Positions 1 through 64,000 of a DNA stretch of 64,000 bases are shown piece after piece. The notes beneath the pieces were generated by a model, which was given only the letters and a program-made list of their open reading frames with translations, had not been told where the DNA came from and made no database searches. Source of the stretch: Nitratireductor sp. XY-223 (lineage in GTDB: Bacteria > Pseudomonadota > Alphaproteobacteria > Rhizobiales > Rhizobiaceae). Position 1 is the stretch's first letter, and each line of letters begins with the position of its first letter. The DNA lies in NCBI RefSeq assembly GCF_004959855.1, contig NZ_SPNT01000002.1, positions 372,001 to 436,000 on the forward strand. Direction: 5' to 3'. The position numbers and the translations under genes were made by a program.

Positions 1-1726
1 CTTCGAGCGCCGCCAGCTCCGCGTGGCTGCCCTGTTCGGATATCCGGCCCTTCAGCATGACGATGATCTTGTCGGCGCGGGCGATGGTCGAAAGCCTGTG
101 GGCAATGACCAGGACGGTGCGCCCGCTCATCGCATCGTCGAGCGCCTTTTGCACCAGCACTTCCGATTCGGTGTCGAGCGCCGAAGTCGCCTCGTCGAGA
201 AGCAGGATCGGCGCGTTGCGGATCACCGCCCGGGCGATCGAAATCCGCTGGCGCTGTCCGCCGGACAGCGTCGAGCCGCCCTCGCCGACAGGCGTGTCGT
301 AGCCCTGCGGCTGCTCGAGGATGAAGTCGTGGGCATAGGCCAGCCTTGCGGCCTGCTCGACTTCCTCGTCGGTGGCATCGGGGCGGCCGTAGCGGATGTT
401 GTCGCGGATCGAGCCCTCGAACAGATAAGGATGCTGCGAGACATAGGCGATGCCGGCCCGCAGCGAGTGCTTGGTCACATTGGCGATGTCCTGACCGTCG
501 ATGAAGATGCGGCCGCTGCCGAGGTCGTAGAAACGCGGCAGAAGATTGACGATCGTCGTCTTGCCGGCGCCGGACGGACCGACAAGCGCGGTCGTCTTGC
601 CCGCCTCGGCGGTGAAGCTGACACCATGCAATACGGGGCTTGCCAGGGCGTAGCCGAATTCGACGTCCTCGAAGCGGATCTCGCCTTTTGAAATCTGCAG
701 TTCCGTGGCATTCGGCGCATCGGGCTGGTGCGGATCGATGTCGAGCACCTCGTAGATCATCCGGGCGTTGACGATCGCCCTTTCCATGTTCACCTGGAGG
801 CGCGCCAGCCGGCGCGCCGGATCATAGGCGAAAAGCAGCGCGCCTATGAATGAGACCAAGGCACCCGGCAGTTCCTGTGCATTGACCGTCTGCACGGCCG
901 CATAGGCAAGGATGCCGGCAACGGCCAGACCGGCCAGCGAATCCGTCAGCGGGCCGGTGCGTTCCGTCAGCCGCACGATGCGGTTCGACCTTGCCTCGGC
1001 ATCGGCGACCAGCTCGTCCACCTTGCCGCGAAGCTGGTCCTCCATCGTGAAGGCCTTGACGATGGCGATGCCCTGCATCGTTTCCTGCATGACGCCGTAG
1101 ACGCGGCTGTTGACCAGCACGGCCTCGCGCGTGACGCTGCGCAGGCGTTTGGCGATGTAGCGCAGGGCAAGCACCACGGGCGGTCCGACCAGGAACACGG
1201 CGAGGGTCAACTGCCAGTCCTGATAGAACATGACGCCGACAAGGGCGACGAGCGTCAGCAGGTCCTTTGCCAGCGACGTGATTGTCAGGTTGAGCACATC
1301 ACGGATGCCGCTGGCGTTCTGGCCGATCCGGGCGGCCAGTTGCGCCGAACGGGTTTCTCCCAGATAGCCGACGCCCAGCTCCATCAGGTGCGAGAACAGC
1401 CGGCGCTGATAGCGGGCGACGATGTTGTTGCCGATCTTTGCCAACGCCACCGCCTGGCCGTAGGTGCCAAGGCCCCGCACGACAAAGGCGATGAAGATCG
1501 CACCGGTTATCGTCCAGATGACCTCGATGCGCTGCTTGGCGAAGGCTTCGTTGACGATATCGCGCAGGATCCAGGCCATGAATGCCGTGGACATAGAAAC
1601 GGCGACAAGACACATGATAGCGAATGCGTAGGTCCCGACGTAATCGCGCACATTCTCAGACAGGATGCGTCTGAGCATGCCGATGATCGTGTAGGGATCG
1701 ATCCGCTTTTCGTCTGATTGTGCCAC
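1..1726 (-). CDS. MsbA-like ABC exporter, fused permease-ATPase (C-terminus outside window)
   Basis: Half-size exporter with an N-terminal six-helix transmembrane domain and a C-terminal ATPase, probably moving a lipid or hydrophobic compound across the inner membrane. Seen in the translation: Walker A GPSGAGKTT, signature LSGGQRQR and Walker B ILLLDEATSALD, followed by the H-loop AHRLST. The gene runs off the left edge shortly after the H-loop, so only the last residues are missing. I chose the GTG at 1726, which has GGGA seven bases upstream; an ATG at 1678 has no ribosome-binding site. It follows glk by 58 bases on the same strand, an arrangement known in rhizobia and Brucella, so co-transcription is likely. 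The family is clear but the substrate is not known. Confidence 0.9.
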   Translation of the reverse strand, partial: MAQSDEKRIDPYTIIGMLRRILSENVRDYVGTYAFAIMCLVAVSMSTAFMAWILRDIVNEAFAKQRIEVIWTITGAIFIAFVVRGLGTYGQAVALAKIGNNIVARYQRRLFSHLMELGVGYLGETRSAQLAARIGQNASGIRDVLNLTITSLAKDLLTLVALVGVMFYQDWQLTLAVFLVGPPVVLALRYIAKRLRSVTREAVLVNSRVYGVMQETMQGIAIVKAFTMEDQLRGKVDELVADAEARSNRIVRLTERTGPLTDSLAGLAVAGILAYAAVQTVNAQELPGALVSFIGALLFAYDPARRLARLQVNMERAIVNARMIYEVLDIDPHQPDAPNATELQISKGEIRFEDVEFGYALASPVLHGVSFTAEAGKTTALVGPSGAGKTTIVNLLPRFYDLGSGRIFIDGQDIANVTKHSLRAGIAYVSQHPYLFEGSIRDNIRYGRPDATDEEVEQAARLAYAHDFILEQPQGYDTPVGEGGSTLSGGQRQRISIARAVIRNAPILLLDEATSALDTESEVLVQKALDDAMSGRTVLVIAHRLSTIARADKIIVMLKGRISEQGSHAELAALE

Positions 1727-1784
1727 TGCTTATGTCCCGATCTGTTCTGTACAGCGGCTCTATATACGCTTCGAGGGGCTTTGC

Positions 1785-2810
1785 CTATGCCCTCCAACGG
1801 CGCCCTTCCGTCGCAACACCGAAGCGGACCGGCGTGCGTGCGAAGGATGCGAGACCGAAGAGCGCGGCGAGCGGATGCGTGATCACGCTTGTCGGGATGG
1901 ACCGCAGCAGTGCGCTGTGCGGCGCCTTGTCCTCGAACGCGGCCCTGAACTCCTGTTTTTCAAGGACCGGGACGATCTTCTGGGCGATTCCGCCGGACAG
2001 AAAAACACCGCCCCGCGCCATGAAGATCAGTGCCAGATCGCCGGCGACCCGGCCGAGATAGGTGGCAAACAGGGACAGGGTCTCCGTCGCCACGGGATCA
2101 TCGGCCTCCAGTCCGGCCGCGGTGATCTCGTGAGGCGCCTTGAAGACCGGCTTGATTTCGTCCGCCTTGCAGATCGCCCGGTAGAGATTGACCATGCCGC
2201 TGCCGCACAGGATCTGTTCGGCCGAAACGCGGCCCTCGATACGTTCAAGGTGCGGAAAAACGGCGAAATCGCGCTCCGTCCGCGGGCCCAGATCGATGTG
2301 GCCGCCTTCTCCCGGGACCGGTATCCAGTTGTGGTTGGAATAGACCAGCCCGGCAACGCCAAGACCGGTTCCAGGGCCCAGGACGACGCGCGAGGCGTTG
2401 GAATCGATCTCTCCGCCGCCGATTTTGTGCCGATGCTCCTCGTCCAGCGACGCGGCCGCCAGGGCCTGCGCCTCGAAATCATTGAGAACGATTACATCCT
2501 CCAGGAAGAAGTCGCGCATCATCTGTTTGGGGCGGACAATCCAGGGGCAGTTCGTCAGGCGGGTTTCATCGCCGTCGACCGGTCCGGCAATGGCAAAAAT
2601 CGCCGAACGGGGCTGCACCGAGGTCTTGTCGAGCACACAGGTCTGAATGGCTTCTTCTATGGACTCGAAATCGGCTGTCGCAAGAATCGGAAATTCCTTC
2701 GGCTGCGCATAGGCATCCACGAGAATGGCGAAACGCGCATTGGTTCCGCCGATGTCGCCGATCAGGATCGGGAAATGAATGATTGCTTCCTGGTCCATGA
2801 TATTGGGCAT
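1785..2810 (-). CDS. glk: Glucokinase
   Basis: Cytoplasmic ATP-dependent phosphorylation of glucose to glucose-6-phosphate, feeding the Entner-Doudoroff and pentose phosphate routes. The N-terminus has the ATP-binding phosphate-1 motif [12 protein letters not shown], then [11 protein letters not shown] with the catalytic Asp, [10 protein letters not shown], and the C-terminal LSGGI phosphate-2 region. The ending TEGRRWRA matches rhizobial and Brucella Glk. The ATG at 2810 has GGAG about 11 bases upstream and gives 341 residues, the usual length; a GTG at 2837 would add nine residues and has no clear site. It is first in a probable operon with the downstream ABC exporter. Two palindromes lie roughly 90-120 bases upstream. 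Confidence 0.95.
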
Positions 2811-2901
2811 GTTCCGTAGGTCTCCGAAATCAGACACGTCGGCGCGCCCTGCCGGGGCATCGCCAAAGCTTAAATCCGCCGCATTAAATCGATTTGAATT
2901 C

Positions 2902-2928
2902 TCCCTATAGGGAATTGCAAAGGCAATT
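2902..2928. promoter_or_regulatory. Paired palindromes upstream of glk
   Basis: TCCCTATAGGGA (2902-2913) is a perfect 12-base palindrome. It abuts AATTGC-AAAG-GCAATT (2913-2928), an inverted repeat. Both sit in the only sizeable gap upstream of glk, downstream of mepA. They could be a repressor operator or overlap the glk -10 region (TATAGG on the minus strand). No regulator is assigned. Confidence 0.35.
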
Positions 2929-2988
2929 GAAAGCAGCTGCGGTGCTTATTTTACTTCAAAGCCGCTTTAATCGGGAAATGTTGCAGTC

Positions 2989-4035
2989 TTATTGCACGAA
3001 CGGACGCTCTTTGGGCACCGGAACCAGGGCCGGCAAGGCAAAGGGCGACTGGACCGGCTTGACCGGCGCGTAGGCCGTCTGCGCGCTGCCCCCGGCCCTG
3101 GAGGTCACCGCCGCCTCTGACGCGGGTCCGGCCGAATTCAGGACGACCGCGCAGGCCGTCGGCAGGTCCGACAGCATGATGTGCTTGGGCTTTTTCGGCT
3201 TGGTCGGTTTGGTGGTCTTCTTCGGCGGCTTCTTCGGCTTCAGAGCCACATTGAACCACCAGTCCAGTTCCTTGCCGCACCCGGCACTGGCGGGTACCGC
3301 GTTTTGCGCCTTGCAGCCCCTCGAGCCCTTGGGGCAGCGCAGCCTTATATGCATGTGGTAGTGATGGCCGTAGTAGGGCCGGACCTTGTTCAGGTGCCTG
3401 CGGTTGCCCTTCCAGGTCTCGCACAGCTTCTTCTTGATCCCCGGATGCACGAGGACGCGCTGGACCTCGGGGTAGCCTGCGGCGCGCATGATGAGGCGCC
3501 CGTGGGCGTCGGTCCACACGTTCGGATCGACAACGACCGACTTGGCCTTGAGGACCGAAATGGCGCTGGTCGCTTCCCGCTCATCGGCCGAATAGCGGCG
3601 GTTCGGCATCGGCGTCAGCCAGATGTCGGCGTCAAGTCCGATCTGGTGCGATGCATGCCCGGTCAGCATCGGTCCGCCGCGCGGCTGCGACAGATCGCCG
3701 ACGAGCAATCCCGGCCAGCCGTCCTTCAGCGCGGCATCGTTCGACAGTTTCTCGATCGTCTTGATCAGTGCGGGATGCCCCCAGCGGCGATTGCGCGACA
3801 GGCGCATCGCCTGCCAGTAGGGTCCGTCAGTGGCGATCGCGATGCCGCCGGACAGGCAGCCCTTGGAATAGAACCCGTGCGCCTGGGCCGGCATGACGGC
3901 CGGCAGCCTCTTGCCGCCGAAGAGCTGCTTTGCCGGTGTCTTGTCGTTTGCCGAGGCCTGCCCGAGACTGAAAACAACCATCAGCACGGACAGCAGGCCG
4001 CTCAGCAACTTCGCATGCGCAATGCGTACCATCAT
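2989..4035 (-). CDS. mepA: Penicillin-insensitive murein endopeptidase MepA (peptidase M74)
   Basis: Periplasmic metallo-endopeptidase that cleaves D-Ala-mDAP cross-links in peptidoglycan. An N-terminal hydrophobic signal ends near QASANDK. The LAS-type metal motif is HASHQIGLDADIW (His and Asp ligands) and the later His cluster GHHYHMHIRLRC supplies the second His ligand. GGPMLTGH and TDGPYWQAMRLSRNRRWGHP are also typical of the family. The ATG at 4035 has AGGAG eight bases upstream, giving 348 residues. The C-terminal tail after about residue 240 is Lys/Pro-rich and low complexity (KPKKPPKKTTKPTKPKKPK), longer than in E. coli MepA, and may bind the cell wall or be a flexible anchor. Monocistronic by spacing. 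Confidence 0.92.
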   Translation of the reverse strand: MMVRIAHAKLLSGLLSVLMVVFSLGQASANDKTPAKQLFGGKRLPAVMPAQAHGFYSKGCLSGGIAIATDGPYWQAMRLSRNRRWGHPALIKTIEKLSNDAALKDGWPGLLVGDLSQPRGGPMLTGHASHQIGLDADIWLTPMPNRRYSADEREATSAISVLKAKSVVVDPNVWTDAHGRLIMRAAGYPEVQRVLVHPGIKKKLCETWKGNRRHLNKVRPYYGHHYHMHIRLRCPKGSRGCKAQNAVPASAGCGKELDWWFNVALKPKKPPKKTTKPTKPKKPKHIMLSDLPTACAVVLNSAGPASEAAVTSRAGGSAQTAYAPVKPVQSPFALPALVPVPKERPFVQ

Positions 4036-4097
4036 CGGAAAGGCTCCTGGCAGACCAAATCGCACGGCGCCATACTACGCCAATTTATGCGCAATCT

Positions 4098-5945
4098 CTA
4101 TTCAATCACCCGGTAGAGGCGGATCGGATTGTCCGAGGCGATCGCGACCGGCTCGAGGAAGGCCGGTATCCGGTCTTCCGCCAGCCCGGCATAGAAACTC
4201 TCCGGATACTTGCTGGCAATATCGCGGGCTTCCGGGTCCGACGGGCAGAAGGCAACCAGCGTCACGCCGGACCCGCGGATGAAAGCCTCGGCATCGTCGA
4301 CGGTGCCCATGGCGATCTGAAGCTGCGTCAGCATTCCGCCCTGGTTGCGGTGATAGGGCGCCGAGAGCACGCGGTGCGGCGTGAAACGCAGGATGTCGGA
4401 GCCGAGATTGGACACGGCCGAGACAACGCCCGGCGGTTCGGCGGCGAGTGCCGCCATGTTCCGCGGCGCGTCGCACATGGCCAGTTTCTCTTCGGCCTCG
4501 GTGGAATGGGTCTTGACGGAGTCCACGCCGTCGACAGCCACGGCCCCGCCGATCATCCAGACGAACTGGATGGAGATCACCGCCAGGAGGATGTATTGCG
4601 CGGCCGCAAGTCCGAGCCTGTTTTGGGCGCGGTACAGCTGCTGTTTCTCGGCGATGATGGCCGAGAGCGGAACGACGGCCAGGAGGTTGGCAAAGACCGA
4701 ACCGCGCACCTGCACCAGCGAGATCAGGAAGGCGACGACGATTGCCGCGGCAAAGCACAGGTTCTGCCGGGGCCGCACGCCGCGGCGGACCTGCCAGACA
4801 CAGGCGATCAGCGCGATGAGGGGAACGGCATAGAAGCCGGTCAGGTTTTCCGGGCTGAATTTCAGCTGGCTGACGACGGACCGCGCTTCGGCCACCCGGT
4901 CAAGCCACATGGTACGCAGCACCGGGTCGAGATCGGCAAGCGGGCTGCGCAGGCACTCCGGGACGATGAGAAGGGCCGCGACGGCAACGGCGACACCAGC
5001 ACCGGCCAGGGCCGCGAACCGGGCCGCGCGGCTGCGGTCGCTGGTCAGCGCGGCCAGGAAGAACAGCACGGCGCCGCCGGCGGTGCCGAGAAAATAGAAC
5101 CCGCCCGAAAACGCGTCGCACACGACCGCACCGTAGGCGTTCGGCGGCGTCAGCAGATAAAAACAGCCGGCGAGCGTTGCCGCGAAGCACAGGCCGAAGG
5201 CGCTGGCGGCCTGCATGGCGGGCCGGCCCATCCAGGCCCAGAGCACGGCCATCGCGGCGCATCCGGCGGCAACAAGCGGCATCGTCTCCGCGCCGATCAC
5301 GATGGCCAGCGCCGCGGCGACCCCGGCAACGGCCGACCAGACGCGGTTCAGCCTCGGATCGGTCAATCCCGCCAGCATCAGGATGATCAGTGCCAGTTGT
5401 GCATTGTGATGGTCGATGGCGCCTGGCCGGAAGCGGTTCTGCGCGATGACGAAGAATGCGCCGAGAAACAGGGCGACGAGCATGCCGGAGCGGCCGCCGA
5501 GATTGCGGCCCGCGGCGGCGATGCCGATGAACAGCGGGACAAGAAGGATGAGCGGCCACACGAACAGCGCCGCGGCCTCCGCGTCGCGCATGTCCATGAA
5601 CAGGGAGAAGAAGCCGATGAGATTGGCGAGCGGCACATCGATCAGACGCGACCAGTGCATCTGGGTGCCGCCCTCCAGACCGAGGCGGTACTGGGTGAGA
5701 TCGAACCAGCCCTGACCGGCCATGAGATCGCGGATCTGCACGAGACGCATCACGTCGTCATTGTCGTCCCCGACATAGTCGGTGCCATAGAGAAAATGCA
5801 TGCCCGCCAGGAACAACGCCGTCAGCAGCGCTGTCAGCAGAACCGGCAGGAAAATGCGGTCTTCGCCGCCCGATGCCGTTCCCGGATTGGATTCGCCGAC
5901 GCTCGTCAAGTCCGTGTCTCCCCAGACATCCGATTTAATTGCCAC
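4098..5945 (-). CDS. GT-C type polytopic glycosyltransferase (STT3/oligosaccharyltransferase-like)
   Basis: Integral membrane protein of about 12 predicted helices, probably transferring a sugar from a polyprenyl-phosphate donor on the periplasmic face. After the first helix comes an acidic loop YVGDDNDDVMR, the position of the catalytic Asp motif in GT-C enzymes, then HWSRLIDVP, typical of bacterial STT3-like proteins. A soluble C-terminal segment follows the last helix. The GTG at 5945, with AGG seven bases upstream, gives 615 residues; a TTG at 6026 would almost abut the divergent gene and leave no promoter room. It lies back to back with GtrB- and GtrA-like genes, which suggests one pathway: the neighbours make and flip the lipid-linked sugar and this enzyme uses it. 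The acceptor is unknown. Confidence 0.75.
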   Translation of the reverse strand: MAIKSDVWGDTDLTSVGESNPGTASGGEDRIFLPVLLTALLTALFLAGMHFLYGTDYVGDDNDDVMRLVQIRDLMAGQGWFDLTQYRLGLEGGTQMHWSRLIDVPLANLIGFFSLFMDMRDAEAAALFVWPLILLVPLFIGIAAAGRNLGGRSGMLVALFLGAFFVIAQNRFRPGAIDHHNAQLALIILMLAGLTDPRLNRVWSAVAGVAAALAIVIGAETMPLVAAGCAAMAVLWAWMGRPAMQAASAFGLCFAATLAGCFYLLTPPNAYGAVVCDAFSGGFYFLGTAGGAVLFFLAALTSDRSRAARFAALAGAGVAVAVAALLIVPECLRSPLADLDPVLRTMWLDRVAEARSVVSQLKFSPENLTGFYAVPLIALIACVWQVRRGVRPRQNLCFAAAIVVAFLISLVQVRGSVFANLLAVVPLSAIIAEKQQLYRAQNRLGLAAAQYILLAVISIQFVWMIGGAVAVDGVDSVKTHSTEAEEKLAMCDAPRNMAALAAEPPGVVSAVSNLGSDILRFTPHRVLSAPYHRNQGGMLTQLQIAMGTVDDAEAFIRGSGVTLVAFCPSDPEARDIASKYPESFYAGLAEDRIPAFLEPVAIASDNPIRLYRVIE

Positions 5946-6035
5946 GGCGCAACCTAGCCTTAACCTTCCCAAGAAATAGTAAAGGCGCGCGCGAGCGCGT
6001 CCGGGCCCATTGCCTGCAATCGACAAGACGAGGCC

Positions 6036-7046
6036 ATGATGTCAGATTTGATTTTCGACGACCTGCAGATCGCCGTTCTGCTGCCCTGCTACAACGAAGA
6101 GGCAACCATCGGCGATGTCGTTACGGGGTTCCGGCGCGAACTGCCGAACGCTCATGTCTTCGTCTACGACAACAATTCCAGCGACCGGACGGCAATTCTG
6201 GCCGCCCGCGCCGGCGCCACCGTGGTGCGCGAGCCGCGTCAGGGCAAGGGCCACGTGGTGCGGCGCATGTTCGCCGATATCGATGCCGACATCTATGTCA
6301 TGGCCGACGGCGACGGCACCTATGCACCCGAGGATGCGCCTGATCTGGTGCGCACGCTGGTGACCGAGCGCAGCGACATGGTCGTCGGCACGCGCCGCGG
6401 CGTGACCGCGGATGCCGGCCGCTCCGGCCATGCCTTCGGCAACCGGCTGTTCAATTTTATTTACACGGCGCTGTTCGGAAGTGATTTCACCGACATCTTT
6501 TCCGGATACCGGGTCTTCAACAGGCGTTTCGCCAAGAGCTTTCCGGCGCTGTCCGGCGGGTTCGAGATCGAAACCGAAATGTCGGTGCACGCGTCGATGC
6601 TGCGCATGCCCGTTTCGGAGCTCACGCTCGACTACGGGCGCCGCCCGGAGGGCTCTGACAGCAAGCTTTCAACCTTCAAGGACGGCTTCAAGATCCTCTG
6701 GATGCTGATGCTGCTCGTCAAGGAGACCCGGCCGTTCCTGTTCTTCTCGAGCATCAGCGGCGCCCTGCTCGTCGCCAGCCTTGCCTTCATGGCACCGGTG
6801 CTTGCCGAATATTTCGAAACCGGGACCGTGAGCCGGGTTCCGACATGGATCGCGGCGATCGCGCTCTTGATGATTTCCATGCTGTTTTTTGTCGCGGGCG
6901 TTATTTTGGATTCTTTGGCCCGAAGCCGTGCAGAACACAAAAGGATGCTGTATATGGGTCTCCCGACGACACGCGGCGAGCCGCGCCCGGTCGGAGATGA
7001 TCAGCGCCCATCAGGCGGCAAGGCAAGGAAACCAATCGCTGCATGA
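6036..7046 (+). CDS. Polyprenyl-phosphate glycosyltransferase, GT2 family (GtrB/DPM1-like)
   Basis: Predicted to load a nucleotide-activated sugar onto undecaprenyl phosphate at the inner membrane. The GT-A fold begins at LLPCYNEEATIGDVV, the nucleotide/metal motif is VMADGDGTY, and DIFSGYRVFNRRF and GGFEIETEMSVHA are typical of the DPM/GtrB branch. Two C-terminal transmembrane helices (about residues 230-300) anchor it, as in GtrB. The ATG at 6036 follows ACGAGGCC. It overlaps the downstream gtrA-like gene by four bases (ATGA), indicating translational coupling, and is divergent from the GT-C gene with a gap of about 90 bases. The sugar identity cannot be read from the sequence. Confidence 0.9.
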   Translation: MMSDLIFDDLQIAVLLPCYNEEATIGDVVTGFRRELPNAHVFVYDNNSSDRTAILAARAGATVVREPRQGKGHVVRRMFADIDADIYVMADGDGTYAPEDAPDLVRTLVTERSDMVVGTRRGVTADAGRSGHAFGNRLFNFIYTALFGSDFTDIFSGYRVFNRRFAKSFPALSGGFEIETEMSVHASMLRMPVSELTLDYGRRPEGSDSKLSTFKDGFKILWMLMLLVKETRPFLFFSSISGALLVASLAFMAPVLAEYFETGTVSRVPTWIAAIALLMISMLFFVAGVILDSLARSRAEHKRMLYMGLPTTRGEPRPVGDDQRPSGGKARKPIAA

Positions 7047-7420
7047 TAAAACGTCTCTTTAGTTTCGTCGTTGTCGGCGGAATTGGATTTGTGACGGATG
7101 CGGTAATTTTGATGGGGTTGTTGCGCTTCTCGGCGCTCGACCCCTTTACTGCACGACTCATCGCCATTGCCGTTGCGCTGCAGGTCACCTGGCTGCTCAA
7201 CCGGAACTTCACGTTCGGCAAGAGCAGCAGCCATGCGGCCGTCGAGGGCATGCGCTACGGCGGCGTGGGGATCGCCACGAGCCTGTTGAACTATCTCGTC
7301 TATTCCGGGCTGATCGTGTTTGTCCCGGACCTGCGCCCGGTCATCGCGCTGACCATCGGATCGGCCACCGCGACCATCTTTTCCTACACGGGCTACGCCA
7401 AGCTGGTCTTCGGGCGGTAG
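7043..7420 (+). CDS. GtrA family membrane protein (putative lipid-linked sugar flippase)
   Basis: Small protein of 125 residues with four hydrophobic segments and the GtrA-type start FVVVGGIGFVTDAVIL, followed by the conserved WLLNRNFTF in the middle and YAKLVFGR at the end. GtrA proteins are thought to flip polyprenyl-phosphate sugars to the periplasm. Its ATG lies inside the stop codon region of the GT2 gene, so the two are coupled. With the divergent GT-C enzyme it completes a three-part GtrA/GtrB/Gtr-specific arrangement. Confidence 0.9.
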   Translation: MIKRLFSFVVVGGIGFVTDAVILMGLLRFSALDPFTARLIAIAVALQVTWLLNRNFTFGKSSSHAAVEGMRYGGVGIATSLLNYLVYSGLIVFVPDLRPVIALTIGSATATIFSYTGYAKLVFGR

Positions 7421-7451
7421 GTCCGGTCGATCATGGGTGGTGGTAACCCCA

Positions 7452-7468
7452 CCGGCCGAAATGGCCGG
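7452..7468. other. GC hairpin between convergent genes
   Basis: CCGGCC-GAAAT-GGCCGG forms a six-pair stem in the 59-base gap between the gtrA-like gene and the convergent outer-membrane gene. There is no U-run on either side, so an intrinsic terminator is not proven. Confidence 0.3.
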
Positions 7469-7479
7469 CGGAACCGGAT

Positions 7480-8373
7480 CTAGTCGAACCTGAACTTCAG
7501 CTTCACGGTGGGACCGTGGAAAATCCGATCGCTGTTCATACCTGTGGTGTAGCCCGAATCGACCATGCCGAAATAGGCGTCCACGCTGTAGCCGGCGCTC
7601 AAGGAATAATTTGCGTCGTTGAACGAGATTCCCAGAAACGCGTCGACATTCGGCACGGTCTTGTTTTCGCTGCGGGCGATGCTCGTAGCATAGGTGGGGT
7701 ATATGTTGGTCAGGGTCGTCTTTTGCTTGCCGAACAGGATGGCGCCGCCGGCGCTGAAATCCACCGAGAATTTGCTGTCCCTGACCGGTACCGAACCCTC
7801 AAGGCCGATGCGCGGTCCAAAGCCTTCGAATTTCCGGGTATTGCGGATCGTTCCGGATGTGAATCCGCTGAACGTGCCGTCTTCGGTGCCCTTGAAATTG
7901 GTGTAGCGGATGCCGGCTTTGGCTTTCAGCGTTCCCTCGGGTATGCCGAGTATGCCGAGACCCACGTCGCGCCCGACCTCAAAATCGATCACCGCGTGTT
8001 CTTCCCGGCTTTCCACGGCGGCGGTGGTGGTGATAAAGGAGCTATAACTGTAGGACGCCGACTGCTCTCGGGTCTTACCCCACTTTCCACCCAGCGAAGC
8101 ATACCACGGCGTGTCGCCGAAATAGGCCCCGATCTCGCCGCTTATATGGAAACCGTCCCTGGGTTTGATCATATGGCCAGGCGAGAAATAATACTGATTG
8201 GATTCCGAAGCATCCCAGAAATCGTACATCCCGCCAACTTCCAGCCACCAGGATGTCTTGCGGTCCTGGGCGACAGTGTCGCCCTCAACCAGGATGACCA
8301 GTGCAACCGCTGAGACAGTCGTCAGCAACGCTATCCGCAATTCGCGCCGGGATCTGCGCTCGCCAGGATTCAT
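7480..8373 (-). CDS. Outer-membrane beta-barrel protein, paralogue 1 (Lpg1974-like)
   Basis: 297 residues with an Arg-rich N-terminus, one hydrophobic signal segment and a likely cleavage after TVAQD. The mature part is rich in Gly and aromatic residues with alternating strands (GDTPWYASLGGKWGK, GFGPRIGLEGSV, DFSAGGAILFGKQKT, LSAGYSVDAYFGMVDSGY) and ends in a strand KLKFRFD, as expected for a barrel. FxGxGPRxGxxG resembles the Lpg1974/Legionella OMP family; this is recognition by eye. It is strikingly similar along its whole length to the next gene upstream, a tandem duplication. An 18-base element at 8516-8533, about 143 bases upstream of the start, also recurs before the paralogue. Possible role: pore or receptor. 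Confidence 0.75.
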   Translation of the reverse strand: MNPGERRSRRELRIALLTTVSAVALVILVEGDTVAQDRKTSWWLEVGGMYDFWDASESNQYYFSPGHMIKPRDGFHISGEIGAYFGDTPWYASLGGKWGKTREQSASYSYSSFITTTAAVESREEHAVIDFEVGRDVGLGILGIPEGTLKAKAGIRYTNFKGTEDGTFSGFTSGTIRNTRKFEGFGPRIGLEGSVPVRDSKFSVDFSAGGAILFGKQKTTLTNIYPTYATSIARSENKTVPNVDAFLGISFNDANYSLSAGYSVDAYFGMVDSGYTTGMNSDRIFHGPTVKLKFRFD

Positions 8374-8515
8374 CTTGGGCCCCTCTCACAATCAACAAAT
8401 ACAATGGCTAATCAAATTGTCGCGCCGCCCGCGCCATTTGACACAATCTGATTCCGCCTTTGGATTCAATAAACTCACAGGCAAAAAAAATGAATATTTA
8501 CTGATATTTTGCAGG

Positions 8516-8533
8516 TGTTGTCACAATGCAACA
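8516..8533 (-). promoter_or_regulatory. Shared palindromic element upstream of OMP paralogue 1
   Basis: On the plus strand TGTTGTCACAATGCAACA, an imperfect inverted repeat with TGTTG and CAACA arms. The same framework (TGTTGTCnCnnTGCAACA) occurs at 9677-9694 at almost the same distance from the paralogue start (143 versus 133 bases). The arms are retained although the surrounding noncoding sequence has diverged, which suggests a protein-binding site. Confidence 0.5.
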
Positions 8534-8647
8534 TACAGTGATCACACCAGATTTGCCTGAAGAATAGCCGGCTTCTTTGCGGCTCACCCGGCGGCGCGTC
8601 GAACCTGGTCCCTCATGGAGGAAATTCCCACGCCGGCGGAATAAAAA

Positions 8648-9544
8648 CTAGTCGAACTTGACTTTCAGCTTCACGGAGGGGCCGTGAAAAATCCGGTCGC
8701 TGTCCACATTGGTGAAGTAGCCCGCATCGACCATGCCGAAATAGGCATCGACGCTGTATCCGGCGCTCACCGAGAAATTCGCGTCATTGAAGGAGATGCC
8801 CAAAAACGCGTCGACATTGGGCACGGCCTTGGTATCCCGGCGTGTGAATGCGTATGTAGCAAACGACACGTCGCTATTGATCGATGTCTTCTGCTTGCCG
8901 AACAGGATCGCGCCGCCTGCGCTGAAATCGACAGCAAACTTGCTGTCCTGCAACGGTACGGAACCCTCGATGCCTATACGCGGCCCCAGCCCGCTGAATT
9001 TGCGTGTGTTGCCGATTGGCCCTGTGCCAAAGCCGCTGTAAGTGCCAATGCCTGACTCAGAACCCTTGAAATAGGTGTAACGGACACCGGCATTCGCCTT
9101 CAAGGCGCCCTCCGGAAGGCCGAGAATGCCGAGACCCACATCGCGGCCGACCTGGAAATCGACAACCGCGTGTTCCTCACTGCTTTCCACCGAGCCGCCG
9201 GTGGTAAAGGCACCGGAATAGAACGACGCCGTCTCATCCTGGCTTTTGCCCCACTTTCCACCCAGCGTGGCATACCATGGTGTGTCGCCGATATAGGCGC
9301 CGACCTCGCCGCTGATATGGAACCCGTCGCCGGGTTTGACCGTATTGCCTGGCAGGATGAAATACTGATTGGCGTCGGAGGCATCCCAGAAATCGTACAT
9401 GCCGCCGAATTCCAGCCACCAGGACGATATCCGTTCCTGAGCAACCGTATCGCCCTCGACCAGAGCCACCAGAGCGACGGCCGAAACCGTCGACAGCAAC
9501 ACCACCCTGAATGCGCGCCGCGTTCTACGCTTGCCAGCTGCCAT
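8648..9544 (-). CDS. Outer-membrane beta-barrel protein, paralogue 2 (Lpg1974-like)
   Basis: 298 residues, paralogous to the gene at 7480-8373 with the same order of motifs: signal segment ending TVAQERISSWW, GGMYDFWDASDANQY, GDTPWYATLGGKWGKS, FSGLGPRIGIEGSVPL, DFSAGGAILFGKQKT and a terminal strand KLKVKFD. Differences cluster in predicted loops (for example after GGKWGK and after KQKT), the usual pattern for surface-exposed regions. It has its own upstream region of about 260 bases, shared with the divergent permease fusion, including the repeated palindrome at 9677-9694. The two barrels appear to be separately promoted, since 274 bases separate them. Confidence 0.75.
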   Translation of the reverse strand: MAAGKRRTRRAFRVVLLSTVSAVALVALVEGDTVAQERISSWWLEFGGMYDFWDASDANQYFILPGNTVKPGDGFHISGEVGAYIGDTPWYATLGGKWGKSQDETASFYSGAFTTGGSVESSEEHAVVDFQVGRDVGLGILGLPEGALKANAGVRYTYFKGSESGIGTYSGFGTGPIGNTRKFSGLGPRIGIEGSVPLQDSKFAVDFSAGGAILFGKQKTSINSDVSFATYAFTRRDTKAVPNVDAFLGISFNDANFSVSAGYSVDAYFGMVDAGYFTNVDSDRIFHGPSVKLKVKFD

Positions 9545-9676
9545 TTTGGTGACCCCTCATTCGCATTGAGCGAACTGCAAAAAGATAGCAATCCCTTGAT
9601 CACAAAACCCCATTCTGATTCACGCTTCAACAAGGCGAGGCACAAAAAATCGGAGAGCAGGGCAATTTTTTGTATA

Positions 9677-9694
9677 TGTTGTCGCTTTGCAACA
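9677..9694 (-). promoter_or_regulatory. Shared palindromic element upstream of OMP paralogue 2
   Basis: TGTTGTCGCTTTGCAACA on the plus strand, matching the element before paralogue 1 at 14 of 18 positions, with all changes in the centre. It lies in the divergent gap with the permease/FG-GAP fusion, about 110 bases upstream of that gene, so it could also act on it. Confidence 0.5.
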
Positions 9695-9803
9695 ATTGGA
9701 CGTGGCAATCGTGCAAACGGAGTGGTAGCCAGTTCAATCCATAGATCCGCGACCAAGGGTACTCCCGTTGTCAAACCGTGAGGATACAAGAGGCGAAATT
9801 CGC

Positions 9804-12800
9804 ATGCGTCTGGAAGCAGGCGTCGGAACAAGGCGCGTGCTGATCGCCGGCGCCATCATGGCCGCAATCCTGCTGACCTTCTGGACAACCTCCCGTTATC
9901 CGTCCCTTGGAGACAAGGCGCTGATGGGAGGCGCCATTCAGCTCGAAGATCCGTTGAGTTTCGAAGCGCTTTTCCCCGTTGAACAAAGCGATCCCCTTGC
10001 CAAGAAGATCCTTCTGTCCACCGTCAACTGGATAAAGACAAACCTGCAGGGAATGGTTTTCGGCGTCCTTTTCGGTGCGGCGTTCCTGACCCTTCTCGGC
10101 CAGCTGCGGCGGCGTGCCTTCAGATCGAAATATCTGAACACGCTACTGGGATTCGGCATGGGTGCACCGCTCGGCGTGTGCGTCAATTGCGCTGCGCCCA
10201 TCGCGCAGGGAATCTACAAGGGAGGTGCGCGCCTGGAGACGTCGCTGGCCGCTATGCTCGCATCTCCGACCTTCAACATCATCGTCCTGACGATGATGTT
10301 CTCCTTGCTTCCCGTCTACCTCGTCGTCTCGAAAATCGCGTTGTCCCTTGTCGTCATCTTCATTGTCGTCCCGATGGCGGTATCGGGCCGCCATTCTTCA
10401 AACCTCGAAGGGCAGGCAACGGAGCAGAATGCCGTGGCGTGTCCCATCGATATCCCGGTGAAGGGGGGAGGCGGTCTTTGGACGGATTTCGCCGACACGA
10501 TCAGGCTGTTCCTCGAAAATCTCTGGTACATCATTCGCATGACCGTGCCGCTGATGGTGCTGGCCGGGGCCCTCGGCGCGGCGGCCGCGCACCTGCTGCC
10601 CTACGATTATCTGAACGATCTGAATGTGAGCCTGTTTCATCTTGCGGCCGTCGCGCTGTTCAGCCTCTTTCTGCCGGTGCCCATCGCATTCGACGTCGTT
10701 CTCGTTTCCGCGCTGATGGCGGCCGGGCTGCCGGTCGCATTCGTCTCGGTCATGCTGTTTTCACTCGGTATTTTCAGTATTTACGCGTATTTCATTGTCT
10801 GGCGCATGGTCTCTTTCCGCTTTGCCGCGATGCTCGCGGCAGCGATCTTCGTCGTCTCGTTGGCCGGCGGGCTGATCGTTGAACGGTATCACGAATGGCA
10901 GACCGGAAAGGCGCTGGATCTGCTGCTTTCCGATACCGGCATCGGTTTCGTCGGCACAGCCAGCGCTGCCGGCCTGTCGGAGGATGCCGGCGGAGAGAGC
11001 CCGGTCACGATAACGAAACTGCGCGCCTTCGCCCCTTCTTCGGCTGAGGGAAAGACGCCGTTCCGCCGGATCGAAGCGCACCATATCGGCATTGACCGGC
11101 CCATCGAGTTCGCCTTCGAGGACATGTGGGCGCCCTTCTGGACGACCAACGGCAGCGTGTCGCTCGCCGATCTCGACCGGGATGGCGACCTCGATTTCGT
11201 CCTGGCGAGGACGGATGGAGGCCTGAGGATCTTTTCCAATGACGGCTCCGGTCGGTTTCAACCGGTCGAACTCGACCTGCCCGCCATTGATGAACTCAAA
11301 GTGGTCAATGCCGTGCCGGTCGATCTTGACAATGACGGCTGGCTCGACCTCTTCCTGGCAACCTATGCCGACGGCAACCGCGTGGTCTGGAGCCAAAACG
11401 GCAAGTTCGACAACGACCGCATTACCGAAACGCGCAACCGCGATGATGCCCGGGTCGCCATGGCTGTCTCCTTCGGCGATGTCGATCAGGACGGCGATCT
11501 GGATCTGGCCGTCGGAAACTGGGCATCGGGCTGGTACCGGCGCCTGCCGGGCGAAGAATCGCGCAACCGTATTGTATTCAACGAGGGAGCATTAAGCGGA
11601 GAACGGTTTTCCGAACTCTCCGCCGTGCCGGGCGAGACCCTGTCGATCCTGCTCAGCGATTACATCAACGACGAAAAGCTCGATTTGATCGTCGGCAATG
11701 ACTTTGCCATTCCGGATATCTTTTATGTCGGACGGGAAGATGGGGAATTCGAGAATATCGGCGCCGAACAGGGCATTATCGAAAACTCCACAAGAACGAC
11801 AATGAGTATCAAAACGGCGGATCTCAACAACGACCTGGTTCCAGAAATCTACACAGCCCAGATTGCAGGTCAGGCCGAAGATGCGTCCGAGCGGATCAAT
11901 TTTCAGGAAAACGCGCTTTACTGCTCAGAGATAGAACGGGATGCGGACCGTCGAGAGTGCCAGAAAAACGTCGACATCCGAACCTGGTATCGGCCTGGCC
12001 GGAAACTCGACCCGTCCCTTGCGGTCAATTGCCTGTCACTCAGCGGTGACGACATCGAAGCCTGCAAGGCGATGATGGTGAAAGATCTGGCCATTCAGAA
12101 CAATAGGCCGGACATCTGCCTTTACATAAAGCCGCACCAGCCGCTGGCACGAAAATTCTGCGCCGTCCACTTCCTGCCCTCGCCTGAAATTGAGGACATT
12201 CCCTTAGCTGACTATGTTCCGCAAATACCCGGCCGCAACGTGCTGCTCGAGCGCGACGGCGAGGGACGCTTCAGGGACGGGACAGAAGAGGCGGGACTCG
12301 AACTCGGCGGTTGGAGCTGGGACAACAAGATAGCCGACTTCGATAATGACGGCCTGCAGGACATATACGTGGTCAATGGCTGGTGGCCGAGACAGGGTGC
12401 CTCTCCCTCGAATGTCTATTTCAGCAATCTCGGCGAAATGAAATTCATCGATGCTACCGAGCAGTTCGGCCTTGAAGATTACTTCGTCATGCCGGCGGCC
12501 GCGGCCGGCGACATCGACAATGACGGCGATCTGGACATGATCGCAGCTCCGATCAATGCACCGATGGTCGCTTACATCAACAATGCGCAGGACCGGAATT
12601 CCGTTCGGATCGGCATTGTTGACGAAATCGGCAATCGCTTTGGCGTCGGCTCGAAAATCACCATCAAATACGGTGGCCCGGAGAAACACAATCAAATGCG
12701 CGAACTGCAGCTAGGCGGCGGTTTCAACAGCTTCGACCCCATCGAGGCCCATTTCGGCCTCGGGCCCGAAACGCAGATCGACGAAATTGAAATCCGTTGG

Positions 12801-12881
12801 TCAACCGGCGAGCACTCCCGTCTGGAGGGTCCATTTGCCGCAAATGCGGTTTACCAGATCGAGCGCCGACGTCATGACTGA
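9804..12881 (+). CDS. Permease (UPF0718/ArsP-like) fused to seven-repeat FG-GAP propeller and ASPIC/UnbV domain
   Basis: 1025 residues. Residues 1-370 hold about eight to nine membrane helices with GVCVNCAAPIAQG (Cys126-x-x-Cys129) and LASPTFNIIVLTMMF, resembling the UPF0718/ArsP permease fold. From about residue 450 seven calcium-binding FG-GAP/VCBS repeats follow: DLDRDGDLDF, DLDNDGWLDL, DVDQDGDLDL, INDEKLDL, DLNNDLVPEI, DFDNDGLQDI and DIDNDGDLDM, which fits a seven-bladed propeller. Between repeats five and six (residues 705-788) sits an insert with three cysteine pairs. The last 95 residues match an ASPIC/UnbV (CRTAC1-type) domain (IGNRFGVGSKI, DEIEIRWSTGEHSRLEG). The ATG at 9804 has GAGG ten bases upstream; a TTG at 9768 is an alternative. 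The stop overlaps the sulfotransferase start. The propeller is presumably periplasmic. Substrate unknown. Confidence 0.85.
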   Translation: MRLEAGVGTRRVLIAGAIMAAILLTFWTTSRYPSLGDKALMGGAIQLEDPLSFEALFPVEQSDPLAKKILLSTVNWIKTNLQGMVFGVLFGAAFLTLLGQLRRRAFRSKYLNTLLGFGMGAPLGVCVNCAAPIAQGIYKGGARLETSLAAMLASPTFNIIVLTMMFSLLPVYLVVSKIALSLVVIFIVVPMAVSGRHSSNLEGQATEQNAVACPIDIPVKGGGGLWTDFADTIRLFLENLWYIIRMTVPLMVLAGALGAAAAHLLPYDYLNDLNVSLFHLAAVALFSLFLPVPIAFDVVLVSALMAAGLPVAFVSVMLFSLGIFSIYAYFIVWRMVSFRFAAMLAAAIFVVSLAGGLIVERYHEWQTGKALDLLLSDTGIGFVGTASAAGLSEDAGGESPVTITKLRAFAPSSAEGKTPFRRIEAHHIGIDRPIEFAFEDMWAPFWTTNGSVSLADLDRDGDLDFVLARTDGGLRIFSNDGSGRFQPVELDLPAIDELKVVNAVPVDLDNDGWLDLFLATYADGNRVVWSQNGKFDNDRITETRNRDDARVAMAVSFGDVDQDGDLDLAVGNWASGWYRRLPGEESRNRIVFNEGALSGERFSELSAVPGETLSILLSDYINDEKLDLIVGNDFAIPDIFYVGREDGEFENIGAEQGIIENSTRTTMSIKTADLNNDLVPEIYTAQIAGQAEDASERINFQENALYCSEIERDADRRECQKNVDIRTWYRPGRKLDPSLAVNCLSLSGDDIEACKAMMVKDLAIQNNRPDICLYIKPHQPLARKFCAVHFLPSPEIEDIPLADYVPQIPGRNVLLERDGEGRFRDGTEEAGLELGGWSWDNKIADFDNDGLQDIYVVNGWWPRQGASPSNVYFSNLGEMKFIDATEQFGLEDYFVMPAAAAGDIDNDGDLDMIAAPINAPMVAYINNAQDRNSVRIGIVDEIGNRFGVGSKITIKYGGPEKHNQMRELQLGGGFNSFDPIEAHFGLGPETQIDEIEIRWSTGEHSRLEGPFAANAVYQIERRRHD

Positions 12882-13770
12882 AAACGACCCAAACGAAGTT
12901 CCGCGGGGTATTGTCTGGCTGGCGTCCTATCCCAAGTCGGGAAACACCTGGACCCGGGCGTTCCTGCACAACCTGCTTCAGTTGATGCGGGGATCGGGAC
13001 GATCCGCGCAAGACATCAACAGCATGAACGAGTTCACCACCTGGGATCTGAGCAGCGAACGCTACGAAAAGATCATAGGCAAGCATCCCATGGAGGCCGA
13101 GCAAAGCGAGATTGCGGAAGCCCGGCTCAAGGTCCAGGAGCAGATCGCCGATGACTGCGAAGGCCTGTCCTTCGTCAAGACCCACAACGCACTGGTCATG
13201 GATCGTGGTTTCCCGACGATCAATTTCGCCGCGACGTCAGGGGCGATCTACATTGTCCGCAACCCGCTGGATGTCGCCGTCTCCTACTCTCATCACATGT
13301 CGAAGACCCTTGACGACACCATCGACGCCATGGGCAGCGACAACGTCGAGACGCCGGTCACCGAGAAATCGGTCTATGAGGTCTACGGGTCCTGGAGCCA
13401 GCACGTCCACAGCTGGACCAGGAACGACCACCGGGCGATCTACATCATGCGCTACGAGGACATGAAGGCGGATCCGCGAAAGACCTTCGGCGCACTGGCG
13501 AGCCATTTGCTGCTCAGGCCGACCGACGAACAGCTGGACGCGGCCATTGAAATGTCGTCATTTGAGAAGCTGCAGGAGCAGGAGAAGAAGGAAGGCTTCA
13601 GGGAAAAGCCGAAAAAGGCCAAGCGCTTCTTCCGTGAGGGCCGCACCGATCAGTGGCGCGAGGTGCTGTCTCCGCAGCAGTTCAGGAGAATTGTCGACGA
13701 CCACCGGGAGCAAATGGAACGTTTCGGCTATTGGCCGATCGATTATGAGGCCAAACAGGCCGGCACCTGA
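12874..13770 (+). CDS. PAPS-dependent sulfotransferase domain protein
   Basis: 298 residues. The 5'-phosphosulfate-binding loop ASYPKSGNTWTRAFLHNLL is near the N-terminus, and the 3'-phosphate site IYIVRNPLDVAVSYSHH lies about 120 residues in, both hallmarks of cytosolic-type sulfotransferases using PAPS. The later RTDQWREVLSPQQFRRIVDDHREQ region is also typical. The expected acceptors are sugars, steroids or other alcohols. The ATG at 12874 lies eight bases inside the end of the permease/FG-GAP gene, so the two are translated from one message and probably serve one process, for example export or modification of a sulfated product (inference). Confidence 0.88.
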   Translation: MTENDPNEVPRGIVWLASYPKSGNTWTRAFLHNLLQLMRGSGRSAQDINSMNEFTTWDLSSERYEKIIGKHPMEAEQSEIAEARLKVQEQIADDCEGLSFVKTHNALVMDRGFPTINFAATSGAIYIVRNPLDVAVSYSHHMSKTLDDTIDAMGSDNVETPVTEKSVYEVYGSWSQHVHSWTRNDHRAIYIMRYEDMKADPRKTFGALASHLLLRPTDEQLDAAIEMSSFEKLQEQEKKEGFREKPKKAKRFFREGRTDQWREVLSPQQFRRIVDDHREQMERFGYWPIDYEAKQAGT

Positions 13771-13787
13771 ACGCAGCGCCGCGGGTG

Positions 13788-14390
13788 CTACCAGGGCTCG
13801 ACGTCCAGTTCGGGCCAGCACTGCAGCGCCCGTTCCGCCTTTGCCGTGTAGCCGGGCTCATTGTACAGCACCCGGTTGGGGACGACCCTGAAGGAAAAGA
13901 TGTCGTCGAGCCCGAACGGTGCGCATACGTCCAGGCTATCATCTTCTTCAAGGCGAATGCCGACGGCGTGGGTTTTCGAGGAAAACCGCGAAATCGACTC
14001 GTCGCCGTTTTCCAGCGGCGCGTATTCCTCGCCGAACTTTTCGGGAAACCACAGATGTACGCGCGCCTGGTTGCGGATCTCGACCGGCAATGCGGCGCCG
14101 GAAAAAGCATCGTGGCCGCGCTTGATCACCCGGTCCTCGGCCTCCCAGGACAGGTCGTGCGGCTCGTAGTAGAACAGGTCGATGTCCTTGATGCCGTGGC
14201 CCGACGGGCGGTCCGTCAAGACATTCCACACGGTGTTGTAGATGGCGCCGGCGACGATGCGCCATTGCGGCAGACCGAATTCACGGGCCGCGACGAGGGC
14301 ATCGCGAACGATCGGCTCATCGCGCACGATGTCGATGAGGACGGCGCGCTGGCGCGCAAAAGGCAGGCCGGCATAGCGCAGGTGATCCAA
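13788..14390 (-). CDS. Nucleotidyltransferase family protein (COG3575 type)
   Basis: About 200 residues in the bacterial family COG3575, members of the nucleotidyltransferase superfamily with no proven reaction. Supporting motifs: GAIYNTVWNVLTDRPSGHG, the acidic KDIDLFYY (the metal-binding DxD), VEIRNQARVHLWFPEKFG and TAVGIRLE-like THAVGIRLEED. The start appears to be TTG at 14390 with AGAGG five bases upstream; no in-frame ATG precedes the conserved MRYAGLPFA-like region (here LRYAGLPFA). It converges on the sulfotransferase gene with 17 bases between stops. Confidence 0.8.
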   Translation of the reverse strand: MDHLRYAGLPFARQRAVLIDIVRDEPIVRDALVAAREFGLPQWRIVAGAIYNTVWNVLTDRPSGHGIKDIDLFYYEPHDLSWEAEDRVIKRGHDAFSGAALPVEIRNQARVHLWFPEKFGEEYAPLENGDESISRFSSKTHAVGIRLEEDDSLDVCAPFGLDDIFSFRVVPNRVLYNEPGYTAKAERALQCWPELDVEPW

Positions 14391-14483
14391 GAAAACCTCT
14401 GTGGTCCCAATGAAGGCGAATCGACGCGGTACAGGCGATGATGATGATCGGCCGGGGCGTCAAATTCAAGAAGCCGGGCTGCT

Positions 14484-15476
14484 TCAGACTGTCTCCCAGC
14501 CGTCGCTCTCACCGGCGCGGTAGACCGCATCGATCAGTTTCTGATTGGCCTTCGAACTTTCCAGGGAAAACAGTTCACCGCCGTTACCGAGCGCAACGTC
14601 GGCGAAGGTCTCAAGCATGTTGCGGTACTGGCGCACCCCCTGAAAGCGAAAGACCTGCGCCTCTGAACGGTCCTGGTTGTGGAGGTTGACGACCGCGTGG
14701 CCGTAGTCGCCGGCGTTGAACGGGGCGGTGACCTCGATGGCGCCCTTTTCACCATGAAAGAGCATTTCCTGGCGCAGCGCCATCTGGGTCGAGCAATAGA
14801 AATCCATGATGAAATCGCCGAAATCGGCCGTCACGTCGGCATAGATGTCGGTTCCGAACTGCGGATCGCGTTCGACGGCCGCGCGCACGCGCTGCGGCTC
14901 CAGGCCGGTGCTGATGCGCGTCGAAACGGTCGGGTAGACGCCGATATCGGGAAGCCCGCCACCGCCCAGTTCCGGCTTGTTGCGCATGTTTTCGGGATCG
15001 GTGTTGTAATAGGTGAAGACGCCGCTGACGTGGCGCAGCCGACCGATCGCGCCGCCGGCGATCAGGTCGCGGACCTTGTGCCACTGCGGGTGGTAAAACA
15101 CCATGAATGCCTCGGATATGATCCTGCCCGAGCGGTCGCGCTCGGCGATGAGTGCGTCGATCTCGTCCGCCTTCAGGGCAATCGGCTTTTCGCAAAGCAC
15201 ATGCTTGCCGGCCTGGGCCGCCTTCAGGCTCCAGGCAACGTGATCGCTGGTGGGCAGCGGGATGTAAACGCCGTCAACCGTATCGGAGGCAAGCAATGCG
15301 TCGTACGACCCGAAGGCGTGCGGTGCCCCGAACCGGTCGGCGAGCTGCCGCGCCCTTGCCTCGTCGCGGCTGGCGATAGCCGAGACAACACCGTTGCGGG
15401 TATCCTGCATGGCCGGAAGCAGCTGGTTCTGCGCGATATTCGCCGTTGAAAGGACGCCCCATCTGAACAATGCCAT
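14484..15476 (-). CDS. Gfo/Idh/MocA family NAD(P)-dependent oxidoreductase
   Basis: 330 residues. An N-terminal Rossmann fold starts FRWGVLSTANIAQNQLLPAM (glycine-poor variant) and is followed by the diagnostic EKPIALKADEID, in which the Lys is catalytic. The C-terminal alpha/beta domain contains FTYYNTDPENMRNKPELGGGG and GVYPT. Members oxidise or reduce sugars, inositols and related polyols, or act as xylose/trans-dihydrodiol dehydrogenases; the substrate here is not readable. Its ATG lies one base after the stop of the nicotinamide phosphoribosyltransferase gene (TAATATG), so it is translationally coupled to NAD salvage. Confidence 0.9.
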   Translation of the reverse strand: MALFRWGVLSTANIAQNQLLPAMQDTRNGVVSAIASRDEARARQLADRFGAPHAFGSYDALLASDTVDGVYIPLPTSDHVAWSLKAAQAGKHVLCEKPIALKADEIDALIAERDRSGRIISEAFMVFYHPQWHKVRDLIAGGAIGRLRHVSGVFTYYNTDPENMRNKPELGGGGLPDIGVYPTVSTRISTGLEPQRVRAAVERDPQFGTDIYADVTADFGDFIMDFYCSTQMALRQEMLFHGEKGAIEVTAPFNAGDYGHAVVNLHNQDRSEAQVFRFQGVRQYRNMLETFADVALGNGGELFSLESSKANQKLIDAVYRAGESDGWETV

Positions 15477-15477
15477 A

Positions 15478-16863
15478 TTATTCCTTTCCGGCCGCTCTCT
15501 GCCTGATCTCGGCCAGCGTCCAATCCTTGAGTAGAGTGCCGTCTTCCCAGACCGGCTGCATGAGATTCTCGCGCGCGCCGAGCTCCTTCAGCGGCACGGC
15601 CACGGGCGCGCCGTCCTGCATGACCACCGCCTGCCGATAGCGTTTCGACGCCTTGCCGGGGTCGGTCTTCGGATCCTTGTGGATCCCGGTCCAGTTGCCG
15701 GCGGTGTCGAGCCGCGCATTGGCCTTCATGGCGAAACGCAGCGTGTCGCGGTTGACCTTCTGCAGCAGTCCGGCGCCCATTCCGAAGGCGATGTTCTCCG
15801 CAGACCAGCCGCGGCCCATCAGCCTGTCGAGGATGATCTTGATCGTATCGGGCGTCACGCCGTCGCCCTGGATCACCCGCACGGCCGGGTTGAGGACCTT
15901 GTATCCCTTGGCGTTGGTCGTATAGCCGAAAATGGCGCCCAGCATGTCGACCGTGTCGATCGGCACGACCGCCGGATCGCCGGAATCGGGCCGCACCACC
16001 AGCGTGCCGCCCATCTGCTCGACCTTGGAGCGCAGCTCCTTGCCCCAGATTTCCGAAACGGCGCGGTAAAGATCGTAGGAATCGGACACGACGGCGACCA
16101 TCTTCCCGTCGCCGCCGAAGGATTCGATCATGTTGCCGTAGGCTTCGGCCTCGCGCTCCTCACCCCAGGCGGTCATCGTCGAGTGTTCGGCGGCGGGTAT
16201 GGAGAAACCGGCCATGGGCTCGGCGTAGTACTTGCGGGCGTAGACGATACCCGAGACAGTGTCGGTGCCCATGAAACTGACGAGATGGGCAACGCCGCCG
16301 AGGCCGGCTTGTTCCAGAGACGTCGCGCCGCGGGCACCGAAATCATGCAGCCGGAACGGCAGCACGTCCGTGTAGTCGTCGCAGGACCGTTCCAGCGCCT
16401 CGGTGATGATCTGACGCACATAATAGGACACCGTCGCAACGGTCGACGGGTACCAGACGGCGCGCAGCAGCGCCGTCTCGATGAAGGTCGGCAGCCAGAA
16501 GAAATCCGGATCGGTGTTGCGGATCTGGACGAGCGGCGTTCCGGCCGGCACCACGGAGCCCTCCGGCAGGGCCTCGATGGACAGCGGCAGGCTGCCGCCG
16601 TGGCGGCTGACCAGCGTTTCCCATCCGTCGCGGTTGAAGGGCAGGCCGTGGGCGGTGACCAGTTCGTCCGCCTCGTCGATGTCTGCCGTCGATATGCGGC
16701 GGGTGAGATACTCCTTCAGGAACATCTGCAGGCCGAAGAACAGCACGTTGTCGTGCCGCCCGCCCGGCCGGCTTTCGATATAGGCGGAGATCGCCGCCGT
16801 TTCCGGCGGATACTGGGCGAAATGGGAATACTTGTAGCTGTCGGTATTCAGGATCATGTTCAT
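15478..16863 (-). CDS. Nicotinamide phosphoribosyltransferase (NadV/NAMPT-like)
   Basis: 461 residues, cytoplasmic. Converts nicotinamide and PRPP to NMN, a one-step NAD salvage route. The close match to animal NAMPT is seen in NTDSYKYSHFAQYPP at the start, LHDFGARGATS, SFMGTDTVSG (the Asp that favours nicotinamide over nicotinate), SIPAAEHSTMTAWG with the catalytic His at about 227, VSDSYD and VRPDSGDP. The ATG at 16863 has GAGG eight bases upstream. It sits 68 bases downstream of pheT on the same strand and is coupled to the oxidoreductase. An NMN adenylyltransferase is not in the window. Confidence 0.9.
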   Translation of the reverse strand: MNMILNTDSYKYSHFAQYPPETAAISAYIESRPGGRHDNVLFFGLQMFLKEYLTRRISTADIDEADELVTAHGLPFNRDGWETLVSRHGGSLPLSIEALPEGSVVPAGTPLVQIRNTDPDFFWLPTFIETALLRAVWYPSTVATVSYYVRQIITEALERSCDDYTDVLPFRLHDFGARGATSLEQAGLGGVAHLVSFMGTDTVSGIVYARKYYAEPMAGFSIPAAEHSTMTAWGEEREAEAYGNMIESFGGDGKMVAVVSDSYDLYRAVSEIWGKELRSKVEQMGGTLVVRPDSGDPAVVPIDTVDMLGAIFGYTTNAKGYKVLNPAVRVIQGDGVTPDTIKIILDRLMGRGWSAENIAFGMGAGLLQKVNRDTLRFAMKANARLDTAGNWTGIHKDPKTDPGKASKRYRQAVVMQDGAPVAVPLKELGARENLMQPVWEDGTLLKDWTLAEIRQRAAGKE

Positions 16864-16931
16864 AATCCAGCCCTCGCCCGGAGATGGAGCCAACTTATGC
16901 TCACAGTCAGCATAACAGGCCCCACCATACC

Positions 16932-19346
16932 CTATCCGCGCAGAACACCACCGGTTTTTTTGCCGACATTGTCGACAATACGGCCGGCGAGCGCTTCCAG
17001 ATCGGCATCCGTCAGCGTGCGGTCGGTCGGCTGTATGTCGACCTCGACGGCAACGGATTTCTTGCCGGCGCCAAGGGACGGCCCCTCGAACAGGTCGAAC
17101 ACGCGCACGTCGGCGATCAGCTTCTTGTCGGCCCCGGTGACCGAGCTGATGATCTGCGCGGCGGCAACATCGGCATCGACCACGAACGCGAAGTCGCGCT
17201 TGAGCGCCTGGAACGGCGAGATTTCAAGCGGCGTCTTGGTGCGGGTCGCCTTGCGTTTCGGCTCCGGCACCGCATCGACCCGGATCTCGAAGCCGCAGAC
17301 CGGCCCGTCCACATCCATGCGGTCCAGCGCCTTGGGGTGGAACTCACCGAACGTGCCGAGAACAACCTTCGGCCCGAGCTTGATGACGCCGCTGCGGCCG
17401 GGATGATACCAGTCCGGAGCGCCGGCCTCGATCTGCACGCGGCCGACCGGCGCGCCGCAGGCCTCGAGCGCGGCCAGCGCGTCCGCCTTGGCATCGAAGA
17501 CGCCGACGGGCGCGGCCGAACCGTCCCAGTGCCGCCCGCTTCCCTCGAGCCGGGCCGTGCCGCGGCGCACGCCGGCGGCTTGCCGGTGCTGGCCGGCATA
17601 GGTCCCGTCCTCGTAGATGTCGGACACCTCGAAGAGCGCGATGTCGGCATGGCCGCGGTCGGCATTGCGCTGTGCGCCGGCGAGCAGCCCGGGCAACAGC
17701 GAAGGCCGCATGTCGGACATGTCCGCCGCAATCGGATTGGCAAGCTTCAGTGCCTCGCCGCCACCGCCGAACAGCGCCGCCTGATCGGCCGCGATGAAGG
17801 ACCAGTTCACCGCCTCCAGCATGCCGCGTGCCGCCAGCGCGCGGCGCACCGAGCGGGTGCGGATCTGCAGGGTCGTCAGGATGCGCTCGTTGATGTGGGT
17901 GTTGCGCGGCAGCGGCTGCGGATCGATACGGTTGACGCCGTAGATGCGCATGACCTCCTCGACGAGATCCGCCTTGCCGTCGATATCGGGGCGCCAGGTC
18001 GGAACCGCCACATTGACGGTATCGCCGTCTCCCGCCGGCTCGAAACCGAGGCGCGAAAGGATGGCAAGCGCCTCTTTTCGGGGCACATCCGTTCCGGTGA
18101 GCCGCCCGACCTCGGACACCGGGAAGGACACGATCTTCCTTTCCGGTTCCGAATACCCGGCGATGACCGGCTGCGTCGGCTCGCCGCCGCACAGCTGCAG
18201 GACCAGCCTGGTCGCGTACTCCATGCCCTCGGCCATATAAGCCGGATCGACGCCGCGCTCGAAGCGGTAGCGGGCGTCGGTAATGATGCCGAGGTCGCGG
18301 CCGGTGCGGGCGATGTTGTAAGGGTCCCAAAGCGCCGATTCGATCAGCACATCGGTGGTGTTCCCGTCGCAGCCCGAGCGCTCGCCGCCCATGATGCCGG
18401 CGAGGGACTCGACGCCTTCATCGTCGGCAATGACGCAGATCCCGTCGTTGACCTCGTATTCGCGTTCATCGAGCGCCAGCACCTTCTCGCCGTCGCGGCC
18501 GCGGCGCACGACAAGGTCGCCGTGCACCTTGCCGGCATCGAAAACGTGCAGCGGGCGGCCGCGGTCGAAGGTGACGTAGTTGGTGATGTCGACCAGCGCG
18601 TTGATCGGGCGCAGGCCGATGGCCGTCAGCCGCTTCTGCATCCATTGCGGGCTCGGGCCGTTCTTGACGCCCTTGACCATACGCAGCGCAAAACCGAGGC
18701 AAAGCGGCTGCGTGTCGCCGAATTCCAGAGACAGGCCCACGGGACACGGCTCCGTGCCGCCGGCCGGCGGGGTGGTGCCGTCCTTGAGCGTGCCGAGGCC
18801 GTAGGCGGCCAGATCGCGGGCGATGCCACGAACGCCGGTGCAGTCGGGCCGGTTCGGCGTCAGACCGATCTCGATCACCGGATCGTCCAATCCGGCATAG
18901 GCGGCGAAGCTGGTGCCGATCTCGAGCTCCTCCTGCAGGTCGATTATGCCCTCGTGTTCGTCCGACATCTGCAACTCGCGCTCGGAGCACATCATGCCGT
19001 GGCTCTCGACACCGCGGATCTTGCCGACCGACAGCATCAGATCGATCCCGGGAATGTAGGTTCCGGGCGGCGCGAAGGCGCCGATCAGGCCGGCGCGGGC
19101 ATTGGGCGCACCGCAGACGACCTGCACCGGATCGCCGCTGCCGGCATCGACGGTCAGCACCTTGAGGCGGTCGGCGTCGGGATGCTGCTCGGCGGTCAGG
19201 ACCCGTGCGATGACGAATGGCCTGAGCGCCGCTTTGTCGTCGACGTCCTCGACCTCGAGGCCGATCATGTTCAGCGCCTCGACGATCTCGTCGAGCGTCG
19301 CTTCGGTCTCGAGATGTTCCTTCAGCCAGGAGAGTGTGAATTTCAT
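16932..19346 (-). CDS. pheT: Phenylalanine-tRNA ligase beta subunit
   Basis: 804 residues, the usual bacterial length. Charges tRNA-Phe as an alpha2-beta2 enzyme with PheS. Domain order: N-terminal [17 protein letters not shown]/tRNA-binding region ([11 protein letters not shown]), B3/B4 editing region ([15 protein letters not shown] through [19 protein letters not shown]), B5 ([14 protein letters not shown]) and the C-terminal FDX-ACB domain binding the tRNA anticodon ([18 protein letters not shown]). The start has GGAAG six bases upstream. It lies 67 bases downstream of pheS on the same strand. Confidence 0.98.
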
Positions 19347-19413
19347 CGGTTCTTCCGTGGTCTCGATCGATTGTGCCGCCGGGCGGCCATTGTCTTTGTG
19401 TGATGGCCGCCCA

Positions 19414-20496
19414 TCAGCCGGTCAGGCCGGCAAAAAGCGTCGGCACGTCAAGCGGCCTGAAACCGTAATGGTTCAGCCAGCGCACGTCCGCGTCGAAAAA
19501 GGCGCGCAGGTCCGGCATGCCGTATTTCAGCATGGCCAGCCGGTCGATGCCGATGCCCCAGGCAAATCCTTGGTATTCGTCCGGATCGAGCCCGACATTG
19601 CGCAGCACATTGGGATTGACCATGCCGCAGCCGAGGATCTCCATCCAGTCGGTGCCCTCGCCGAAGCGGACTTCGTTGCCGGAGCGGTCGCACTGGATGT
19701 CGAGCTCGAGGCTCGGCTCGGTGAACGGGAAATAGGACGGCCGGAAACGCATGTTGAGATGCGGCACCTCGAAGAAGGCCTTGCAGAATTCCTGCAGGAC
19801 CCATTTGAGGTTGGCAACATTGGCGCTCTTGTCGACCACCAGGCCCTCGAGCTGGTGGAACATCGGCGAATGGGTCGCGTCGCTGTCGCAGCGATAGGTC
19901 TTTCCCGGAATGACGATGCGGATCGGCGGACTGTGCCGCTCCATCGTGTGGATCTGCACCGGCGAGGTGTGGGTGCGCAGCAGCATACGCTCGCCGTCCG
20001 CATCCGGCCGGAAGAAGAACGTGTCGTGCATTTCACGCGCCGGATGGCCCTCGGGGAAGTTCAGCGCGGTGAAGTTATAGTAGTCGGTCTCGATATCCGG
20101 GCCCTCGGCGATCGAGAAGCCCATGTCGGAGAAGATCGCGGTGATCTCGTCGACAACCTGCGAGATCGGGTGTATGCGGCCGGCTTCGGCGGGCGAGCGG
20201 CGCACGGGCAGCGTGACATCCACCGTCTCGCTGGCCAACCGCGCCTCGATGGCCAGATCGTGCAGCGCGCCCTTGCGTTCGGCGATGGCGTCGGTCACCC
20301 GCGCCTTCAGCCCGTTGATCGCCGGTCCCATGACCTTGCGCTCATCGGCGCTCATCTTGCCAAGCGTCTTGAGCTTTTCGGAAATGCTGCCCTTCTTGCC
20401 GAGCGCCGACACGCGCACGGTTTCGATCGCCTGCTCGCTGTCGGACGCGGCAATGTCGGCCAGTATGGAGCGTTCGAGCTCTTCCAGATCACTCAT
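19414..20496 (-). CDS. pheS: Phenylalanine-tRNA ligase alpha subunit
   Basis: 360 residues, the catalytic subunit. The N-terminal coiled coil ([15 protein letters not shown]) precedes the class II core with [28 protein letters not shown]-type motif 2 region, TSPVQIHTM and the C-terminal motif 3 [16 protein letters not shown]. The ATG at 20496 with AGGA nine bases upstream is preferred over upstream in-frame starts because it fits the family N-terminus SDLEELE. A strong intrinsic terminator lies 50 bases upstream (20549-20582), between rplT and pheS, so pheST either has its own promoter or is controlled by read-through. Confidence 0.98.
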
Positions 20497-20548
20497 CGTC
20501 TGTGTTCCTGTTGAACCGTTGGTGTTCAGCATCTGTCGCTTTCTCATG

Positions 20549-20582
20549 AAAAAACCCGCGCCGGCCCTGCCAGCGCGGGTTT
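20549..20582 (-). terminator. Intrinsic terminator / possible attenuator between rplT and pheS
   Basis: Reading the minus strand: AAACCCGCGC, an 11-base loop, GCGCGGGTTT, then six U in all. The ten-pair stem is perfect. A second, upstream hairpin with arms TTTCCCAA and TTGGGAAA (20605-20612 with 20580-20587) shares three bases with the terminator stem, so the two could compete. No Phe-rich leader peptide was found between rplT and pheS. Confidence 0.85.
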
Positions 20583-20620
20583 CCCAAACTCGTCATGTCA
20601 TGCCTTGGGAAAACGCTGGC

Positions 20621-21022
20621 TTAGCGGACAGCGCTTTCAAAAGCATTCGGTGTGGTGTCTTTGAGGTAGGCGAGCGACGCCTTGGCGCTGGCAACCAGCG
20701 CTCCGAAGGCCTCGGGCTGGTTGATCGCCATATCGGAAAGAACCTTGCGGTCCACTTCGATGCCGGCCTTGTTCAGGCCGTCGATGAAGCGGCCGTAGGT
20801 CAGGCCGTGCTCGCGGACCGCGGCGTTGATGCGCTGGATCCACAGGGCGCGGAAATTGCGCTTGCGGGTCTTGCGGTCGCGGTAGGCATACTGTTTCGAC
20901 CGGTCGACGGCGGCCTTCGCCGTGCGGATCGTGTTCTTGCGGCGGCCGTAGTAGCCCTTTGCCTGGGCCAGAACCTTCTTGTGTTTTGCGTGGGCGGTCA
21001 CACCCCGTTTGACGCGTGCCAT
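20621..21022 (-). CDS. rplT: 50S ribosomal protein L20
   Basis: 133 residues beginning [17 protein letters not shown], with [19 protein letters not shown] and [17 protein letters not shown], all L20 signatures. Assembly protein of the large subunit and, in E. coli, translational repressor of the rpmI-rplT message. The ATG has GGAG eight bases upstream. It lies 31 bases after rpmI. The intrinsic terminator 40 bases downstream ends the infC-rpmI-rplT unit. Confidence 0.99.
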
Positions 21023-21053
21023 GATCTAAGCTCCTTGAATGCTTGTGCTGGCC

Positions 21054-21254
21054 TTAGAGGCTGTTGGGCATGAATTTCTTCACGATGCGGGTATCAGGCT
21101 CCGAAAGAACCATGGTGCCGCGTGCATCGCGAATAAACTTGTTGGATCTTTTGATCATGCCGTGGCGTTTGCCGGCGGCGGCTGATTTGACCTTGCCCGA
21201 AGCAGTGATCTTGAACCGCTTCTTGCAAGACGATTTCGTCTTCATCTTGGGCAT
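21054..21254 (-). CDS. rpmI: 50S ribosomal protein L35
   Basis: 66 residues starting [14 protein letters not shown], with [14 protein letters not shown] and a Lys/Arg-rich body typical of L35. The ATG at 21254 has GGAG seven bases upstream. A 270-base untranslated stretch separates it from infC. In other bacteria the corresponding leader holds the L20 control site; here no obvious L20-like fold was identified by eye and no coding potential was seen. Confidence 0.98.
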
Positions 21255-21524
21255 TTTGCTTCTCCGTATTTGGCCCGCCATGGCGAACCGCTTGTTGTTC
21301 GCCCCGCCCCGACGGACGTTGCCGGCGGGTTATCTGGCCGACGCCGACCGTCCGCCCTTTTCAGGACCCGGCCTTGTCGTCGTTCGGGGTCGTGGTTTTG
21401 CATTCAAAACCGCCACGGCATGCCCTGCCGGACGGTTCGGACGCGGCCTTATAGCGGCCATTGCGCGCGAGCGCAAGCGGCATGTGAACCGTTTGCCGGC
21501 CGGTCCGCGTCGAAACGTGGTGCT

Positions 21525-22061
21525 TTATTTGGGCGCGAGGACCATCATCATCTGCCGGCCTTCGAGCTTGGGCTCGGCCTCGACCTTGGCGATGTCGACG
21601 GTGTCTTCCTTGACTTTCTGCAGCAACTGCATGCCGAGCTGCTGGTGGGCCATCTCGCGGCCGCGGAAACGCAGGGTCACCTTGACCTTGTCACCGCTGT
21701 CGAAAAAGCGGTTCATCGCCTTCATCTTCACGTCATAGTCGTGCGTGTCGATGTTGGGCCGCATCTTGATTTCCTTGACCTCGACGGTCTTTTGCTTCTT
21801 GCGGGCCTCGGCGGCTTTCTTCTGCGTCTGGTATTTGAGTTTTCCGAGATCGAGAACCTTGCACACCGGCGGTGTGGCGTTCGGCGAGATTTCGACGAGA
21901 TCAAGCCCGGCGTCCTGTGCAATGTTCAGGGCTTCTTCTATGGCAACCTCGCCACGGTTGTTTCCTTCGTCATCGATCAGCTGCACCCGGGCAACCCGGA
22001 TGTCGTCGTTGGCGCGCGGTCCCGTGTTGGTGGGTGGCGGCGCTCTGAATGGTCTGCGAAT
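21525..22061 (-). CDS. infC: Translation initiation factor IF-3, AUU start codon
   Basis: 178 residues from an ATT start at 22061: [20 protein letters not shown] matches the usual alphaproteobacterial IF-3 N-terminus. [15 protein letters not shown] and [18 protein letters not shown] precede the Lys-rich linker, and the C-terminal domain has [22 protein letters not shown] (22071-22076) is nine bases before the ATT, an ideal spacing, while no ATG, GTG or TTG is available there. AUU initiation of infC is known from E. coli, where IF-3 discriminates against it and so limits its own synthesis. A TTGACT hexamer at 22163-22168 could be part of its promoter. Confidence 0.95.
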
Positions 22062-22311
22062 GGCCGTAGTCTCCTTGGCTGTTTCGTCACTGGCTACGCA
22101 AATCGGCCGTACACGCCAAAGACGCGCCGGCCAAAGCGGCAATGTCACCATCGCCGCCGTCAAGTCAATAGCATGACTTGCCAAAAAAATCACCCGCGAT
22201 CGGCCTCCGATCATCCCACGGGCGCCTGTTTCGGTTTACGATCGGACCCGCGGACGGTAAATCGGCAGGGGCCGGATCACCGGCAAGCACGGCTGCCAAC
22301 GGGGATTCGAC

Positions 22312-23094
22312 ATGACACAATCGGCAACGCAAATTGAAGTCGGCACGGGGCCTGAGGCCCGCGTCATTGCCGTACGCCACCGCGCCGGACCGCCGGACAG
22401 GCCCGGCATCGTCTGGCTCGGCGGCTACCGGTCCGACATGGCTGGCACCAAGGCCGTGGAACTCGACCGCTGGGCGGACGAAAAGCGCCATGCCTGCACG
22501 CGCTTCGATTATTCTGGCCACGGCGAATCCGGCGGCGACTTCGAACTGGGGACCATCTCGCGCTGGCTGGAGGAGAGCCTTGCGGTCTTCGATCGCTTCA
22601 CCGCCGGCCCGCAGCTCCTCGTCGGATCGTCCATGGGCGGGTGGATCGCGATCCGCATGCTGCAGGAATTGAGGAAATCGGGCAAAGCCGAAAGGGTCAG
22701 CGGGCTGCTCCTGCTGGCGCCGGCGCCCGATTTCACCAGCGACCTGCACGAGCCGCTGCTGACGGAGGCGCAGAAACGGGACCTGGACACGAAGGGTTAC
22801 TACGAGGAAGAGACACCTTACGGGCCGGACCCCAACGTCTTCACGCGCGCCCTGTTCGAGGACGGGCGCAACAACCGGGTGATGACGGGCATGATCGAGA
22901 CCGGCTGCCCGGTCCACATCATACAGGGCATGGAGGATCCGGACGTGCCCTATTCCCACGCGTTGCGGCTGATCGAACACCTGCCGGCCGACGACGTGGT
23001 GCTGACGCTGGTGCGCGACGGCGATCACCGGCTTTCGCGGCCGCAGGACATCAGTCTGCTGCTCAACGCCGCCGCCCAGATGCTGCACGACTGA
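22312..23094 (+). CDS. Alpha/beta hydrolase (ABHD10-like)
   Basis: 260 residues, soluble. The core shows WLGGYRSDMAGTKA (oxyanion strand region), FDYSGHGESGG, the nucleophile elbow VGSSMGGW with the catalytic Ser, and near the end RDGDHRLSRPQD carrying the His. An acid is expected around VHIIQGMEDPDVP. The GYRSDM motif is shared with proteobacterial relatives of the ABHD10 thioesterase; esterase or thioesterase activity is likely but the substrate is unknown. It is divergent from infC. GGGGA eight bases before the ATG supports the start. Confidence 0.85.
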   Translation: MTQSATQIEVGTGPEARVIAVRHRAGPPDRPGIVWLGGYRSDMAGTKAVELDRWADEKRHACTRFDYSGHGESGGDFELGTISRWLEESLAVFDRFTAGPQLLVGSSMGGWIAIRMLQELRKSGKAERVSGLLLLAPAPDFTSDLHEPLLTEAQKRDLDTKGYYEEETPYGPDPNVFTRALFEDGRNNRVMTGMIETGCPVHIIQGMEDPDVPYSHALRLIEHLPADDVVLTLVRDGDHRLSRPQDISLLLNAAAQMLHD

Positions 23095-23228
23095 CTAAAA
23101 TGCAACACTTGTCCACCGGTCCGGTAACCATATTTCCAACTCGGCCGGTTTGTTTGTTGACTTGAGTCCCCTCTGACCTGTTAACTGTTTGTTAAGGATA
23201 ACAAGGGGTGAACAGGGACTGGCCGTCT

Positions 23229-23846
23229 ATGAAGGGCGTGATTTTAAAAGCCATGCTTGCGGGCTGTCTTGTCGCGGTTTCGTCGACGCCGATCGTCATG
23301 GCGGCGCAACCGATCGGCACGTCGATGGTCGTTGGGAACATCACTTCCCAGCCGATCGGCCACTATGAATTCTGCAAGCGCAACCGCGAGGAATGCCGCG
23401 GAAGCGGCACGCGGACCGCGCCGCCGCGCGTCACCGAATTCGGCTGGACCGTTGTGCACGACGTCAATGAATCGGTGAACTACGCCGTCCTGCCGATGAC
23501 CGACTACGAGATTCACGGCCGCGAGGAAGTCTGGTCCTATCCCGACGTCGTCGGCGATTGCGAGGACTATGTGCTTCTGAAGCGGGCCATGCTGATGGAG
23601 CGCGGCTTTTCCGAGTCCGATCTTCTGATCACCGTTGTGCGCAAGCCCAATGGCGAAGGCCACGCGGTGCTGACCCTGCGCACCGCCGACGGCGATTTCG
23701 TACTCGACAATCTCGAGGACGAGGTGAAGGTGTGGACCGAAACGCCTTACACCTATCTCAAGCGCCAGGCATCCTTCCACGCCGGCCGCTGGGTCGATAT
23801 CGAAAATGGCGACGAACTGATGGTCGGCTCGATCCCGGGCGAATAA
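23229..23846 (+). CDS. Transglutaminase-like cysteine proteinase, BTLCP family (DUF920), exported
   Basis: 205 residues with an N-terminal signal (KGVILKAMLAGCLVAVSS, cleavage near VMAAQP). The family triad is visible: Cys in VGDCEDYVLLKR, His in GEGHAVLTLRT and Asp in GDFVLDNL. BTLCP proteins are common in rhizobia and Brucella; the homologue LapG cleaves a surface adhesin under c-di-GMP control, but no LapD or adhesin gene is adjacent. The ATG at 23229 has AGGGA ten bases upstream; a GTG at 23208 is an alternative. A weak TTGACT (23157-23162) lies in the upstream gap. Confidence 0.88.
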   Translation: MKGVILKAMLAGCLVAVSSTPIVMAAQPIGTSMVVGNITSQPIGHYEFCKRNREECRGSGTRTAPPRVTEFGWTVVHDVNESVNYAVLPMTDYEIHGREEVWSYPDVVGDCEDYVLLKRAMLMERGFSESDLLITVVRKPNGEGHAVLTLRTADGDFVLDNLEDEVKVWTETPYTYLKRQASFHAGRWVDIENGDELMVGSIPGE

Positions 23847-23945
23847 AGGACGCCGGACCCGCAGGATATCGGGGTGCCGATGCACCCATTGTTAATGAAA
23901 AATCCGCACGATTGTCCCGCAACACTGTTCCGGGCGGGGATAATC

Positions 23946-24920
23946 ATGCGTATTTCAGAATTGCTTGCACAGAAATTTCAACTTGAACTGCAGACCATCC
24001 AGTCGACACAAAGCCTGTTCGACGCGGCACATATACTGTGCGCGTACAATATCGGCGCACTGCCGGTCGTCGGTCACGGAGACAAGATTCTCGGCATAAT
24101 CTCGGAGCGCGACCTGGTGCGCTCCATCGTCAGTTTCCAGGACGGTTATTTCCAGAAATCCGTCGCCGATATCATGACGACCGACGTGATTACCTGTGGT
24201 CTCGACGATCCGATGGACGACATCTACGAACTGATGGTGGAGAAGAAGATCCGCCACATGCCGGTGGTCAAGGGTGAAAGGATCCAGGCGATGCTCAGCA
24301 TCCGGGACTTCGAATTCGCCCACCGGCGGCTGGTCTCGCAGTCGCTGGTCGACGGCCTGACCGGGGTGCCCAACTCGCAGCACCTCACCGACATTCTCGA
24401 TGCCGAGTTCAACCGGTACCGGCGTTTTCACATGCCGCTTTCGGTGGCCGTCATAAAGGTGGACCGCTATGCCGCGATCAGCGACTCGCGGGGCGACGCG
24501 GCCTGCGACAGCCTGCTGCAATGGCTGGCCGAGACGCTGGTGCGGGAAACACGCGCCTATGACAGCATCGGGCGGACCGCGGAAGACCGTTTTGCCATCG
24601 TCTTTCCGAACACGGACGCAAAATCGGCGGCCCGCGCCTGCGCGCGGCTGCTGCGGGCAATCCGCAGCGATCCTGCGGCGCAGGACGACAGCGCTGCGTG
24701 GAGCAGCGTCAGCATCGGCCTTGCCCAGGCCGACCGCGAGATGCGCGACGGCGAGCGGATCATGATCCTCGCCGATGAGCGGGTCGAGACCGCGGCCAAG
24801 GCCGGCGGCAACACGATCGAGGCACCCGACGCAGAAGCCGCCGATTCCGAGGACGGCACCACACACACGACGTTCCGGGCGCGGCACGAGGCGCTGGAAA
24901 ACCTCTACGGAACCGATTAG
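23946..24920 (+). CDS. CBS-pair protein with degenerate GGDEF domain
   Basis: 324 residues, cytoplasmic. Residues 1-125 form two CBS motifs (ALPVVGHGDKILGIISERDLV and HMPVVKGERIQAMLSIRDF), which usually bind adenosyl compounds. Residues 135-285 are a GGDEF-type fold (LVDGLTGVPN, VAVIKVDRY, then IGRTAEDRFAIVF) in which the catalytic GGDEF signature is replaced by RTAEDRF, so diguanylate cyclase activity is very unlikely. It may be a nucleotide sensor or scaffold. The ATG at 23946 follows GGGGATAATC. Its stop overlaps the convergent mbfA stop by four bases. It lies about 100 bases after the BTLCP protease gene on the same strand. Confidence 0.85.
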   Translation: MRISELLAQKFQLELQTIQSTQSLFDAAHILCAYNIGALPVVGHGDKILGIISERDLVRSIVSFQDGYFQKSVADIMTTDVITCGLDDPMDDIYELMVEKKIRHMPVVKGERIQAMLSIRDFEFAHRRLVSQSLVDGLTGVPNSQHLTDILDAEFNRYRRFHMPLSVAVIKVDRYAAISDSRGDAACDSLLQWLAETLVRETRAYDSIGRTAEDRFAIVFPNTDAKSAARACARLLRAIRSDPAAQDDSAAWSSVSIGLAQADREMRDGERIMILADERVETAAKAGGNTIEAPDAEAADSEDGTTHTTFRARHEALENLYGTD

Positions 24921-25909
24921 GCCGTTCCGATCAGCAGGCCGGCGGCGAACACCAGGGCGCCGCCGAGCACCACCTGGAAAATGGCGCGCGACCAGGGCGT
25001 TTCCATGAAACGGTGCTGGATCCAGGAAATCGCCCACAGCTCGACGAACACCAGTGCGATGGCGATCGTCGTCGCCAGCGTGAAATGTGGGATGAGATAG
25101 GGCAAGGCGTGGCCGAGGCCTCCGACTGTCGTCATGATGCCGGTGGCAAGACCGCGCTTGATCGGCGCGCCGCGGCCCGAGATGACCCCGTCATCGGACG
25201 CAACTTCGGTGAAACCCATCGAAATGCCGGCGCCGATGGACGCGGCCAGGCCGACGAGGAAGGTCTGCCACGTGTCGCCGGTGGCGAAGGCGGCCGCGAA
25301 GATCGGCGCGAGCGTCGATACCGAACCGTCCATCAGGCCGGCAAGGCCCGGCTGGATATAGGTCAGGATCATCTGCCGCCGTTCGACACCGGCCTCCTGC
25401 TTGCGGACATTCTCGGGCGTGTGCGCCTCGGCAAGGCGGTGCGCCATGGAGCCGTGCTCGCGTTCTTCTTCGGCCAGATCGCCCAGCAGCTTGCGCGTCG
25501 CCGCATCCTCTGCCTTGCGGGCCGCCTCGAGATAGAACCGCCAGGCCTGGCGCTCCATGCGCTCTGCCTCGTCGCGGATGTTCTCGACGGACATGCTCTT
25601 CGTCAGCCACAAGGGGCGGCGTTCCATATACCCGCGCACATGCTCGCGCCGGATCAACGTGATGCGTTCGCCGAAACGCTTGCGGTAGAGGTCGATCAGC
25701 CGGCGGCGGTGGCCGTTCTCTTCCCTGGCCATCTCCTCGAAGATCTCGGCCGATGCCGGGTAGTTGTCGCGCAAGGCGTCGGCATAGGCGAGATAGATGC
25801 GGCCGTCGTCTTCCTCCGATGATATGGCGAGCGCCAGGATTTCCTGTTCGCTCAAGGACGAGAAGGAACGGCGTCCGGCTCCGGTGATGCGGCTCAGTAT
25901 GGTGTTCAA
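24917..25909 (-). CDS. mbfA: MbfA-type membrane-bound ferritin / iron exporter (erythrin-VIT1 family)
   Basis: 330 residues. The N-terminal ferritin-like (rubrerythrin) domain has di-iron ligand motifs SSEEDDGRIYLAYA, EEMAREENGHRR and LGDLAEEEREHGSMAHRL; the C-terminal VIT1/CCC1-like membrane domain has IQPGLAGLMDGSVSTLAPIF and GFTEVASDDGVISG. MbfA of Agrobacterium and Bradyrhizobium exports ferrous iron under iron excess and is repressed by Irr at low iron. A perfect palindrome (25916-25930) of the Irr/ICE type lies immediately upstream. The only upstream start in frame with the family N-terminus is TTG at 25909, seven bases from the palindrome, so the exact start is uncertain. Confidence 0.9.
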   Translation of the reverse strand: MNTILSRITGAGRRSFSSLSEQEILALAISSEEDDGRIYLAYADALRDNYPASAEIFEEMAREENGHRRRLIDLYRKRFGERITLIRREHVRGYMERRPLWLTKSMSVENIRDEAERMERQAWRFYLEAARKAEDAATRKLLGDLAEEEREHGSMAHRLAEAHTPENVRKQEAGVERRQMILTYIQPGLAGLMDGSVSTLAPIFAAAFATGDTWQTFLVGLAASIGAGISMGFTEVASDDGVISGRGAPIKRGLATGIMTTVGGLGHALPYLIPHFTLATTIAIALVFVELWAISWIQHRFMETPWSRAIFQVVLGGALVFAAGLLIGTA

Positions 25910-25915
25910 CCTTTT

Positions 25916-25930
25916 TTAGAATTATTCTAA
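25916..25930 (-). promoter_or_regulatory. Irr-type iron control element upstream of mbfA
   Basis: TTAGAAT-T-ATTCTAA is a perfect 15-base palindrome resembling the rhizobial ICE/Irr box. On the minus strand a TTGACC lies upstream with TAAATT 16 bases after it, so the box would overlap the -10/start-site region, a position suited to repression. Confidence 0.8.
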
Positions 25931-26076
25931 TTTAATGGGCTGCACAAAACGGTCAAGGTCCGACGCGCCATATCTGAATTTCATGTGACCGGTGTGCCCT
26001 TCCGGCTCAACAAGAGTTGTCGCACCGGCCTTCCAAGGCACTTGATATCGCGCGCATAGCGCCAAATAGTGGGGTC

Positions 26077-26949
26077 ATGGAGAGCGACGCAAAAATCCTG
26101 GCGGCCAAGGACACGCTGCTCGACCGGCTCGGCCGGTTCGTTGCCGAGCGGCTAAGCACCGAAACCTCCGGTTACGAGCCCTATACGCCGTCCGATGCCG
26201 AAACGCTGGAGCGGACGCTGCAGCCGGGCGATGTGCTGCTGGTCGAGGGAAACCAGAAAATCTCGACCGCCATCAAATACCTGACCCAGTCCACCTGGTC
26301 GCACGCCGCGATGTTCGTCGGCGATGCGTGCGGCGATCCGAAAGAGGGGAGCGAACGGCTGCAGCTCGTCGAAGTGGTGCTCGGCGAGGGCTGCATCGCC
26401 GTTCCTTTACGCAAATACGCCACCTACAACACCCGCATCTGCCGGCCGGTCGGGCTGACCGGCGACGACCGGCGCGCGGTCGTTGAATACATGATTTCGC
26501 GCATCGGCCTGAAATACGACACGAAGAACATCCTCGACATGCTGCGCTATTTCCTGCCGACACCGCCGGTACCGGTGCGCTGGCGGCGGCGCATGCTTTC
26601 CTTCGGCTCGGGCGATCCAACGCGGGCGATCTGCTCGTCGCTGCTGGCGCAGGCCTTCCAGTCGGTGCGCTATCCGATCCTGCCTGAGATCCGCCGTCTG
26701 CCCGGGCACGTGAGCGCCCAATCGAGCTATTCACAGCGCGAGATCCTGCATATCCGGCATCATTCGCTCTACACGCCGCGCGATTTCGACCTGTCGCCCT
26801 ATTTCCGTGTCGTCAAGCCGACGCTGGAACACGGCTTCGACTACAAGCAGCTCAACTGGGAACCAGGCGACGGCGAGGAAGCGGTGGCGGAACGGGACCT
26901 TGTCGTGCACGAAAGCAAGGCGCCGCCGGCACCCGAAAACGGGTCGTAG
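26077..26949 (+). CDS. YiiX/YebB-like permuted NlpC/P60 cysteine hydrolase
   Basis: 290 residues, no clear signal peptide. The permuted papain-like order is visible: LQPGDVLLVEGN, then His in TWSHAAMFVG, LVEVVLGEGC, and the nucleophile Cys in AICSSLLAQAFQ toward the C-terminus. Such proteins hydrolyse amide or acyl bonds, in some cases of peptidoglycan or lipids; the substrate is unknown. The ATG at 26077 has GGGG two bases upstream, which is close. It is divergent from mbfA across 167 bases that include the Irr-type box, so it might share iron control (inference). Confidence 0.75.
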   Translation: MESDAKILAAKDTLLDRLGRFVAERLSTETSGYEPYTPSDAETLERTLQPGDVLLVEGNQKISTAIKYLTQSTWSHAAMFVGDACGDPKEGSERLQLVEVVLGEGCIAVPLRKYATYNTRICRPVGLTGDDRRAVVEYMISRIGLKYDTKNILDMLRYFLPTPPVPVRWRRRMLSFGSGDPTRAICSSLLAQAFQSVRYPILPEIRRLPGHVSAQSSYSQREILHIRHHSLYTPRDFDLSPYFRVVKPTLEHGFDYKQLNWEPGDGEEAVAERDLVVHESKAPPAPENGS

Positions 26950-26952
26950 CGT

Positions 26953-27741
26953 TCAGGCGGCCACAACCAGGCCGGCATCACGGGCCGCCGGCAGGCAGGA
27001 ACGGCTGATCGGAAGAACGGCGCCGTTCTTCATCTCGACAAAGTACCGCTCCTTTTCGCGCTGCGTTCGGGCCACGGCACCGAGCGCCACCCAGTGGGAC
27101 CGGTGGACCTGAATGCCGGCAACCGGCTCGGTCTCGGAAATCGCGTCAGCCAGGCGCATCAGGATCAGCTTGCTGCCCTTTTCCGTCACCACTTCGACGT
27201 AGTGGTCCTGCATGGACAGGTGCGACAGCGATCCGCGCAACTCGATGGGCAGGCGCTTGAGGAGCCTGGGCATCGACGCCGCAGCCGCTAGCGGTTCGTC
27301 GCCGATTTCACCCGGATCGTACCAGGCCGCCGCCATGCAGATGCAGAAATTGATCGCCGTGCAATAGGCCAGCGAGACACCGATTTCCTGCCAGTCGTCG
27401 ATCGTGTCGATCGCGCCCAGCCAGTTGATGAGTTCGACCGCCACCGTGATCGGAACACCGCCGACGACGCCGGCGACCGCGTAGGCCGGCAGAACGCCGA
27501 GGTGGCGCGCCGGCGTGTGTTCGGCGATCAGCCGCGCGTCAAGCAGCCCGATCCCGAAAGTGACGTGCGCGACGATCAGCCAGTAAAGGATGCGCGGCAC
27601 GGGCGGCATCGTGGCATAGGTGCCGAACGGACCGGAAATACCCAGCACCAGGCCGGCGCCCGTGACCGCCACGACAAGCTGCGGCGCCAGGATCAGCCGC
27701 CGCCACTCGCGAAGCGTGAATTGCAGGGTCCTGTCGGTCAC
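26953..27741 (-). CDS. Membrane-anchored LytTR-domain transcriptional regulator
   Basis: About 262 residues. Four hydrophobic segments occupy roughly residues 15-150. The C-terminal LytTR DNA-binding domain has the family pattern LSHLSMQDHYVEVVTEKGSKL (early part), RLADAISE, VHRSHWVAL and FVEMKNGAVLPISRS. Such one-component membrane LytTR regulators are found in alphaproteobacteria; the target is often the neighbouring gene, here the divergent DUF2306 protein. The start is uncertain: GTG at 27741 is given, GTG at 27819 is an alternative adding 26 residues that would overlap the neighbour's leader. Confidence 0.75.
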   Translation of the reverse strand: MTDRTLQFTLREWRRLILAPQLVVAVTGAGLVLGISGPFGTYATMPPVPRILYWLIVAHVTFGIGLLDARLIAEHTPARHLGVLPAYAVAGVVGGVPITVAVELINWLGAIDTIDDWQEIGVSLAYCTAINFCICMAAAWYDPGEIGDEPLAAAASMPRLLKRLPIELRGSLSHLSMQDHYVEVVTEKGSKLILMRLADAISETEPVAGIQVHRSHWVALGAVARTQREKERYFVEMKNGAVLPISRSCLPAARDAGLVVAA

Positions 27742-27846
27742 GAATTTATCCAGCCTTCCGCGAAAAGGTGATTCCGAAGGGAAGTGTAGCCGGGCATGTC
27801 GCGATGGCAACCACGGCACGCTTCACACCCGGACCCGGACGATCTC

Positions 27847-28272
27847 ATGCTGGAACCCCTGCTCGCGGCATCCGCCGCCATACAGATACACGTTGTGTCG
27901 GCCATCGGCGCCGCGCTGCTCGGCGCGGTCATATTCCTGCGGCCCAAGGGCTCGCCCGCCCACAGGCTTGCCGGCCGCGTCTGGGTCGGTCTGATGGCCA
28001 TCGCCGCACTTTCCTCCTTCGCAATTTACGAGCTGCGCCTATGGGGGCGCTGGAGCCCGATCCACATTCTGTCGATCCTGACGCTGGCAAGCCTTCTTGC
28101 CGCGGTCCTGCTGGCGCGCGCCGGCATGATCCGCAGTCACCGCCTCACCATGGTGTCGACCTATGTGGGCGCGCTTCTGATCGCCGGCGCCTTCAGCTTC
28201 GCGCCGGAGCGCATCATGCACAAAGTCCTGATCGTTGCTCTCACGGCCGGCAAAGCGGTCGCCGGCGACTGA
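27847..28272 (+). CDS. DUF2306 family small membrane protein
   Basis: 141 residues with four hydrophobic helices. IQIHVVSAIGAALLGAVIFL, RPKGSPAHRLAGRVWVGLM and RSHRLTMVSTYVGALLIAGAF match the DUF2306 pattern with its conserved His residues. Function unknown; the family's His residues suggest metal or heme interaction, which is unproven. Divergent from the LytTR regulator, which may control it. The ribosome-binding site is weak. Confidence 0.75.
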   Translation: MLEPLLAASAAIQIHVVSAIGAALLGAVIFLRPKGSPAHRLAGRVWVGLMAIAALSSFAIYELRLWGRWSPIHILSILTLASLLAAVLLARAGMIRSHRLTMVSTYVGALLIAGAFSFAPERIMHKVLIVALTAGKAVAGD

Positions 28273-28383
28273 CCGTGCGGACCACCCCGTCTCGCTCCCG
28301 TGCCGGGGGGGCCGCGGAAACGGGTCCAAAAGACGTGCGAAATGGCTTTTCACCGCCCCATGATTTGATCTATAGGGCGTGGC

Positions 28384-30204
<1,821 letters not shown>

Positions 30205-30240
30205 GGCTGCAGGCCATTTGTTTGCGCTCACGGCCGCACC

Positions 30241-30528
30241 GCCGCTTTGCGGCTGGCCTGCGCGGGCGCGCCGCATAAGCGGCGACGGCCGGTCGGCCTT
30301 GCGAAGCGCGCAGCGCTTCGAACTCTTTTCCCTTAAAACCTCCCAAGGAAACAGAACTCGGTGCACAGCACCGCAAGCGCGACCGCGCGTCGGCCACTTT
30401 TGGCCGCCCTCGCGGAGCATAGGGCCGAAGGCCCGCTCATGCGTGAGCGCCAAATAACTCACCAAACGCACGCGACCGCGTGCCGCCGACCGTTCGGCAC
30501 CCCGTCCGGAGGTTAGCGGCGAAGCCGC
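30241..30528. repeat. Palindrome-rich island (seven short hairpins)
   Basis: Perfect stem-loops seen: GCCGC-TTT-GCGGC (30241-30253), CGCCGC-ATAA-GCGGCG (30269-30284), CGAAGCGC-GCA-GCGCTTCG (30302-30320), GGGCC-GAA-GGCCC (30422-30434), GCTCA-TGCG-TGAGC (30435-30448), TGCCG-N9-CGGCA (30481-30499) and GCGGC-GAA-GCCGC (30516-30528). Several share GAA or CGAA loops. This resembles intergenic palindromic units common in rhizobial genomes. Confidence 0.6.
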
Positions 30529-30550
30529 GCTCAACCGTGAGGACATGAAA

Positions 30551-30586
30551 ACGAGAAACCCCCGCCATGGAAACCATAGCGGGGGT
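30551..30586 (-). terminator. Intrinsic terminator downstream of the EF-hand gene
   Basis: On the minus strand ACCCCCGC pairs with GCGGGGGT; an inner ATGG/CCAT pair set extends the stem around a three-base loop. TTTCTCGTTTT follows. It lies about 80 bases past the EF-hand stop codon. Confidence 0.7.
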
Positions 30587-30667
30587 CCCGGCAAAAGCGC
30601 CGGTCAGCCAGTTGCACACATGTTCCAAATATTGCCCGTAGGGAACATGTGAGAGGGGTAGCGCCAA

Positions 30668-30892
30668 TTACTGGCTGGCCAACGCTTCGTATTCGGCTAC
30701 GGTGAGAACCCCGTCCCCGTTGCTGTCTGCCGCCGCTACAGCGTCGGGTGACACTTCCGGCAGTGCTGCCTTTGCTTCTTCCATCGTGACAGCGCCATTG
30801 CCGTCTGCATCGGCGGTGTTGAAATCGACCATCGCGGCCGAGGCGGCCGTCGAGAAGGCCGCAAGACCCATCGCCAAAAGAAGCTTCTTCAT
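30668..30892 (-). CDS. Small exported EF-hand calcium-binding protein
   Basis: 74 residues: signal peptide MKKLLLAMGLAAFSTAASA, then two EF-hand loops, DADGNGAVTMEE and DSNGDGVLTVAE, each with Asp/Asn at positions 1, 3 and 5 and Glu at 12. Expected to bind calcium in the periplasm or outside the cell. AAGGAG seven bases before the ATG is a strong ribosome-binding site. The gene is monocistronic with its own terminator. Partner unknown. Confidence 0.9.
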   Translation of the reverse strand: MKKLLLAMGLAAFSTAASAAMVDFNTADADGNGAVTMEEAKAALPEVSPDAVAAADSNGDGVLTVAEYEALASQ

Positions 30893-31223
30893 CGGTACTC
30901 TCCTTGTACTTTACAGAACGGATCAACTTGCTTGGGAGGCGATCCGTCCGCCCGGCCCCGCCGGACGAGAAGGACATTGGTCCCGATTTGTGGTTTCAAA
31001 GGGGAGGAAAAATGGCCCGTTCAGGATCATTTCTGGACAAAACTATGGGTAACCGTGATTAATATAACTTGTTGAAATATTTGGGTTACTAACCAAAGTT
31101 GAAGGCCTGTGCACACCTGTGTGGACCGCCCGTCTAAACAGCGGAAATAGCTGCACAATTCATCGCGGCCCGCAGGGTGCCCTGTGAATTGACAGGCGCC
31201 CCGCCCGGAGGCAGGATTCGCCC
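30893..31223. other. Intergenic region between EF-hand and ogt genes
   Basis: 331 bases. Contains the EF-hand ribosome-binding site, a possible 16-codon reading frame (31012-31062), and an AT-rich stretch (31058-31085) suited to promoters. No longer gene is supported. Confidence 0.5.
31012..31062 (+). CDS. Possible 16-residue small ORF with strong ribosome-binding site
   Basis: ATG at 31012 preceded by GGGGAGG with four to five bases of spacing; encodes MARSGSFLDKTMGNRD and stops with TAA. The ribosome-binding site is better than that of many genes in this window. It lies 160 bases upstream of ogt on the same strand, so it could be a leader peptide or chance. No homology is claimed. Confidence 0.25.
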   Translation: MARSGSFLDKTMGNRD

Positions 31224-31748
31224 ATGACGAATCCATCGCCAACCGCCACAACCGACATTGCGGGCAGCGCCGAGGCCGGCGAACAGATCGCCCACGTGCA
31301 AACGCCGCTCGGCATCGTCGTCATCATCGCGCGGAACGGCCGGATCGCGCGGCTCTTCTGGGGCCGCGAGACCGAGGATTATCCGCCGACGCAAGAGACA
31401 GCGCTGCTGAAGGAGGCGGCGCAGCAGATTGGTGCCTATTTCGACGGCGAACGCACGGCTTTCGATTTGCCGCTGGAGCTTTCATCCAGCCCGTTCGAGC
31501 GGCAGGTGCAGGAAAAGATGCTCGCCATTCCCTTTGGCGAGACCCGCACCTATGGCGACATCGCGAAGGAGCTCGACACCTACGGCCAGCCGGTCGGCCA
31601 GGCCTGCGGCGCCAATTCGATCCCGATCATCGTGCCCTGCCACCGGGTGCTGTCGGCGACCGGCATGGGCGGCTTTTCAGGCGAAGGCGGCGTCGAGACG
31701 AAGATCCGGCTGCTCAAGCACGAAGGCGGCTTTCCCTTCCTGCTCTAG
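31224..31748 (+). CDS. ogt: Methylated-DNA-[protein]-cysteine S-methyltransferase
   Basis: 174 residues. Direct reversal of O6-alkylguanine in DNA by transfer to a cysteine. The active-site motif IIVPCHRVL is intact, with the upstream helix-turn-helix segment FGETRTYGDIAKEL, the QACGANSIP loop and downstream GFSGEGGVETKIRLLKHE. No N-terminal Ada metal domain, so this is the Ogt/AGT type. A GGAGG lies upstream of the ATG. Confidence 0.95.
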   Translation: MTNPSPTATTDIAGSAEAGEQIAHVQTPLGIVVIIARNGRIARLFWGRETEDYPPTQETALLKEAAQQIGAYFDGERTAFDLPLELSSSPFERQVQEKMLAIPFGETRTYGDIAKELDTYGQPVGQACGANSIPIIVPCHRVLSATGMGGFSGEGGVETKIRLLKHEGGFPFLL

Positions 31749-31820
31749 CGCCGCGCGCCGCCTGTGCGACCGTCTGGTTGAAACCCGGACGCGGCTGCCG
31801 CAATTGCGTCAAATAAAACA

Positions 31821-31849
31821 TTGACAGGGACCGGCCGCCGCCTTACATC
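31821..31849 (+). promoter_or_regulatory. Sigma-70 type promoter of tRNA-Leu
   Basis: A perfect -35 TTGACA (31821-31826), a 17-base spacer and -10 TACATC (31844-31849). The predicted start site is about a dozen bases upstream of the mature tRNA. Confidence 0.7.
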
Positions 31850-31868
31850 ACGCCGGCACGATTTGATT

Positions 31869-31955
31869 GCCCAGATGGCGGAATTGGTAGACGCGCCAGC
31901 TTCAGGTGCTGGTGACCGCATGGTCGTGGAGGTTCGAGTCCTCTTCTGGGCACCA
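31869..31955 (+). tRNA. tRNA-Leu (anticodon CAG)
   Basis: 87 bases including an encoded CCA. Acceptor arms GCCCAGA and TCTGGGC pair; the D-loop has GGCGGAATTGGTAGACGC; the anticodon stem CCAGC/GCTGG encloses TTCAGGT with anticodon CAG; there is a long class II variable arm; and the T-arm is GAGGTTCGAGTCCTC. Reads CUG codons. Confidence 0.97.
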
Positions 31956-32041
31956 TTCCCGATAATCCCGAGATTTCAGGCACAAGCCGGACCGCGTTTG
32001 GCGAGCCTGGCCGATGCCGCTCACACGCGGCGATTGCCGGC

Positions 32042-32866
32042 CTATTCGTGGGACTTGTCGTCGATCGCCTTGACGATCTTTCTGGATGCCTCGAGAACCA
32101 GATCGCGGTAGCGGTCCAGTTCACGCGGTGTCAGCCGCGTTGCCAGGCCCGAAATCGAGACACCGGCCACGACATTGCCGATGGGATCGAATATGGGCGC
32201 CGCTATACAGCGCATGCTGACAAAGCGCTCTTCATCGTCGAGCGCCCAGCCATTGTCGCGAATGCGCCGCAGCTCGGCGAAAAGCTGTTCCGGACTGGTG
32301 ATCGTGTGTTCGGTCATGGCCTCAAGGCCGCGCCGGGCAATCAGGTTCTTGACGAATTCGTCGGGCATATGGGCAAGAAGGACTTTTCCGATACCCGAGG
32401 CGTGCATCGGGGCGCGTGATCCGGACTTGAAGTGCACGCGCACGGGATTGTTGGCCTCGACCTGGCAGATGAAAACCACTTCGCCGTTGTTTTCTATGGC
32501 GAGATTTACGGTCTCCCCGGACCGCTCCATCAGTTCGCGCATGAAGGGGTGCGCGACCTCCACCACATTGATGCGGCTGAGATAGGCATTGCCGACGCTG
32601 AACGCCTGTGTTCCGACGAACCAGCCCTGCGCGCTTTCGGAGAATTCGACAAACCCGCGCTTGCGCATGGTCGAAAGCAGGCGAAATGTCGTCGAGACGG
32701 GGATTTTCGTGTCCCGGGAAACCTCGCTCAAGGTGGCGCCGCCGCCGCGGGCCAGCCGATCCAGAATGGCCAGACCGCGGTCCAGCGCGACGACGACATC
32801 CGAGCCGTCCTCGGATGCCTTGCCCGTCTTTCTGCCGATGTCATCCAACAATTGCTGCCTGGGCAT
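32042..32866 (-). CDS. IclR family transcriptional regulator
   Basis: 274 residues. N-terminal winged helix (ALDRGLAILDRLARG, TLSEVSRDTKIPVSTTFRLL) and C-terminal IclR effector domain (HASGIGKVLLAHMP, GWALDDEERFVSMRCIAAPI, SISGLATRLT). Divergent from the TRAP/amidase/dehydrogenase operon, which it most likely controls in response to the transported acid. Two inverted repeats in the gap are candidate operators. The ATG at 32866 is chosen; a GTG two codons upstream is an alternative. Confidence 0.92.
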   Translation of the reverse strand: MPRQQLLDDIGRKTGKASEDGSDVVVALDRGLAILDRLARGGGATLSEVSRDTKIPVSTTFRLLSTMRKRGFVEFSESAQGWFVGTQAFSVGNAYLSRINVVEVAHPFMRELMERSGETVNLAIENNGEVVFICQVEANNPVRVHFKSGSRAPMHASGIGKVLLAHMPDEFVKNLIARRGLEAMTEHTITSPEQLFAELRRIRDNGWALDDEERFVSMRCIAAPIFDPIGNVVAGVSISGLATRLTPRELDRYRDLVLEASRKIVKAIDDKSHE

Positions 32867-32930
32867 TGTCACAACGCTCTTTTCTACGACTTTAGTTTAA
32901 CAGTCAGAAATTGCAAAAAAAAATGGAAAT

Positions 32931-32950
32931 TTGAAATCCTTATATTTCAA
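32931..32950. promoter_or_regulatory. Candidate IclR-family operator 1
   Basis: TTGAAAT-N6-ATTTCAA inverted repeat in the divergent gap between the IclR gene and dctP, with a GGAAATTTGAAATCC context close to IclR-type half-sites. Confidence 0.5.
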
Positions 32951-33000
32951 TAAGTTAAGCAAAATCTGCACCGCCAACGCCTATTCGAAACAAAAAAATG

Positions 33001-33017
33001 GAAAATCGACGATTTTC
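33001..33017. promoter_or_regulatory. Candidate IclR-family operator 2
   Basis: GAAAATCG-A-CGATTTTC, a perfect 17-base palindrome about 80 bases upstream of the dctP start. Confidence 0.55.
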
Positions 33018-33098
33018 GATTTAGCATGGGATCATCACCCACAAGGTGAAGCTGCGCACGGTATTGACGCGCGGAATAAGATCAAGGGAGGAAGTACC

Positions 33099-34187
33099 AT
33101 GACAACAACTCGTCGTAATTTTTTACGCGGTTCGGCACTCGTGGGCGCTGCCGCGGTTGCCAGTCCGGCCATTGCACAGAGCAAACCGATGACCATGAAG
33201 ATGCAGGCCGCCTGGGGCGGAGGCATCTTTCTAGAAAACGCCCAGTCCTATGTAAACCGCGTGAATGAAATGTCGGGCGGCGCGCTGACAATCGAACTGC
33301 TGCCTGTCAATTCGGTCGTCAAGACAAGCCAGATGCAGGACGCGGTCCACAGGGGCGTCCTCGACGCCGCGCACTATGTGCCCGCGTACTGGTATTCAAA
33401 ATCGAAAACCGCCTCGCTCTTCGGCACCGGACCCTGCTTCGGCTGGTCGTCACAGGAGGTGCTCGGCTGGGTGAACTACGGCGGCGGGCAGGAACTGTTC
33501 GATGAACTCATGGGCACTCTCGGCCTGAACGTCGTTTCGTTCTTCAATTCGCCGATGCCGGCGCAGCCGCTTGGCTGGTTCAAGGAAGAAATTACCGATG
33601 CGGGCCAGATGGAAGGCCTGAAATACCGCACCGTCGGCCTTGCCGCCGACGTTCTGCTGGAAATGGGAATGTCGGTTGTCCAGCTTCCTGGCGGTGAAAT
33701 CCAGCCGGCCATGAAATCCGGGCTCATCGACGCCGCCGAATTCAACAACCCGACATCCGACCGCGATTTCGGCATGCAGGACGTTTCCAAGCACTACCAC
33801 CTGGCCTCATTCCATCAGTCACAGGAGTTCTTCGAGGTCACCTTCAACAAGCAGAAATATGAGGCCCTGCCCGCCGAATTGAAGGCCATCCTGAAATATG
33901 CCTCGGAAGCCGAGAACTCCAATTTCTACTGGCACAACACCAAGCGTTACGCGGACGACCTTGTAAAGCTGTCGGATGAGCAGGGTGTCAACGTGTACCG
34001 CACACCCGACAGCGTAATGGCCAAGCAGCTTGAAGCCTGGGATGTGGTTATCGGCCGTATTTCCGCCGAGGACCCGTTCTTTGCCAAGGTCGTCGAAAGC
34101 CAGAAGGCCTACGCGAAGGATGTGATGAACTATCTCAATCTGAACCAGCCGGACTACAAGCTGGCCTACAAGCACTATTTCGGCTGA
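33099..34187 (+). CDS. TRAP transporter substrate-binding protein (DctP, TakP-like)
   Basis: 362 residues, periplasmic. A Tat-type signal TTRRNFLRGSALVGAAAVAS ends at PAIAQ. The fold is the oxoacid-binding subgroup: KMQAAWGGG at the start of the mature chain, LKYRTVGLAADVL, and LPGGEIQPAMKSGLIDAAEF, close to the TakP 2-oxoacid receptor pattern. GGGAGG before the ATG is strong. First gene of a six-gene operon (dctP, dctQ, dctM, amidase, small membrane protein, D-2-hydroxyacid dehydrogenase). A stable hairpin follows at 34210-34241. Confidence 0.93.
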   Translation: MTTTRRNFLRGSALVGAAAVASPAIAQSKPMTMKMQAAWGGGIFLENAQSYVNRVNEMSGGALTIELLPVNSVVKTSQMQDAVHRGVLDAAHYVPAYWYSKSKTASLFGTGPCFGWSSQEVLGWVNYGGGQELFDELMGTLGLNVVSFFNSPMPAQPLGWFKEEITDAGQMEGLKYRTVGLAADVLLEMGMSVVQLPGGEIQPAMKSGLIDAAEFNNPTSDRDFGMQDVSKHYHLASFHQSQEFFEVTFNKQKYEALPAELKAILKYASEAENSNFYWHNTKRYADDLVKLSDEQGVNVYRTPDSVMAKQLEAWDVVIGRISAEDPFFAKVVESQKAYAKDVMNYLNLNQPDYKLAYKHYFG

Positions 34188-34209
34188 TAATCGCCGCAAA
34201 ACCGAAGAC

Positions 34210-34241
34210 TTGCCGGGAGCCAACGACTTGGCCCCCGGCAA
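34210..34241 (+). promoter_or_regulatory. Intercistronic hairpin between dctP and dctQ
   Basis: Fourteen-base arms (34210-34223 and 34228-34241) pair with one A-C mismatch around a CGAC loop. No U-run follows, so it is more a 3'-end stabiliser for dctP mRNA than a terminator. It abuts the dctQ ATG and would hide its ribosome-binding region. Confidence 0.8.
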
Positions 34242-34859
34242 ATGATTGAGAGAACGCGCTTGGTTAACATCATCCATACGATCGAGGGTTTCAGCCAATG
34301 GGTGGGCCGCGCCTTCGGCTGGTGCATCCTGATCCTGACGCTGAGTGTCAGTTACGAGGTCTTTGTCCGGTACGTCCTCAACGCGCCCACGGTCTGGGCC
34401 TTCGACATGATGGTGCAGATGTACGGCGCCCTGTTCCTGATGGCCGGACCCTATGCGCTCGCGCAGGACAGCCATGTGCGCGGCGACGTCATTTATCGCC
34501 TGTTTCCGGTGCGCTGGCAGGCACGCATCGACCTTGTCCTCTACATCATTTTCTTCTTTCCGGGCATGCTCGCGCTGTTCTGGTACGGGTGGGAAATCGC
34601 ATCGGACAGCTGGCGCTACCAGGAAGTCAGCTGGAACAGCCCGGCGCGCATCCAGATTTACTTTTTCAAGACGCTGATTCCCCTGGCCGGGGCGCTGCTC
34701 ATGCTGCAGGGCATTGCCGAGATCATGCGGTGCTGGCTGGCCATGCGCTCGGGCCAGTGGCTGGAGCGGCTCGACGATGTGCGCGAAACCGAAGACATGC
34801 TGATGCATACACAGGATGGGGCTGCGCTGCTGGACGACGATCCGGAGCGCCGCAGCTGA
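34242..34859 (+). CDS. TRAP transporter small membrane subunit (DctQ)
   Basis: 205 residues, four predicted helices. GWCILILTLSVSYEVFVRYVLNAPTVWAFD is the classic DctQ first-helix region (segment given in part), followed by MYGALFLMAGPYALAQDSHVRGDVI. Pairs with the DctM subunit to form the sodium-driven permease. ATG at 34242 directly follows a hairpin; a TTG at 34260 with GAGAG seven bases upstream is a plausible alternative start and would lie clear of the stem. Confidence 0.88.
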   Translation: MIERTRLVNIIHTIEGFSQWVGRAFGWCILILTLSVSYEVFVRYVLNAPTVWAFDMMVQMYGALFLMAGPYALAQDSHVRGDVIYRLFPVRWQARIDLVLYIIFFFPGMLALFWYGWEIASDSWRYQEVSWNSPARIQIYFFKTLIPLAGALLMLQGIAEIMRCWLAMRSGQWLERLDDVRETEDMLMHTQDGAALLDDDPERRS

Positions 34860-34890
34860 TGGTGGCACGGACAACAACAAGAGTGGCTTC

Positions 34891-36255
34891 ATGACCGACC
34901 CGCAAGTTGCAATCCTCATGCTGTGCCTGTTCATATTCCTGGTGCTGCTGGGTTTTCCGATTGCGTTCACGCTGATCGCAATGGGCGTCGCCTTCGGCTA
35001 CTACGCCTATTACAGCCAGGCCCCCGAAAGCATCGGCGACCTGTTTCAAAACAACATCTTTTACCTTCTGAACCAGAACACCTATTCGGTGATGGAAAAC
35101 GACACGCTGGTCGCTATCCCGCTGTTTTTGTTCATGGGTTATGTTGTCGAGCGGGCCAATATCGTCGACCGGCTGTTCTTTTCGCTCTACCAGGCCGCAC
35201 GGCATCTTCCCGGCTCGCTGGCGATTGCCGCGCTGGTGACCTGTGCGGTGTTTTCCACCGCCTCGGGCATTGTCGGCGCGGTGGTCACCCTGATGGGTCT
35301 TTTGGCCTACCCGGCGATGGCCAAGGCGGGTTACAACAAGAGTTTCGCGGCGGGCGTGATCTGCTCCGGCGGAACCCTTGGCATTCTGATCCCTCCGTCT
35401 ATCATGCTTATCGTCTATGCGGCGATTGCCGAGCTGTCGCCCTTGCGGCTTTACGCTGCGGCGGTATTTCCCGGCCTGCTGCTCGCCGGGCTCTACATTG
35501 TCTACGTGATCACCCGGGTGGGTCTCAATCCGTCCCTGGCACCCAAGCCCAGGGACGAGGACATTCCGCCGCCGCTGGAGATCTACAAGAATCTCATCAT
35601 CTCCTTTGTGCCGCTGACGGTGCTGATCATGCTGGTGCTGGGCTCCATCCTGGGCGGGCTGGCGACGCCGGCCGAGGCAGCGGCCATGGGCGCACTGGGC
35701 GGGCTCGTGCTGGCTTTCCTCTATCGGTCGTTGACCTGGAAAAAGGTGAAGGAAAGCGTCTTCCTGACCGCCAAGGCCACGGCGATGGTGTGCTGGCTGT
35801 TTGTCGGCTCGTGGACCTTTGCGAGCGTATTTTCCTATCTGGGCGGGCACGACATCATCAAGGACTGGGTGGTCGCCATGAACCTGGCGCCGTGGCAGTT
35901 CCTGATCCTGGCGCAGCTGATCATCTTCCTGCTCGGCTGGCCGCTTGAATGGTCCGAAATCCTGATCATTTTCGTACCGATCTTCCTGCCGATGCTCGAG
36001 ACGTTCGGCGTCAATCCCTATTTCTTCGCCATGCTGGTGGCGCTGAACCTGCAGACGTCGTTCCTGACTCCGCCCATGGCGATGTCGGCCTACTATTTAA
36101 AGGGCGTCTTGAAACACCGAATAGAACTGATGCAGATCTTCTCGGGCCTGATGCCCTATCTCGGCATCGTGATCCTGTGCATGGTGCTGATGTACCAGTT
36201 CCCCGAGATCGCGCTCTGGTTCCCAGATTACCTCTTCGGCGAATATATTCCGTGA
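34891..36255 (+). CDS. TRAP transporter large permease subunit (DctM)
   Basis: 454 residues, about 12-13 helices. LFIFLVLLGFPIAFTLIAMG, LVAIPLFLFMGYVVERANI, GILIPPSIMLIVYA and GSILGGLATPAEAAAMGALG are DctM signatures. Carries substrate across the inner membrane with sodium. The ATG at 34891 has AAGAG seven bases upstream and lies 31 bases after dctQ. Its stop overlaps the amidase ATG by one base (TGATG). Confidence 0.95.
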   Translation: MTDPQVAILMLCLFIFLVLLGFPIAFTLIAMGVAFGYYAYYSQAPESIGDLFQNNIFYLLNQNTYSVMENDTLVAIPLFLFMGYVVERANIVDRLFFSLYQAARHLPGSLAIAALVTCAVFSTASGIVGAVVTLMGLLAYPAMAKAGYNKSFAAGVICSGGTLGILIPPSIMLIVYAAIAELSPLRLYAAAVFPGLLLAGLYIVYVITRVGLNPSLAPKPRDEDIPPPLEIYKNLIISFVPLTVLIMLVLGSILGGLATPAEAAAMGALGGLVLAFLYRSLTWKKVKESVFLTAKATAMVCWLFVGSWTFASVFSYLGGHDIIKDWVVAMNLAPWQFLILAQLIIFLLGWPLEWSEILIIFVPIFLPMLETFGVNPYFFAMLVALNLQTSFLTPPMAMSAYYLKGVLKHRIELMQIFSGLMPYLGIVILCMVLMYQFPEIALWFPDYLFGEYIP

Positions 36256-37610
36256 TGTCCGAGACGCTTCCGAACCTGACGGCGCTGGATGCCGTGAGCG
36301 AAATGAGGGCCGGCAGGCTTTCATCCGAAGCGCTGGTCACCGCATGCCTTGAAAGGATTGCGCAGACCGATGCGCAGATCCGGGCCTGGGCGCATGTCGA
36401 TCCCGACCTGGCGCTGGAGCAGGCGCGGGAAGCGGACCGCATCCGGAAATCCGGCCGCGCCACCGGCGCGCTGCACGGCGTTCCCGTCGGCCTCAAGGAC
36501 ATCGTCGACACACGCGACATGCCGACCGAGCTCGGAACGCCGATCTGTGCCGGACGCCGGCCCGAAACGGACGCTGCGATCGTCAACCGGCTGCGCGAGG
36601 CCGGTGCGGTGATCCTCGGCAAGACCAAAACCACCGAATTTGCCTTCGCGCACCCGACGGACACGGCCAATCCGCATGACGCCGCGCGGACGCCCGGCGG
36701 ATCGTCAAGCGGATCGGCGGCGGCCGTCGCCGCCGGGCATGTGCCGATTGCCATGGGAACGCAAACCAACGGATCGGTCATTCGCCCGGCTTCATTCTGC
36801 GGCGTGTACGGGTTCAAACCGACGCGGGGCGTGATCTCGCGAACGGGTATCCTGCGGACTTCCGTGACGCTGGATCAGGTCGGCACCTTCGGCCGCAGCC
36901 TCGAAGACGTTGCGGTGCTTGCAAACGTGCTCGGCGGATTTGATCCGGACGATCCCGAAAGTTTTGCCCGCCCGCGGCCGGACATGCTGGGCGGCGCCCG
37001 CAGCGAGCCTCCGGTCGAGCCGGTCTTCGCCTGGTTCGACCTGCCGCATCACGACCGGCTGGACAGCGATGCCGCGGAGGGGCTGGAGAGCGTGATTGAC
37101 GCCCTCGGCGGCCAGGTGGAACGGTTTGGTGCCGCCCCGCAGCTGGCGGCACTTGTCGATGTCCACGCCAAGATCCACGAGTATGAATTCTGCCAGCACC
37201 TGGCGGAGATCATCGATGAGCATCGCGCACGTTTGAGTCCGACCCTGGAGCCCATCGTGGCGCGCGGCCTGGCGATCAGCCGGGCCGAATATGAGGACGC
37301 GCTGGCGGTGAAACAATCGGCCGAAACGTTCTTTTCCGGCCATTTCAACGATTTCGACGCCATACTGGCGCCGGCCGCGACCGGCGAGGCGCCGGCGCTC
37401 GCATCGGGGGGCACCGGCGATCCGGTGTTCTGCACGATCTGGACGCTTGCAGGCCTGCCGGCGGTCACCCTGCCGATCCTTGTCGGCGAGACCGGCCTGC
37501 CGATCGGGGTCCAGCTTGTCGGCGGGCCGGAAGAAGACGACCGCCTGCTGCGCACCGCATCCTGGTTTCAAACGGAACTTGCCCGGCAATCTGAAGGAGG
37601 AGCCCTGTGA
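36255..37610 (+). CDS. Amidase signature family hydrolase
   Basis: 451 residues. The Ser-cisSer-Lys triad is visible: Lys in GVPVGLKDIVDTRD, cis-Ser in the Gly/Ser motif PGGSSSGSAAAVAAG and the nucleophile Ser in TNGSVIRPASFCG. Hydrolyses an amide to acid and ammonia. It is coupled to dctM (TGATG) and to the next gene (GTGA overlap), so the amide substrate or a product is probably what the TRAP system imports, or the enzyme releases the acid inside the cell. The exact substrate is unknown. Confidence 0.92.
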   Translation: MSETLPNLTALDAVSEMRAGRLSSEALVTACLERIAQTDAQIRAWAHVDPDLALEQAREADRIRKSGRATGALHGVPVGLKDIVDTRDMPTELGTPICAGRRPETDAAIVNRLREAGAVILGKTKTTEFAFAHPTDTANPHDAARTPGGSSSGSAAAVAAGHVPIAMGTQTNGSVIRPASFCGVYGFKPTRGVISRTGILRTSVTLDQVGTFGRSLEDVAVLANVLGGFDPDDPESFARPRPDMLGGARSEPPVEPVFAWFDLPHHDRLDSDAAEGLESVIDALGGQVERFGAAPQLAALVDVHAKIHEYEFCQHLAEIIDEHRARLSPTLEPIVARGLAISRAEYEDALAVKQSAETFFSGHFNDFDAILAPAATGEAPALASGGTGDPVFCTIWTLAGLPAVTLPILVGETGLPIGVQLVGGPEEDDRLLRTASWFQTELARQSEGGAL

Positions 37611-37804
37611 CCCGCCTGGCCACCATAATCGTCGCAGCGATCGGAACCGCGCTGATGGCGGTTTTCGTGATTGGTCTGTCGCATTCCATTTCAACCGGAT
37701 TCGCGGGCTTCTGGGGTGGCCTTCCGTTCATGGTCATCGTCATTTTCGTCATCGCGCTGGCGATCTACGATTTCTGGGAAGAAGCCGTCAAAAAGGACAA
37801 ATGA
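37607..37804 (+). CDS. Small two-helix membrane protein, unknown function
   Basis: 65 residues, GTG start overlapping the amidase stop by four bases and ending immediately before the dehydrogenase ATG. Two hydrophobic segments (ATIIVAAIGTALMAVFVIGL and PFMVIVIFVIALAIYDFW) with a charged tail EEAVKKDK. The tight coupling on both sides argues that it is real. No family recognised. It could help the TRAP permease or anchor a partner. Confidence 0.75.
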   Translation: MTRLATIIVAAIGTALMAVFVIGLSHSISTGFAGFWGGLPFMVIVIFVIALAIYDFWEEAVKKDK

Positions 37805-38764
37805 ATGGCCCGCCCCCGCCTGTGGTTTCCGCGCCGCCTGAGCAACGCCGCACTTGAACGCGCACAGCGTGACTATGAATGCGTCATCAACTGGGATGAT
37901 ACGGAAAGCAGCGCCGAAGAAATCATCGCCATGAGCGCCTCGGTGGACGGGATCGTGCCGTGCCATTCCGAATTTTTCACGGCCGATGTCGCCGAGAAAC
38001 TGGACAGTCGCCTCAAGATCATCGCCAACCATTCGGTCGGCGTCGATCACTGCGATCTTCCCGCCCTCAAGGCTCGCGGCATCGTTGTCACCAACACGCC
38101 TGATGTGCTTTCCGATGCCACAGCGGAGATCGCAATGCTGTTGATGCTCGGCGCGGCACGGCGGGCCATCGAAGGTGACCAGATGGTCCGCGGCGGCGCG
38201 TGGGACTTCTGGTCGCCGTCCTTCATGGTTGGCAAGCAGGTGACCGGCGCAAGGCTCGGCATCATCGGCATGGGGCGCGTTGGCCGGGTCCTGGCCGAAA
38301 GGGCGCGCGGTTTCCAAATGGAAATCCACTATTGCAACCGCAAACGCCTCGGCCCGGAAGAGGAAAAGGGCGCGCAATTCCACGACAGTCCGGAAAGCCT
38401 TTTGCCGGTGGCCGATTTCCTGTCGCTGCACTGCCCGGCAACGCCGCAGACCACGGGGCTGATGAACAGCACCCGCCTGTCTCTGCTGCCGAAGGGCGCA
38501 GTCGTCGTGAACACGGCACGCGGCGCGCTTATCGACGAATCTGCCCTGAAGGCCGCGATCGAAAGCGGTCATGTCGCTGCTGCCGGCCTCGACTGTTTTT
38601 TGTCGGAACCCGGCGGAAATCCGGATTTTGCCGGCTTGCCGCAAGTGTTCATGTTGCCGCATATCGGCAGCGCGACGGTGGAAACACGCGATGCGATGGG
38701 CTTTCGCGCGCTCGACAATGTCGACGCTTTTTTTTCAGGCAGGACGCCGAAAGATCTCTTGTGA
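37805..38764 (+). CDS. D-2-hydroxyacid dehydrogenase (NAD(P)-dependent)
   Basis: 319 residues. Reversible reduction of a 2-oxoacid to the D-2-hydroxyacid. The nucleotide fold shows LGIIGMGRVGRVLAERARGF, and the catalytic residues are Arg in VNTARGALID, Glu in DCFLSEPGG and His in MLPHIGSAT. NHSVGVDHCDLPALKARGI is also characteristic of the glyoxylate/hydroxypyruvate reductase branch. It directly abuts the small membrane gene and ends the TRAP operon, which supports a 2-oxo- or 2-hydroxyacid as the operon's substrate. Confidence 0.93.
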   Translation: MARPRLWFPRRLSNAALERAQRDYECVINWDDTESSAEEIIAMSASVDGIVPCHSEFFTADVAEKLDSRLKIIANHSVGVDHCDLPALKARGIVVTNTPDVLSDATAEIAMLLMLGAARRAIEGDQMVRGGAWDFWSPSFMVGKQVTGARLGIIGMGRVGRVLAERARGFQMEIHYCNRKRLGPEEEKGAQFHDSPESLLPVADFLSLHCPATPQTTGLMNSTRLSLLPKGAVVVNTARGALIDESALKAAIESGHVAAAGLDCFLSEPGGNPDFAGLPQVFMLPHIGSATVETRDAMGFRALDNVDAFFSGRTPKDLL

Positions 38765-38835
38765 CGCCTGGCAACGCTGGCGGACCAGCCGGTATCCGCA
38801 TCGGCCGGCGCGTCAGGCCAGGCACCGCCGGCGGA

Positions 38836-40911
38836 TCACCTCCTGCCGAAGAAGCCGGAAATTCTTCCCAGAACCGTGTCGGTATCGGAAGGCCTGTATG
38901 GCGGGCGCAGCGCGTATTTGCTGTTACGCTCTGACTCAACATAGTCCACAAGCCCGCCGTCCAGCACTTTCCTGACCTCCCGCTCGTCGGTTCGCCGCGC
39001 GTGCGTTTTCGCACCGTTGCGCTTGTTGACCGCATCGGCGATCCCTAACGGCGTGCATTCGTCCGCATCGAGATCAAACAGACAGGCCAGCACATTGTGC
39101 TCAAGATCGCCGGAGAGACCGGCGTAGCGTTCGTGCTGGTCGCGGCGCACGAGATCGGCTGTCAGCGTTTTCCTGATCCAGCGCAGTACGGCGCCGCGCT
39201 TGATCCGCCAGGCGACCCGCGCGATCCAGGGCAGATACCAATTGTCGAACTCGGTCGCTGCTATCGCCTTTACCAGCGCGTTGCTGCGCCGCTTCACCGC
39301 ATCGATGAATTCATCGATTTCCGCGTCGCCGACCCGCGGCCACTGCGGCCGCGTCACCTCGATATCGGCCGAGGCGAAGAGCGGAACGAGCACGCGGTAG
39401 GCTGTGCCACCCTTGTCCTTGATCGTGTATTTCGGATCGCATCCTGCCGGCCAGCTCTTGGTGATATCGTTGCCAGCAGCAACGCGGAAATGCCTACGCA
39501 GGAAGTGCTGGCAATTGCGTCGGCCGAGCTGGTAGTCGTGCTCCGGAAACCGGCTGCTGAGGAACCCGCCGAAGGCGCCAAGGACACCGGTGGCCAGAGG
39601 GTCGGCCGCCGCCCGTTCGTCGTCACCCTGCCCGATCTGACGGGATGGCGCGATCAAAAAGCGGCTGAACACCAGCTTGTCGTTGCCCGACCGGGCGAGA
39701 TCGATCGCCTTGACCCGCGCCTGGTTCTTCAGGGTGGGGAACAGGGACGTGACGACCGCTTTCAGGCAGATCTGCGCCAGCCTCTCGTCATCGGAGAGAT
39801 CGGGAATGAACTCCGTCGACTGCGGGAACGGATCGACGAGCAGAACGGCCCTGTCCGCCAACACGGCATCGGGTTCGTTGCGCTTGTGCAGGGGTTTTTT
39901 CTTGATCGTCCAGCGGGCGATCTCGAACGGCTCGTTGTTGATCACGCCGCCGTCGACGCCGGCATAATGAACGTCATAGGAGCGCTCGCCGGCATTGTTC
40001 TTCGGCCAGACCGGCCGGATCGAACCGATACCCTCCTTCGAAGCATAGGGCCATGCCCTGTCATCATAGTCGCTGGTGTGGGAATTTATCTGCTGCGCCG
40101 GCAGACCGATCGGGAAGGCCGCCGTCGCCAGGGCCGATTCGACAAACTGGTGGGGCCTGCCCTTGTCCGCGCCGTCCGGCTTTTCGCCATAGGAGGCCTT
40201 CAGCATGTCTGCGTCCATGGGCGTTCCGGAATCGCCATATTCCCGCAGCCACGCGCTTTCGAACTTGCCGCTGCCGACCTTGCTGAACCGGTAGTGCACA
40301 CGGTCGGCGTGTAGCGCCATGACATGGGCGGCGGTGTCCGCCTTGTCGGAGGCGGTAAACCGGATTCCGTAGGGCACGCCGCGCAGATTCGTCACGGTCA
40401 TGAAAATATGCAGGTTTTCAGCAAGATAGGGCCGCGGCGCGGCGCCGGTCTCGGTCTTCCCGATGATCCTTTCCGCGGTATTGCGCAGCACCGAGCCGTC
40501 GAGCAGCGAGGCGACCCGGCCGCCGTCCTGAAGATCGGAAGTCCCAAGCAGCGTTCCTTCACGACCGGCGGTAAAGGAGACGCTTTCCACCCAGGTCTCG
40601 AAGAGCGCCGGCACAACACAGCGCGTGCCGGGCGCCTCTTGCGGCGTGGGAAGACGGGTCGGCGCGGCCAGCGCGAATGTTCCGAGCGCGGCGGTCGCGC
40701 CGCCGGCGGACGCACCGGATATCACCGGAATGAGGATCCGGTGATTGGGAACCCTGCGCTCGTTCTCGGGCAAGGCCGCATCCGAGGCCCGCGCCTTTTC
40801 CCATTCCTCGAGCGCCTGCACCAGGAAATCGAAGACACCGGCGCTGTAGGCTCCTGCAGAGACCGCGCCCGCCATGGTAAGACCCAATGTGAAGACCGGC
40901 TCGTCCGACAT
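38836..40911 (-). CDS. Patatin-like phospholipase, large form
   Basis: 691 residues. The N-terminal patatin fold has LTMAGAVSAGAYSAGVFDFL (oxyanion Gly-rich region), ISGASAGG (GxSxG nucleophile) and YAGVDGGVINNEP (DGG catalytic Asp), so the Ser-Asp dyad is complete. The remaining 300 or so residues do not match a domain I recognise (YQLGRRNCQHFLRRHF, AWRIKRGAVLRWIRK). No signal peptide. The ATG at 40911 has a GGGGG tract upstream and fits the fold start; an upstream start at 40986 would add 25 residues. Acyl hydrolase on phospholipids is likely. It stands alone. Confidence 0.85.
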   Translation of the reverse strand: MSDEPVFTLGLTMAGAVSAGAYSAGVFDFLVQALEEWEKARASDAALPENERRVPNHRILIPVISGASAGGATAALGTFALAAPTRLPTPQEAPGTRCVVPALFETWVESVSFTAGREGTLLGTSDLQDGGRVASLLDGSVLRNTAERIIGKTETGAAPRPYLAENLHIFMTVTNLRGVPYGIRFTASDKADTAAHVMALHADRVHYRFSKVGSGKFESAWLREYGDSGTPMDADMLKASYGEKPDGADKGRPHQFVESALATAAFPIGLPAQQINSHTSDYDDRAWPYASKEGIGSIRPVWPKNNAGERSYDVHYAGVDGGVINNEPFEIARWTIKKKPLHKRNEPDAVLADRAVLLVDPFPQSTEFIPDLSDDERLAQICLKAVVTSLFPTLKNQARVKAIDLARSGNDKLVFSRFLIAPSRQIGQGDDERAAADPLATGVLGAFGGFLSSRFPEHDYQLGRRNCQHFLRRHFRVAAGNDITKSWPAGCDPKYTIKDKGGTAYRVLVPLFASADIEVTRPQWPRVGDAEIDEFIDAVKRRSNALVKAIAATEFDNWYLPWIARVAWRIKRGAVLRWIRKTLTADLVRRDQHERYAGLSGDLEHNVLACLFDLDADECTPLGIADAVNKRNGAKTHARRTDEREVRKVLDGGLVDYVESERNSKYALRPPYRPSDTDTVLGRISGFFGRR

Positions 40912-41342
40912 CGCCACCCCCAATTTAAGATCGCCAACAGGCTCAACCGGCAGTTTATCCCTTTGCACCACCGGGCACTGTGACAATTATCACCGTCAAT
41001 CGCGGGGTGCGGGCGCGATACGGGCCGTAGTGCCGACCGGGGGGCCCGTCGGGATGAACGTGGACGTGAAAACGCACGCCGTCCTGTTCGGCATTTCCTA
41101 CAAATTCGGGCCCTGACGGGGTCGCAGGCGCTGGTCCGCGCGCCCACCCGGGACACCGGCAGCGACACACATTGTCGCTTGCAGACAAGCATCGCACCAA
41201 GTCGCCACCAGCGGCTTCACAAACACCCTCACCTATTCACAAGTCGTGTGATTTAGGTTGACTTATTCCTGCGCCAATTGCGAACATCCCCTCAATAAAC
41301 ATTGGCCTTGCGCCCGGCGCGAGGCCTAATAAGGAGGGGAAT
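40912..41342. other. Intergenic region between patatin and peptide-ABC genes
   Basis: 431 bases. Holds a fragment resembling the end of an outer-membrane barrel gene (41054-41116) and, nearer the ABC operon, TTGACT at 41258-41263 as a possible -35 with only a weak -10. AAGGAGGGG precedes the permease ATG. No other gene seen. Confidence 0.5.
41054..41116 (+). pseudogene. Possible 3' remnant of an outer-membrane beta-barrel gene
   Basis: The frame ends NVDVKTHAVLFGISYKFGP followed by TGA. This looks like the final transmembrane strand of rhizobial Omp25/Omp31-type proteins, which end in a [VT]H.V..G..YKF pattern. Upstream sequence in this frame does not continue as a barrel, so the rest is lost or degraded. 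It could also be chance. Confidence 0.35.
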
Positions 41343-42299
41343 ATGGGTGGCGTATTGCCGTTGATCGGCAAACGGTTGTTGCTTGGTCTGGTGACCCTGC
41401 TTGTCGTTTCCATAATCATTTTCGGGGCGGTGGAACTGCTTCCGGGCGACATCGCCCAGCAGATCCTCGGCCAGTCCGCGACGGAGGAGACCGTCGCTGC
41501 ACTGCGCGAGGAACTGGGCCTCAACCGGCCGGCCTATGTGCGCTATTTCGAGTGGCTGGGCAGCGCCGTTCAGGGTGACTTCGGCACCTCGCTCGCCAAC
41601 CAGCGATCCGTCGCCGAGCAACTCGGTCCGCGTTTCGCCAACACGCTGTTCCTCGCGGGGCTTGCGGCACTCATATCGGTGCCGCTGGCCATCGGCCTCG
41701 GCGTGCTGGCCGCGCTTTACCGCAACTCGGTCTTCGACCGTGTCGCCAATGCCGTCAGCCTGGTGTCGATCTCGTCACCGGAATTCTTCCTCGGCTACAT
41801 CCTCATCGTCTTCTTCGCCGTGCAGAACCAGATCTTTCCGGCGATCTCCAACGTCACGCCCGACATGGAGATGGGCGAGCGGCTGTACCGCACGCTGCTG
41901 CCGGCCATCACCATGGCGCTCGTCGTCACCGCCTACATGATGCGCATGACGCGCGCGGCCATCATCAACCTTTTGGCCTCGCCCTATATCGAGATGGCGC
42001 GCCTGAAAGGCGTTCCGAATTCCAAGGTCATCACCCGGCACGCGCTGCCGAACGCACTGGCGCCGATCATCAATGTGGTGGCGCTCAACCTGGCCTACCT
42101 GATCACGGGCGTCGTCCTGGTCGAGGTTGTGTTCGTCTATCCCGGCGTCGGCCAGCTGCTGGTCGACAGCGTGACCAAGCGTGATTTTCCGGTCGTACAG
42201 GCCTGCTGCCTGATCTTCGCCGCAACGTTCATCCTGTTCAATCTGATCGCGGATGTCGGCGCTATCCTGTCCAACCCGCGCTTGCGCCACCCGAAGTGA
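41343..42299 (+). CDS. Peptide/nickel-type ABC transporter permease (DppB-like)
   Basis: 318 residues, six helices. Starts IGKRLLLGLVTLLVVSIIIF, with a large periplasmic loop and the EAA-type coupling loop YIEMARLKGVPNSKVITRHALPNAL (given in part as EMARLKGVPNSKVI). Imports peptides or similar oligomers with the DppC partner and the fused ATPase. AAGGAGGGG before the ATG is a strong start. First in a three-gene operon. Confidence 0.95.
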   Translation: MGGVLPLIGKRLLLGLVTLLVVSIIIFGAVELLPGDIAQQILGQSATEETVAALREELGLNRPAYVRYFEWLGSAVQGDFGTSLANQRSVAEQLGPRFANTLFLAGLAALISVPLAIGLGVLAALYRNSVFDRVANAVSLVSISSPEFFLGYILIVFFAVQNQIFPAISNVTPDMEMGERLYRTLLPAITMALVVTAYMMRMTRAAIINLLASPYIEMARLKGVPNSKVITRHALPNALAPIINVVALNLAYLITGVVLVEVVFVYPGVGQLLVDSVTKRDFPVVQACCLIFAATFILFNLIADVGAILSNPRLRHPK

Positions 42300-42310
42300 G
42301 GATCGGATAA

Positions 42311-43372
42311 ATGCTTACATTCGTCATCATCTACTACGCGTTTCTGATCCTCGCCTGCTGTGTCGCAGCCTACTACAAGTACCGCACGGCGCTGCTGCTG
42401 CTGTTCACGCTGCTGTGCGTGTCACTGATCTCGGGCCTGCTGTTCGGTGCCGAGGTCCTGGTCAACATCACCATATGCGTGGCGCTGCTCGCCGCGGCGG
42501 CCGGACTTTCCTACAGTTTCCGGGAATCGCTGATCCAGGTGCTGCCGCCCGAGGGCGCGAAGCTCATGCGCACGGCGCCGCTGACGGCGTCCTTCGGACT
42601 GCTGGTGATCATCGCCTATGTCATCGCCGCGGTCTTCGCGCCGCTCATTGCCCCCTTCGGCGAGGCGGAAGTCGTCGGCGGTTCCTTCGCGCCGCCGGAC
42701 GACGTGATGCTGCTCGGCGGGGACCAGCTCGGACGCGACCTCTTCAGCCGGCTGATCTACGGCGCGCGCAACACGGTCGGCATCGCGCTGATGACCACGG
42801 CAATCGCCTTTATCGTCGGCACGCTCGCCGGTCTCGTCGCCGCGCAGATGGGCGGCTGGGTCGACCAGGTGCTCGGCCGTATCGTCGACACGCTGATGGC
42901 CATCCCGCAGCTCATTTTCGCGCTGCTGCTTTTGACCATCGTCGGCACCAGCGTGCTCAACCTGACGCTGGTCATCGCCCTGCTCTATTCGCCGCTGATC
43001 TTCCGGCTCGCCCGGGCCGTCGCCGGCAATATCGTGGTGATGGACTATATCGAGGCGGCACGGCTGCGCGGTGAATCCACCTGGTACCTGATCACCAAGG
43101 AAGTGCTGCCGAACATCACGGCGCCGCTCGCCGCCGAGTTCGGCCTGCGGTTCTGCTTCGTCTTTCTCGCCATCTCGGCCCTGTCGTTCCTGGGGCTCGG
43201 CATCCAGCCGCCGACCGCGGACTGGGGATCGATGGTGCGCGAGAACGCGACGCTGATCTCGTTCGGCGAAGTCACGCCGCTGATCCCGGCCGCCGCGATC
43301 GCGCTGCTGACCGTGGCGGTCAACTTCGTGGTGGACTGGATGCTGCACATTTCCTCCGGCTTGAAGGAGTAG
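42311..43372 (+). CDS. Peptide/nickel-type ABC transporter permease (DppC-like, extended N-terminus)
   Basis: 353 residues. The standard DppC body starts around TAPLTASFGLLVIIAYVIAA; motifs GTDQLGRD-type GGDQLGRDLFSRLIYGAR and the coupling loop EAARLRGESTWYLITKEVLPN are present. Unusually, about 75 extra residues with two to three hydrophobic helices precede it (LTFVIIYYAFLILACCVAAY and following). They are not part of the usual DppC fold. GAGGA supports the ATG at 42311. Eleven bases separate it from dppB. Confidence 0.92.
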   Translation: MLTFVIIYYAFLILACCVAAYYKYRTALLLLFTLLCVSLISGLLFGAEVLVNITICVALLAAAAGLSYSFRESLIQVLPPEGAKLMRTAPLTASFGLLVIIAYVIAAVFAPLIAPFGEAEVVGGSFAPPDDVMLLGGDQLGRDLFSRLIYGARNTVGIALMTTAIAFIVGTLAGLVAAQMGGWVDQVLGRIVDTLMAIPQLIFALLLLTIVGTSVLNLTLVIALLYSPLIFRLARAVAGNIVVMDYIEAARLRGESTWYLITKEVLPNITAPLAAEFGLRFCFVFLAISALSFLGLGIQPPTADWGSMVRENATLISFGEVTPLIPAAAIALLTVAVNFVVDWMLHISSGLKE

Positions 43373-43375
43373 ACC

Positions 43376-45040
43376 ATGAGCGATCAAGAAAAGAAGAGCG
43401 TCCTGCTCGAAATCAAGGACCTCAAGATCGAGGGCTACTCGGACGAGAAGTGGATCGAGATCGTTCACGGCATCGACCTCACGCTGCATCGCGGCGAGGT
43501 GATGGGCCTGATCGGCGAATCGGGCGCCGGCAAATCGACAATCGGCCTTGCGGCCATGGGCTTTACCCGCGACGGCTGCCGGATTTCCAACGGCACGGTG
43601 CTGTTCGACGGCATGGACCTGACAACGGCGACGCGGGCCGAACGCAGGGCGCTGCGCGGCTCGCGCATCGCCTATGTGGCGCAATCCGCGGCGGCGTCGT
43701 TCAACCCGGCGCACAAGCTGATCGACCAGCACACGGAATCGGCGCTGCTGCACAAGGTCAACACCAAGTCGGAGAGCGAAGAGGACGCCATCGAGCTGTA
43801 CCGGCGGCTGCGGCTGCCGAACCCGGAGGAGATCGGCTTCCGCTATCCCCACCAGGTGTCCGGCGGACAGTTGCAAAGGGCCATGACGGCCATGGCAATG
43901 AGCTGCCGACCCGATCTCATCATCTTCGACGAGCCGACCACGGCGCTCGACGTGACCACCCAGATCGAGGTGCTGGCGGCGGTGCGCGATATCGTCGACC
44001 AGTTCAATACGGCGGCGCTGTACATTACCCACGACCTCGCCGTCGTCGCCCAGATGGCCGACCGCATCAAGGTGCTCCTGAAGGGCGATGAAGTGGAGGA
44101 GGCCGAGACACGCAAGATGCTGGCCGACCCGGAAGAGGACTACACCAAGTCGCTCTGGGCGGTGCGCAGCTTCAAGCGCGAGCAGAAGCCGCCGCCGGCG
44201 GCGAACGAGACCCCGCTGATTTCGGTCAAGAATGTCTCGGCCGCCTATGGGCCGGTCAAGGTTCTCGATGGCGTTTCATTCGACATCTACCGGGGCCAGA
44301 CCGTCGCGGTGGTCGGCGAATCGGGATCCGGCAAGTCGACCACGGCCCGCTGCATCACCGGGCTGTTGCCGCCGAGCGAGGGGGAGATCCTCTATGATGG
44401 CAGCCCCATGCCGCCGCGCTACCAGGACCGCTCGAAGGACCAGTTGCGCCAGGCGCAGATGATCTACCAGATGGCCGATACGGCGCTTAATCCCAAAAAG
44501 ACCATCGGCGAGATTATCGGACGGCCGCTGCAGTTCTATGGCGGCCTTCGCGGGGCCGACCTGAAGAAGCGGGTCGACCAGCTGCTCGACCAGATCGAGC
44601 TCGAACCGTCGCTCTACTATCATCGCCTGCCTTCGGAACTGTCGGGCGGCCAGAAACAGCGTGTCGGCATCGCCCGGTCGCTGGCGGCGGAACCGAGCTT
44701 CATCATCTGCGACGAGGTCACCAGCGCGCTCGATCAGCTGGTGGCCGAGGGCATTTTGCGGCTGCTCGACCGGCTGCAGAAGGAGTTGAACCTCGCCTAC
44801 ATGTTCATCACGCACGACCTTGCCACCGTCCGCTCCATCGCCGACGTCGTCGTGGTGATGAAGGAGGGCAAGGTCGTCGAAATGGGCCCGAAGGACGAGA
44901 TGTTCAAGCCGCCGCACCACGAGTACACCGACCTGCTGCTGTCGTCGGTTCCGGAGATGGACCCGGACTGGCTGACCAATCTCCTGGAAAGCCGCGGCGT
45001 CGACAATATCGGCGAGGCGGCGCATCAAAAGAAAGCCTGA
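43376..45040 (+). CDS. Peptide ABC transporter dual ATPase (DppD-DppF fusion)
   Basis: 554 residues with two complete ABC domains. Domain 1: Walker A GESGAGKST, signature VSGGQLQR, Walker B LIIFDEPTTALD. Domain 2: Walker A GESGSGKST, signature LSGGQKQR, Walker B FIICDEVTSALD. The two ATPases of the Dpp/Opp system are usually separate genes; here they are one polypeptide, a known variant. Overlaps no neighbour; starts four bases after dppC. A bidirectional terminator follows. Confidence 0.95.
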   Translation: MSDQEKKSVLLEIKDLKIEGYSDEKWIEIVHGIDLTLHRGEVMGLIGESGAGKSTIGLAAMGFTRDGCRISNGTVLFDGMDLTTATRAERRALRGSRIAYVAQSAAASFNPAHKLIDQHTESALLHKVNTKSESEEDAIELYRRLRLPNPEEIGFRYPHQVSGGQLQRAMTAMAMSCRPDLIIFDEPTTALDVTTQIEVLAAVRDIVDQFNTAALYITHDLAVVAQMADRIKVLLKGDEVEEAETRKMLADPEEDYTKSLWAVRSFKREQKPPPAANETPLISVKNVSAAYGPVKVLDGVSFDIYRGQTVAVVGESGSGKSTTARCITGLLPPSEGEILYDGSPMPPRYQDRSKDQLRQAQMIYQMADTALNPKKTIGEIIGRPLQFYGGLRGADLKKRVDQLLDQIELEPSLYYHRLPSELSGGQKQRVGIARSLAAEPSFIICDEVTSALDQLVAEGILRLLDRLQKELNLAYMFITHDLATVRSIADVVVVMKEGKVVEMGPKDEMFKPPHHEYTDLLLSSVPEMDPDWLTNLLESRGVDNIGEAAHQKKA

Positions 45041-45080
45041 CGACCGGCGGGCCGTCAGGCTCATCTTTGGCGGATTGTAA

Positions 45081-45111
45081 AAAGCCCCGGATCACACCGA
45101 TCCGGGGCTTT
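45081..45111. terminator. Bidirectional intrinsic terminator
   Basis: AAAGCCCCGGATC-ACACC-GATCCGGGGCTTT: a perfect 13-pair stem with a five-base loop. T-rich sequence follows in both directions, so it can serve the ATPase gene on plus and the binding-protein gene on minus. Confidence 0.95.
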
Positions 45112-45120
45112 CTTCTTGTC

Positions 45121-46728
45121 CTAGCCGAACCACCAGCGCTGGTAGCCGCGGGCGCCGTCAAGCTCCCAATTGGAGGCGATGAACTCGCCGTGCATGACAT
45201 TGTCGCGACGCGCCATGGTGCGGTTGCGGAAGAACGGCACGATGGTTCCGCCGTCGTCCTTGCACAGGAGCTGCATCTCCTTGTACATGTCCGCGCGCTT
45301 GTTCTGGTCGAGTTCCGACTTGGCCTGAAGCAGCAGCTCATTGAACCGCTTGTTCTGCCAGTGGCTTTCGTTCCAGGCTGCGTCGTCCTTGTAGGCGAGC
45401 GAGAACATCACGTCCGGCGTCGGACGCGCGCCCCACTGAACGAAGACGAAGGGCTTCACCAGCCAGACATTGGACCAGTAGCCGTCATTCGGCTCGCGCA
45501 CGACATCGATGTTGATGCCGGCCGCCTTGGCGTGCTCGGCATAGAGCACGCACATGTCGACGGCGCCGCTCATCACGCTGTCTGCCGCGGAGAGGCTGAC
45601 ATTGATGTTGCCGAGGCCCGATTTCTCCATGTGGAACTTGGCCTTGTCCGGATCGTAGGTACGCTGTTCCAGATCGGCCCAGTAGGGCAGCGACGGTGCG
45701 ATCGGATGGTCGTTGCCGATGCTGCCGTAGCCGAAGAGGATCTTCTCGATGATCTCTTCGCGGTTGATGGCGTATTTCAGCGCCAGCCGGACGTCGACAT
45801 TGTCGAACGGCGCCTGGTCGCAGAACATCGGCAGCGTCACATGCGAGCCGCTGGGCACGTCGTCGATGACGATGCCGGGGGCACGCTTCAGGAGGCCGAC
45901 CGTCTTGAGATCGACGTCGGTGATGGCGTCGATATCGCCGGTGATCAGCGCCGTCTGACGGGCGTTGGCGTCGTTCAGGACGAGCATGTGGACCGCGTCG
46001 AAATAGGCGCCTTCGCGATGCCAGCCGTCATGCTTGACGAGCTCGGTGCGTACGCCCGGTTCATGGTTGACGATCTTGTACGGCCCGGTGCCGTCGCCGC
46101 TCTGCCAGTCGACGCCGCCACTACCGTCGGACGGAAGGATCACGAGGTGATAGTCCGAAACGAGGAAAGGCAGATCGGCATTGCCGGAGGAAAGGGTGAT
46201 GACAACGGTGTCGTCGCCCTCGGCGGTGATGTCCGTGACGTCGGAGAGCAGCGCCTTGGCAGCAGAGGTGGTGTTTTCACCGCGGTGGAAATTGAGCGAG
46301 TCGACAACGTCCTGAGCGGTCATTGCCTTGCCGCTGTGGAAGGTGACGCCGGACGCAAGCTTGAAGCGCCACTCCGACGCGTCGGGCGTTGCTTCCCAGC
46401 TGGTGGCAATGTCGGGGCCGAGCTCGTTGGTGTTGGTGATCTCAGTCAGATAGCTGCGGCAGGCATGCGACAGCTGGATCATGAACACACTTTCCGTCGT
46501 GCCCGGATCCAGGCTGTCGGCGGTGTTGCCGTCATGGACACCCACGCGGAACGTTCCGCCGCGCTTCGGCGTCTGCGCAGCAACCTGCGTCGACCACAAC
46601 GTCGAGGCTGCGGCAACCGTGGCACCGGTTGCCAACGCGCCCTCCATAAAGCCGCGACGGCTCAGGCGTTTTCTGCGCGCTGCCTCAATAATCTGTGCCA
46701 GAAGGGCATCGGTATCTCGATTGCTCAT
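45121..46728 (-). CDS. Peptide ABC transporter substrate-binding protein (DppA/OppA-like)
   Basis: 535 residues, periplasmic. A Tat-type signal with RRKRLSRRGFMEG and a cleavage near TQVAAQTPKRGG. The mature SBP_bac_5 fold shows GGTFRVGVHDGN, TDINPNELG-like TEITNTNELGPDIATSWE, KLASGVTFHSGKAMTAQDVVDS-type region (KLASGVTFHSG) and ALKYAINREEI. It is encoded convergently to its permease/ATPase operon with the terminator between, so it is transcribed separately; this can allow the receptor to be made in excess. GGGAG precedes the ATG. Confidence 0.95.
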   Translation of the reverse strand: MSNRDTDALLAQIIEAARRKRLSRRGFMEGALATGATVAAASTLWSTQVAAQTPKRGGTFRVGVHDGNTADSLDPGTTESVFMIQLSHACRSYLTEITNTNELGPDIATSWEATPDASEWRFKLASGVTFHSGKAMTAQDVVDSLNFHRGENTTSAAKALLSDVTDITAEGDDTVVITLSSGNADLPFLVSDYHLVILPSDGSGGVDWQSGDGTGPYKIVNHEPGVRTELVKHDGWHREGAYFDAVHMLVLNDANARQTALITGDIDAITDVDLKTVGLLKRAPGIVIDDVPSGSHVTLPMFCDQAPFDNVDVRLALKYAINREEIIEKILFGYGSIGNDHPIAPSLPYWADLEQRTYDPDKAKFHMEKSGLGNINVSLSAADSVMSGAVDMCVLYAEHAKAAGINIDVVREPNDGYWSNVWLVKPFVFVQWGARPTPDVMFSLAYKDDAAWNESHWQNKRFNELLLQAKSELDQNKRADMYKEMQLLCKDDGGTIVPFFRNRTMARRDNVMHGEFIASNWELDGARGYQRWWFG

Positions 46729-46973
46729 AGTGTCTCCCGTAGAGTTTCATCTTGACTTCGTTGTTTTTATTGCCGCCAGCCTAGCCTACAGACGGGGAAA
46801 ATCCAGTGATTTCCGAAAATCGACGTTAATCGGCGCGAGAAGCGACACATTTCGGACTGACGAGAAATATATGTCACCGGGCCCCGTCGGCAACGGGGCG
46901 ACATCGGCATATTGCCTGCGTGAAAAGCGCGCGCGGCCCCTGAAATCGGAGTTTTGCGGAGGGCGTTCGCCGG

Positions 46974-47924
46974 CTAGGCGCGGGCATTGATGCGGCGAAT
47001 GACTTCGGCGACGACCAACGCGCCCGCCGGCCAGACAACCCAGAGCGTGCCCGACCAGGTGAAGAGATTGACCAGGGCAGCCGTGGCGACCACGACCGCC
47101 AGCCGCGCCACATAGACGCCATAACGACCTCTCGCGAGCAACGGCGCCGCCTCGAAGCCGATCGTCGCCAGCATGACGATACCCGGCCACTGGACCCAGA
47201 AATTGCCACCGGTCGCCAGGTTGATCGCCAGGAGACCGATCCAGACGGCGCCAAGCGTCTTGGCATGCCGGATCACGCGTGTGCGCAGTTCACCGGCATC
47301 GGCGGCGGGCGGCGTTTCCCGGTGCGGCATTTTCGGCGTTTCCGGCGTGGGCTTGTGCGATGTCCCGCGGCCGTGCCGGCCAAACCAGCCGTGCTGTTCT
47401 TCGTCGGCAAACGATACGCAATAAACCGGGACATCCTCGGAAAAATTCTTGGGCCGCCTTTCGCCCAGATACTGAAATCCCACGGACAGCTTCGAATGCA
47501 CCTGGTCGTAGACCTGTTGCGATACGAGCACGCCGCCGGGTTCCGCCATGGCCTGCAGCCGGGCCGCCAGGTTGACCCCCTCGCCCAGCAGGTCCTCTCC
47601 GTCGACCATCACGTCACCGAGGTGAACGCCGATCCGGAAGCGCAGGCTGCCTTCACGGTCGTTCGAGCCGAGTTCACGCTGCACCTCGATGGCGCACTGG
47701 ACGGCCTCGACGACGGATGGAAACTCGGCGATCAGCCCGTCGCCGGCGGTATTGGCGATACGGCCGTTGTGGCGGGTGATGAATTTGGAGAAGATCTCGC
47801 GGGCCGCGCGCAGCGATGCAAGCGTGCCGACCTCATCGGCATCCATGGCGCTGGCGTAGCCGGCCGCATCGGCGGCAAGGATCGTCGTCAGCTTACGTTC
47901 AACCCTGGAACCGGTCGCGGTCAT
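46974..47924 (-). CDS. Class III adenylate/guanylate cyclase with C-terminal membrane helices
   Basis: 316 residues. The N-terminal catalytic domain has TTILAADAAGYASAMDADE with the first metal Asp, NTAGDGLIAEFPSVVEAV with the second, and RIGVHLGDVMVDGEDLLGEGVNLAARLQ. These match the rhizobial cyclase group with the catalytic domain first. After a linker rich in Pro, His and Thr (about residues 180-215), four hydrophobic segments follow to the end. Such membrane-C-terminal cyclases are less common than the N-terminal membrane type. It makes cAMP or cGMP; which cannot be told. Own promoter expected; the gap to the binding-protein gene is 245 bases. Confidence 0.88.
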   Translation of the reverse strand: MTATGSRVERKLTTILAADAAGYASAMDADEVGTLASLRAAREIFSKFITRHNGRIANTAGDGLIAEFPSVVEAVQCAIEVQRELGSNDREGSLRFRIGVHLGDVMVDGEDLLGEGVNLAARLQAMAEPGGVLVSQQVYDQVHSKLSVGFQYLGERRPKNFSEDVPVYCVSFADEEQHGWFGRHGRGTSHKPTPETPKMPHRETPPAADAGELRTRVIRHAKTLGAVWIGLLAINLATGGNFWVQWPGIVMLATIGFEAAPLLARGRYGVYVARLAVVVATAALVNLFTWSGTLWVVWPAGALVVAEVIRRINARA

Positions 47925-48027
47925 GATTTCACCCCCTGCTCAAGCACAGGACCACCGATATGCGCCTACGCGGAAATATAAGAATTCAGCGGGGCGAATG
48001 AAAGGCGGCAGGTGATGAAGATGCCGC

Positions 48028-50499
48028 TCAGGCGCGGGTCTTTTTCGGATCAAGCTCCGGGAAAAACTCGGCATTGATCTCGGCGATCGGGCGGGCCGGG
48101 CTGACAAGGAATCCCTGCATCTCGGTATAGCCGGCGGCCTTGACCTGCTCGCGCTGGGTTTCCGTCTCGACACCTTCCGCCGTCGCCATCATGCCGAGAT
48201 TCTGGCTGAGACTGGCGACCGCCTTGACGATGACATCGGCCTCGTCCTGATTGGACAGGTCGTTGATGAAGGACCGGTCGATCTTGATCTTGTCAAACGG
48301 GAAGCTGCGCAGGTAGCTGAGCGACGAATAACCGGTGCCGAAATCGTCCATGGCGATGCGCACGCCCATGTCACGCAGCGCGTGCAGTGTATGCAGCGTC
48401 GAATCATTGTGCTGTAGCAACACATGCTCGGTAATCTCGAGTTCCAGGCGCTGCGGGGCGATGCGCGAGCGGGCCAGCGCGCCGAACACGGAATTCACCA
48501 GGTTCTCACTGCGGAACTGCGCCGGCGACAGGTTGACCGCGACCTTGGTGTGCGACGGCCAGTGCCGGGCGTCCATGCAGGCCTGGTTCACCACCCATTC
48601 ACCGAGCGGAATGATCAACCCGATCTCCTCGGCAACGGGAATGAATTCCGCCGGCGAGACATTGCCGCGCACCGGGTGATGCCAGCGCAGGAGCGCCTCG
48701 AAACCGGTCACCTCGTCCGATTCCAGATTGATCAGCGGCTGGTAGTGCAAATCGAATTCACCGCTCTTGAAAGCACGCCGCAGATCGAGTTCGAGATTGC
48801 GCCGCGCCTGCATGCGCGCATCCATCTCGGCCTCGAAGAAACGGTAGATGCCGCGGCCGTCGTTTTTCGCGCGATAGAGCGCCATGTCGGCATTCTTGAT
48901 GAGATGGTCGGCATCGCAGCCGTCCGACGGCGCGACGGCAATGCCCACACTGGCACCGATCACCACCTGATGATTGTCGAGATCGAACGGCTCGGCGAGA
49001 ACCTCGCAGATGCGCTCCGCCGTCGCGGTCGCCGCCTGCGGCTGGTCCGCCGAGACCTGGAGTATGGCAAACTCGTCGCCGCCGAGGCGCGCAATCGTAT
49101 CGGACTGCCGCACGCAGCCGCGCAGCCGCTCGGCGACGGCCTGCAGCAGCTTGTCGCCCATGGGATGTCCGATCGTGTCGTTGACATTCTTGAACCGGTC
49201 GAGATCGAGGCACATGATCGCGAAGCTCTTGTCCCGTCCAAGCGCCGCTATCGAGGTCTCGACACGCTCCCGCAGGAACGTCCGGTTGGGCAGGTTGGTC
49301 AGCTCGTCATGATGAGCCATATGCGCAAGCCGTGCCTGGATGCGCTGCAGTTCAGTGGTATCCTCGTGAGTCGAAACCCAGCCGCCATCCGTCATCGGCT
49401 GGTGGGCGATGGCGACCGTCCGGTTGTTCGACAGCGTCTGGATCTTCACCATCGGTTCGCCCGAGTCGATGATCTCGATCCATTTTTCTAGATGCTTGTC
49501 CGGATCGATGTCGGCATAGTCGCCGCGCTCGATCCTGAAGCGGATGAGATCGTCGAAGGTCGTGCCCGGTTCCGCGAAACGCTCCGGCAGGTCATAGAGC
49601 TCGAGGAACTGCTTGTTGCAGACCAGCAGCCGGCGGTCCTTGTCGAACATGCACAGGCCTTGCGACATGTTGTCGAGCGCGGCGTTGAAACGCCGGTTCT
49701 GTTCGGTCAGCTCCTCGTCGCGCTTCAGCAGGGCGTCCTCGCTGCTCTTGCGCTCCGTGATGTCTGTATAGGTGGTCACCATGCCGCCGCCGGGGATCGG
49801 CGTTCCGTGGATCTCCATAACGGTGCCGTCGGGGCGCACCCGCTCGAACCGGTGCGGCTGGAACTGTTTGGCAAGTTCCACGCGTTCCTCGACCAGCTCG
49901 TCGATATTGCCTTCGCCGTATTCTCCGCGTTCGGCATTGAAGCGGATGAAGTCCTGGAACCTGCCGGCAGTCTTTCCGAAATCGGCCGGAAATTCCAGAA
50001 GATCGAGGAACCTCTCGTTGAAGGCGACGACTTCGAGATCGCCGTCGAACATGCTGATGCCCTGGTCGATCGTTTCGAGGATCACCTTGAGCTGGTCGGA
50101 TTTCGCGTCGGCTTCTTCCTTCTGCCGATGCAGTTCGGTCATGTCGACATGGATGCTGATCGTGGAGCCGTCGGCCATGCGCATCTCGGACGAGCGCAAT
50201 ACCCGCCCGCCGGCGAGGCGATGCTCGAACGGCGCTTCCGGATTGCGCCGCCGAGCCATGCGCCGCTCGGTCCACTCGGCGTCCATTGTCTTCGTGGCAC
50301 AGGGGCTGTGCGAGGTGAACGCATCAAGCAATTCGCGATAGGTCATGCCCAGCGAAAGCCGTTCCTCGCAACCGGGGAAGAACCATTGCTTGTACAGAGA
50401 ATTGCAGGCCACGACGCGATCATCCGGATCGCACATCAAAAACCCGGCCGGGATGCTCTCGACAATATCCGTTAAACGGCATTCAAGCGGCGAATCCAT
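48028..50499 (-). CDS. PAS-GGDEF-EAL c-di-GMP turnover protein
   Basis: 823 residues, no clear membrane helix. Three PAS-like segments in the first 400 residues (each with ARCDPDDRVVACN-type start CDPDDRVVACN, FDGDLEVVAFN and FDKDRRLLVCN), then GGDEF with the intact LGGDEFAIL and I-site-free context, then EAL with GFEALLRWHHP and FGTGYSSLSYLRSFPFDKIKIDRSF (segment in part). Both catalytic signatures are intact, so it may make and degrade c-di-GMP, with PAS input. It is a soluble cytoplasmic sensor. The ATG at 50499 is the only start before the first PAS. Confidence 0.92.
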   Translation of the reverse strand: MDSPLECRLTDIVESIPAGFLMCDPDDRVVACNSLYKQWFFPGCEERLSLGMTYRELLDAFTSHSPCATKTMDAEWTERRMARRRNPEAPFEHRLAGGRVLRSSEMRMADGSTISIHVDMTELHRQKEEADAKSDQLKVILETIDQGISMFDGDLEVVAFNERFLDLLEFPADFGKTAGRFQDFIRFNAERGEYGEGNIDELVEERVELAKQFQPHRFERVRPDGTVMEIHGTPIPGGGMVTTYTDITERKSSEDALLKRDEELTEQNRRFNAALDNMSQGLCMFDKDRRLLVCNKQFLELYDLPERFAEPGTTFDDLIRFRIERGDYADIDPDKHLEKWIEIIDSGEPMVKIQTLSNNRTVAIAHQPMTDGGWVSTHEDTTELQRIQARLAHMAHHDELTNLPNRTFLRERVETSIAALGRDKSFAIMCLDLDRFKNVNDTIGHPMGDKLLQAVAERLRGCVRQSDTIARLGGDEFAILQVSADQPQAATATAERICEVLAEPFDLDNHQVVIGASVGIAVAPSDGCDADHLIKNADMALYRAKNDGRGIYRFFEAEMDARMQARRNLELDLRRAFKSGEFDLHYQPLINLESDEVTGFEALLRWHHPVRGNVSPAEFIPVAEEIGLIIPLGEWVVNQACMDARHWPSHTKVAVNLSPAQFRSENLVNSVFGALARSRIAPQRLELEITEHVLLQHNDSTLHTLHALRDMGVRIAMDDFGTGYSSLSYLRSFPFDKIKIDRSFINDLSNQDEADVIVKAVASLSQNLGMMATAEGVETETQREQVKAAGYTEMQGFLVSPARPIAEINAEFFPELDPKKTRA

Positions 50500-50767
50500 G
50501 AAGATTCTCCTCTTTGCCCAATCTTCAGCTCAAATCATGATCCGGATCTCGTGCACAGCGATCATGCTGCGCAACCGTCGAGGTTCCCCACCCTGTCGGT
50601 CGCCGAATGCAAAAACGCGGGAAGCCTAGCAGCGGATTGCTGCGATTTGGTTGAAGCGTTTGGTTAACGAAGCGTTGCCGTGCCCGCGTTCGCCGAATCG
50701 ATAATTTTACGCATTGCGTTAAAAAATCGGCATAGTCGGTATAAAACCGTTGTTGTGGAGTTGGTCA

Positions 50768-50830
50768 ATGTTGTACAGTTTAATTGTAAACAGGCTCTGG
50801 GAAATTGCCTTCGGGGGCGGCGGCCTCTGA
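50768..50830 (+). CDS. Possible 20-residue small hydrophobic ORF
   Basis: ATG at 50768 with GGAG seven bases upstream and TATAAA at 50740-50745 ahead of it. The product MLYSLIVNRLWEIAFGGGGL is hydrophobic in its first half. Too short to assign; could be a leader peptide, toxin-like membrane peptide or chance. Confidence 0.25.
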   Translation: MLYSLIVNRLWEIAFGGGGL

Positions 50831-50899
50831 TCGAGGAAGCGAAATTTCAGCAGCGCCTACTTTATATATATTACGAGAACATTATTCTCAGGCGCGATG

Positions 50900-50925
50900 G
50901 AAGGTCCTTCTTCGGAAGGGCCTTC
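50900..50925 (+). other. Stable UUCG tetraloop hairpin
   Basis: GAAGGTCCTTC-TTCG-GAAGGGCCTTC: eleven pairs with one U-G wobble, closed by a C-G pair on a UUCG loop, the most stable tetraloop class. The loop identity is only UUCG on the plus strand, suggesting a plus-strand RNA. No long U-run follows. Confidence 0.55.
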
Positions 50926-50966
50926 TGTGCTTTGCAGGCCAGGCGCTGGCGCCCGGTGCGCCGCAG

Positions 50967-51941
50967 TCACGGCACGATAATGGTCGATCCGGTGGTCTCG
51001 CCGGCCTCGAAAGCCCGGTGCACGTCGACGATCTCGGCGAGCGGGCGGCGCTGGCTTATCGAGACATTGAGCGCACCCGCAGCGACCAGCTCGAACACTT
51101 TCGACGCCGAATGAACCAGATCCTCGCGCGCCGACACGTAGTTGGCGAGGGTGGGCCGGCAGAAATAGAGCGATCCCTTGTGCTGCAGCAGGCTCGGCGG
51201 CACCGGCGGCGCCTCGCCCGTTGTCGAGCCAAAGGACATGAAGTAGCCGCGCGGGGCAAGCGAATCGATCGACGCCTCGAAGGTCGCCTTGCCGACCGAG
51301 TCGAAAACCACGCTGACACCCTTGCCGTCGGTCAGTTCGCGCACCCGCTCGGCAATGTCCTCGCTCCTGCGGTCGATCGCATCGGCGTAGCCGTTGTCGA
51401 GCGCCCGGCGGACGTTGTCCGGTCCCGAGGTGACGCCGATCATGCGCGCACCGATGTGCCTTCCCCACTGGCCTGCCAGGTGGCCGACTCCGCCGGACGC
51501 GGCATAAAAGAGCACATCCTCGCCGGCCTTCACCGGATAGGCCCGGCACATCAGATATTCGACCGTCATGCCTTTCATCAGCACGGCCGCGGCGGTGGCG
51601 TCGTCGATGCCGTCGGGGATCCTGATCAGCCTTGCCGCCGGAACATTGCGATGCCTGGCATAGGCGCCGAGCACGGGGCCGTAGACCACCCGGTCGCCGG
51701 GCGCGACATCGGAAACGCCGTCGCCGACATGCAGCACGACGCCCGCCGCCTCCAGTCCGAGCCCCGAGGGCAGCGCAAGCGGGTAGTGTCCGGAGCGCTG
51801 ATAGACATCCATGTAGTTGAGCCCGATGGCCGTCTGTTCGACCTGCACCTCGCCGGGGCCCGGCGATCCGACTTCGGTCTCGACGATCTGCATGACCTCT
51901 GCCGGCCCCTGTTCGTTGATGATCACTGCTGTGGTCTTCAT
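50967..51941 (-). CDS. Zinc-independent quinone oxidoreductase (MDR family, QorA-like)
   Basis: 324 residues. One-electron or hydride reduction of quinones or enones with NADPH. No catalytic zinc Cys are present; NADPH motif AASGGVGHLAGQWGRHIGA and the N-terminal GPAEVMQIVETEVGSPGPGEV-type region are QOR-like (PGPGEVQVEQTAIGLNYMDV in part). FGSTTGEAPP and LVHSASKVFELV are also typical. GGAG six bases before the ATG. Last in the catabolic cluster on the minus strand, behind the DUF1330 gene by 30 bases. Confidence 0.92.
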   Translation of the reverse strand: MKTTAVIINEQGPAEVMQIVETEVGSPGPGEVQVEQTAIGLNYMDVYQRSGHYPLALPSGLGLEAAGVVLHVGDGVSDVAPGDRVVYGPVLGAYARHRNVPAARLIRIPDGIDDATAAAVLMKGMTVEYLMCRAYPVKAGEDVLFYAASGGVGHLAGQWGRHIGARMIGVTSGPDNVRRALDNGYADAIDRRSEDIAERVRELTDGKGVSVVFDSVGKATFEASIDSLAPRGYFMSFGSTTGEAPPVPPSLLQHKGSLYFCRPTLANYVSAREDLVHSASKVFELVAAGALNVSISQRRPLAEIVDVHRAFEAGETTGSTIIVP

Positions 51942-51971
51942 CTTGTTCTCCGCAGAATTGTTGGTTGCCGC

Positions 51972-52274
51972 TTATGTCGTCGCATCGCCGCCGTCGACGA
52001 GGATCAGCTCGACCTCGCCGGCGCCGGCGCGGCGATGCGCGGAAGCGGACCGGTAGGCGTCGGAACGCCAGCAGGCCTCGGCATCGTCCAGCGAAGGAAA
52101 CTCGATGACGACAAAACGGTGGAATTTCTCCGGCCCCTCGAGAATGCGGAAATCGCCGCCCCGCGCCAGGACCCGGCCGCCGAAAGCCGCAATGATCGCC
52201 GGGACCTCATCGGTGTAGCGCTTGTAGGCGACCGGATCGTTGATCTTCGAACGGGCGACCCAATAGGCAGGCAT
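51972..52274 (-). CDS. DUF1330 family protein
   Basis: 100 residues. PAYWVARSKINDPVAYKRYT at the start, GGRVLARGGDFRILEG and VVIEFPSLDDAEACWRS are the family hallmarks (dimeric alpha/beta ferredoxin-like fold). Biochemical role unknown, often found with catabolic enzymes. AAGGAGG nearby supports the ATG. Sits between the TRAP large subunit and the quinone oxidoreductase, all on one strand with short gaps, so it belongs to the same operon. Confidence 0.9.
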   Translation of the reverse strand: MPAYWVARSKINDPVAYKRYTDEVPAIIAAFGGRVLARGGDFRILEGPEKFHRFVVIEFPSLDDAEACWRSDAYRSASAHRRAGAGEVELILVDGGDATT

Positions 52275-52300
52275 GTTCGGCTCCTCCTTGCTGCGCTCGT

Positions 52301-53647
52301 TTAAAAGAGCTTGTTGGGCAGGTAATTGGCGATGCCGGGGACGGCGACGATCGAGACCATGCCGATCAGCATGATGATCCAGTAGGGGATCGAATAGCGG
52401 AAGATCTCGCGCACCCCGACATCCGGGTCGGCGATCGCCGCCTTGACCGTGTAGACGAGCAGACCGAAGGGCGGTGTCAGAAGCCCCGCCTCGATGGCCA
52501 ATATGCCGACCACCGCGAATGAAATGCGGTCAAATCCCAGCGCCGCCGCCAGCGGCTCGAAGATCGGAACGGTCAACAGCATGATCGAAATGGAATCGAT
52601 CACCATGCCAAGCAGGAACCACACGACCACCATCAGCGCCAGGATGACGTAGGGCGAAAGGCCCGAATCGAGAAAGAAGTTCTGGATCGCCGAGGTGACG
52701 CCCGTCATGGCCAGCGTCCGCGAGTAGAGCGCCGCCATCAAAAGGAGGATGAGGATCGGCGCCGCCGTCTTGCCGACCGAGAAGATCGCCGCCAGAAGTT
52801 CGCGGCCGCGCATGCCCTTGACGATGGCGAAAAGCAGCGCGACCGCTGCGCCGGCGCCGGCACCTTCGGTCGGCGTGAATATGCCGAACCAGATACCGCC
52901 AAGCACGCCGACGATGATGAACCCTATGCCTGCAAAACTGCCGAGCACCTTGAGACCGTCCGCCTCCGGCGGCTGCGGCTGTGCAGCTGCCCCGTCCTCC
53001 GCCGTTTCCTTGCGGCGATGCTCGCCCGTCGCCTGGGGCCACAGGATCGCGGTGGTGACCACATAGATCAGGAACAGCACGGCAAGCAGGAAGCCGGGCA
53101 GGATGCCGGCCAGGAACAGCCTGCCTATGGACTGCTCGGTCAATATACCCCAGACGATCATCAGGACGCTCGGCGGAATCAGCATGCCGAGGCAGCTCGA
53201 GCCGGCGATGGAGCCGAGGGCAAAGCCCTTGTGATAGCCGAGCGCCCGCATCTCCGGATAAGCGATGCGGGAGAAGGCCGCGGCTGACGCGATGGAAACG
53301 CCGGTGACGAAGGAAAAGATGGTGTTGCCGATAACGGTGGCGACCGTCAGACGCCCGGGCAGCCGCCGCACGCCGCGATTGATGGCAGCGTAAATGTCGG
53401 TGATCGCGCCAGACCGGGCGATGAATTCACCCATCAGCATGAACAGCGGTATGACGGCGAATGTGAAGTCGCGCAGCGCCTCCGCGGCGGTGCTCGCAAG
53501 CATCCTTTCGACAATCTGGAACTTGCCGGTGACCAGATAAATGCCGACGACGCTGGTTATCCCCAGCGCGACCGCGACGTGAACGCCCAGCAGCACCAGC
53601 CCGAGCAGCATGACAATGATCACGACAACCGTGTTGACGTCGAACAT
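52301..53647 (-). CDS. TRAP transporter large permease subunit (DctM), second system
   Basis: 448 residues, 12 or more helices. VIIVMLLGLVLLGVHVAVAL, FAVIPLFMLMGEFIARSG, CLGMLIPPSVLMIVWGIL and IFTPTEGAGAGAAVALL match DctM. A polar loop with GEHRRKETAEDGAAAQPQPP between helices is longer than usual. Located after dctQ by 44 bases. Serves the binding protein at 54251-55312. Confidence 0.95.
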   Translation of the reverse strand: MFDVNTVVVIIVMLLGLVLLGVHVAVALGITSVVGIYLVTGKFQIVERMLASTAAEALRDFTFAVIPLFMLMGEFIARSGAITDIYAAINRGVRRLPGRLTVATVIGNTIFSFVTGVSIASAAAFSRIAYPEMRALGYHKGFALGSIAGSSCLGMLIPPSVLMIVWGILTEQSIGRLFLAGILPGFLLAVLFLIYVVTTAILWPQATGEHRRKETAEDGAAAQPQPPEADGLKVLGSFAGIGFIIVGVLGGIWFGIFTPTEGAGAGAAVALLFAIVKGMRGRELLAAIFSVGKTAAPILILLLMAALYSRTLAMTGVTSAIQNFFLDSGLSPYVILALMVVVWFLLGMVIDSISIMLLTVPIFEPLAAALGFDRISFAVVGILAIEAGLLTPPFGLLVYTVKAAIADPDVGVREIFRYSIPYWIIMLIGMVSIVAVPGIANYLPNKLF

Positions 53648-53691
53648 GGCGCGCTAAAGCTCCGATGCGTTGGTGGCGGGACGGGTTGCGT

Positions 53692-54192
53692 TCAAAGGGT
53701 CAGTTCCTCCACATCCAGATCGAACAGTTCGATCGCTGCCAGAAGCAGATAGTTGATGACGGCCAGCGCGCTGCCGATCAGTATCGTGAAGCGGGCCGGC
53801 CAGACCGGGACCCGCAATGCGCCCTCGCCGTCGAATTCGCCATTGGCGAAGGAGCGCAGCGCAAGCTCGATGCCGCCGTGAAACAGGATGGCGAAGAACA
53901 CCGCGCCCAGGAGATAGCCGAACGCCGCCAGCGCCCGCTGCGCCCGCGGCCCGAACGCGTGGATGAGAAAATCGGCACTGAGCATGGAACGGCTGCGGAT
54001 GGCGAAACCGAGCTGCAGGAACACGATCATGACGACGGAATTCGCGACGATTTCCTTGGTGCCCTGCAGGGGCAGGTTCATGGCGCGGAACACGATGTCG
54101 GCAAGGGCGATGAAGCAAAGGACAAAGGCCCAGGACGCCGCCAGGATCATCAGCAGCTTGGTGATGCGGTCATTGAGACGAATGAGGGCCAT
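53692..54192 (-). CDS. TRAP transporter small membrane subunit (DctQ), second system
   Basis: 166 residues, four helices: LLMILAASWAFVLCFIALAD, PLQGTKEIVANSVVMIVFLQL, AALGYLLG-type AFGYLLGAVFFAILF and TILIGSALAVINYLLLAA. RPMNLPLQGTKEI-like FRAMNLPLQGTKEI is a DctQ feature. The ATG at 54192 has GGAA upstream; an earlier start at 54240 would overlap a hairpin. It follows the binding-protein gene by 58 bases that contain a GC stem. Confidence 0.9.
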   Translation of the reverse strand: MALIRLNDRITKLLMILAASWAFVLCFIALADIVFRAMNLPLQGTKEIVANSVVMIVFLQLGFAIRSRSMLSADFLIHAFGPRAQRALAAFGYLLGAVFFAILFHGGIELALRSFANGEFDGEGALRVPVWPARFTILIGSALAVINYLLLAAIELFDLDVEELTL

Positions 54193-54217
54193 GGAGCGTT
54201 CCGGGTGCGGATGGCGC

Positions 54218-54238
54218 GCGGGGCCGATGCGGCCCCGC
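54218..54238 (-). promoter_or_regulatory. Intercistronic hairpin between dctP and dctQ, second TRAP operon
   Basis: GCGGGGCC and GGCCCCGC arms, all G-C, around a five-base loop. No U-run. Occupies the same place as the hairpin in the first TRAP operon, after the binding-protein stop and 25 bases before the dctQ ATG. Confidence 0.8.
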
Positions 54239-54250
54239 ACGATTGTCTGA

Positions 54251-55312
54251 CTACTTGATGTCGTAGCGGACCGGCCAGGTATAGCCGTTGTTCTCGGCCG
54301 CCTCGATGGTCAGCTTCAGAACCTCGGAGGCCGGCAGTCCCTGTGCGTCGAGCTCGCTCGCCATTTTCTGCGGCCAGGTCGCCAGCGAATTGGCCCAGTC
54401 CGCCCGCACGGCCGGATCGATTTCCGTCACCGTGATGAGATCGCGCAGGGTCGCGACATCCTTGGCGTAGCGTTCCTTGTTGACGATCCCCGTCTGCTCC
54501 TCATAGTCGGCGGCCACCTCGAGCAGGATCTCCTGAACCTCCGGCGGCAGGCCGTTATAGGTGTCGGTGTTGATGGTCAGGCCGTGCCAGGTGATCGAAC
54601 CGAAGCCGATCAGCGTGTAGTAGGGGCCGGGCTCGTAGAGCTTGAGGTTGACCCAGGCGCTCGGAAACATGATCCAGCCTTCATAGACATTGGTCTTCAT
54701 TTCCGTATAGGCGGTGGCCAGCGAACTCTGGACCGGCGTCACGCCGCCATATTCGAGCCAGTTGAGATTGAGGCCGGCGCCGGCGATCTTCTCGCCCTTC
54801 AGGTCGGCCAGTTTTTCCCACGGGAAGCTGGTGCCCAGGTTGTAGCCGCCATCGGCAATGCGCGAGATCAGTTTCTGGTTGAACTTGTCCTCGAACACGC
54901 TCTGCAGGTAGGGCACCTTGGCGTAGACATCCTGCGCGGTCTTCAGGCTGGTCGTCGGGTCCATCGTACCGAAGGGCAGCATGACCTGGAAGGCATGCAG
55001 CGGCAGGTTGGACGGCTCGAAGCAGAAACAGAAGCCGCCGATGTCGATGATGCCGTCCTGAACGCCTTCCAGAACCTCGGTCACCTTGACGATCGAGCCG
55101 GAATACCCCTCGACGAAGGTGATCGTGTGGTCGGTCCGCTCCTCGACGCGCTTCTTCAGCTCCGGCTGGAAGTAGCTCTGCATGAGGCCGGCATAGACAA
55201 CGCCCGGCGGGTGGCCTGAGCCGATGCGCAGATTGATGTTTTCGGCCAGGGCGCTGCCTGCGCCGAGACCGATCGCCGCCGTCAGGGCGGCTGCAAATGC
55301 AGTCGATTTCAT
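54251..55312 (-). CDS. TRAP transporter substrate-binding protein (DctP), second system
   Basis: 353 residues, periplasmic. Sec signal KSTAFAAALTAAIGLGAGSA, cleaved near ALAEN. INLRIGSGHPPGVVYAGLMQ, GGFCFCFEPSNLPLHAF (two cysteines close together) and GYNLGTSFPWEKLADLKGEKI are visible; KLYEPGPYYTLIGFGS and VQEILLEVAADYEEQTG end the fold. GAGGGAGG before the ATG at 55312 is strong. The gap to the upstream cupin gene holds two short GC hairpins. The ligand is probably a carboxylate but not identifiable. Confidence 0.93.
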   Translation of the reverse strand: MKSTAFAAALTAAIGLGAGSALAENINLRIGSGHPPGVVYAGLMQSYFQPELKKRVEERTDHTITFVEGYSGSIVKVTEVLEGVQDGIIDIGGFCFCFEPSNLPLHAFQVMLPFGTMDPTTSLKTAQDVYAKVPYLQSVFEDKFNQKLISRIADGGYNLGTSFPWEKLADLKGEKIAGAGLNLNWLEYGGVTPVQSSLATAYTEMKTNVYEGWIMFPSAWVNLKLYEPGPYYTLIGFGSITWHGLTINTDTYNGLPPEVQEILLEVAADYEEQTGIVNKERYAKDVATLRDLITVTEIDPAVRADWANSLATWPQKMASELDAQGLPASEVLKLTIEAAENNGYTWPVRYDIK

Positions 55313-55443
55313 GGTCTTCCTCCCTCTATTCCAAAATGGGCCGGCAAAATCCGTCCGGTCCCGGGTCTTGGAAACTGGTTGCCGCCTGCGGCGGTTGTCG
55401 CATTCTCCTTCCGTCGGTTCGCTTTTGCCCGGCACGCCGGGCC

Positions 55444-55893
55444 TCAAGCCGGCTCCTTCAGCCGCACTTCTTCGGGAATGGGCAGCGGCGCGTTGGCGCT
55501 GTCCTTGAATTCGACAGTGGTGAACAAAAGGTCCGTGTCGCCGATATTGGCGACCGAGTGGGTGAAATCCTCGCCCTTCCCGAACTTGAAATGCAGGGTT
55601 TCGCCGGGATAATGCACAACATCCTGAATGCGGCCGTCATCATACCAGCCGCGCGCTTTGCCGTGCGAATGGGCCGACCAGAAATAGTCCAGAACATGAC
55701 GGTGGAAAGGGCAGCGCTTGCCCGGCGGCAGATGCAGATGCCAGACCCGGACCTTGTCGGTCTCGGAGACAAGAACCGAGCCGACGGCGCCGTTGTTGCC
55801 GTGTTTTTCGAACTCGTCCTGCAGTTCCTGCGGCCAGTGCGCCCGCGGGTTGTCGCCCGTGCTCGGCTGCTCAACGATCTTGGTTTGAGCCAT
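55444..55893 (-). CDS. Cupin-domain protein
   Basis: 149 residues. A single small beta barrel: VWHLHLPPGKRCPFHRHVLDYFW contains the HxHx(3-5)E-type metal motif (here HRH with Asp), and a second His-containing motif lies at EDFTHSVANIGDTDLLF. May bind a metal and act as isomerase, dioxygenase or ligand sensor. GGAG before the ATG. It lies between the DapA-family lyase and the TRAP binding protein and belongs to the same catabolic operon. Confidence 0.85.
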   Translation of the reverse strand: MAQTKIVEQPSTGDNPRAHWPQELQDEFEKHGNNGAVGSVLVSETDKVRVWHLHLPPGKRCPFHRHVLDYFWSAHSHGKARGWYDDGRIQDVVHYPGETLHFKFGKGEDFTHSVANIGDTDLLFTTVEFKDSANAPLPIPEEVRLKEPA

Positions 55894-55917
55894 CTTCTTC
55901 TCCTTCGCTCGACCCCG

Positions 55918-56844
55918 TTACGCGGCGGCGCGGCCGCGACCCAGGATGCCACTCGCCGGCTCCAGCGCCTCGAGATCACGTTTCAACTGTTGTTTCTGCT
56001 CCGGCGTCAGCGCGACCTGCGGCGGAAACACCGGCAGCCAGGAATCGTCGCCCGTGCGCCAGGCCTCGATCTGTTTCAGCGCGGCGCTAAGCGGATACTG
56101 CGATATCGCGACGCGGACCGCCGTCAGCGTTTCCTGCAGCGCCGCCGCCTCGCCGCCACCGGCCGACAGGGTTGCGCGGGCAAGGGCCGCCGACGCATTT
56201 GTCGTCGCCGAAATCACGCCGGCACAGCCCTTGCCCAGCCCCTCCAGGAGCACACCCTCATTGGACGGAAACACATCGATATCGTCGGCTGCCCGGACAA
56301 ATCCGAGGGTGCCCTCGAAATCGCCCGAACTGTCCTTCAACCCGGCGATCAGCGGTCCGAATTCGCGCTTCAGCCGCTGGATCAGGCCGATGCTGATGGG
56401 CGTCATCGACATCTGCGGGAAGTGATAAAGATAGACCCTGAGCCGGTCGGTGCCGACGCCCTCGATCAGCCGCGCGTAATAGGCAAAAAGACCCTCGTCG
56501 GACACATTCTTGAAATAGAAGGGCGGCAGGACCAGGACGTTGAAAAATCCGGCGTCGACCGCGGCCTTGGTCGCGGCGATCGCGTCGCCGGCGGCGCAGG
56601 AACCGGTGCCGAAGATGACCTCGGAGGACTTGAAGCCGGCGTCGGAGAACAGGCCGGGTAATTCCATGCGGAACGAAAGCGGCAGCGAGTTGCCCTCGCC
56701 CGTCGTGCCGAGCGGCGCCACGCCGTCAAGGCCCTGTTCGAGGTTCCAGCGGCAATAGTCCGCGAGTTTTCTGCCATCGGGCTCGCCGCCGGGTCCGACC
56801 GGTGTGAGAGAAGCAGCGTAAACACCCCTGTTGGCCTTGCTCAT
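55918..56844 (-). CDS. DapA / N-acetylneuraminate lyase family protein
   Basis: 308 residues. Class I aldolase or dehydratase fold. The Schiff-base Lys is in IAGLKDSSGDF and the partner Tyr in VYLYHFPQ; GTTGEGNSLPLS carries the substrate-binding Thr-Thr. TIM barrel starts VYAASLTPVGPGGEPD. Members cleave or dehydrate 2-keto-3-deoxy acids, so a sugar acid or related keto acid is plausible. It starts four bases after the ADH stop, with the GGAG lying over that stop, so it is coupled to the alcohol dehydrogenase. The true reaction is not DapA itself. Confidence 0.9.
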   Translation of the reverse strand: MSKANRGVYAASLTPVGPGGEPDGRKLADYCRWNLEQGLDGVAPLGTTGEGNSLPLSFRMELPGLFSDAGFKSSEVIFGTGSCAAGDAIAATKAAVDAGFFNVLVLPPFYFKNVSDEGLFAYYARLIEGVGTDRLRVYLYHFPQMSMTPISIGLIQRLKREFGPLIAGLKDSSGDFEGTLGFVRAADDIDVFPSNEGVLLEGLGKGCAGVISATTNASAALARATLSAGGGEAAALQETLTAVRVAISQYPLSAALKQIEAWRTGDDSWLPVFPPQVALTPEQKQQLKRDLEALEPASGILGRGRAAA

Positions 56845-56848
56845 GGTG

Positions 56849-58012
56849 CTACTCCGCCACCTGCAGTTTCTCGCCCACGCCGCGCGCCTTGACCACCACC
56901 TTGATTGCGTCCTCGACCCGTTCGCGCGCATAGCGCAACGCCTCGGGCAGATCGTCGAGCGCGAAGGTGTGGGTATGGATCAGCGAGGCGTCGAAACGCC
57001 GCCCGGCCATGAAGGCCATGGCGCGATGGGTGGCGCTGCGCCCCTCGCCGCGAATGCCGTAAAGATAGATGTTGTTCTTGACCACGTGCGGCAGGTCGAC
57101 CTTCGCCGGATCGTGCGGAAAGGCGGCAAGGCAGATCTTGCCGCCGCGATTGGTCATGTGGATCGCATCGTTGATAGCGACCTCGGTGCCGGCGCATTCG
57201 ACAACGTAGTCTGCGCCGCGCGTGCCGACGATCTCCTTGACCGCCTCGACGCCATCCGTCTCGCGCACGTTGATCACGTGGTCCGCGCCGAGCTTCCGGC
57301 CGATGTCCAGCCGCGCATCGCGGGTGCCGGTCAGGATGACCGGCGACGCGCCGAGCGCCTTGGCGACAGCGACGGCGAGCAGGCCGATGGGACCCGGGCC
57401 GGTGACGACGACGCTCTCGCCGGCGACGAGACCGCCGAGTTCCGTCAGGCCGTACATGGACGTGCCCGCGGTGACGACCAGCGTGGCCTCCTCGTCGGAC
57501 ATGCCGTCCGGCACCTTGATGACCGTGTTGATGTTGTTGACCGCGTATTCGGCAAAGCCACCGTCGGTGGTGAAGCCGTTGGCGCGGTGACCCTTGTCGA
57601 GGTCACCGTAGTTGAGGCCGTAATTGTGACACGAGGTATACATGCCCTGGCGGCAGCGCTTGCACTGGCCGCAGCCGGCGTGGATCTCCACCGTCACGCG
57701 GTCGCCGATCTCGAACTCGTCGACCCCCGGACCGAGGGCGGCGACGGTGCCCATATACTCGTGGCCCGGCGTGAAGTTCTTGTTGAAGGGCGGGCCGCCG
57801 CCGATCAGTGCCGGTGTGCCGTAGTGGATGATCTCCAGATCCGTCGCGCAGATCGCGACGGCGTCGATGCGAACCAGGATCTCGGCCCTGCCGGGCACCG
57901 GGACCGGCTTTTCCGTCAGCCGCAATTCGTCCGGGTCGCCGAGGACCCAGGCTTTCATGGTCTCGGGTATCGGCATGTCAGACGACATCTTCACGGAGCT
58001 TTCGCTGGCCAT
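56849..58012 (-). CDS. Zinc-dependent alcohol/polyol dehydrogenase (MDR family)
   Basis: 387 residues. Catalytic zinc site: Cys in AICATDLEI and GHEYMGTV; structural zinc: CGQCKRCRQGMYTSC with four Cys. NAD fold VVTGPGPIGLLAVAVAKALGA. Resembles L-threonine or sorbitol/xylitol dehydrogenases. First gene of the minus-strand catabolic operon (ADH, DapA-family, cupin, dctP, dctQ, dctM, DUF1330, QOR). The upstream 253-base gap to the GntR gene holds a palindromic operator. ATG at 58012 is used; ATGs at 57988 and 57976 are alternatives. Confidence 0.93.
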   Translation of the reverse strand: MASESSVKMSSDMPIPETMKAWVLGDPDELRLTEKPVPVPGRAEILVRIDAVAICATDLEIIHYGTPALIGGGPPFNKNFTPGHEYMGTVAALGPGVDEFEIGDRVTVEIHAGCGQCKRCRQGMYTSCHNYGLNYGDLDKGHRANGFTTDGGFAEYAVNNINTVIKVPDGMSDEEATLVVTAGTSMYGLTELGGLVAGESVVVTGPGPIGLLAVAVAKALGASPVILTGTRDARLDIGRKLGADHVINVRETDGVEAVKEIVGTRGADYVVECAGTEVAINDAIHMTNRGGKICLAAFPHDPAKVDLPHVVKNNIYLYGIRGEGRSATHRAMAFMAGRRFDASLIHTHTFALDDLPEALRYARERVEDAIKVVVKARGVGEKLQVAE

Positions 58013-58106
58013 TCACGCATCCAGTCTGGAGAAGGGACCGTGGCTGTACGATCCCCGAAAATCGATTTCTCAGATCATGATACACAGCGCCTATCATGAG
58101 TCAAAT

Positions 58107-58135
58107 ATTATCGATAATCGGTCAAAGATTATCGA
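58107..58135. promoter_or_regulatory. Candidate GntR/FCD operator, two sites
   Basis: ATTATCGATAAT (58107-58118) is a perfect palindrome. A half-repeat ATTATCGA recurs at 58128-58135, exactly 21 bases (two helical turns) further on. It lies in the divergent gap between the ADH operon and the GntR gene. The same core is found at 61033-61044. Confidence 0.75.
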
Positions 58136-58265
58136 AAAAATCGTGAATTTCGCCACGAAAACAGGGCTTGTCTCTTGGCATTTGGCGGCAATCGTCTATA
58201 TCGTGAAGCCATAAACCGCGCCCGAAACAGGTCCCGCAACAAGGGAATCCGTTAACTTCAGAACC

Positions 58266-58913
58266 ATGTCGACTGCACCGCCGCTTTCCCGAATATCCCT
58301 GTCACAGCAGATCCGAGACCGCCTCCTTAGCCGGATCATGACCGGCGCCCTGAAACCCGGAGACCGGCTGGTCGAACTGAAGATCGCCGGCGAGATGGCC
58401 ACCAGCCAGGCGCCGGTGCGCGAAGCCCTGCGCGAGCTGGAGGCGATGGGGGTGGTCGAGACACTGCGCAACAAGGGCGCGCGGGTGCGGGTCATTTCGG
58501 ACGAGGAACTGCGCCAGATCTACGATGTACGCGCGCAACTCGAGGGCTATGCCAGCGAGCTGGCCGCCCGGAACGGCGCTGCGCTCAAGGCCGGGCTGGA
58601 AGCTTGTGTCGCCAAAATGAGGAAGGCGGCGCGCAAGGGCGATTCAATGGCATTCGCGGATCACAACATGGCGTTCCACCGCGCCATCGTCGAAGGCTCG
58701 GGAAACCGGGTGCTGCTTGACATGTGGGAAACGCTCAACGTCAAGATGCGCACCATGGTCAACGTGGCGCGCAGCAGCCGCAACCTCATCGACCTCGCCG
58801 AATCCCACCTGCCGATCGTGGAGGCCATAGCCGCGGGCGACGGCGCGCTTGCCCATGAAACGGCGAAACAGCATGTCCTCGACAACAAGCCGGACGGTGG
58901 TTCCGTATCCTAG
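58266..58913 (+). CDS. GntR family regulator, FCD subfamily
   Basis: 215 residues. N-terminal winged helix QQIRDRLLSRIMTGALKPGDRL and QAPVREALRELEAMG; C-terminal all-helical FCD domain with metal ligands around DHNMAFHRAIVE (Asp/His) and later His in ESHLPIVEAI. FCD regulators respond to carboxylic acids and sugar acids. Divergent from the catabolic operon and most likely its repressor. Confidence 0.93.
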   Translation: MSTAPPLSRISLSQQIRDRLLSRIMTGALKPGDRLVELKIAGEMATSQAPVREALRELEAMGVVETLRNKGARVRVISDEELRQIYDVRAQLEGYASELAARNGAALKAGLEACVAKMRKAARKGDSMAFADHNMAFHRAIVEGSGNRVLLDMWETLNVKMRTMVNVARSSRNLIDLAESHLPIVEAIAAGDGALAHETAKQHVLDNKPDGGSVS

Positions 58914-59012
58914 AGATTGGCCTGGAAGGGCGCGGTCAGCCTTTGCAGCGATCTTCACAAGTGTTGCCAAGACATGCTTTATGACTCACCGATAACTCTG
59001 TGAGGGCGACGC

Positions 59013-59963
59013 ATGGAAGTTGTTGAACTGATATTTCCGGTTTTTGCGGTGATCGTCACCGGATACCTGTTTTCCCGGCTGAAATTGCTTCCGGACTCGG
59101 TCGGGGATTCGCTGATCCAGTTCCTTTTTTATGTGGCCATCCCGGCACTTCTTTTCGTTGTCATAGCGCAAGAGGAAACATGGGCGCTTTTGAACTGGCC
59201 CTTCATCATCGGCTTTGGTGGCGCCTTGGTGATTGTGTTCTTCCTTATGCTGGCTTTCGGAATATATGTTCTCAAGTCACGTCCAGTTGCGGCAACAATG
59301 CTGGCCATGATTTCCGTTGCTTGCAACACGGGCATCATCGGCCTGCCACTGCTGCACTCCCTGTTCGGCAACAAGGTGATCGTACTGGCCGCTCTGGCCA
59401 ACATCGTTGTCATCGCGTTGTTCCTCATCCAGATCTTTTTCCTTGAATTAGACAGATCGGATACGACTGATGGTTCGGGCTCAAAGCTCGAACACATGAA
59501 AAAGGCTGTGCTGAATCCGCTGGTGTTATCGACCATCGTCGGTCTTGCCTATGCAATAAGCCCGCTCACTCTGCCGAAAATCGTGGTCAACTACATGGAT
59601 ATACTGAGTGCCGCGGTGGCGCCGTGTGCCCTTTTTGCTGTCGGCATGTCAATCAAACCAGCCTCGATTGTCGAAAGCGGGAAGATCGTTCTCGTGGCTG
59701 CTTCGACCAAGCTGATAATCCTGCCAGCTCTCGCTCTTTTGATTGTTCTGGTGATAGGTGCTGACCCGCTTGTCGCCGTTGCAGTCGTGGTATCCGCCGC
59801 ACTGCCGACATCCAAGAGCGAGTACATATTTGCGAAACAATACCATCTGTCGGAGGAGCTAACTGGCGAGACGATATCGCTGACGACCGCGATTTCGGTC
59901 ATTACGCTCGTTTTGTGGCTGATTGCGCTGTCACGCATTTATCCAGGTTCTTTTTCAATCTGA
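59013..59963 (+). CDS. AEC family transporter (auxin efflux carrier type)
   Basis: 316 residues, ten helices in two halves. Starts VELIFPVFAVIVTGYLFSR; helix 4 region ISVACNTGIIGLPLLHSLFG carries the conserved Asn and Gly-Leu-Pro, and the second half has PCALFAVGMSI. Bacterial members export or import organic acids such as malonate or malate. GAGGG before the ATG. Same strand as the GntR gene, 99 bases downstream, so possibly co-regulated. Confidence 0.92.
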   Translation: MEVVELIFPVFAVIVTGYLFSRLKLLPDSVGDSLIQFLFYVAIPALLFVVIAQEETWALLNWPFIIGFGGALVIVFFLMLAFGIYVLKSRPVAATMLAMISVACNTGIIGLPLLHSLFGNKVIVLAALANIVVIALFLIQIFFLELDRSDTTDGSGSKLEHMKKAVLNPLVLSTIVGLAYAISPLTLPKIVVNYMDILSAAVAPCALFAVGMSIKPASIVESGKIVLVAASTKLIILPALALLIVLVIGADPLVAVAVVVSAALPTSKSEYIFAKQYHLSEELTGETISLTTAISVITLVLWLIALSRIYPGSFSI

Positions 59964-60065
59964 TTGCGGCCGGGCCCGTGTGGCGTAAGGCGGGTCTTCC
60001 AGGGCAATTCTGACAGGGACCCACCCGTGCATTCTTACCTGCAACCGTCGCAAGTTTGGCCTGGA

Positions 60066-60968
60066 TCATCTGGCCGGTCCGCTCTCCTCGTCGGCACGCT
60101 CCGCGGCCATGTCGTCGAGCACACGCTTGATTGCGGCGGTATCCTCCTGGGCGCGGTCCGGCGTCAGCGTTCCGGCATAGAGCCGGTCGCACTTTGAAAA
60201 CAGCGGCGTCGGGCAGCCGAGACTGGCCGCGAAGCCAGCGATCAGGTCGAGATCCTTGCGCCAGACGTCGTTCTTCATCGTCGGCGGCGTATAGCGGCCG
60301 GACACCATCATCGGGCCGCGCAGCTCGAACATGCGCGACGATCCGGCACCGGCGCCGATCACGGCGTAGGTCTCCTCAAGGTCGAGCCCGGCCATCTGCG
60401 CCAGCAGCAGCGCCTCGGCGGCGGCCGTGTTGTGGATGGCGACCAGCAGGTTGGCGACGAATTTCATCTTCATGCCGTTTCCGAAGGCGCCGAGATAGCG
60501 GGTCTGGCGGGCGATCGCGTCGAAGACGGGTCTGCAGCGCTCCACCGCTTGCTCGTCGCCGCTGGCAAGGACGACAAGGTCGCCCTTCGCCGCCTGCGCG
60601 CCGGTACCGCTCACCGGACAGTCGAGCAGCACAACGGCTTTTTCCTGCAGCGCGTCGCGCGCGGCGGTCTTGTCCTCGATCGGCAGGGTGCTCAACTCGA
60701 CCAGGATGCGGCCCGCCGCACCGCTGGCGCAGATCTCGGCGGTCACGGCCGCAAGGGCCGCGCTGCCCGGGAGGGACAGCAGCACCACCGGGGCGCTTTC
60801 GGCGACCTCGCCGGCGGAACCGGCGGCAAGGCCGCCGGCTTCGCGGTGCCCTGCCATGGCGGCTTTATCAGGATCATAGCCGGCTACAGAATACCCTGCT
60901 TTCAAGAGATTGCCGGCCATGGCCGAGCCCATGATGCCCAGTCCGATCATGCCCACGTCGGAATTCAT
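60066..60968 (-). CDS. 3-hydroxyisobutyrate dehydrogenase-family NAD(P)-dependent oxidoreductase
   Basis: 300 residues. Rossmann motif VGMIGLGIMGSAMAGNLLKAG at the start (in part), substrate motif LLDCPVSGTGAQA, catalytic Lys in GNGMKMKFVANLLVA and the C-terminal helical domain ending with KRVLDDMAAERADEE. Beta-hydroxyacid dehydrogenase or tartronate semialdehyde reductase type. The ATG at 60968 with GGAG eight bases before is chosen. A TTATCGATAAT palindrome lies 65-76 bases upstream, matching the operator at 58107, so the GntR regulator may control it. Confidence 0.93.
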   Translation of the reverse strand: MNSDVGMIGLGIMGSAMAGNLLKAGYSVAGYDPDKAAMAGHREAGGLAAGSAGEVAESAPVVLLSLPGSAALAAVTAEICASGAAGRILVELSTLPIEDKTAARDALQEKAVVLLDCPVSGTGAQAAKGDLVVLASGDEQAVERCRPVFDAIARQTRYLGAFGNGMKMKFVANLLVAIHNTAAAEALLLAQMAGLDLEETYAVIGAGAGSSRMFELRGPMMVSGRYTPPTMKNDVWRKDLDLIAGFAASLGCPTPLFSKCDRLYAGTLTPDRAQEDTAAIKRVLDDMAAERADEESGPAR

Positions 60969-61032
60969 CGTTTCTTCTCCCAACCCCGATTGCGCCACAA
61001 GGCTTGGGTTTTCCTCGGCAAAGGTCAATACT

Positions 61033-61044
61033 TTTATCGATAAT
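61033..61044 (-). promoter_or_regulatory. Candidate GntR/FCD operator upstream of the 3-hydroxyacid dehydrogenase gene
   Basis: TTTATCGATAAT: matches the ADH-operon palindrome at 11 of 12 positions, and the following CG is also shared. Located in the gap ahead of the minus-strand gene starting at 60968. Confidence 0.7.
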
Positions 61045-61150
61045 CGTTAGAGGTTAACCGTTGCAACGCCGCGCGGTCTGTCCAAGAAGCCGCAAATCGG
61101 TTATCCGATGTGCCTCCTCGAAACACACACCGGACATCGGCGGACGGACC

Positions 61151-61591
61151 ATGCGCACACGCCCTGCCTCAAGGCTGATCGTTCTCGACCCGCGTGGACG
61201 GGTGCTGCTCTTCCGCTTCGTGTTCGAGCGCGGACCGCTCGCCGGCCGGGATTACTGGGCAACGCCCGGCGGCGGCCTTGAAGCGGGCGAAACCTTCAGG
61301 CGTGCGGCCCTGCGGGAGCTGAGAGAGGAAACGGGGATCGAAGCCGGCGATGTCGGACCGGAAATCGCGCGGCGACAATTCGAACTGCAGCTTCCGGACG
61401 GTGAAATCGTCAGAGCGGACGAACGCTTTTTCCGCATCGCGGTGCAACAGCCCACTGTGTCACGCAGCGGCTGGACCGTGTTGGAAACGCAGGTGATGAA
61501 AGAGCACCGCTGGTGGACACGCGGCGAAATCCTGAAAACCACCGACACCGTCTATCCCGAGGACCTGGTCGCGCTGCTGGGCGGCGGCTGA
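61151..61591 (+). CDS. Nudix hydrolase
   Basis: 146 residues. The Nudix box is complete: GGGLEAGETFRRAALRELREETGI (in two parts, GGGLEAGE then RELREETGI). Hydrolyses a nucleoside diphosphate linked to another moiety; specificity unknown. RLIVLDPRGRVLLFRF at the start is typical. No strong ribosome-binding site is seen. ATG at 61151. Convergent with polA, stops nine bases apart. Confidence 0.9.
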   Translation: MRTRPASRLIVLDPRGRVLLFRFVFERGPLAGRDYWATPGGGLEAGETFRRAALRELREETGIEAGDVGPEIARRQFELQLPDGEIVRADERFFRIAVQQPTVSRSGWTVLETQVMKEHRWWTRGEILKTTDTVYPEDLVALLGGG

Positions 61592-61599
61592 ACAGCGCG

Positions 61600-64000
61600 T
61601 CAGTGCGCCTCGTCCCAGTTGTCGGCGGCGCGGGCATCGACCTTCAGCGGCACCTTCATCGCGACGGCCGGCATCGCGGCATTTTCCATCACGTCGGTCA
61701 CGACACGAATAGTCTTGTCGACCTCGTCCCGCGGCACCTCGAAGATCAGTTCGTCATGCACCTGCAGGAGCATGCGCGCGGCAAGCCCCGCCTCTTCCAG
61801 CGCCGGGTCCATCCGGATCATGGCGCGGCGGATGATGTCGGCGGCCGAGCCCTGGATCGGCGCATTGATGGCAGCGCGCTCGTTGAAAGCGCGCATGTGC
61901 GGATTGCCGGAGGCGATGTCCGGGTAGTGCGCCCGGCGGCCGAAGATCGTCTCGACATAACCCTTGTCGCGCGCCGCGGCCTTGGTGTTGTCCATATAGT
62001 CCTTGATGCCCGGAAAGCGCTCGAAATAGGTCTTGATATAGTCACTCGCCTCGGAGCGCTCGATGCCCAGCTGGTTGGCGAGACCGAAGGCGGAAATGCC
62101 GTAGATGATGCCGAAATTGATCGCCTTGGCGCGGCGGCGAACCTCGGACGGCATGTCCTTGACCGGCACGCCGAACATCTCGGAGGCGGTCATAGCGTGG
62201 ATGTCCATGCCGTCGGCGAAGGCCTGCTTGAGCGCGTCGATGTCGGCGACATGGGCAAGCACCCGCAATTCGATCTGCGAATAGTCGGCCGAGACCAGCT
62301 TGTTGCCAGGCTCGCACACGAAGGCGGTACGGATCTTGCGGCCCTCGGTCGTGCGTATGGGAATATTTTGCAGGTTCGGGTCGGAGGACGAGAGCCGGCC
62401 GGTCGTCGTCGCCGCCAGCGCGTAGGAGGTGTGGACGCGTTTCGTTTCCGGATTGATGTAATCGGGCAGGGCGTCCGTGTAGGTGGATTTCAGCTTGGTA
62501 AGCTGGCGCCAATCGACGATCTTGCGCGGTAGTTCGTGGCCTTCGGCCGCAAGGTCCTCGAGCACCTGCGCCGAGGTCGACCACTGGCCGGTCTTCGTCT
62601 TGGAGCCGCCCGGCAGGCCCATGTTTCCGAACAGGATCTCGCCGAGCTGCTTGGGCGAGCCGATGTTGAACTTGGCACCGGCGAGCTCGTAAATCTCGTC
62701 CTCGAGCGCGGCGGCGCCCTGCGCGAAATCGCCGGACAGCCGCGACAGGATCTGCCGGTCGACGCTGATGCCGCGCAATTCCATTTTTGCCAGCACAGGC
62801 ACCATCGGCCGCTCGAGCCGCTCATAGACGGAGGCAAGCCCCTCGGCGGCGAGGCGCGGTTTGAGGACCTGCCAGAGCCTCAGTGTGATATCGGCGTCCT
62901 CGGCGGCATAGGCGGTCGCCTTGTCGATCTCGACGAAATCGAAGGTCACGGCCGATTTGCCGCTGCCTGCCACCTCCTTGTAGGCGATCGGCTTGTGGCC
63001 GAGCCAGCGGTCGGACAGCGCATCCATGCCCTGGCCGCCGCGGCCTGCATCGAGCGCGTAGGAAACCAGCATCGTGTCGTCGAAGCCGCGCACCTCGATG
63101 CCGTAGCGCTTCATGAGCAGCCAGTCATATTTGAGGTTCTGTGCGATCTTCAGGACCGCCGGATCCTCGAGCAGCGCCTTGAGCTGTGCCAGGGCGTCGT
63201 CGATGGGGATCTGGTCGTCTGCCAGTCCGCCGCCGAGCAGATCGTCCTGGCCCTTCCTGTGGCTGAGCGGCACATAGCAGGCCTTGACCGGGCCGGCGGC
63301 GTTCGAGGCACCGTCCTGCGGCTGATAGGCGAGTGAGAAACCGACGAGTTCGGCCTGCATGGCGTCGAGCGACGTGGATTCCGTATCGAACGCGACAACG
63401 CCGGTCTCGCGCGCCACGGCGATGAAGCCGGAGAGTGTCTGCGCGTCGCGGATGCAGGCATAGCTTTCATGGTCGATCTTCGCGTCGGCCGCCGCGCTGG
63501 CGCGCGCGGCGGCAAGATCCGCCGGCTTCCAGCCGCCGCCCGACGCTGCGCGCGGCACCGCCTTCGGTTCGGGCGCGTCACCGGCGTCGAGGTCGGGTCC
63601 GCGCGCCTCGGGGCCCCATTCCACCGGCACGTCCGCCGCCTCGATCGCCGCGGCGTCGGTCTCGGTCGCCTCGGCGACGCGGCGCGTCAGCGCGTTGAAG
63701 CCCATGGCCTTCAAAAACGCGATCAGCTTCGGGCCGTCCTGCGGCTCGAGCCTGAAGTCGGCGGGCGTGTCGTCCACCGGCGCATCCTTGCGCAAGGTCA
63801 CCAGCTCGCGCGAAAGACGCGCCTGGTCGGCGAACTCGATGATGTTCTCGCGCCGCTTGTTCTGCTTGATCTCGCCGGCCCGCTCGAGCAGCGTGTCGAG
63901 ATCGCCGAAGGTTTCAAGAAGCTGCGCCGCCGTCTTCGGCCCGATGCCGGGAATTCCCGGAATATTGTCGGTCGAATCGCCCGTCAGGGACTGCAGGTCG
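61600..64000 (-). CDS. polA: DNA polymerase I (N-terminus outside window)
   Basis: 800 residues visible of about 980-1000. From the right edge: the end of the 5'-3' exonuclease domain (LTGDSTDNIPGIPGIGPKTA helix-hairpin-helix), then the 3'-5' proofreading domain with intact ExoI FDTESTSLD and ExoIII AYAAEDADITLRLW, and the polymerase with motif A SADYSQIELRVLAH, the O-helix RRRAKAINFGIIYGIS, and motif C LQVHDELIFEV. DNA repair and Okazaki fragment processing. The visible chain is continuous to the window edge, so it is not truncated, only cut. Stop at 61600, convergent to the Nudix gene. Confidence 0.98.
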   Translation of the reverse strand, partial: DLQSLTGDSTDNIPGIPGIGPKTAAQLLETFGDLDTLLERAGEIKQNKRRENIIEFADQARLSRELVTLRKDAPVDDTPADFRLEPQDGPKLIAFLKAMGFNALTRRVAEATETDAAAIEAADVPVEWGPEARGPDLDAGDAPEPKAVPRAASGGGWKPADLAAARASAAADAKIDHESYACIRDAQTLSGFIAVARETGVVAFDTESTSLDAMQAELVGFSLAYQPQDGASNAAGPVKACYVPLSHRKGQDDLLGGGLADDQIPIDDALAQLKALLEDPAVLKIAQNLKYDWLLMKRYGIEVRGFDDTMLVSYALDAGRGGQGMDALSDRWLGHKPIAYKEVAGSGKSAVTFDFVEIDKATAYAAEDADITLRLWQVLKPRLAAEGLASVYERLERPMVPVLAKMELRGISVDRQILSRLSGDFAQGAAALEDEIYELAGAKFNIGSPKQLGEILFGNMGLPGGSKTKTGQWSTSAQVLEDLAAEGHELPRKIVDWRQLTKLKSTYTDALPDYINPETKRVHTSYALAATTTGRLSSSDPNLQNIPIRTTEGRKIRTAFVCEPGNKLVSADYSQIELRVLAHVADIDALKQAFADGMDIHAMTASEMFGVPVKDMPSEVRRRAKAINFGIIYGISAFGLANQLGIERSEASDYIKTYFERFPGIKDYMDNTKAAARDKGYVETIFGRRAHYPDIASGNPHMRAFNERAAINAPIQGSAADIIRRAMIRMDPALEEAGLAARMLLQVHDELIFEVPRDEVDKTIRVVTDVMENAAMPAVAMKVPLKVDARAADNWDEAH

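Follow-up and report, generated by a model that had tools for sequence, protein, structure and literature searches.

Within a 64,000-nucleotide stretch of the Nitratireductor sp. XY-223 genome (hereafter the window), one gene joins a membrane domain of the UPF0718/ArsP permease type to an FG-GAP propeller and an ASPIC/UnbV domain, and the encoded fusion protein belongs to a conserved family whose hosts are mostly marine bacteria. We read it, at a probability of roughly one in three, as part of an undescribed envelope module in which the permease and a periplasmic propeller would act as a pair serving a decorated surface structure. The architecture and family of the protein are solid. The open reading frame (9804-12881, + strand) runs from an ATG at 9804 to a TGA ending at 12881 and encodes one intact protein of 1025 amino acids, in which PF03773 (ArsP_1) exceeds its curated Pfam cut-off at residues 106-360 (51.8 bits vs 32.3), FG-GAP_3 exceeds its own (118.1 vs 26.9) with five stretches, the best at residues 456-517, and UnbV_ASPIC does so at residues 947-1010 (53 vs 23.4). 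An earlier interpretation made from the letters alone (the sequence-only reading) had proposed this three-part, single-gene architecture, and the one frame with all three families over cut-off bears it out. The seven FG-GAP repeats that it counted correspond to seven Asp-rich motifs, canonical at residues 456, 507, 559, 845 and 903 and degenerate at 619 and 673. Its estimate of about eight membrane helices is not confirmed by the AlphaFold model (mean pLDDT 86.3, pTM 0.74), which has 16 helices, several of them short, in a membrane domain extending to residue 374, with beta structure starting at residue 401.

Homologues are about 36-51% identical to the window protein, and by record title their hosts are mainly Rhodobacterales, then Maricaulales and Hyphomicrobiales, with a few Gammaproteobacteria, other proteobacterial MAGs and one Planctomycetota MAG. 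Scanning genome contigs with the single protein gave no match and an alignment query was needed; with it, 244 of 279 candidate stretches were confirmed, and the best 80 of these 244 serve as genome loci below. Fourteen records of a plasmid collection matched; in eight the match spans 80% or more of the query, and these are all from Rhodobacterales (44.1-47.5% identical), one (L043) being annotated in three pieces. A phage origin finds no support among 50,697 phage records, none of which matched at E 1e-5. Among 151 sampled genomes of the window's own family, G000, G114, G030, G039 and G077 have long matches, in G077 on two contigs, and G129 carries only a C-terminal stretch (profile positions 238-618) within a frame of otherwise unrelated sequence, which we read as a remnant of the fusion. 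The 66-row alignment (A4) used throughout consists of the window and 65 of the 74 ranges that translate without a stop, out of 77 checked; it excludes the stop-free L068, L072, L074, L075, L082, L085, L092, L105 and L110, the stop-containing L065, L113 and L114, and also L081, L107 and L118. Every one of the 66 rows keeps the three-part architecture, and within this alignment the homologues share 36-50% of their residues with the window protein. The sequence-only reading had allowed that homologues might lack the permease, and that the gene might then be a chance join or an assembly error. We reject this explanation as having negligible probability: full-length homologues are unbroken in those 74 ranges, as they are in seven of the eight plasmid records, so that a conserved family is present in genomes and plasmids alike; the G129 remnant is only C-terminal, and nothing was found in favor of a chance origin.

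It is well supported that the N-terminal half (residues 1-376, 9804-10931, with the ArsP_1 part at 10119-10883) is a divergent UPF0718/ArsP-type permease of the inner membrane. The CxxC pair that the sequence-only reading had placed at Cys126 and Cys129 is present at 10179-10190 within a GVCxNC motif, and both cysteines are invariant (66/66 aligned rows); the longer motif GxPxGVCxNC occurs in all 74 ranges that translate without a stop. Basic residues at 101-110 form a charge pattern consistent with a cytoplasmic loop. Among NCBIfam models, the weak matches to SaoE (NF040736, E 1e-6, 28.3 bits) and to the SO_0444 Cu/Zn efflux transporter (NF033936, E 9.1e-4, 18.5 bits) lie far below the respective equivalog cut-offs of 325 and 300 bits. 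A profile of the membrane part of the fusion family had no match at 1e-3 to L001 or L002, the other ArsP_1 loci of the window genome. Conservation over the 66 rows is 0.77 and 0.64 in the membrane halves, 0.70 and 0.73 in the propeller, and 0.35 in the linker between them.

It is equally well supported that the C-terminal half, a propeller of CRTAC1 type together with an ASPIC domain, faces the periplasm. The propeller region (residues 401-930, 11004-12593) is delimited by the Pfam matches, the model, the fold match and the seven Asp-rich motifs, and is followed by the C-terminal region that holds the ASPIC/UnbV domain (12594-12878); this order of FG-GAP repeats and then ASPIC/UnbV is that of CRTAC1-type proteins. 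CRTAC1 matches the soluble half best both by sequence (PDB 9etn, E 7.5e-25) and by fold (E 5.3e-20, TM 0.68 on target). Judging by its motifs, the propeller probably binds calcium. A mostly helical insert (11922-12161) carries six cysteines (707, 719, 743, 754, 772 and 786) that are conserved in 65 or 66 of the 66 rows, four of them invariantly; the only row to lack C707 or C719 lacks both, which fits a disulfide. None of 25 relatives' loci matching the propeller profile matched the fusion-family permease profile, a weak test in that each locus comprises only 1.5 kb beside a partial match, much of it the gene itself.

The two halves are joined by a variable linker (residues 377-398, 10932-10997), modeled at pLDDT <50 and the least conserved region of the protein except for an A386-x-A388 motif (10959-10967). 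Both positions are alanine in 51 of 66 rows; in 1000 shuffles this count averaged 2.6 and never exceeded 9. The register may owe something to the aligner; when column register is ignored, AxA occurs somewhere in the linker of 59 rows against 43.8 expected, a weaker excess. Between the two alanine positions, 44 of 66 rows have Q, E or H, and the motif is missing from five Maricaulis rows and several divergent ones. The 12 residues preceding AxA have a mean Kyte-Doolittle value of 0.17 and are not hydrophobic on average, and the arrangement is thus unlike a normal signal peptide; the motif itself resembles that of signal peptidase and may either be cut or be a relic. Only in L113 and L114, both gammaproteobacterial MAGs, among the 77 ranges checked are the membrane and propeller halves separate, adjacent genes, the range reaching a stop after 367 or 368 residues and the propeller gene beginning, by eye, with a hydrophobic, signal-peptide-like segment. 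This segment and the charge pattern place the propeller in the periplasm, in agreement with the sequence-only reading. In a quick propeller tree (44 rows, root open), the split genes fall with the fused L108 (support 97) and the window with L095, a long branch (99); the former grouping suggests fission, the split state being probably derived under the open root.

To describe the genomic surroundings, we compared 88 loci, namely the window (first 26 kb), the plasmid loci L036-L042 and the 80 genome loci, with L043 left out and L080 and L081, which lie on one contig, counted twice. Flanks of up to 10 kb at genome loci and up to 20 kb at plasmid loci were searched with profiles seeded from annotated plasmid genes. 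A recurrent module emerged: P150 or P400 in the flanks of 63 loci, Sel1 in 58, a gsp gene of type II secretion (T2SS) in 40 and any module gene in 72, while 16 loci, the window included, show none in the examined stretch. P150 is an exported protein of about 150 residues, of which the single copy scanned had no Pfam match; P400 is a tail-fibre-like exported protein of about 400 residues, of which the single copy scanned has an S74 chaperone domain. Fold comparison of P400 (model pTM 0.44) returned weak viral matches, some named tail fibre (13 at E <=0.001, TM <=0.25), so the name denotes resemblance only. Rhodobacterales loci typically run from gsp genes, which share one strand, through an A24 peptidase, Sel1a, Sel1b, P150, P400 and a variable gene to the fusion; in Maricaulales, gspD and gspK are followed by the fusion. 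The greedy ORF caller chose long antisense ORFs instead of some genes, costing six loci their fusion label, and some adjacent ORFs lacking a Pfam match may be spurious. In Rhodobacterales and Maricaulales the fusion is strongly tied to the secretion/fibre module. Published accounts of T2SS in related hosts include its presence on some non-mobilizable Sulfitobacter plasmids, in a report that makes no mention of FG-GAP (PMC13386836), a T2SS gene up-regulated in Dinoroseobacter co-culture (PMC4643747) and a Sulfitobacter chromosome carrying T2SS (PMC6256486).

Co-occurrence across whole genomes points the same way. Nine of 149 genomes in a Rhodobacterales sample (the family of G164) carry the fusion, and P400 is found in those same nine; GspD at E 1e-60 is found in 23, all nine fusion genomes among them. 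With phylogeny ignored, Fisher P is 1.3e-14 for P400 and 1.0e-8 for GspD, 2.1e-13 and 6.8e-8 without the center genome G164, and 8.2e-11 and 3.2e-6 without G164, G153 and G166, in which the fusion was known beforehand. The module may have spread on shared plasmids. TIGR02517 (GspD) was the T2SS marker, as PF03934 proved poor, its control matching Bacillus subtilis and other genomes. Among 41 fusion genomes with no gsp gene at the genome locus (drawn from 42 of 43 such loci, L081 sharing the genome of L080 and L084 being left out), GspD exceeds the cut-off elsewhere in 30 and does not in 11. The window genome (98.72% complete, 59 contigs) has no P400 match, no GspD over cut-off and no T2SSK match by the poor marker PF03934; its one secretin, in a 518-aa frame, falls below the GspD cut-off. 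The fusion carriers G114 and G039 likewise show no P400 match and no GspD over cut-off, and in the window's family T2SS and the fusion show no significant association (P 0.2 when the G129 remnant is counted, 0.53 when it is not). The fusion therefore does not always accompany T2SS, as the window genome, G114, G039 and 11 of the 41 others show, and the module is not obligatory. As the window lineage lacks a detected module, the core function of the fusion is probably its own.

In the window, the fusion gene overlaps by 8 bp a sulfotransferase gene read from an ATG (12874-13770, + strand); the frame taken from an earlier start at 12787 scores 111.6 bits to PF00685 in Pfam, as the sequence-only reading of an overlapping PAPS sulfotransferase gene had it. 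Two barrels also neighbor the fusion gene, at 7480-9544, and were possible partners in that reading. It further inferred that the fusion works with the sulfotransferase, and a link of this kind recurs elsewhere: of 30 hand-chosen genes adjoining the fusion at loci other than the window, 29 lying upstream and one (at L122) downstream, 12 match a sulfotransferase family over its Pfam cut-off, divided among PF00685, PF13469 and PF03567. The count excludes L054 and L088 (below cut-off) and L075 (judged by eye), and is 7 of 25 once five genes flagged by an earlier profile are removed. Among 75 control genes at least five positions away, no sulfotransferase family matched two or more, single-member families not all being listed. 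Seven of the 12 sulfotransferases lie on the strand opposite to the fusion and are thus not co-transcribed with it, so that the link is positional rather than operonic, unlike in the window. Other occupants of this variable slot include glycosyltransferases (GT25), GSCFA, methyltransferases and a DDE transposase; for 11 of the 30 genes Pfam gave no match at 0.001. The tie between sulfotransferase and fusion is suggestive: the sulfotransferase recurs beside the fusion, but elsewhere the main partner is the T2SS/Sel1/fibre-like module.

In the envelope module that we favor, a small substrate would cross the inner membrane through the permease; at the periplasmic face, the propeller would receive, dock or hold either that substrate or the structure under decoration. 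In Rhodobacterales and Maricaulales, where the genes are linked, the fusion would serve the module of T2SS, two Sel1 proteins, P150 and P400, beside which a variable tailoring enzyme, often a sulfotransferase, may act. Given that the window organism couples the fusion to a sulfotransferase and that no fibre protein or GspD was detected in it, the likely job there would be to decorate a surface molecule with sulfate or to export a sulfated product. More speculatively, signal peptidase may part the halves at AxA in some lineages. The transport role, substrate and mechanism given here for the fusion protein are inferred. The linker invites another account, in which the propeller is cargo: signal peptidase would cut a polyprotein at AxA, and the CRTAC1-like part would be secreted, through T2SS in hosts that have one, to act as a Ca2+-dependent adhesin at the surface or outside the cell, leaving the permease to act alone. 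The paired alanines in an otherwise poorly conserved linker, the split genes whose propeller has its own signal-peptide-like start, the gsp genes flanking 40 of 88 loci and the secreted nature of CRTAC1 all fit this account. It must contend with the missing hydrophobic stretch right before AxA (the last membrane helix extends to residue 374), with the rows that lack the motif, with the aligner's possible part in bringing the alanines into register, with the weaker excess seen when register is ignored, and with why most lineages keep the halves fused, which it leaves unexplained; we hold it to be doubtful, if the least unlikely of the alternatives.

Less likely still is a chaperone or assembly platform for the T2SS/fibre module, with a permease fold that no longer transports and has become an anchor or a redox (CxxC) element. 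The exact co-occurrence with P400 in 149 genomes, the position of gspD and gspK ahead of the fusion in Maricaulales and the Cys-rich periplasmic insert would suit such a platform, but no module was detected in three carriers of the fusion (the window genome, G114 and G039), and the membrane halves show roughly the same conservation as the propeller, which suggests retained activity. An exporter of the ArsP/SaoE kind for a metal or thiophilic compound, with a periplasmic metal-binding part and no connection to surface structures, would account for the ArsP_1 match, the weak SaoE and SO_0444 matches and the invariant CxxC. We consider it improbable, as both NCBIfam scores are far under their cut-offs, no arsenic, copper or zinc gene label appears among the annotated neighbors in the eight plasmid records, and the CxxC differs, by eye, from the motifs of the genome's two other ArsP_1 proteins.

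A broader form of the envelope-module reading, which we offer only tentatively, is that of an often plasmid-borne, undescribed surface system of marine Alphaproteobacteria: a polyprotein of transporter and secretable calcium propeller would work with a T2SS to display a tail-fibre-like protein, exchangeable sulfotransferases or other tailoring enzymes would set its chemical coat, and the window organism would hold a reduced, two-gene form. The sequence-only reading had put the system forward as a candidate for an undescribed one, and among the literature matches listed (titles and abstract starts) no description of a permease-FG-GAP-ASPIC fusion was found, absence there not being absence from print. 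What makes the family of interest is that a transporter fold known for metalloid export is joined to a CRTAC1-type propeller in one conserved chain, both halves being positionally tied to sulfation genes and to a secretion/fibre module, mostly in marine hosts. If the interpretation is right, it would establish a new envelope system, open a bacterial route to what CRTAC1-type proteins do, and account for some of the plasmid cargo of Roseobacter.

Compared with known systems, the fusion protein shares its PF03773 match with UPF0718/ArsP_1 permeases, SaoE and SO_0444 being the nearest named NCBIfam groups, and differs from them by its attached propeller and, in the model, by extra helices ahead of the Pfam match. 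Its first cysteine has the same spacing (+6) from a proline as that of the ArsP_1 protein of locus L001 in the window genome (by eye), whereas the two other ArsP_1 proteins of this genome, aligned by eye, have CxC in one case and a single cysteine in the second in place of CxxC. CRTAC1 is a secreted protein and is not known to have a permease part; the soluble half shares both domains, in identical order, with CRTAC1 and bacterial CRTAC1-family proteins, but rather than occurring in the free secreted form it is fused to a transporter domain in the window and the other 65 aligned rows. With marine alphaproteobacterial T2SS loci, some of them on Roseobacter plasmids, the family shares a frequent position near gsp genes and the A24 prepilin peptidase, yet the fusion protein is no core component of T2SS, and the window genome carries it without a GspD over cut-off.

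Around the fusion gene, the GC content of the window is 0.54-0.60 across 8001-14000 (in 1-kb steps) against 0.62-0.69 at 14-20 kb and mostly 0.62-0.66 at 1-7 kb, while isolated 1-kb steps outside 8001-14000 drop to 0.58 as well. The low GC content of this stretch is compatible with an acquired segment. Upstream, two minus-strand genes at 7480-8373 and 8648-9544 encode related outer-membrane proteins, each with a Pfam match to Legionella_OMP (PF05150), arranged in tandem and divergent to the fusion gene. A 642-aa minus-strand frame at 4098-6026, hydrophobic by eye, gave no match in a Pfam search at 0.1, and is adjoined by a GT2 gene and a GtrA gene (6036-7420).

Among the relatives, the Parasedimentitalea marina plasmid has its fusion homologue split over three annotated coding sequences, so that this copy may be broken. 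A C-terminal stretch of the fusion, probably a remnant, lies around 243968 on contig C20 of genome G129 (locus L011), where an opposite-strand frame appears sulfotransferase-like by eye. One MAG contig carries the locus in duplicate (L080 and L081), with approximately 95 kb between two copies of identical gene map, each containing the fusion. At 9251-13534 of genome locus L122, the fusion gene is followed by a sulfotransferase gene, and the two stand among long frames (871, 1118 and 1540 aa) judged by eye to be NRPS-like. In both gammaproteobacterial MAGs with separate permease and propeller genes (2/2), the permease gene is directly preceded by a plus-strand frame resembling, by eye, a TonB-dependent receptor (L113, 2-2389; L114, 3365-5917).
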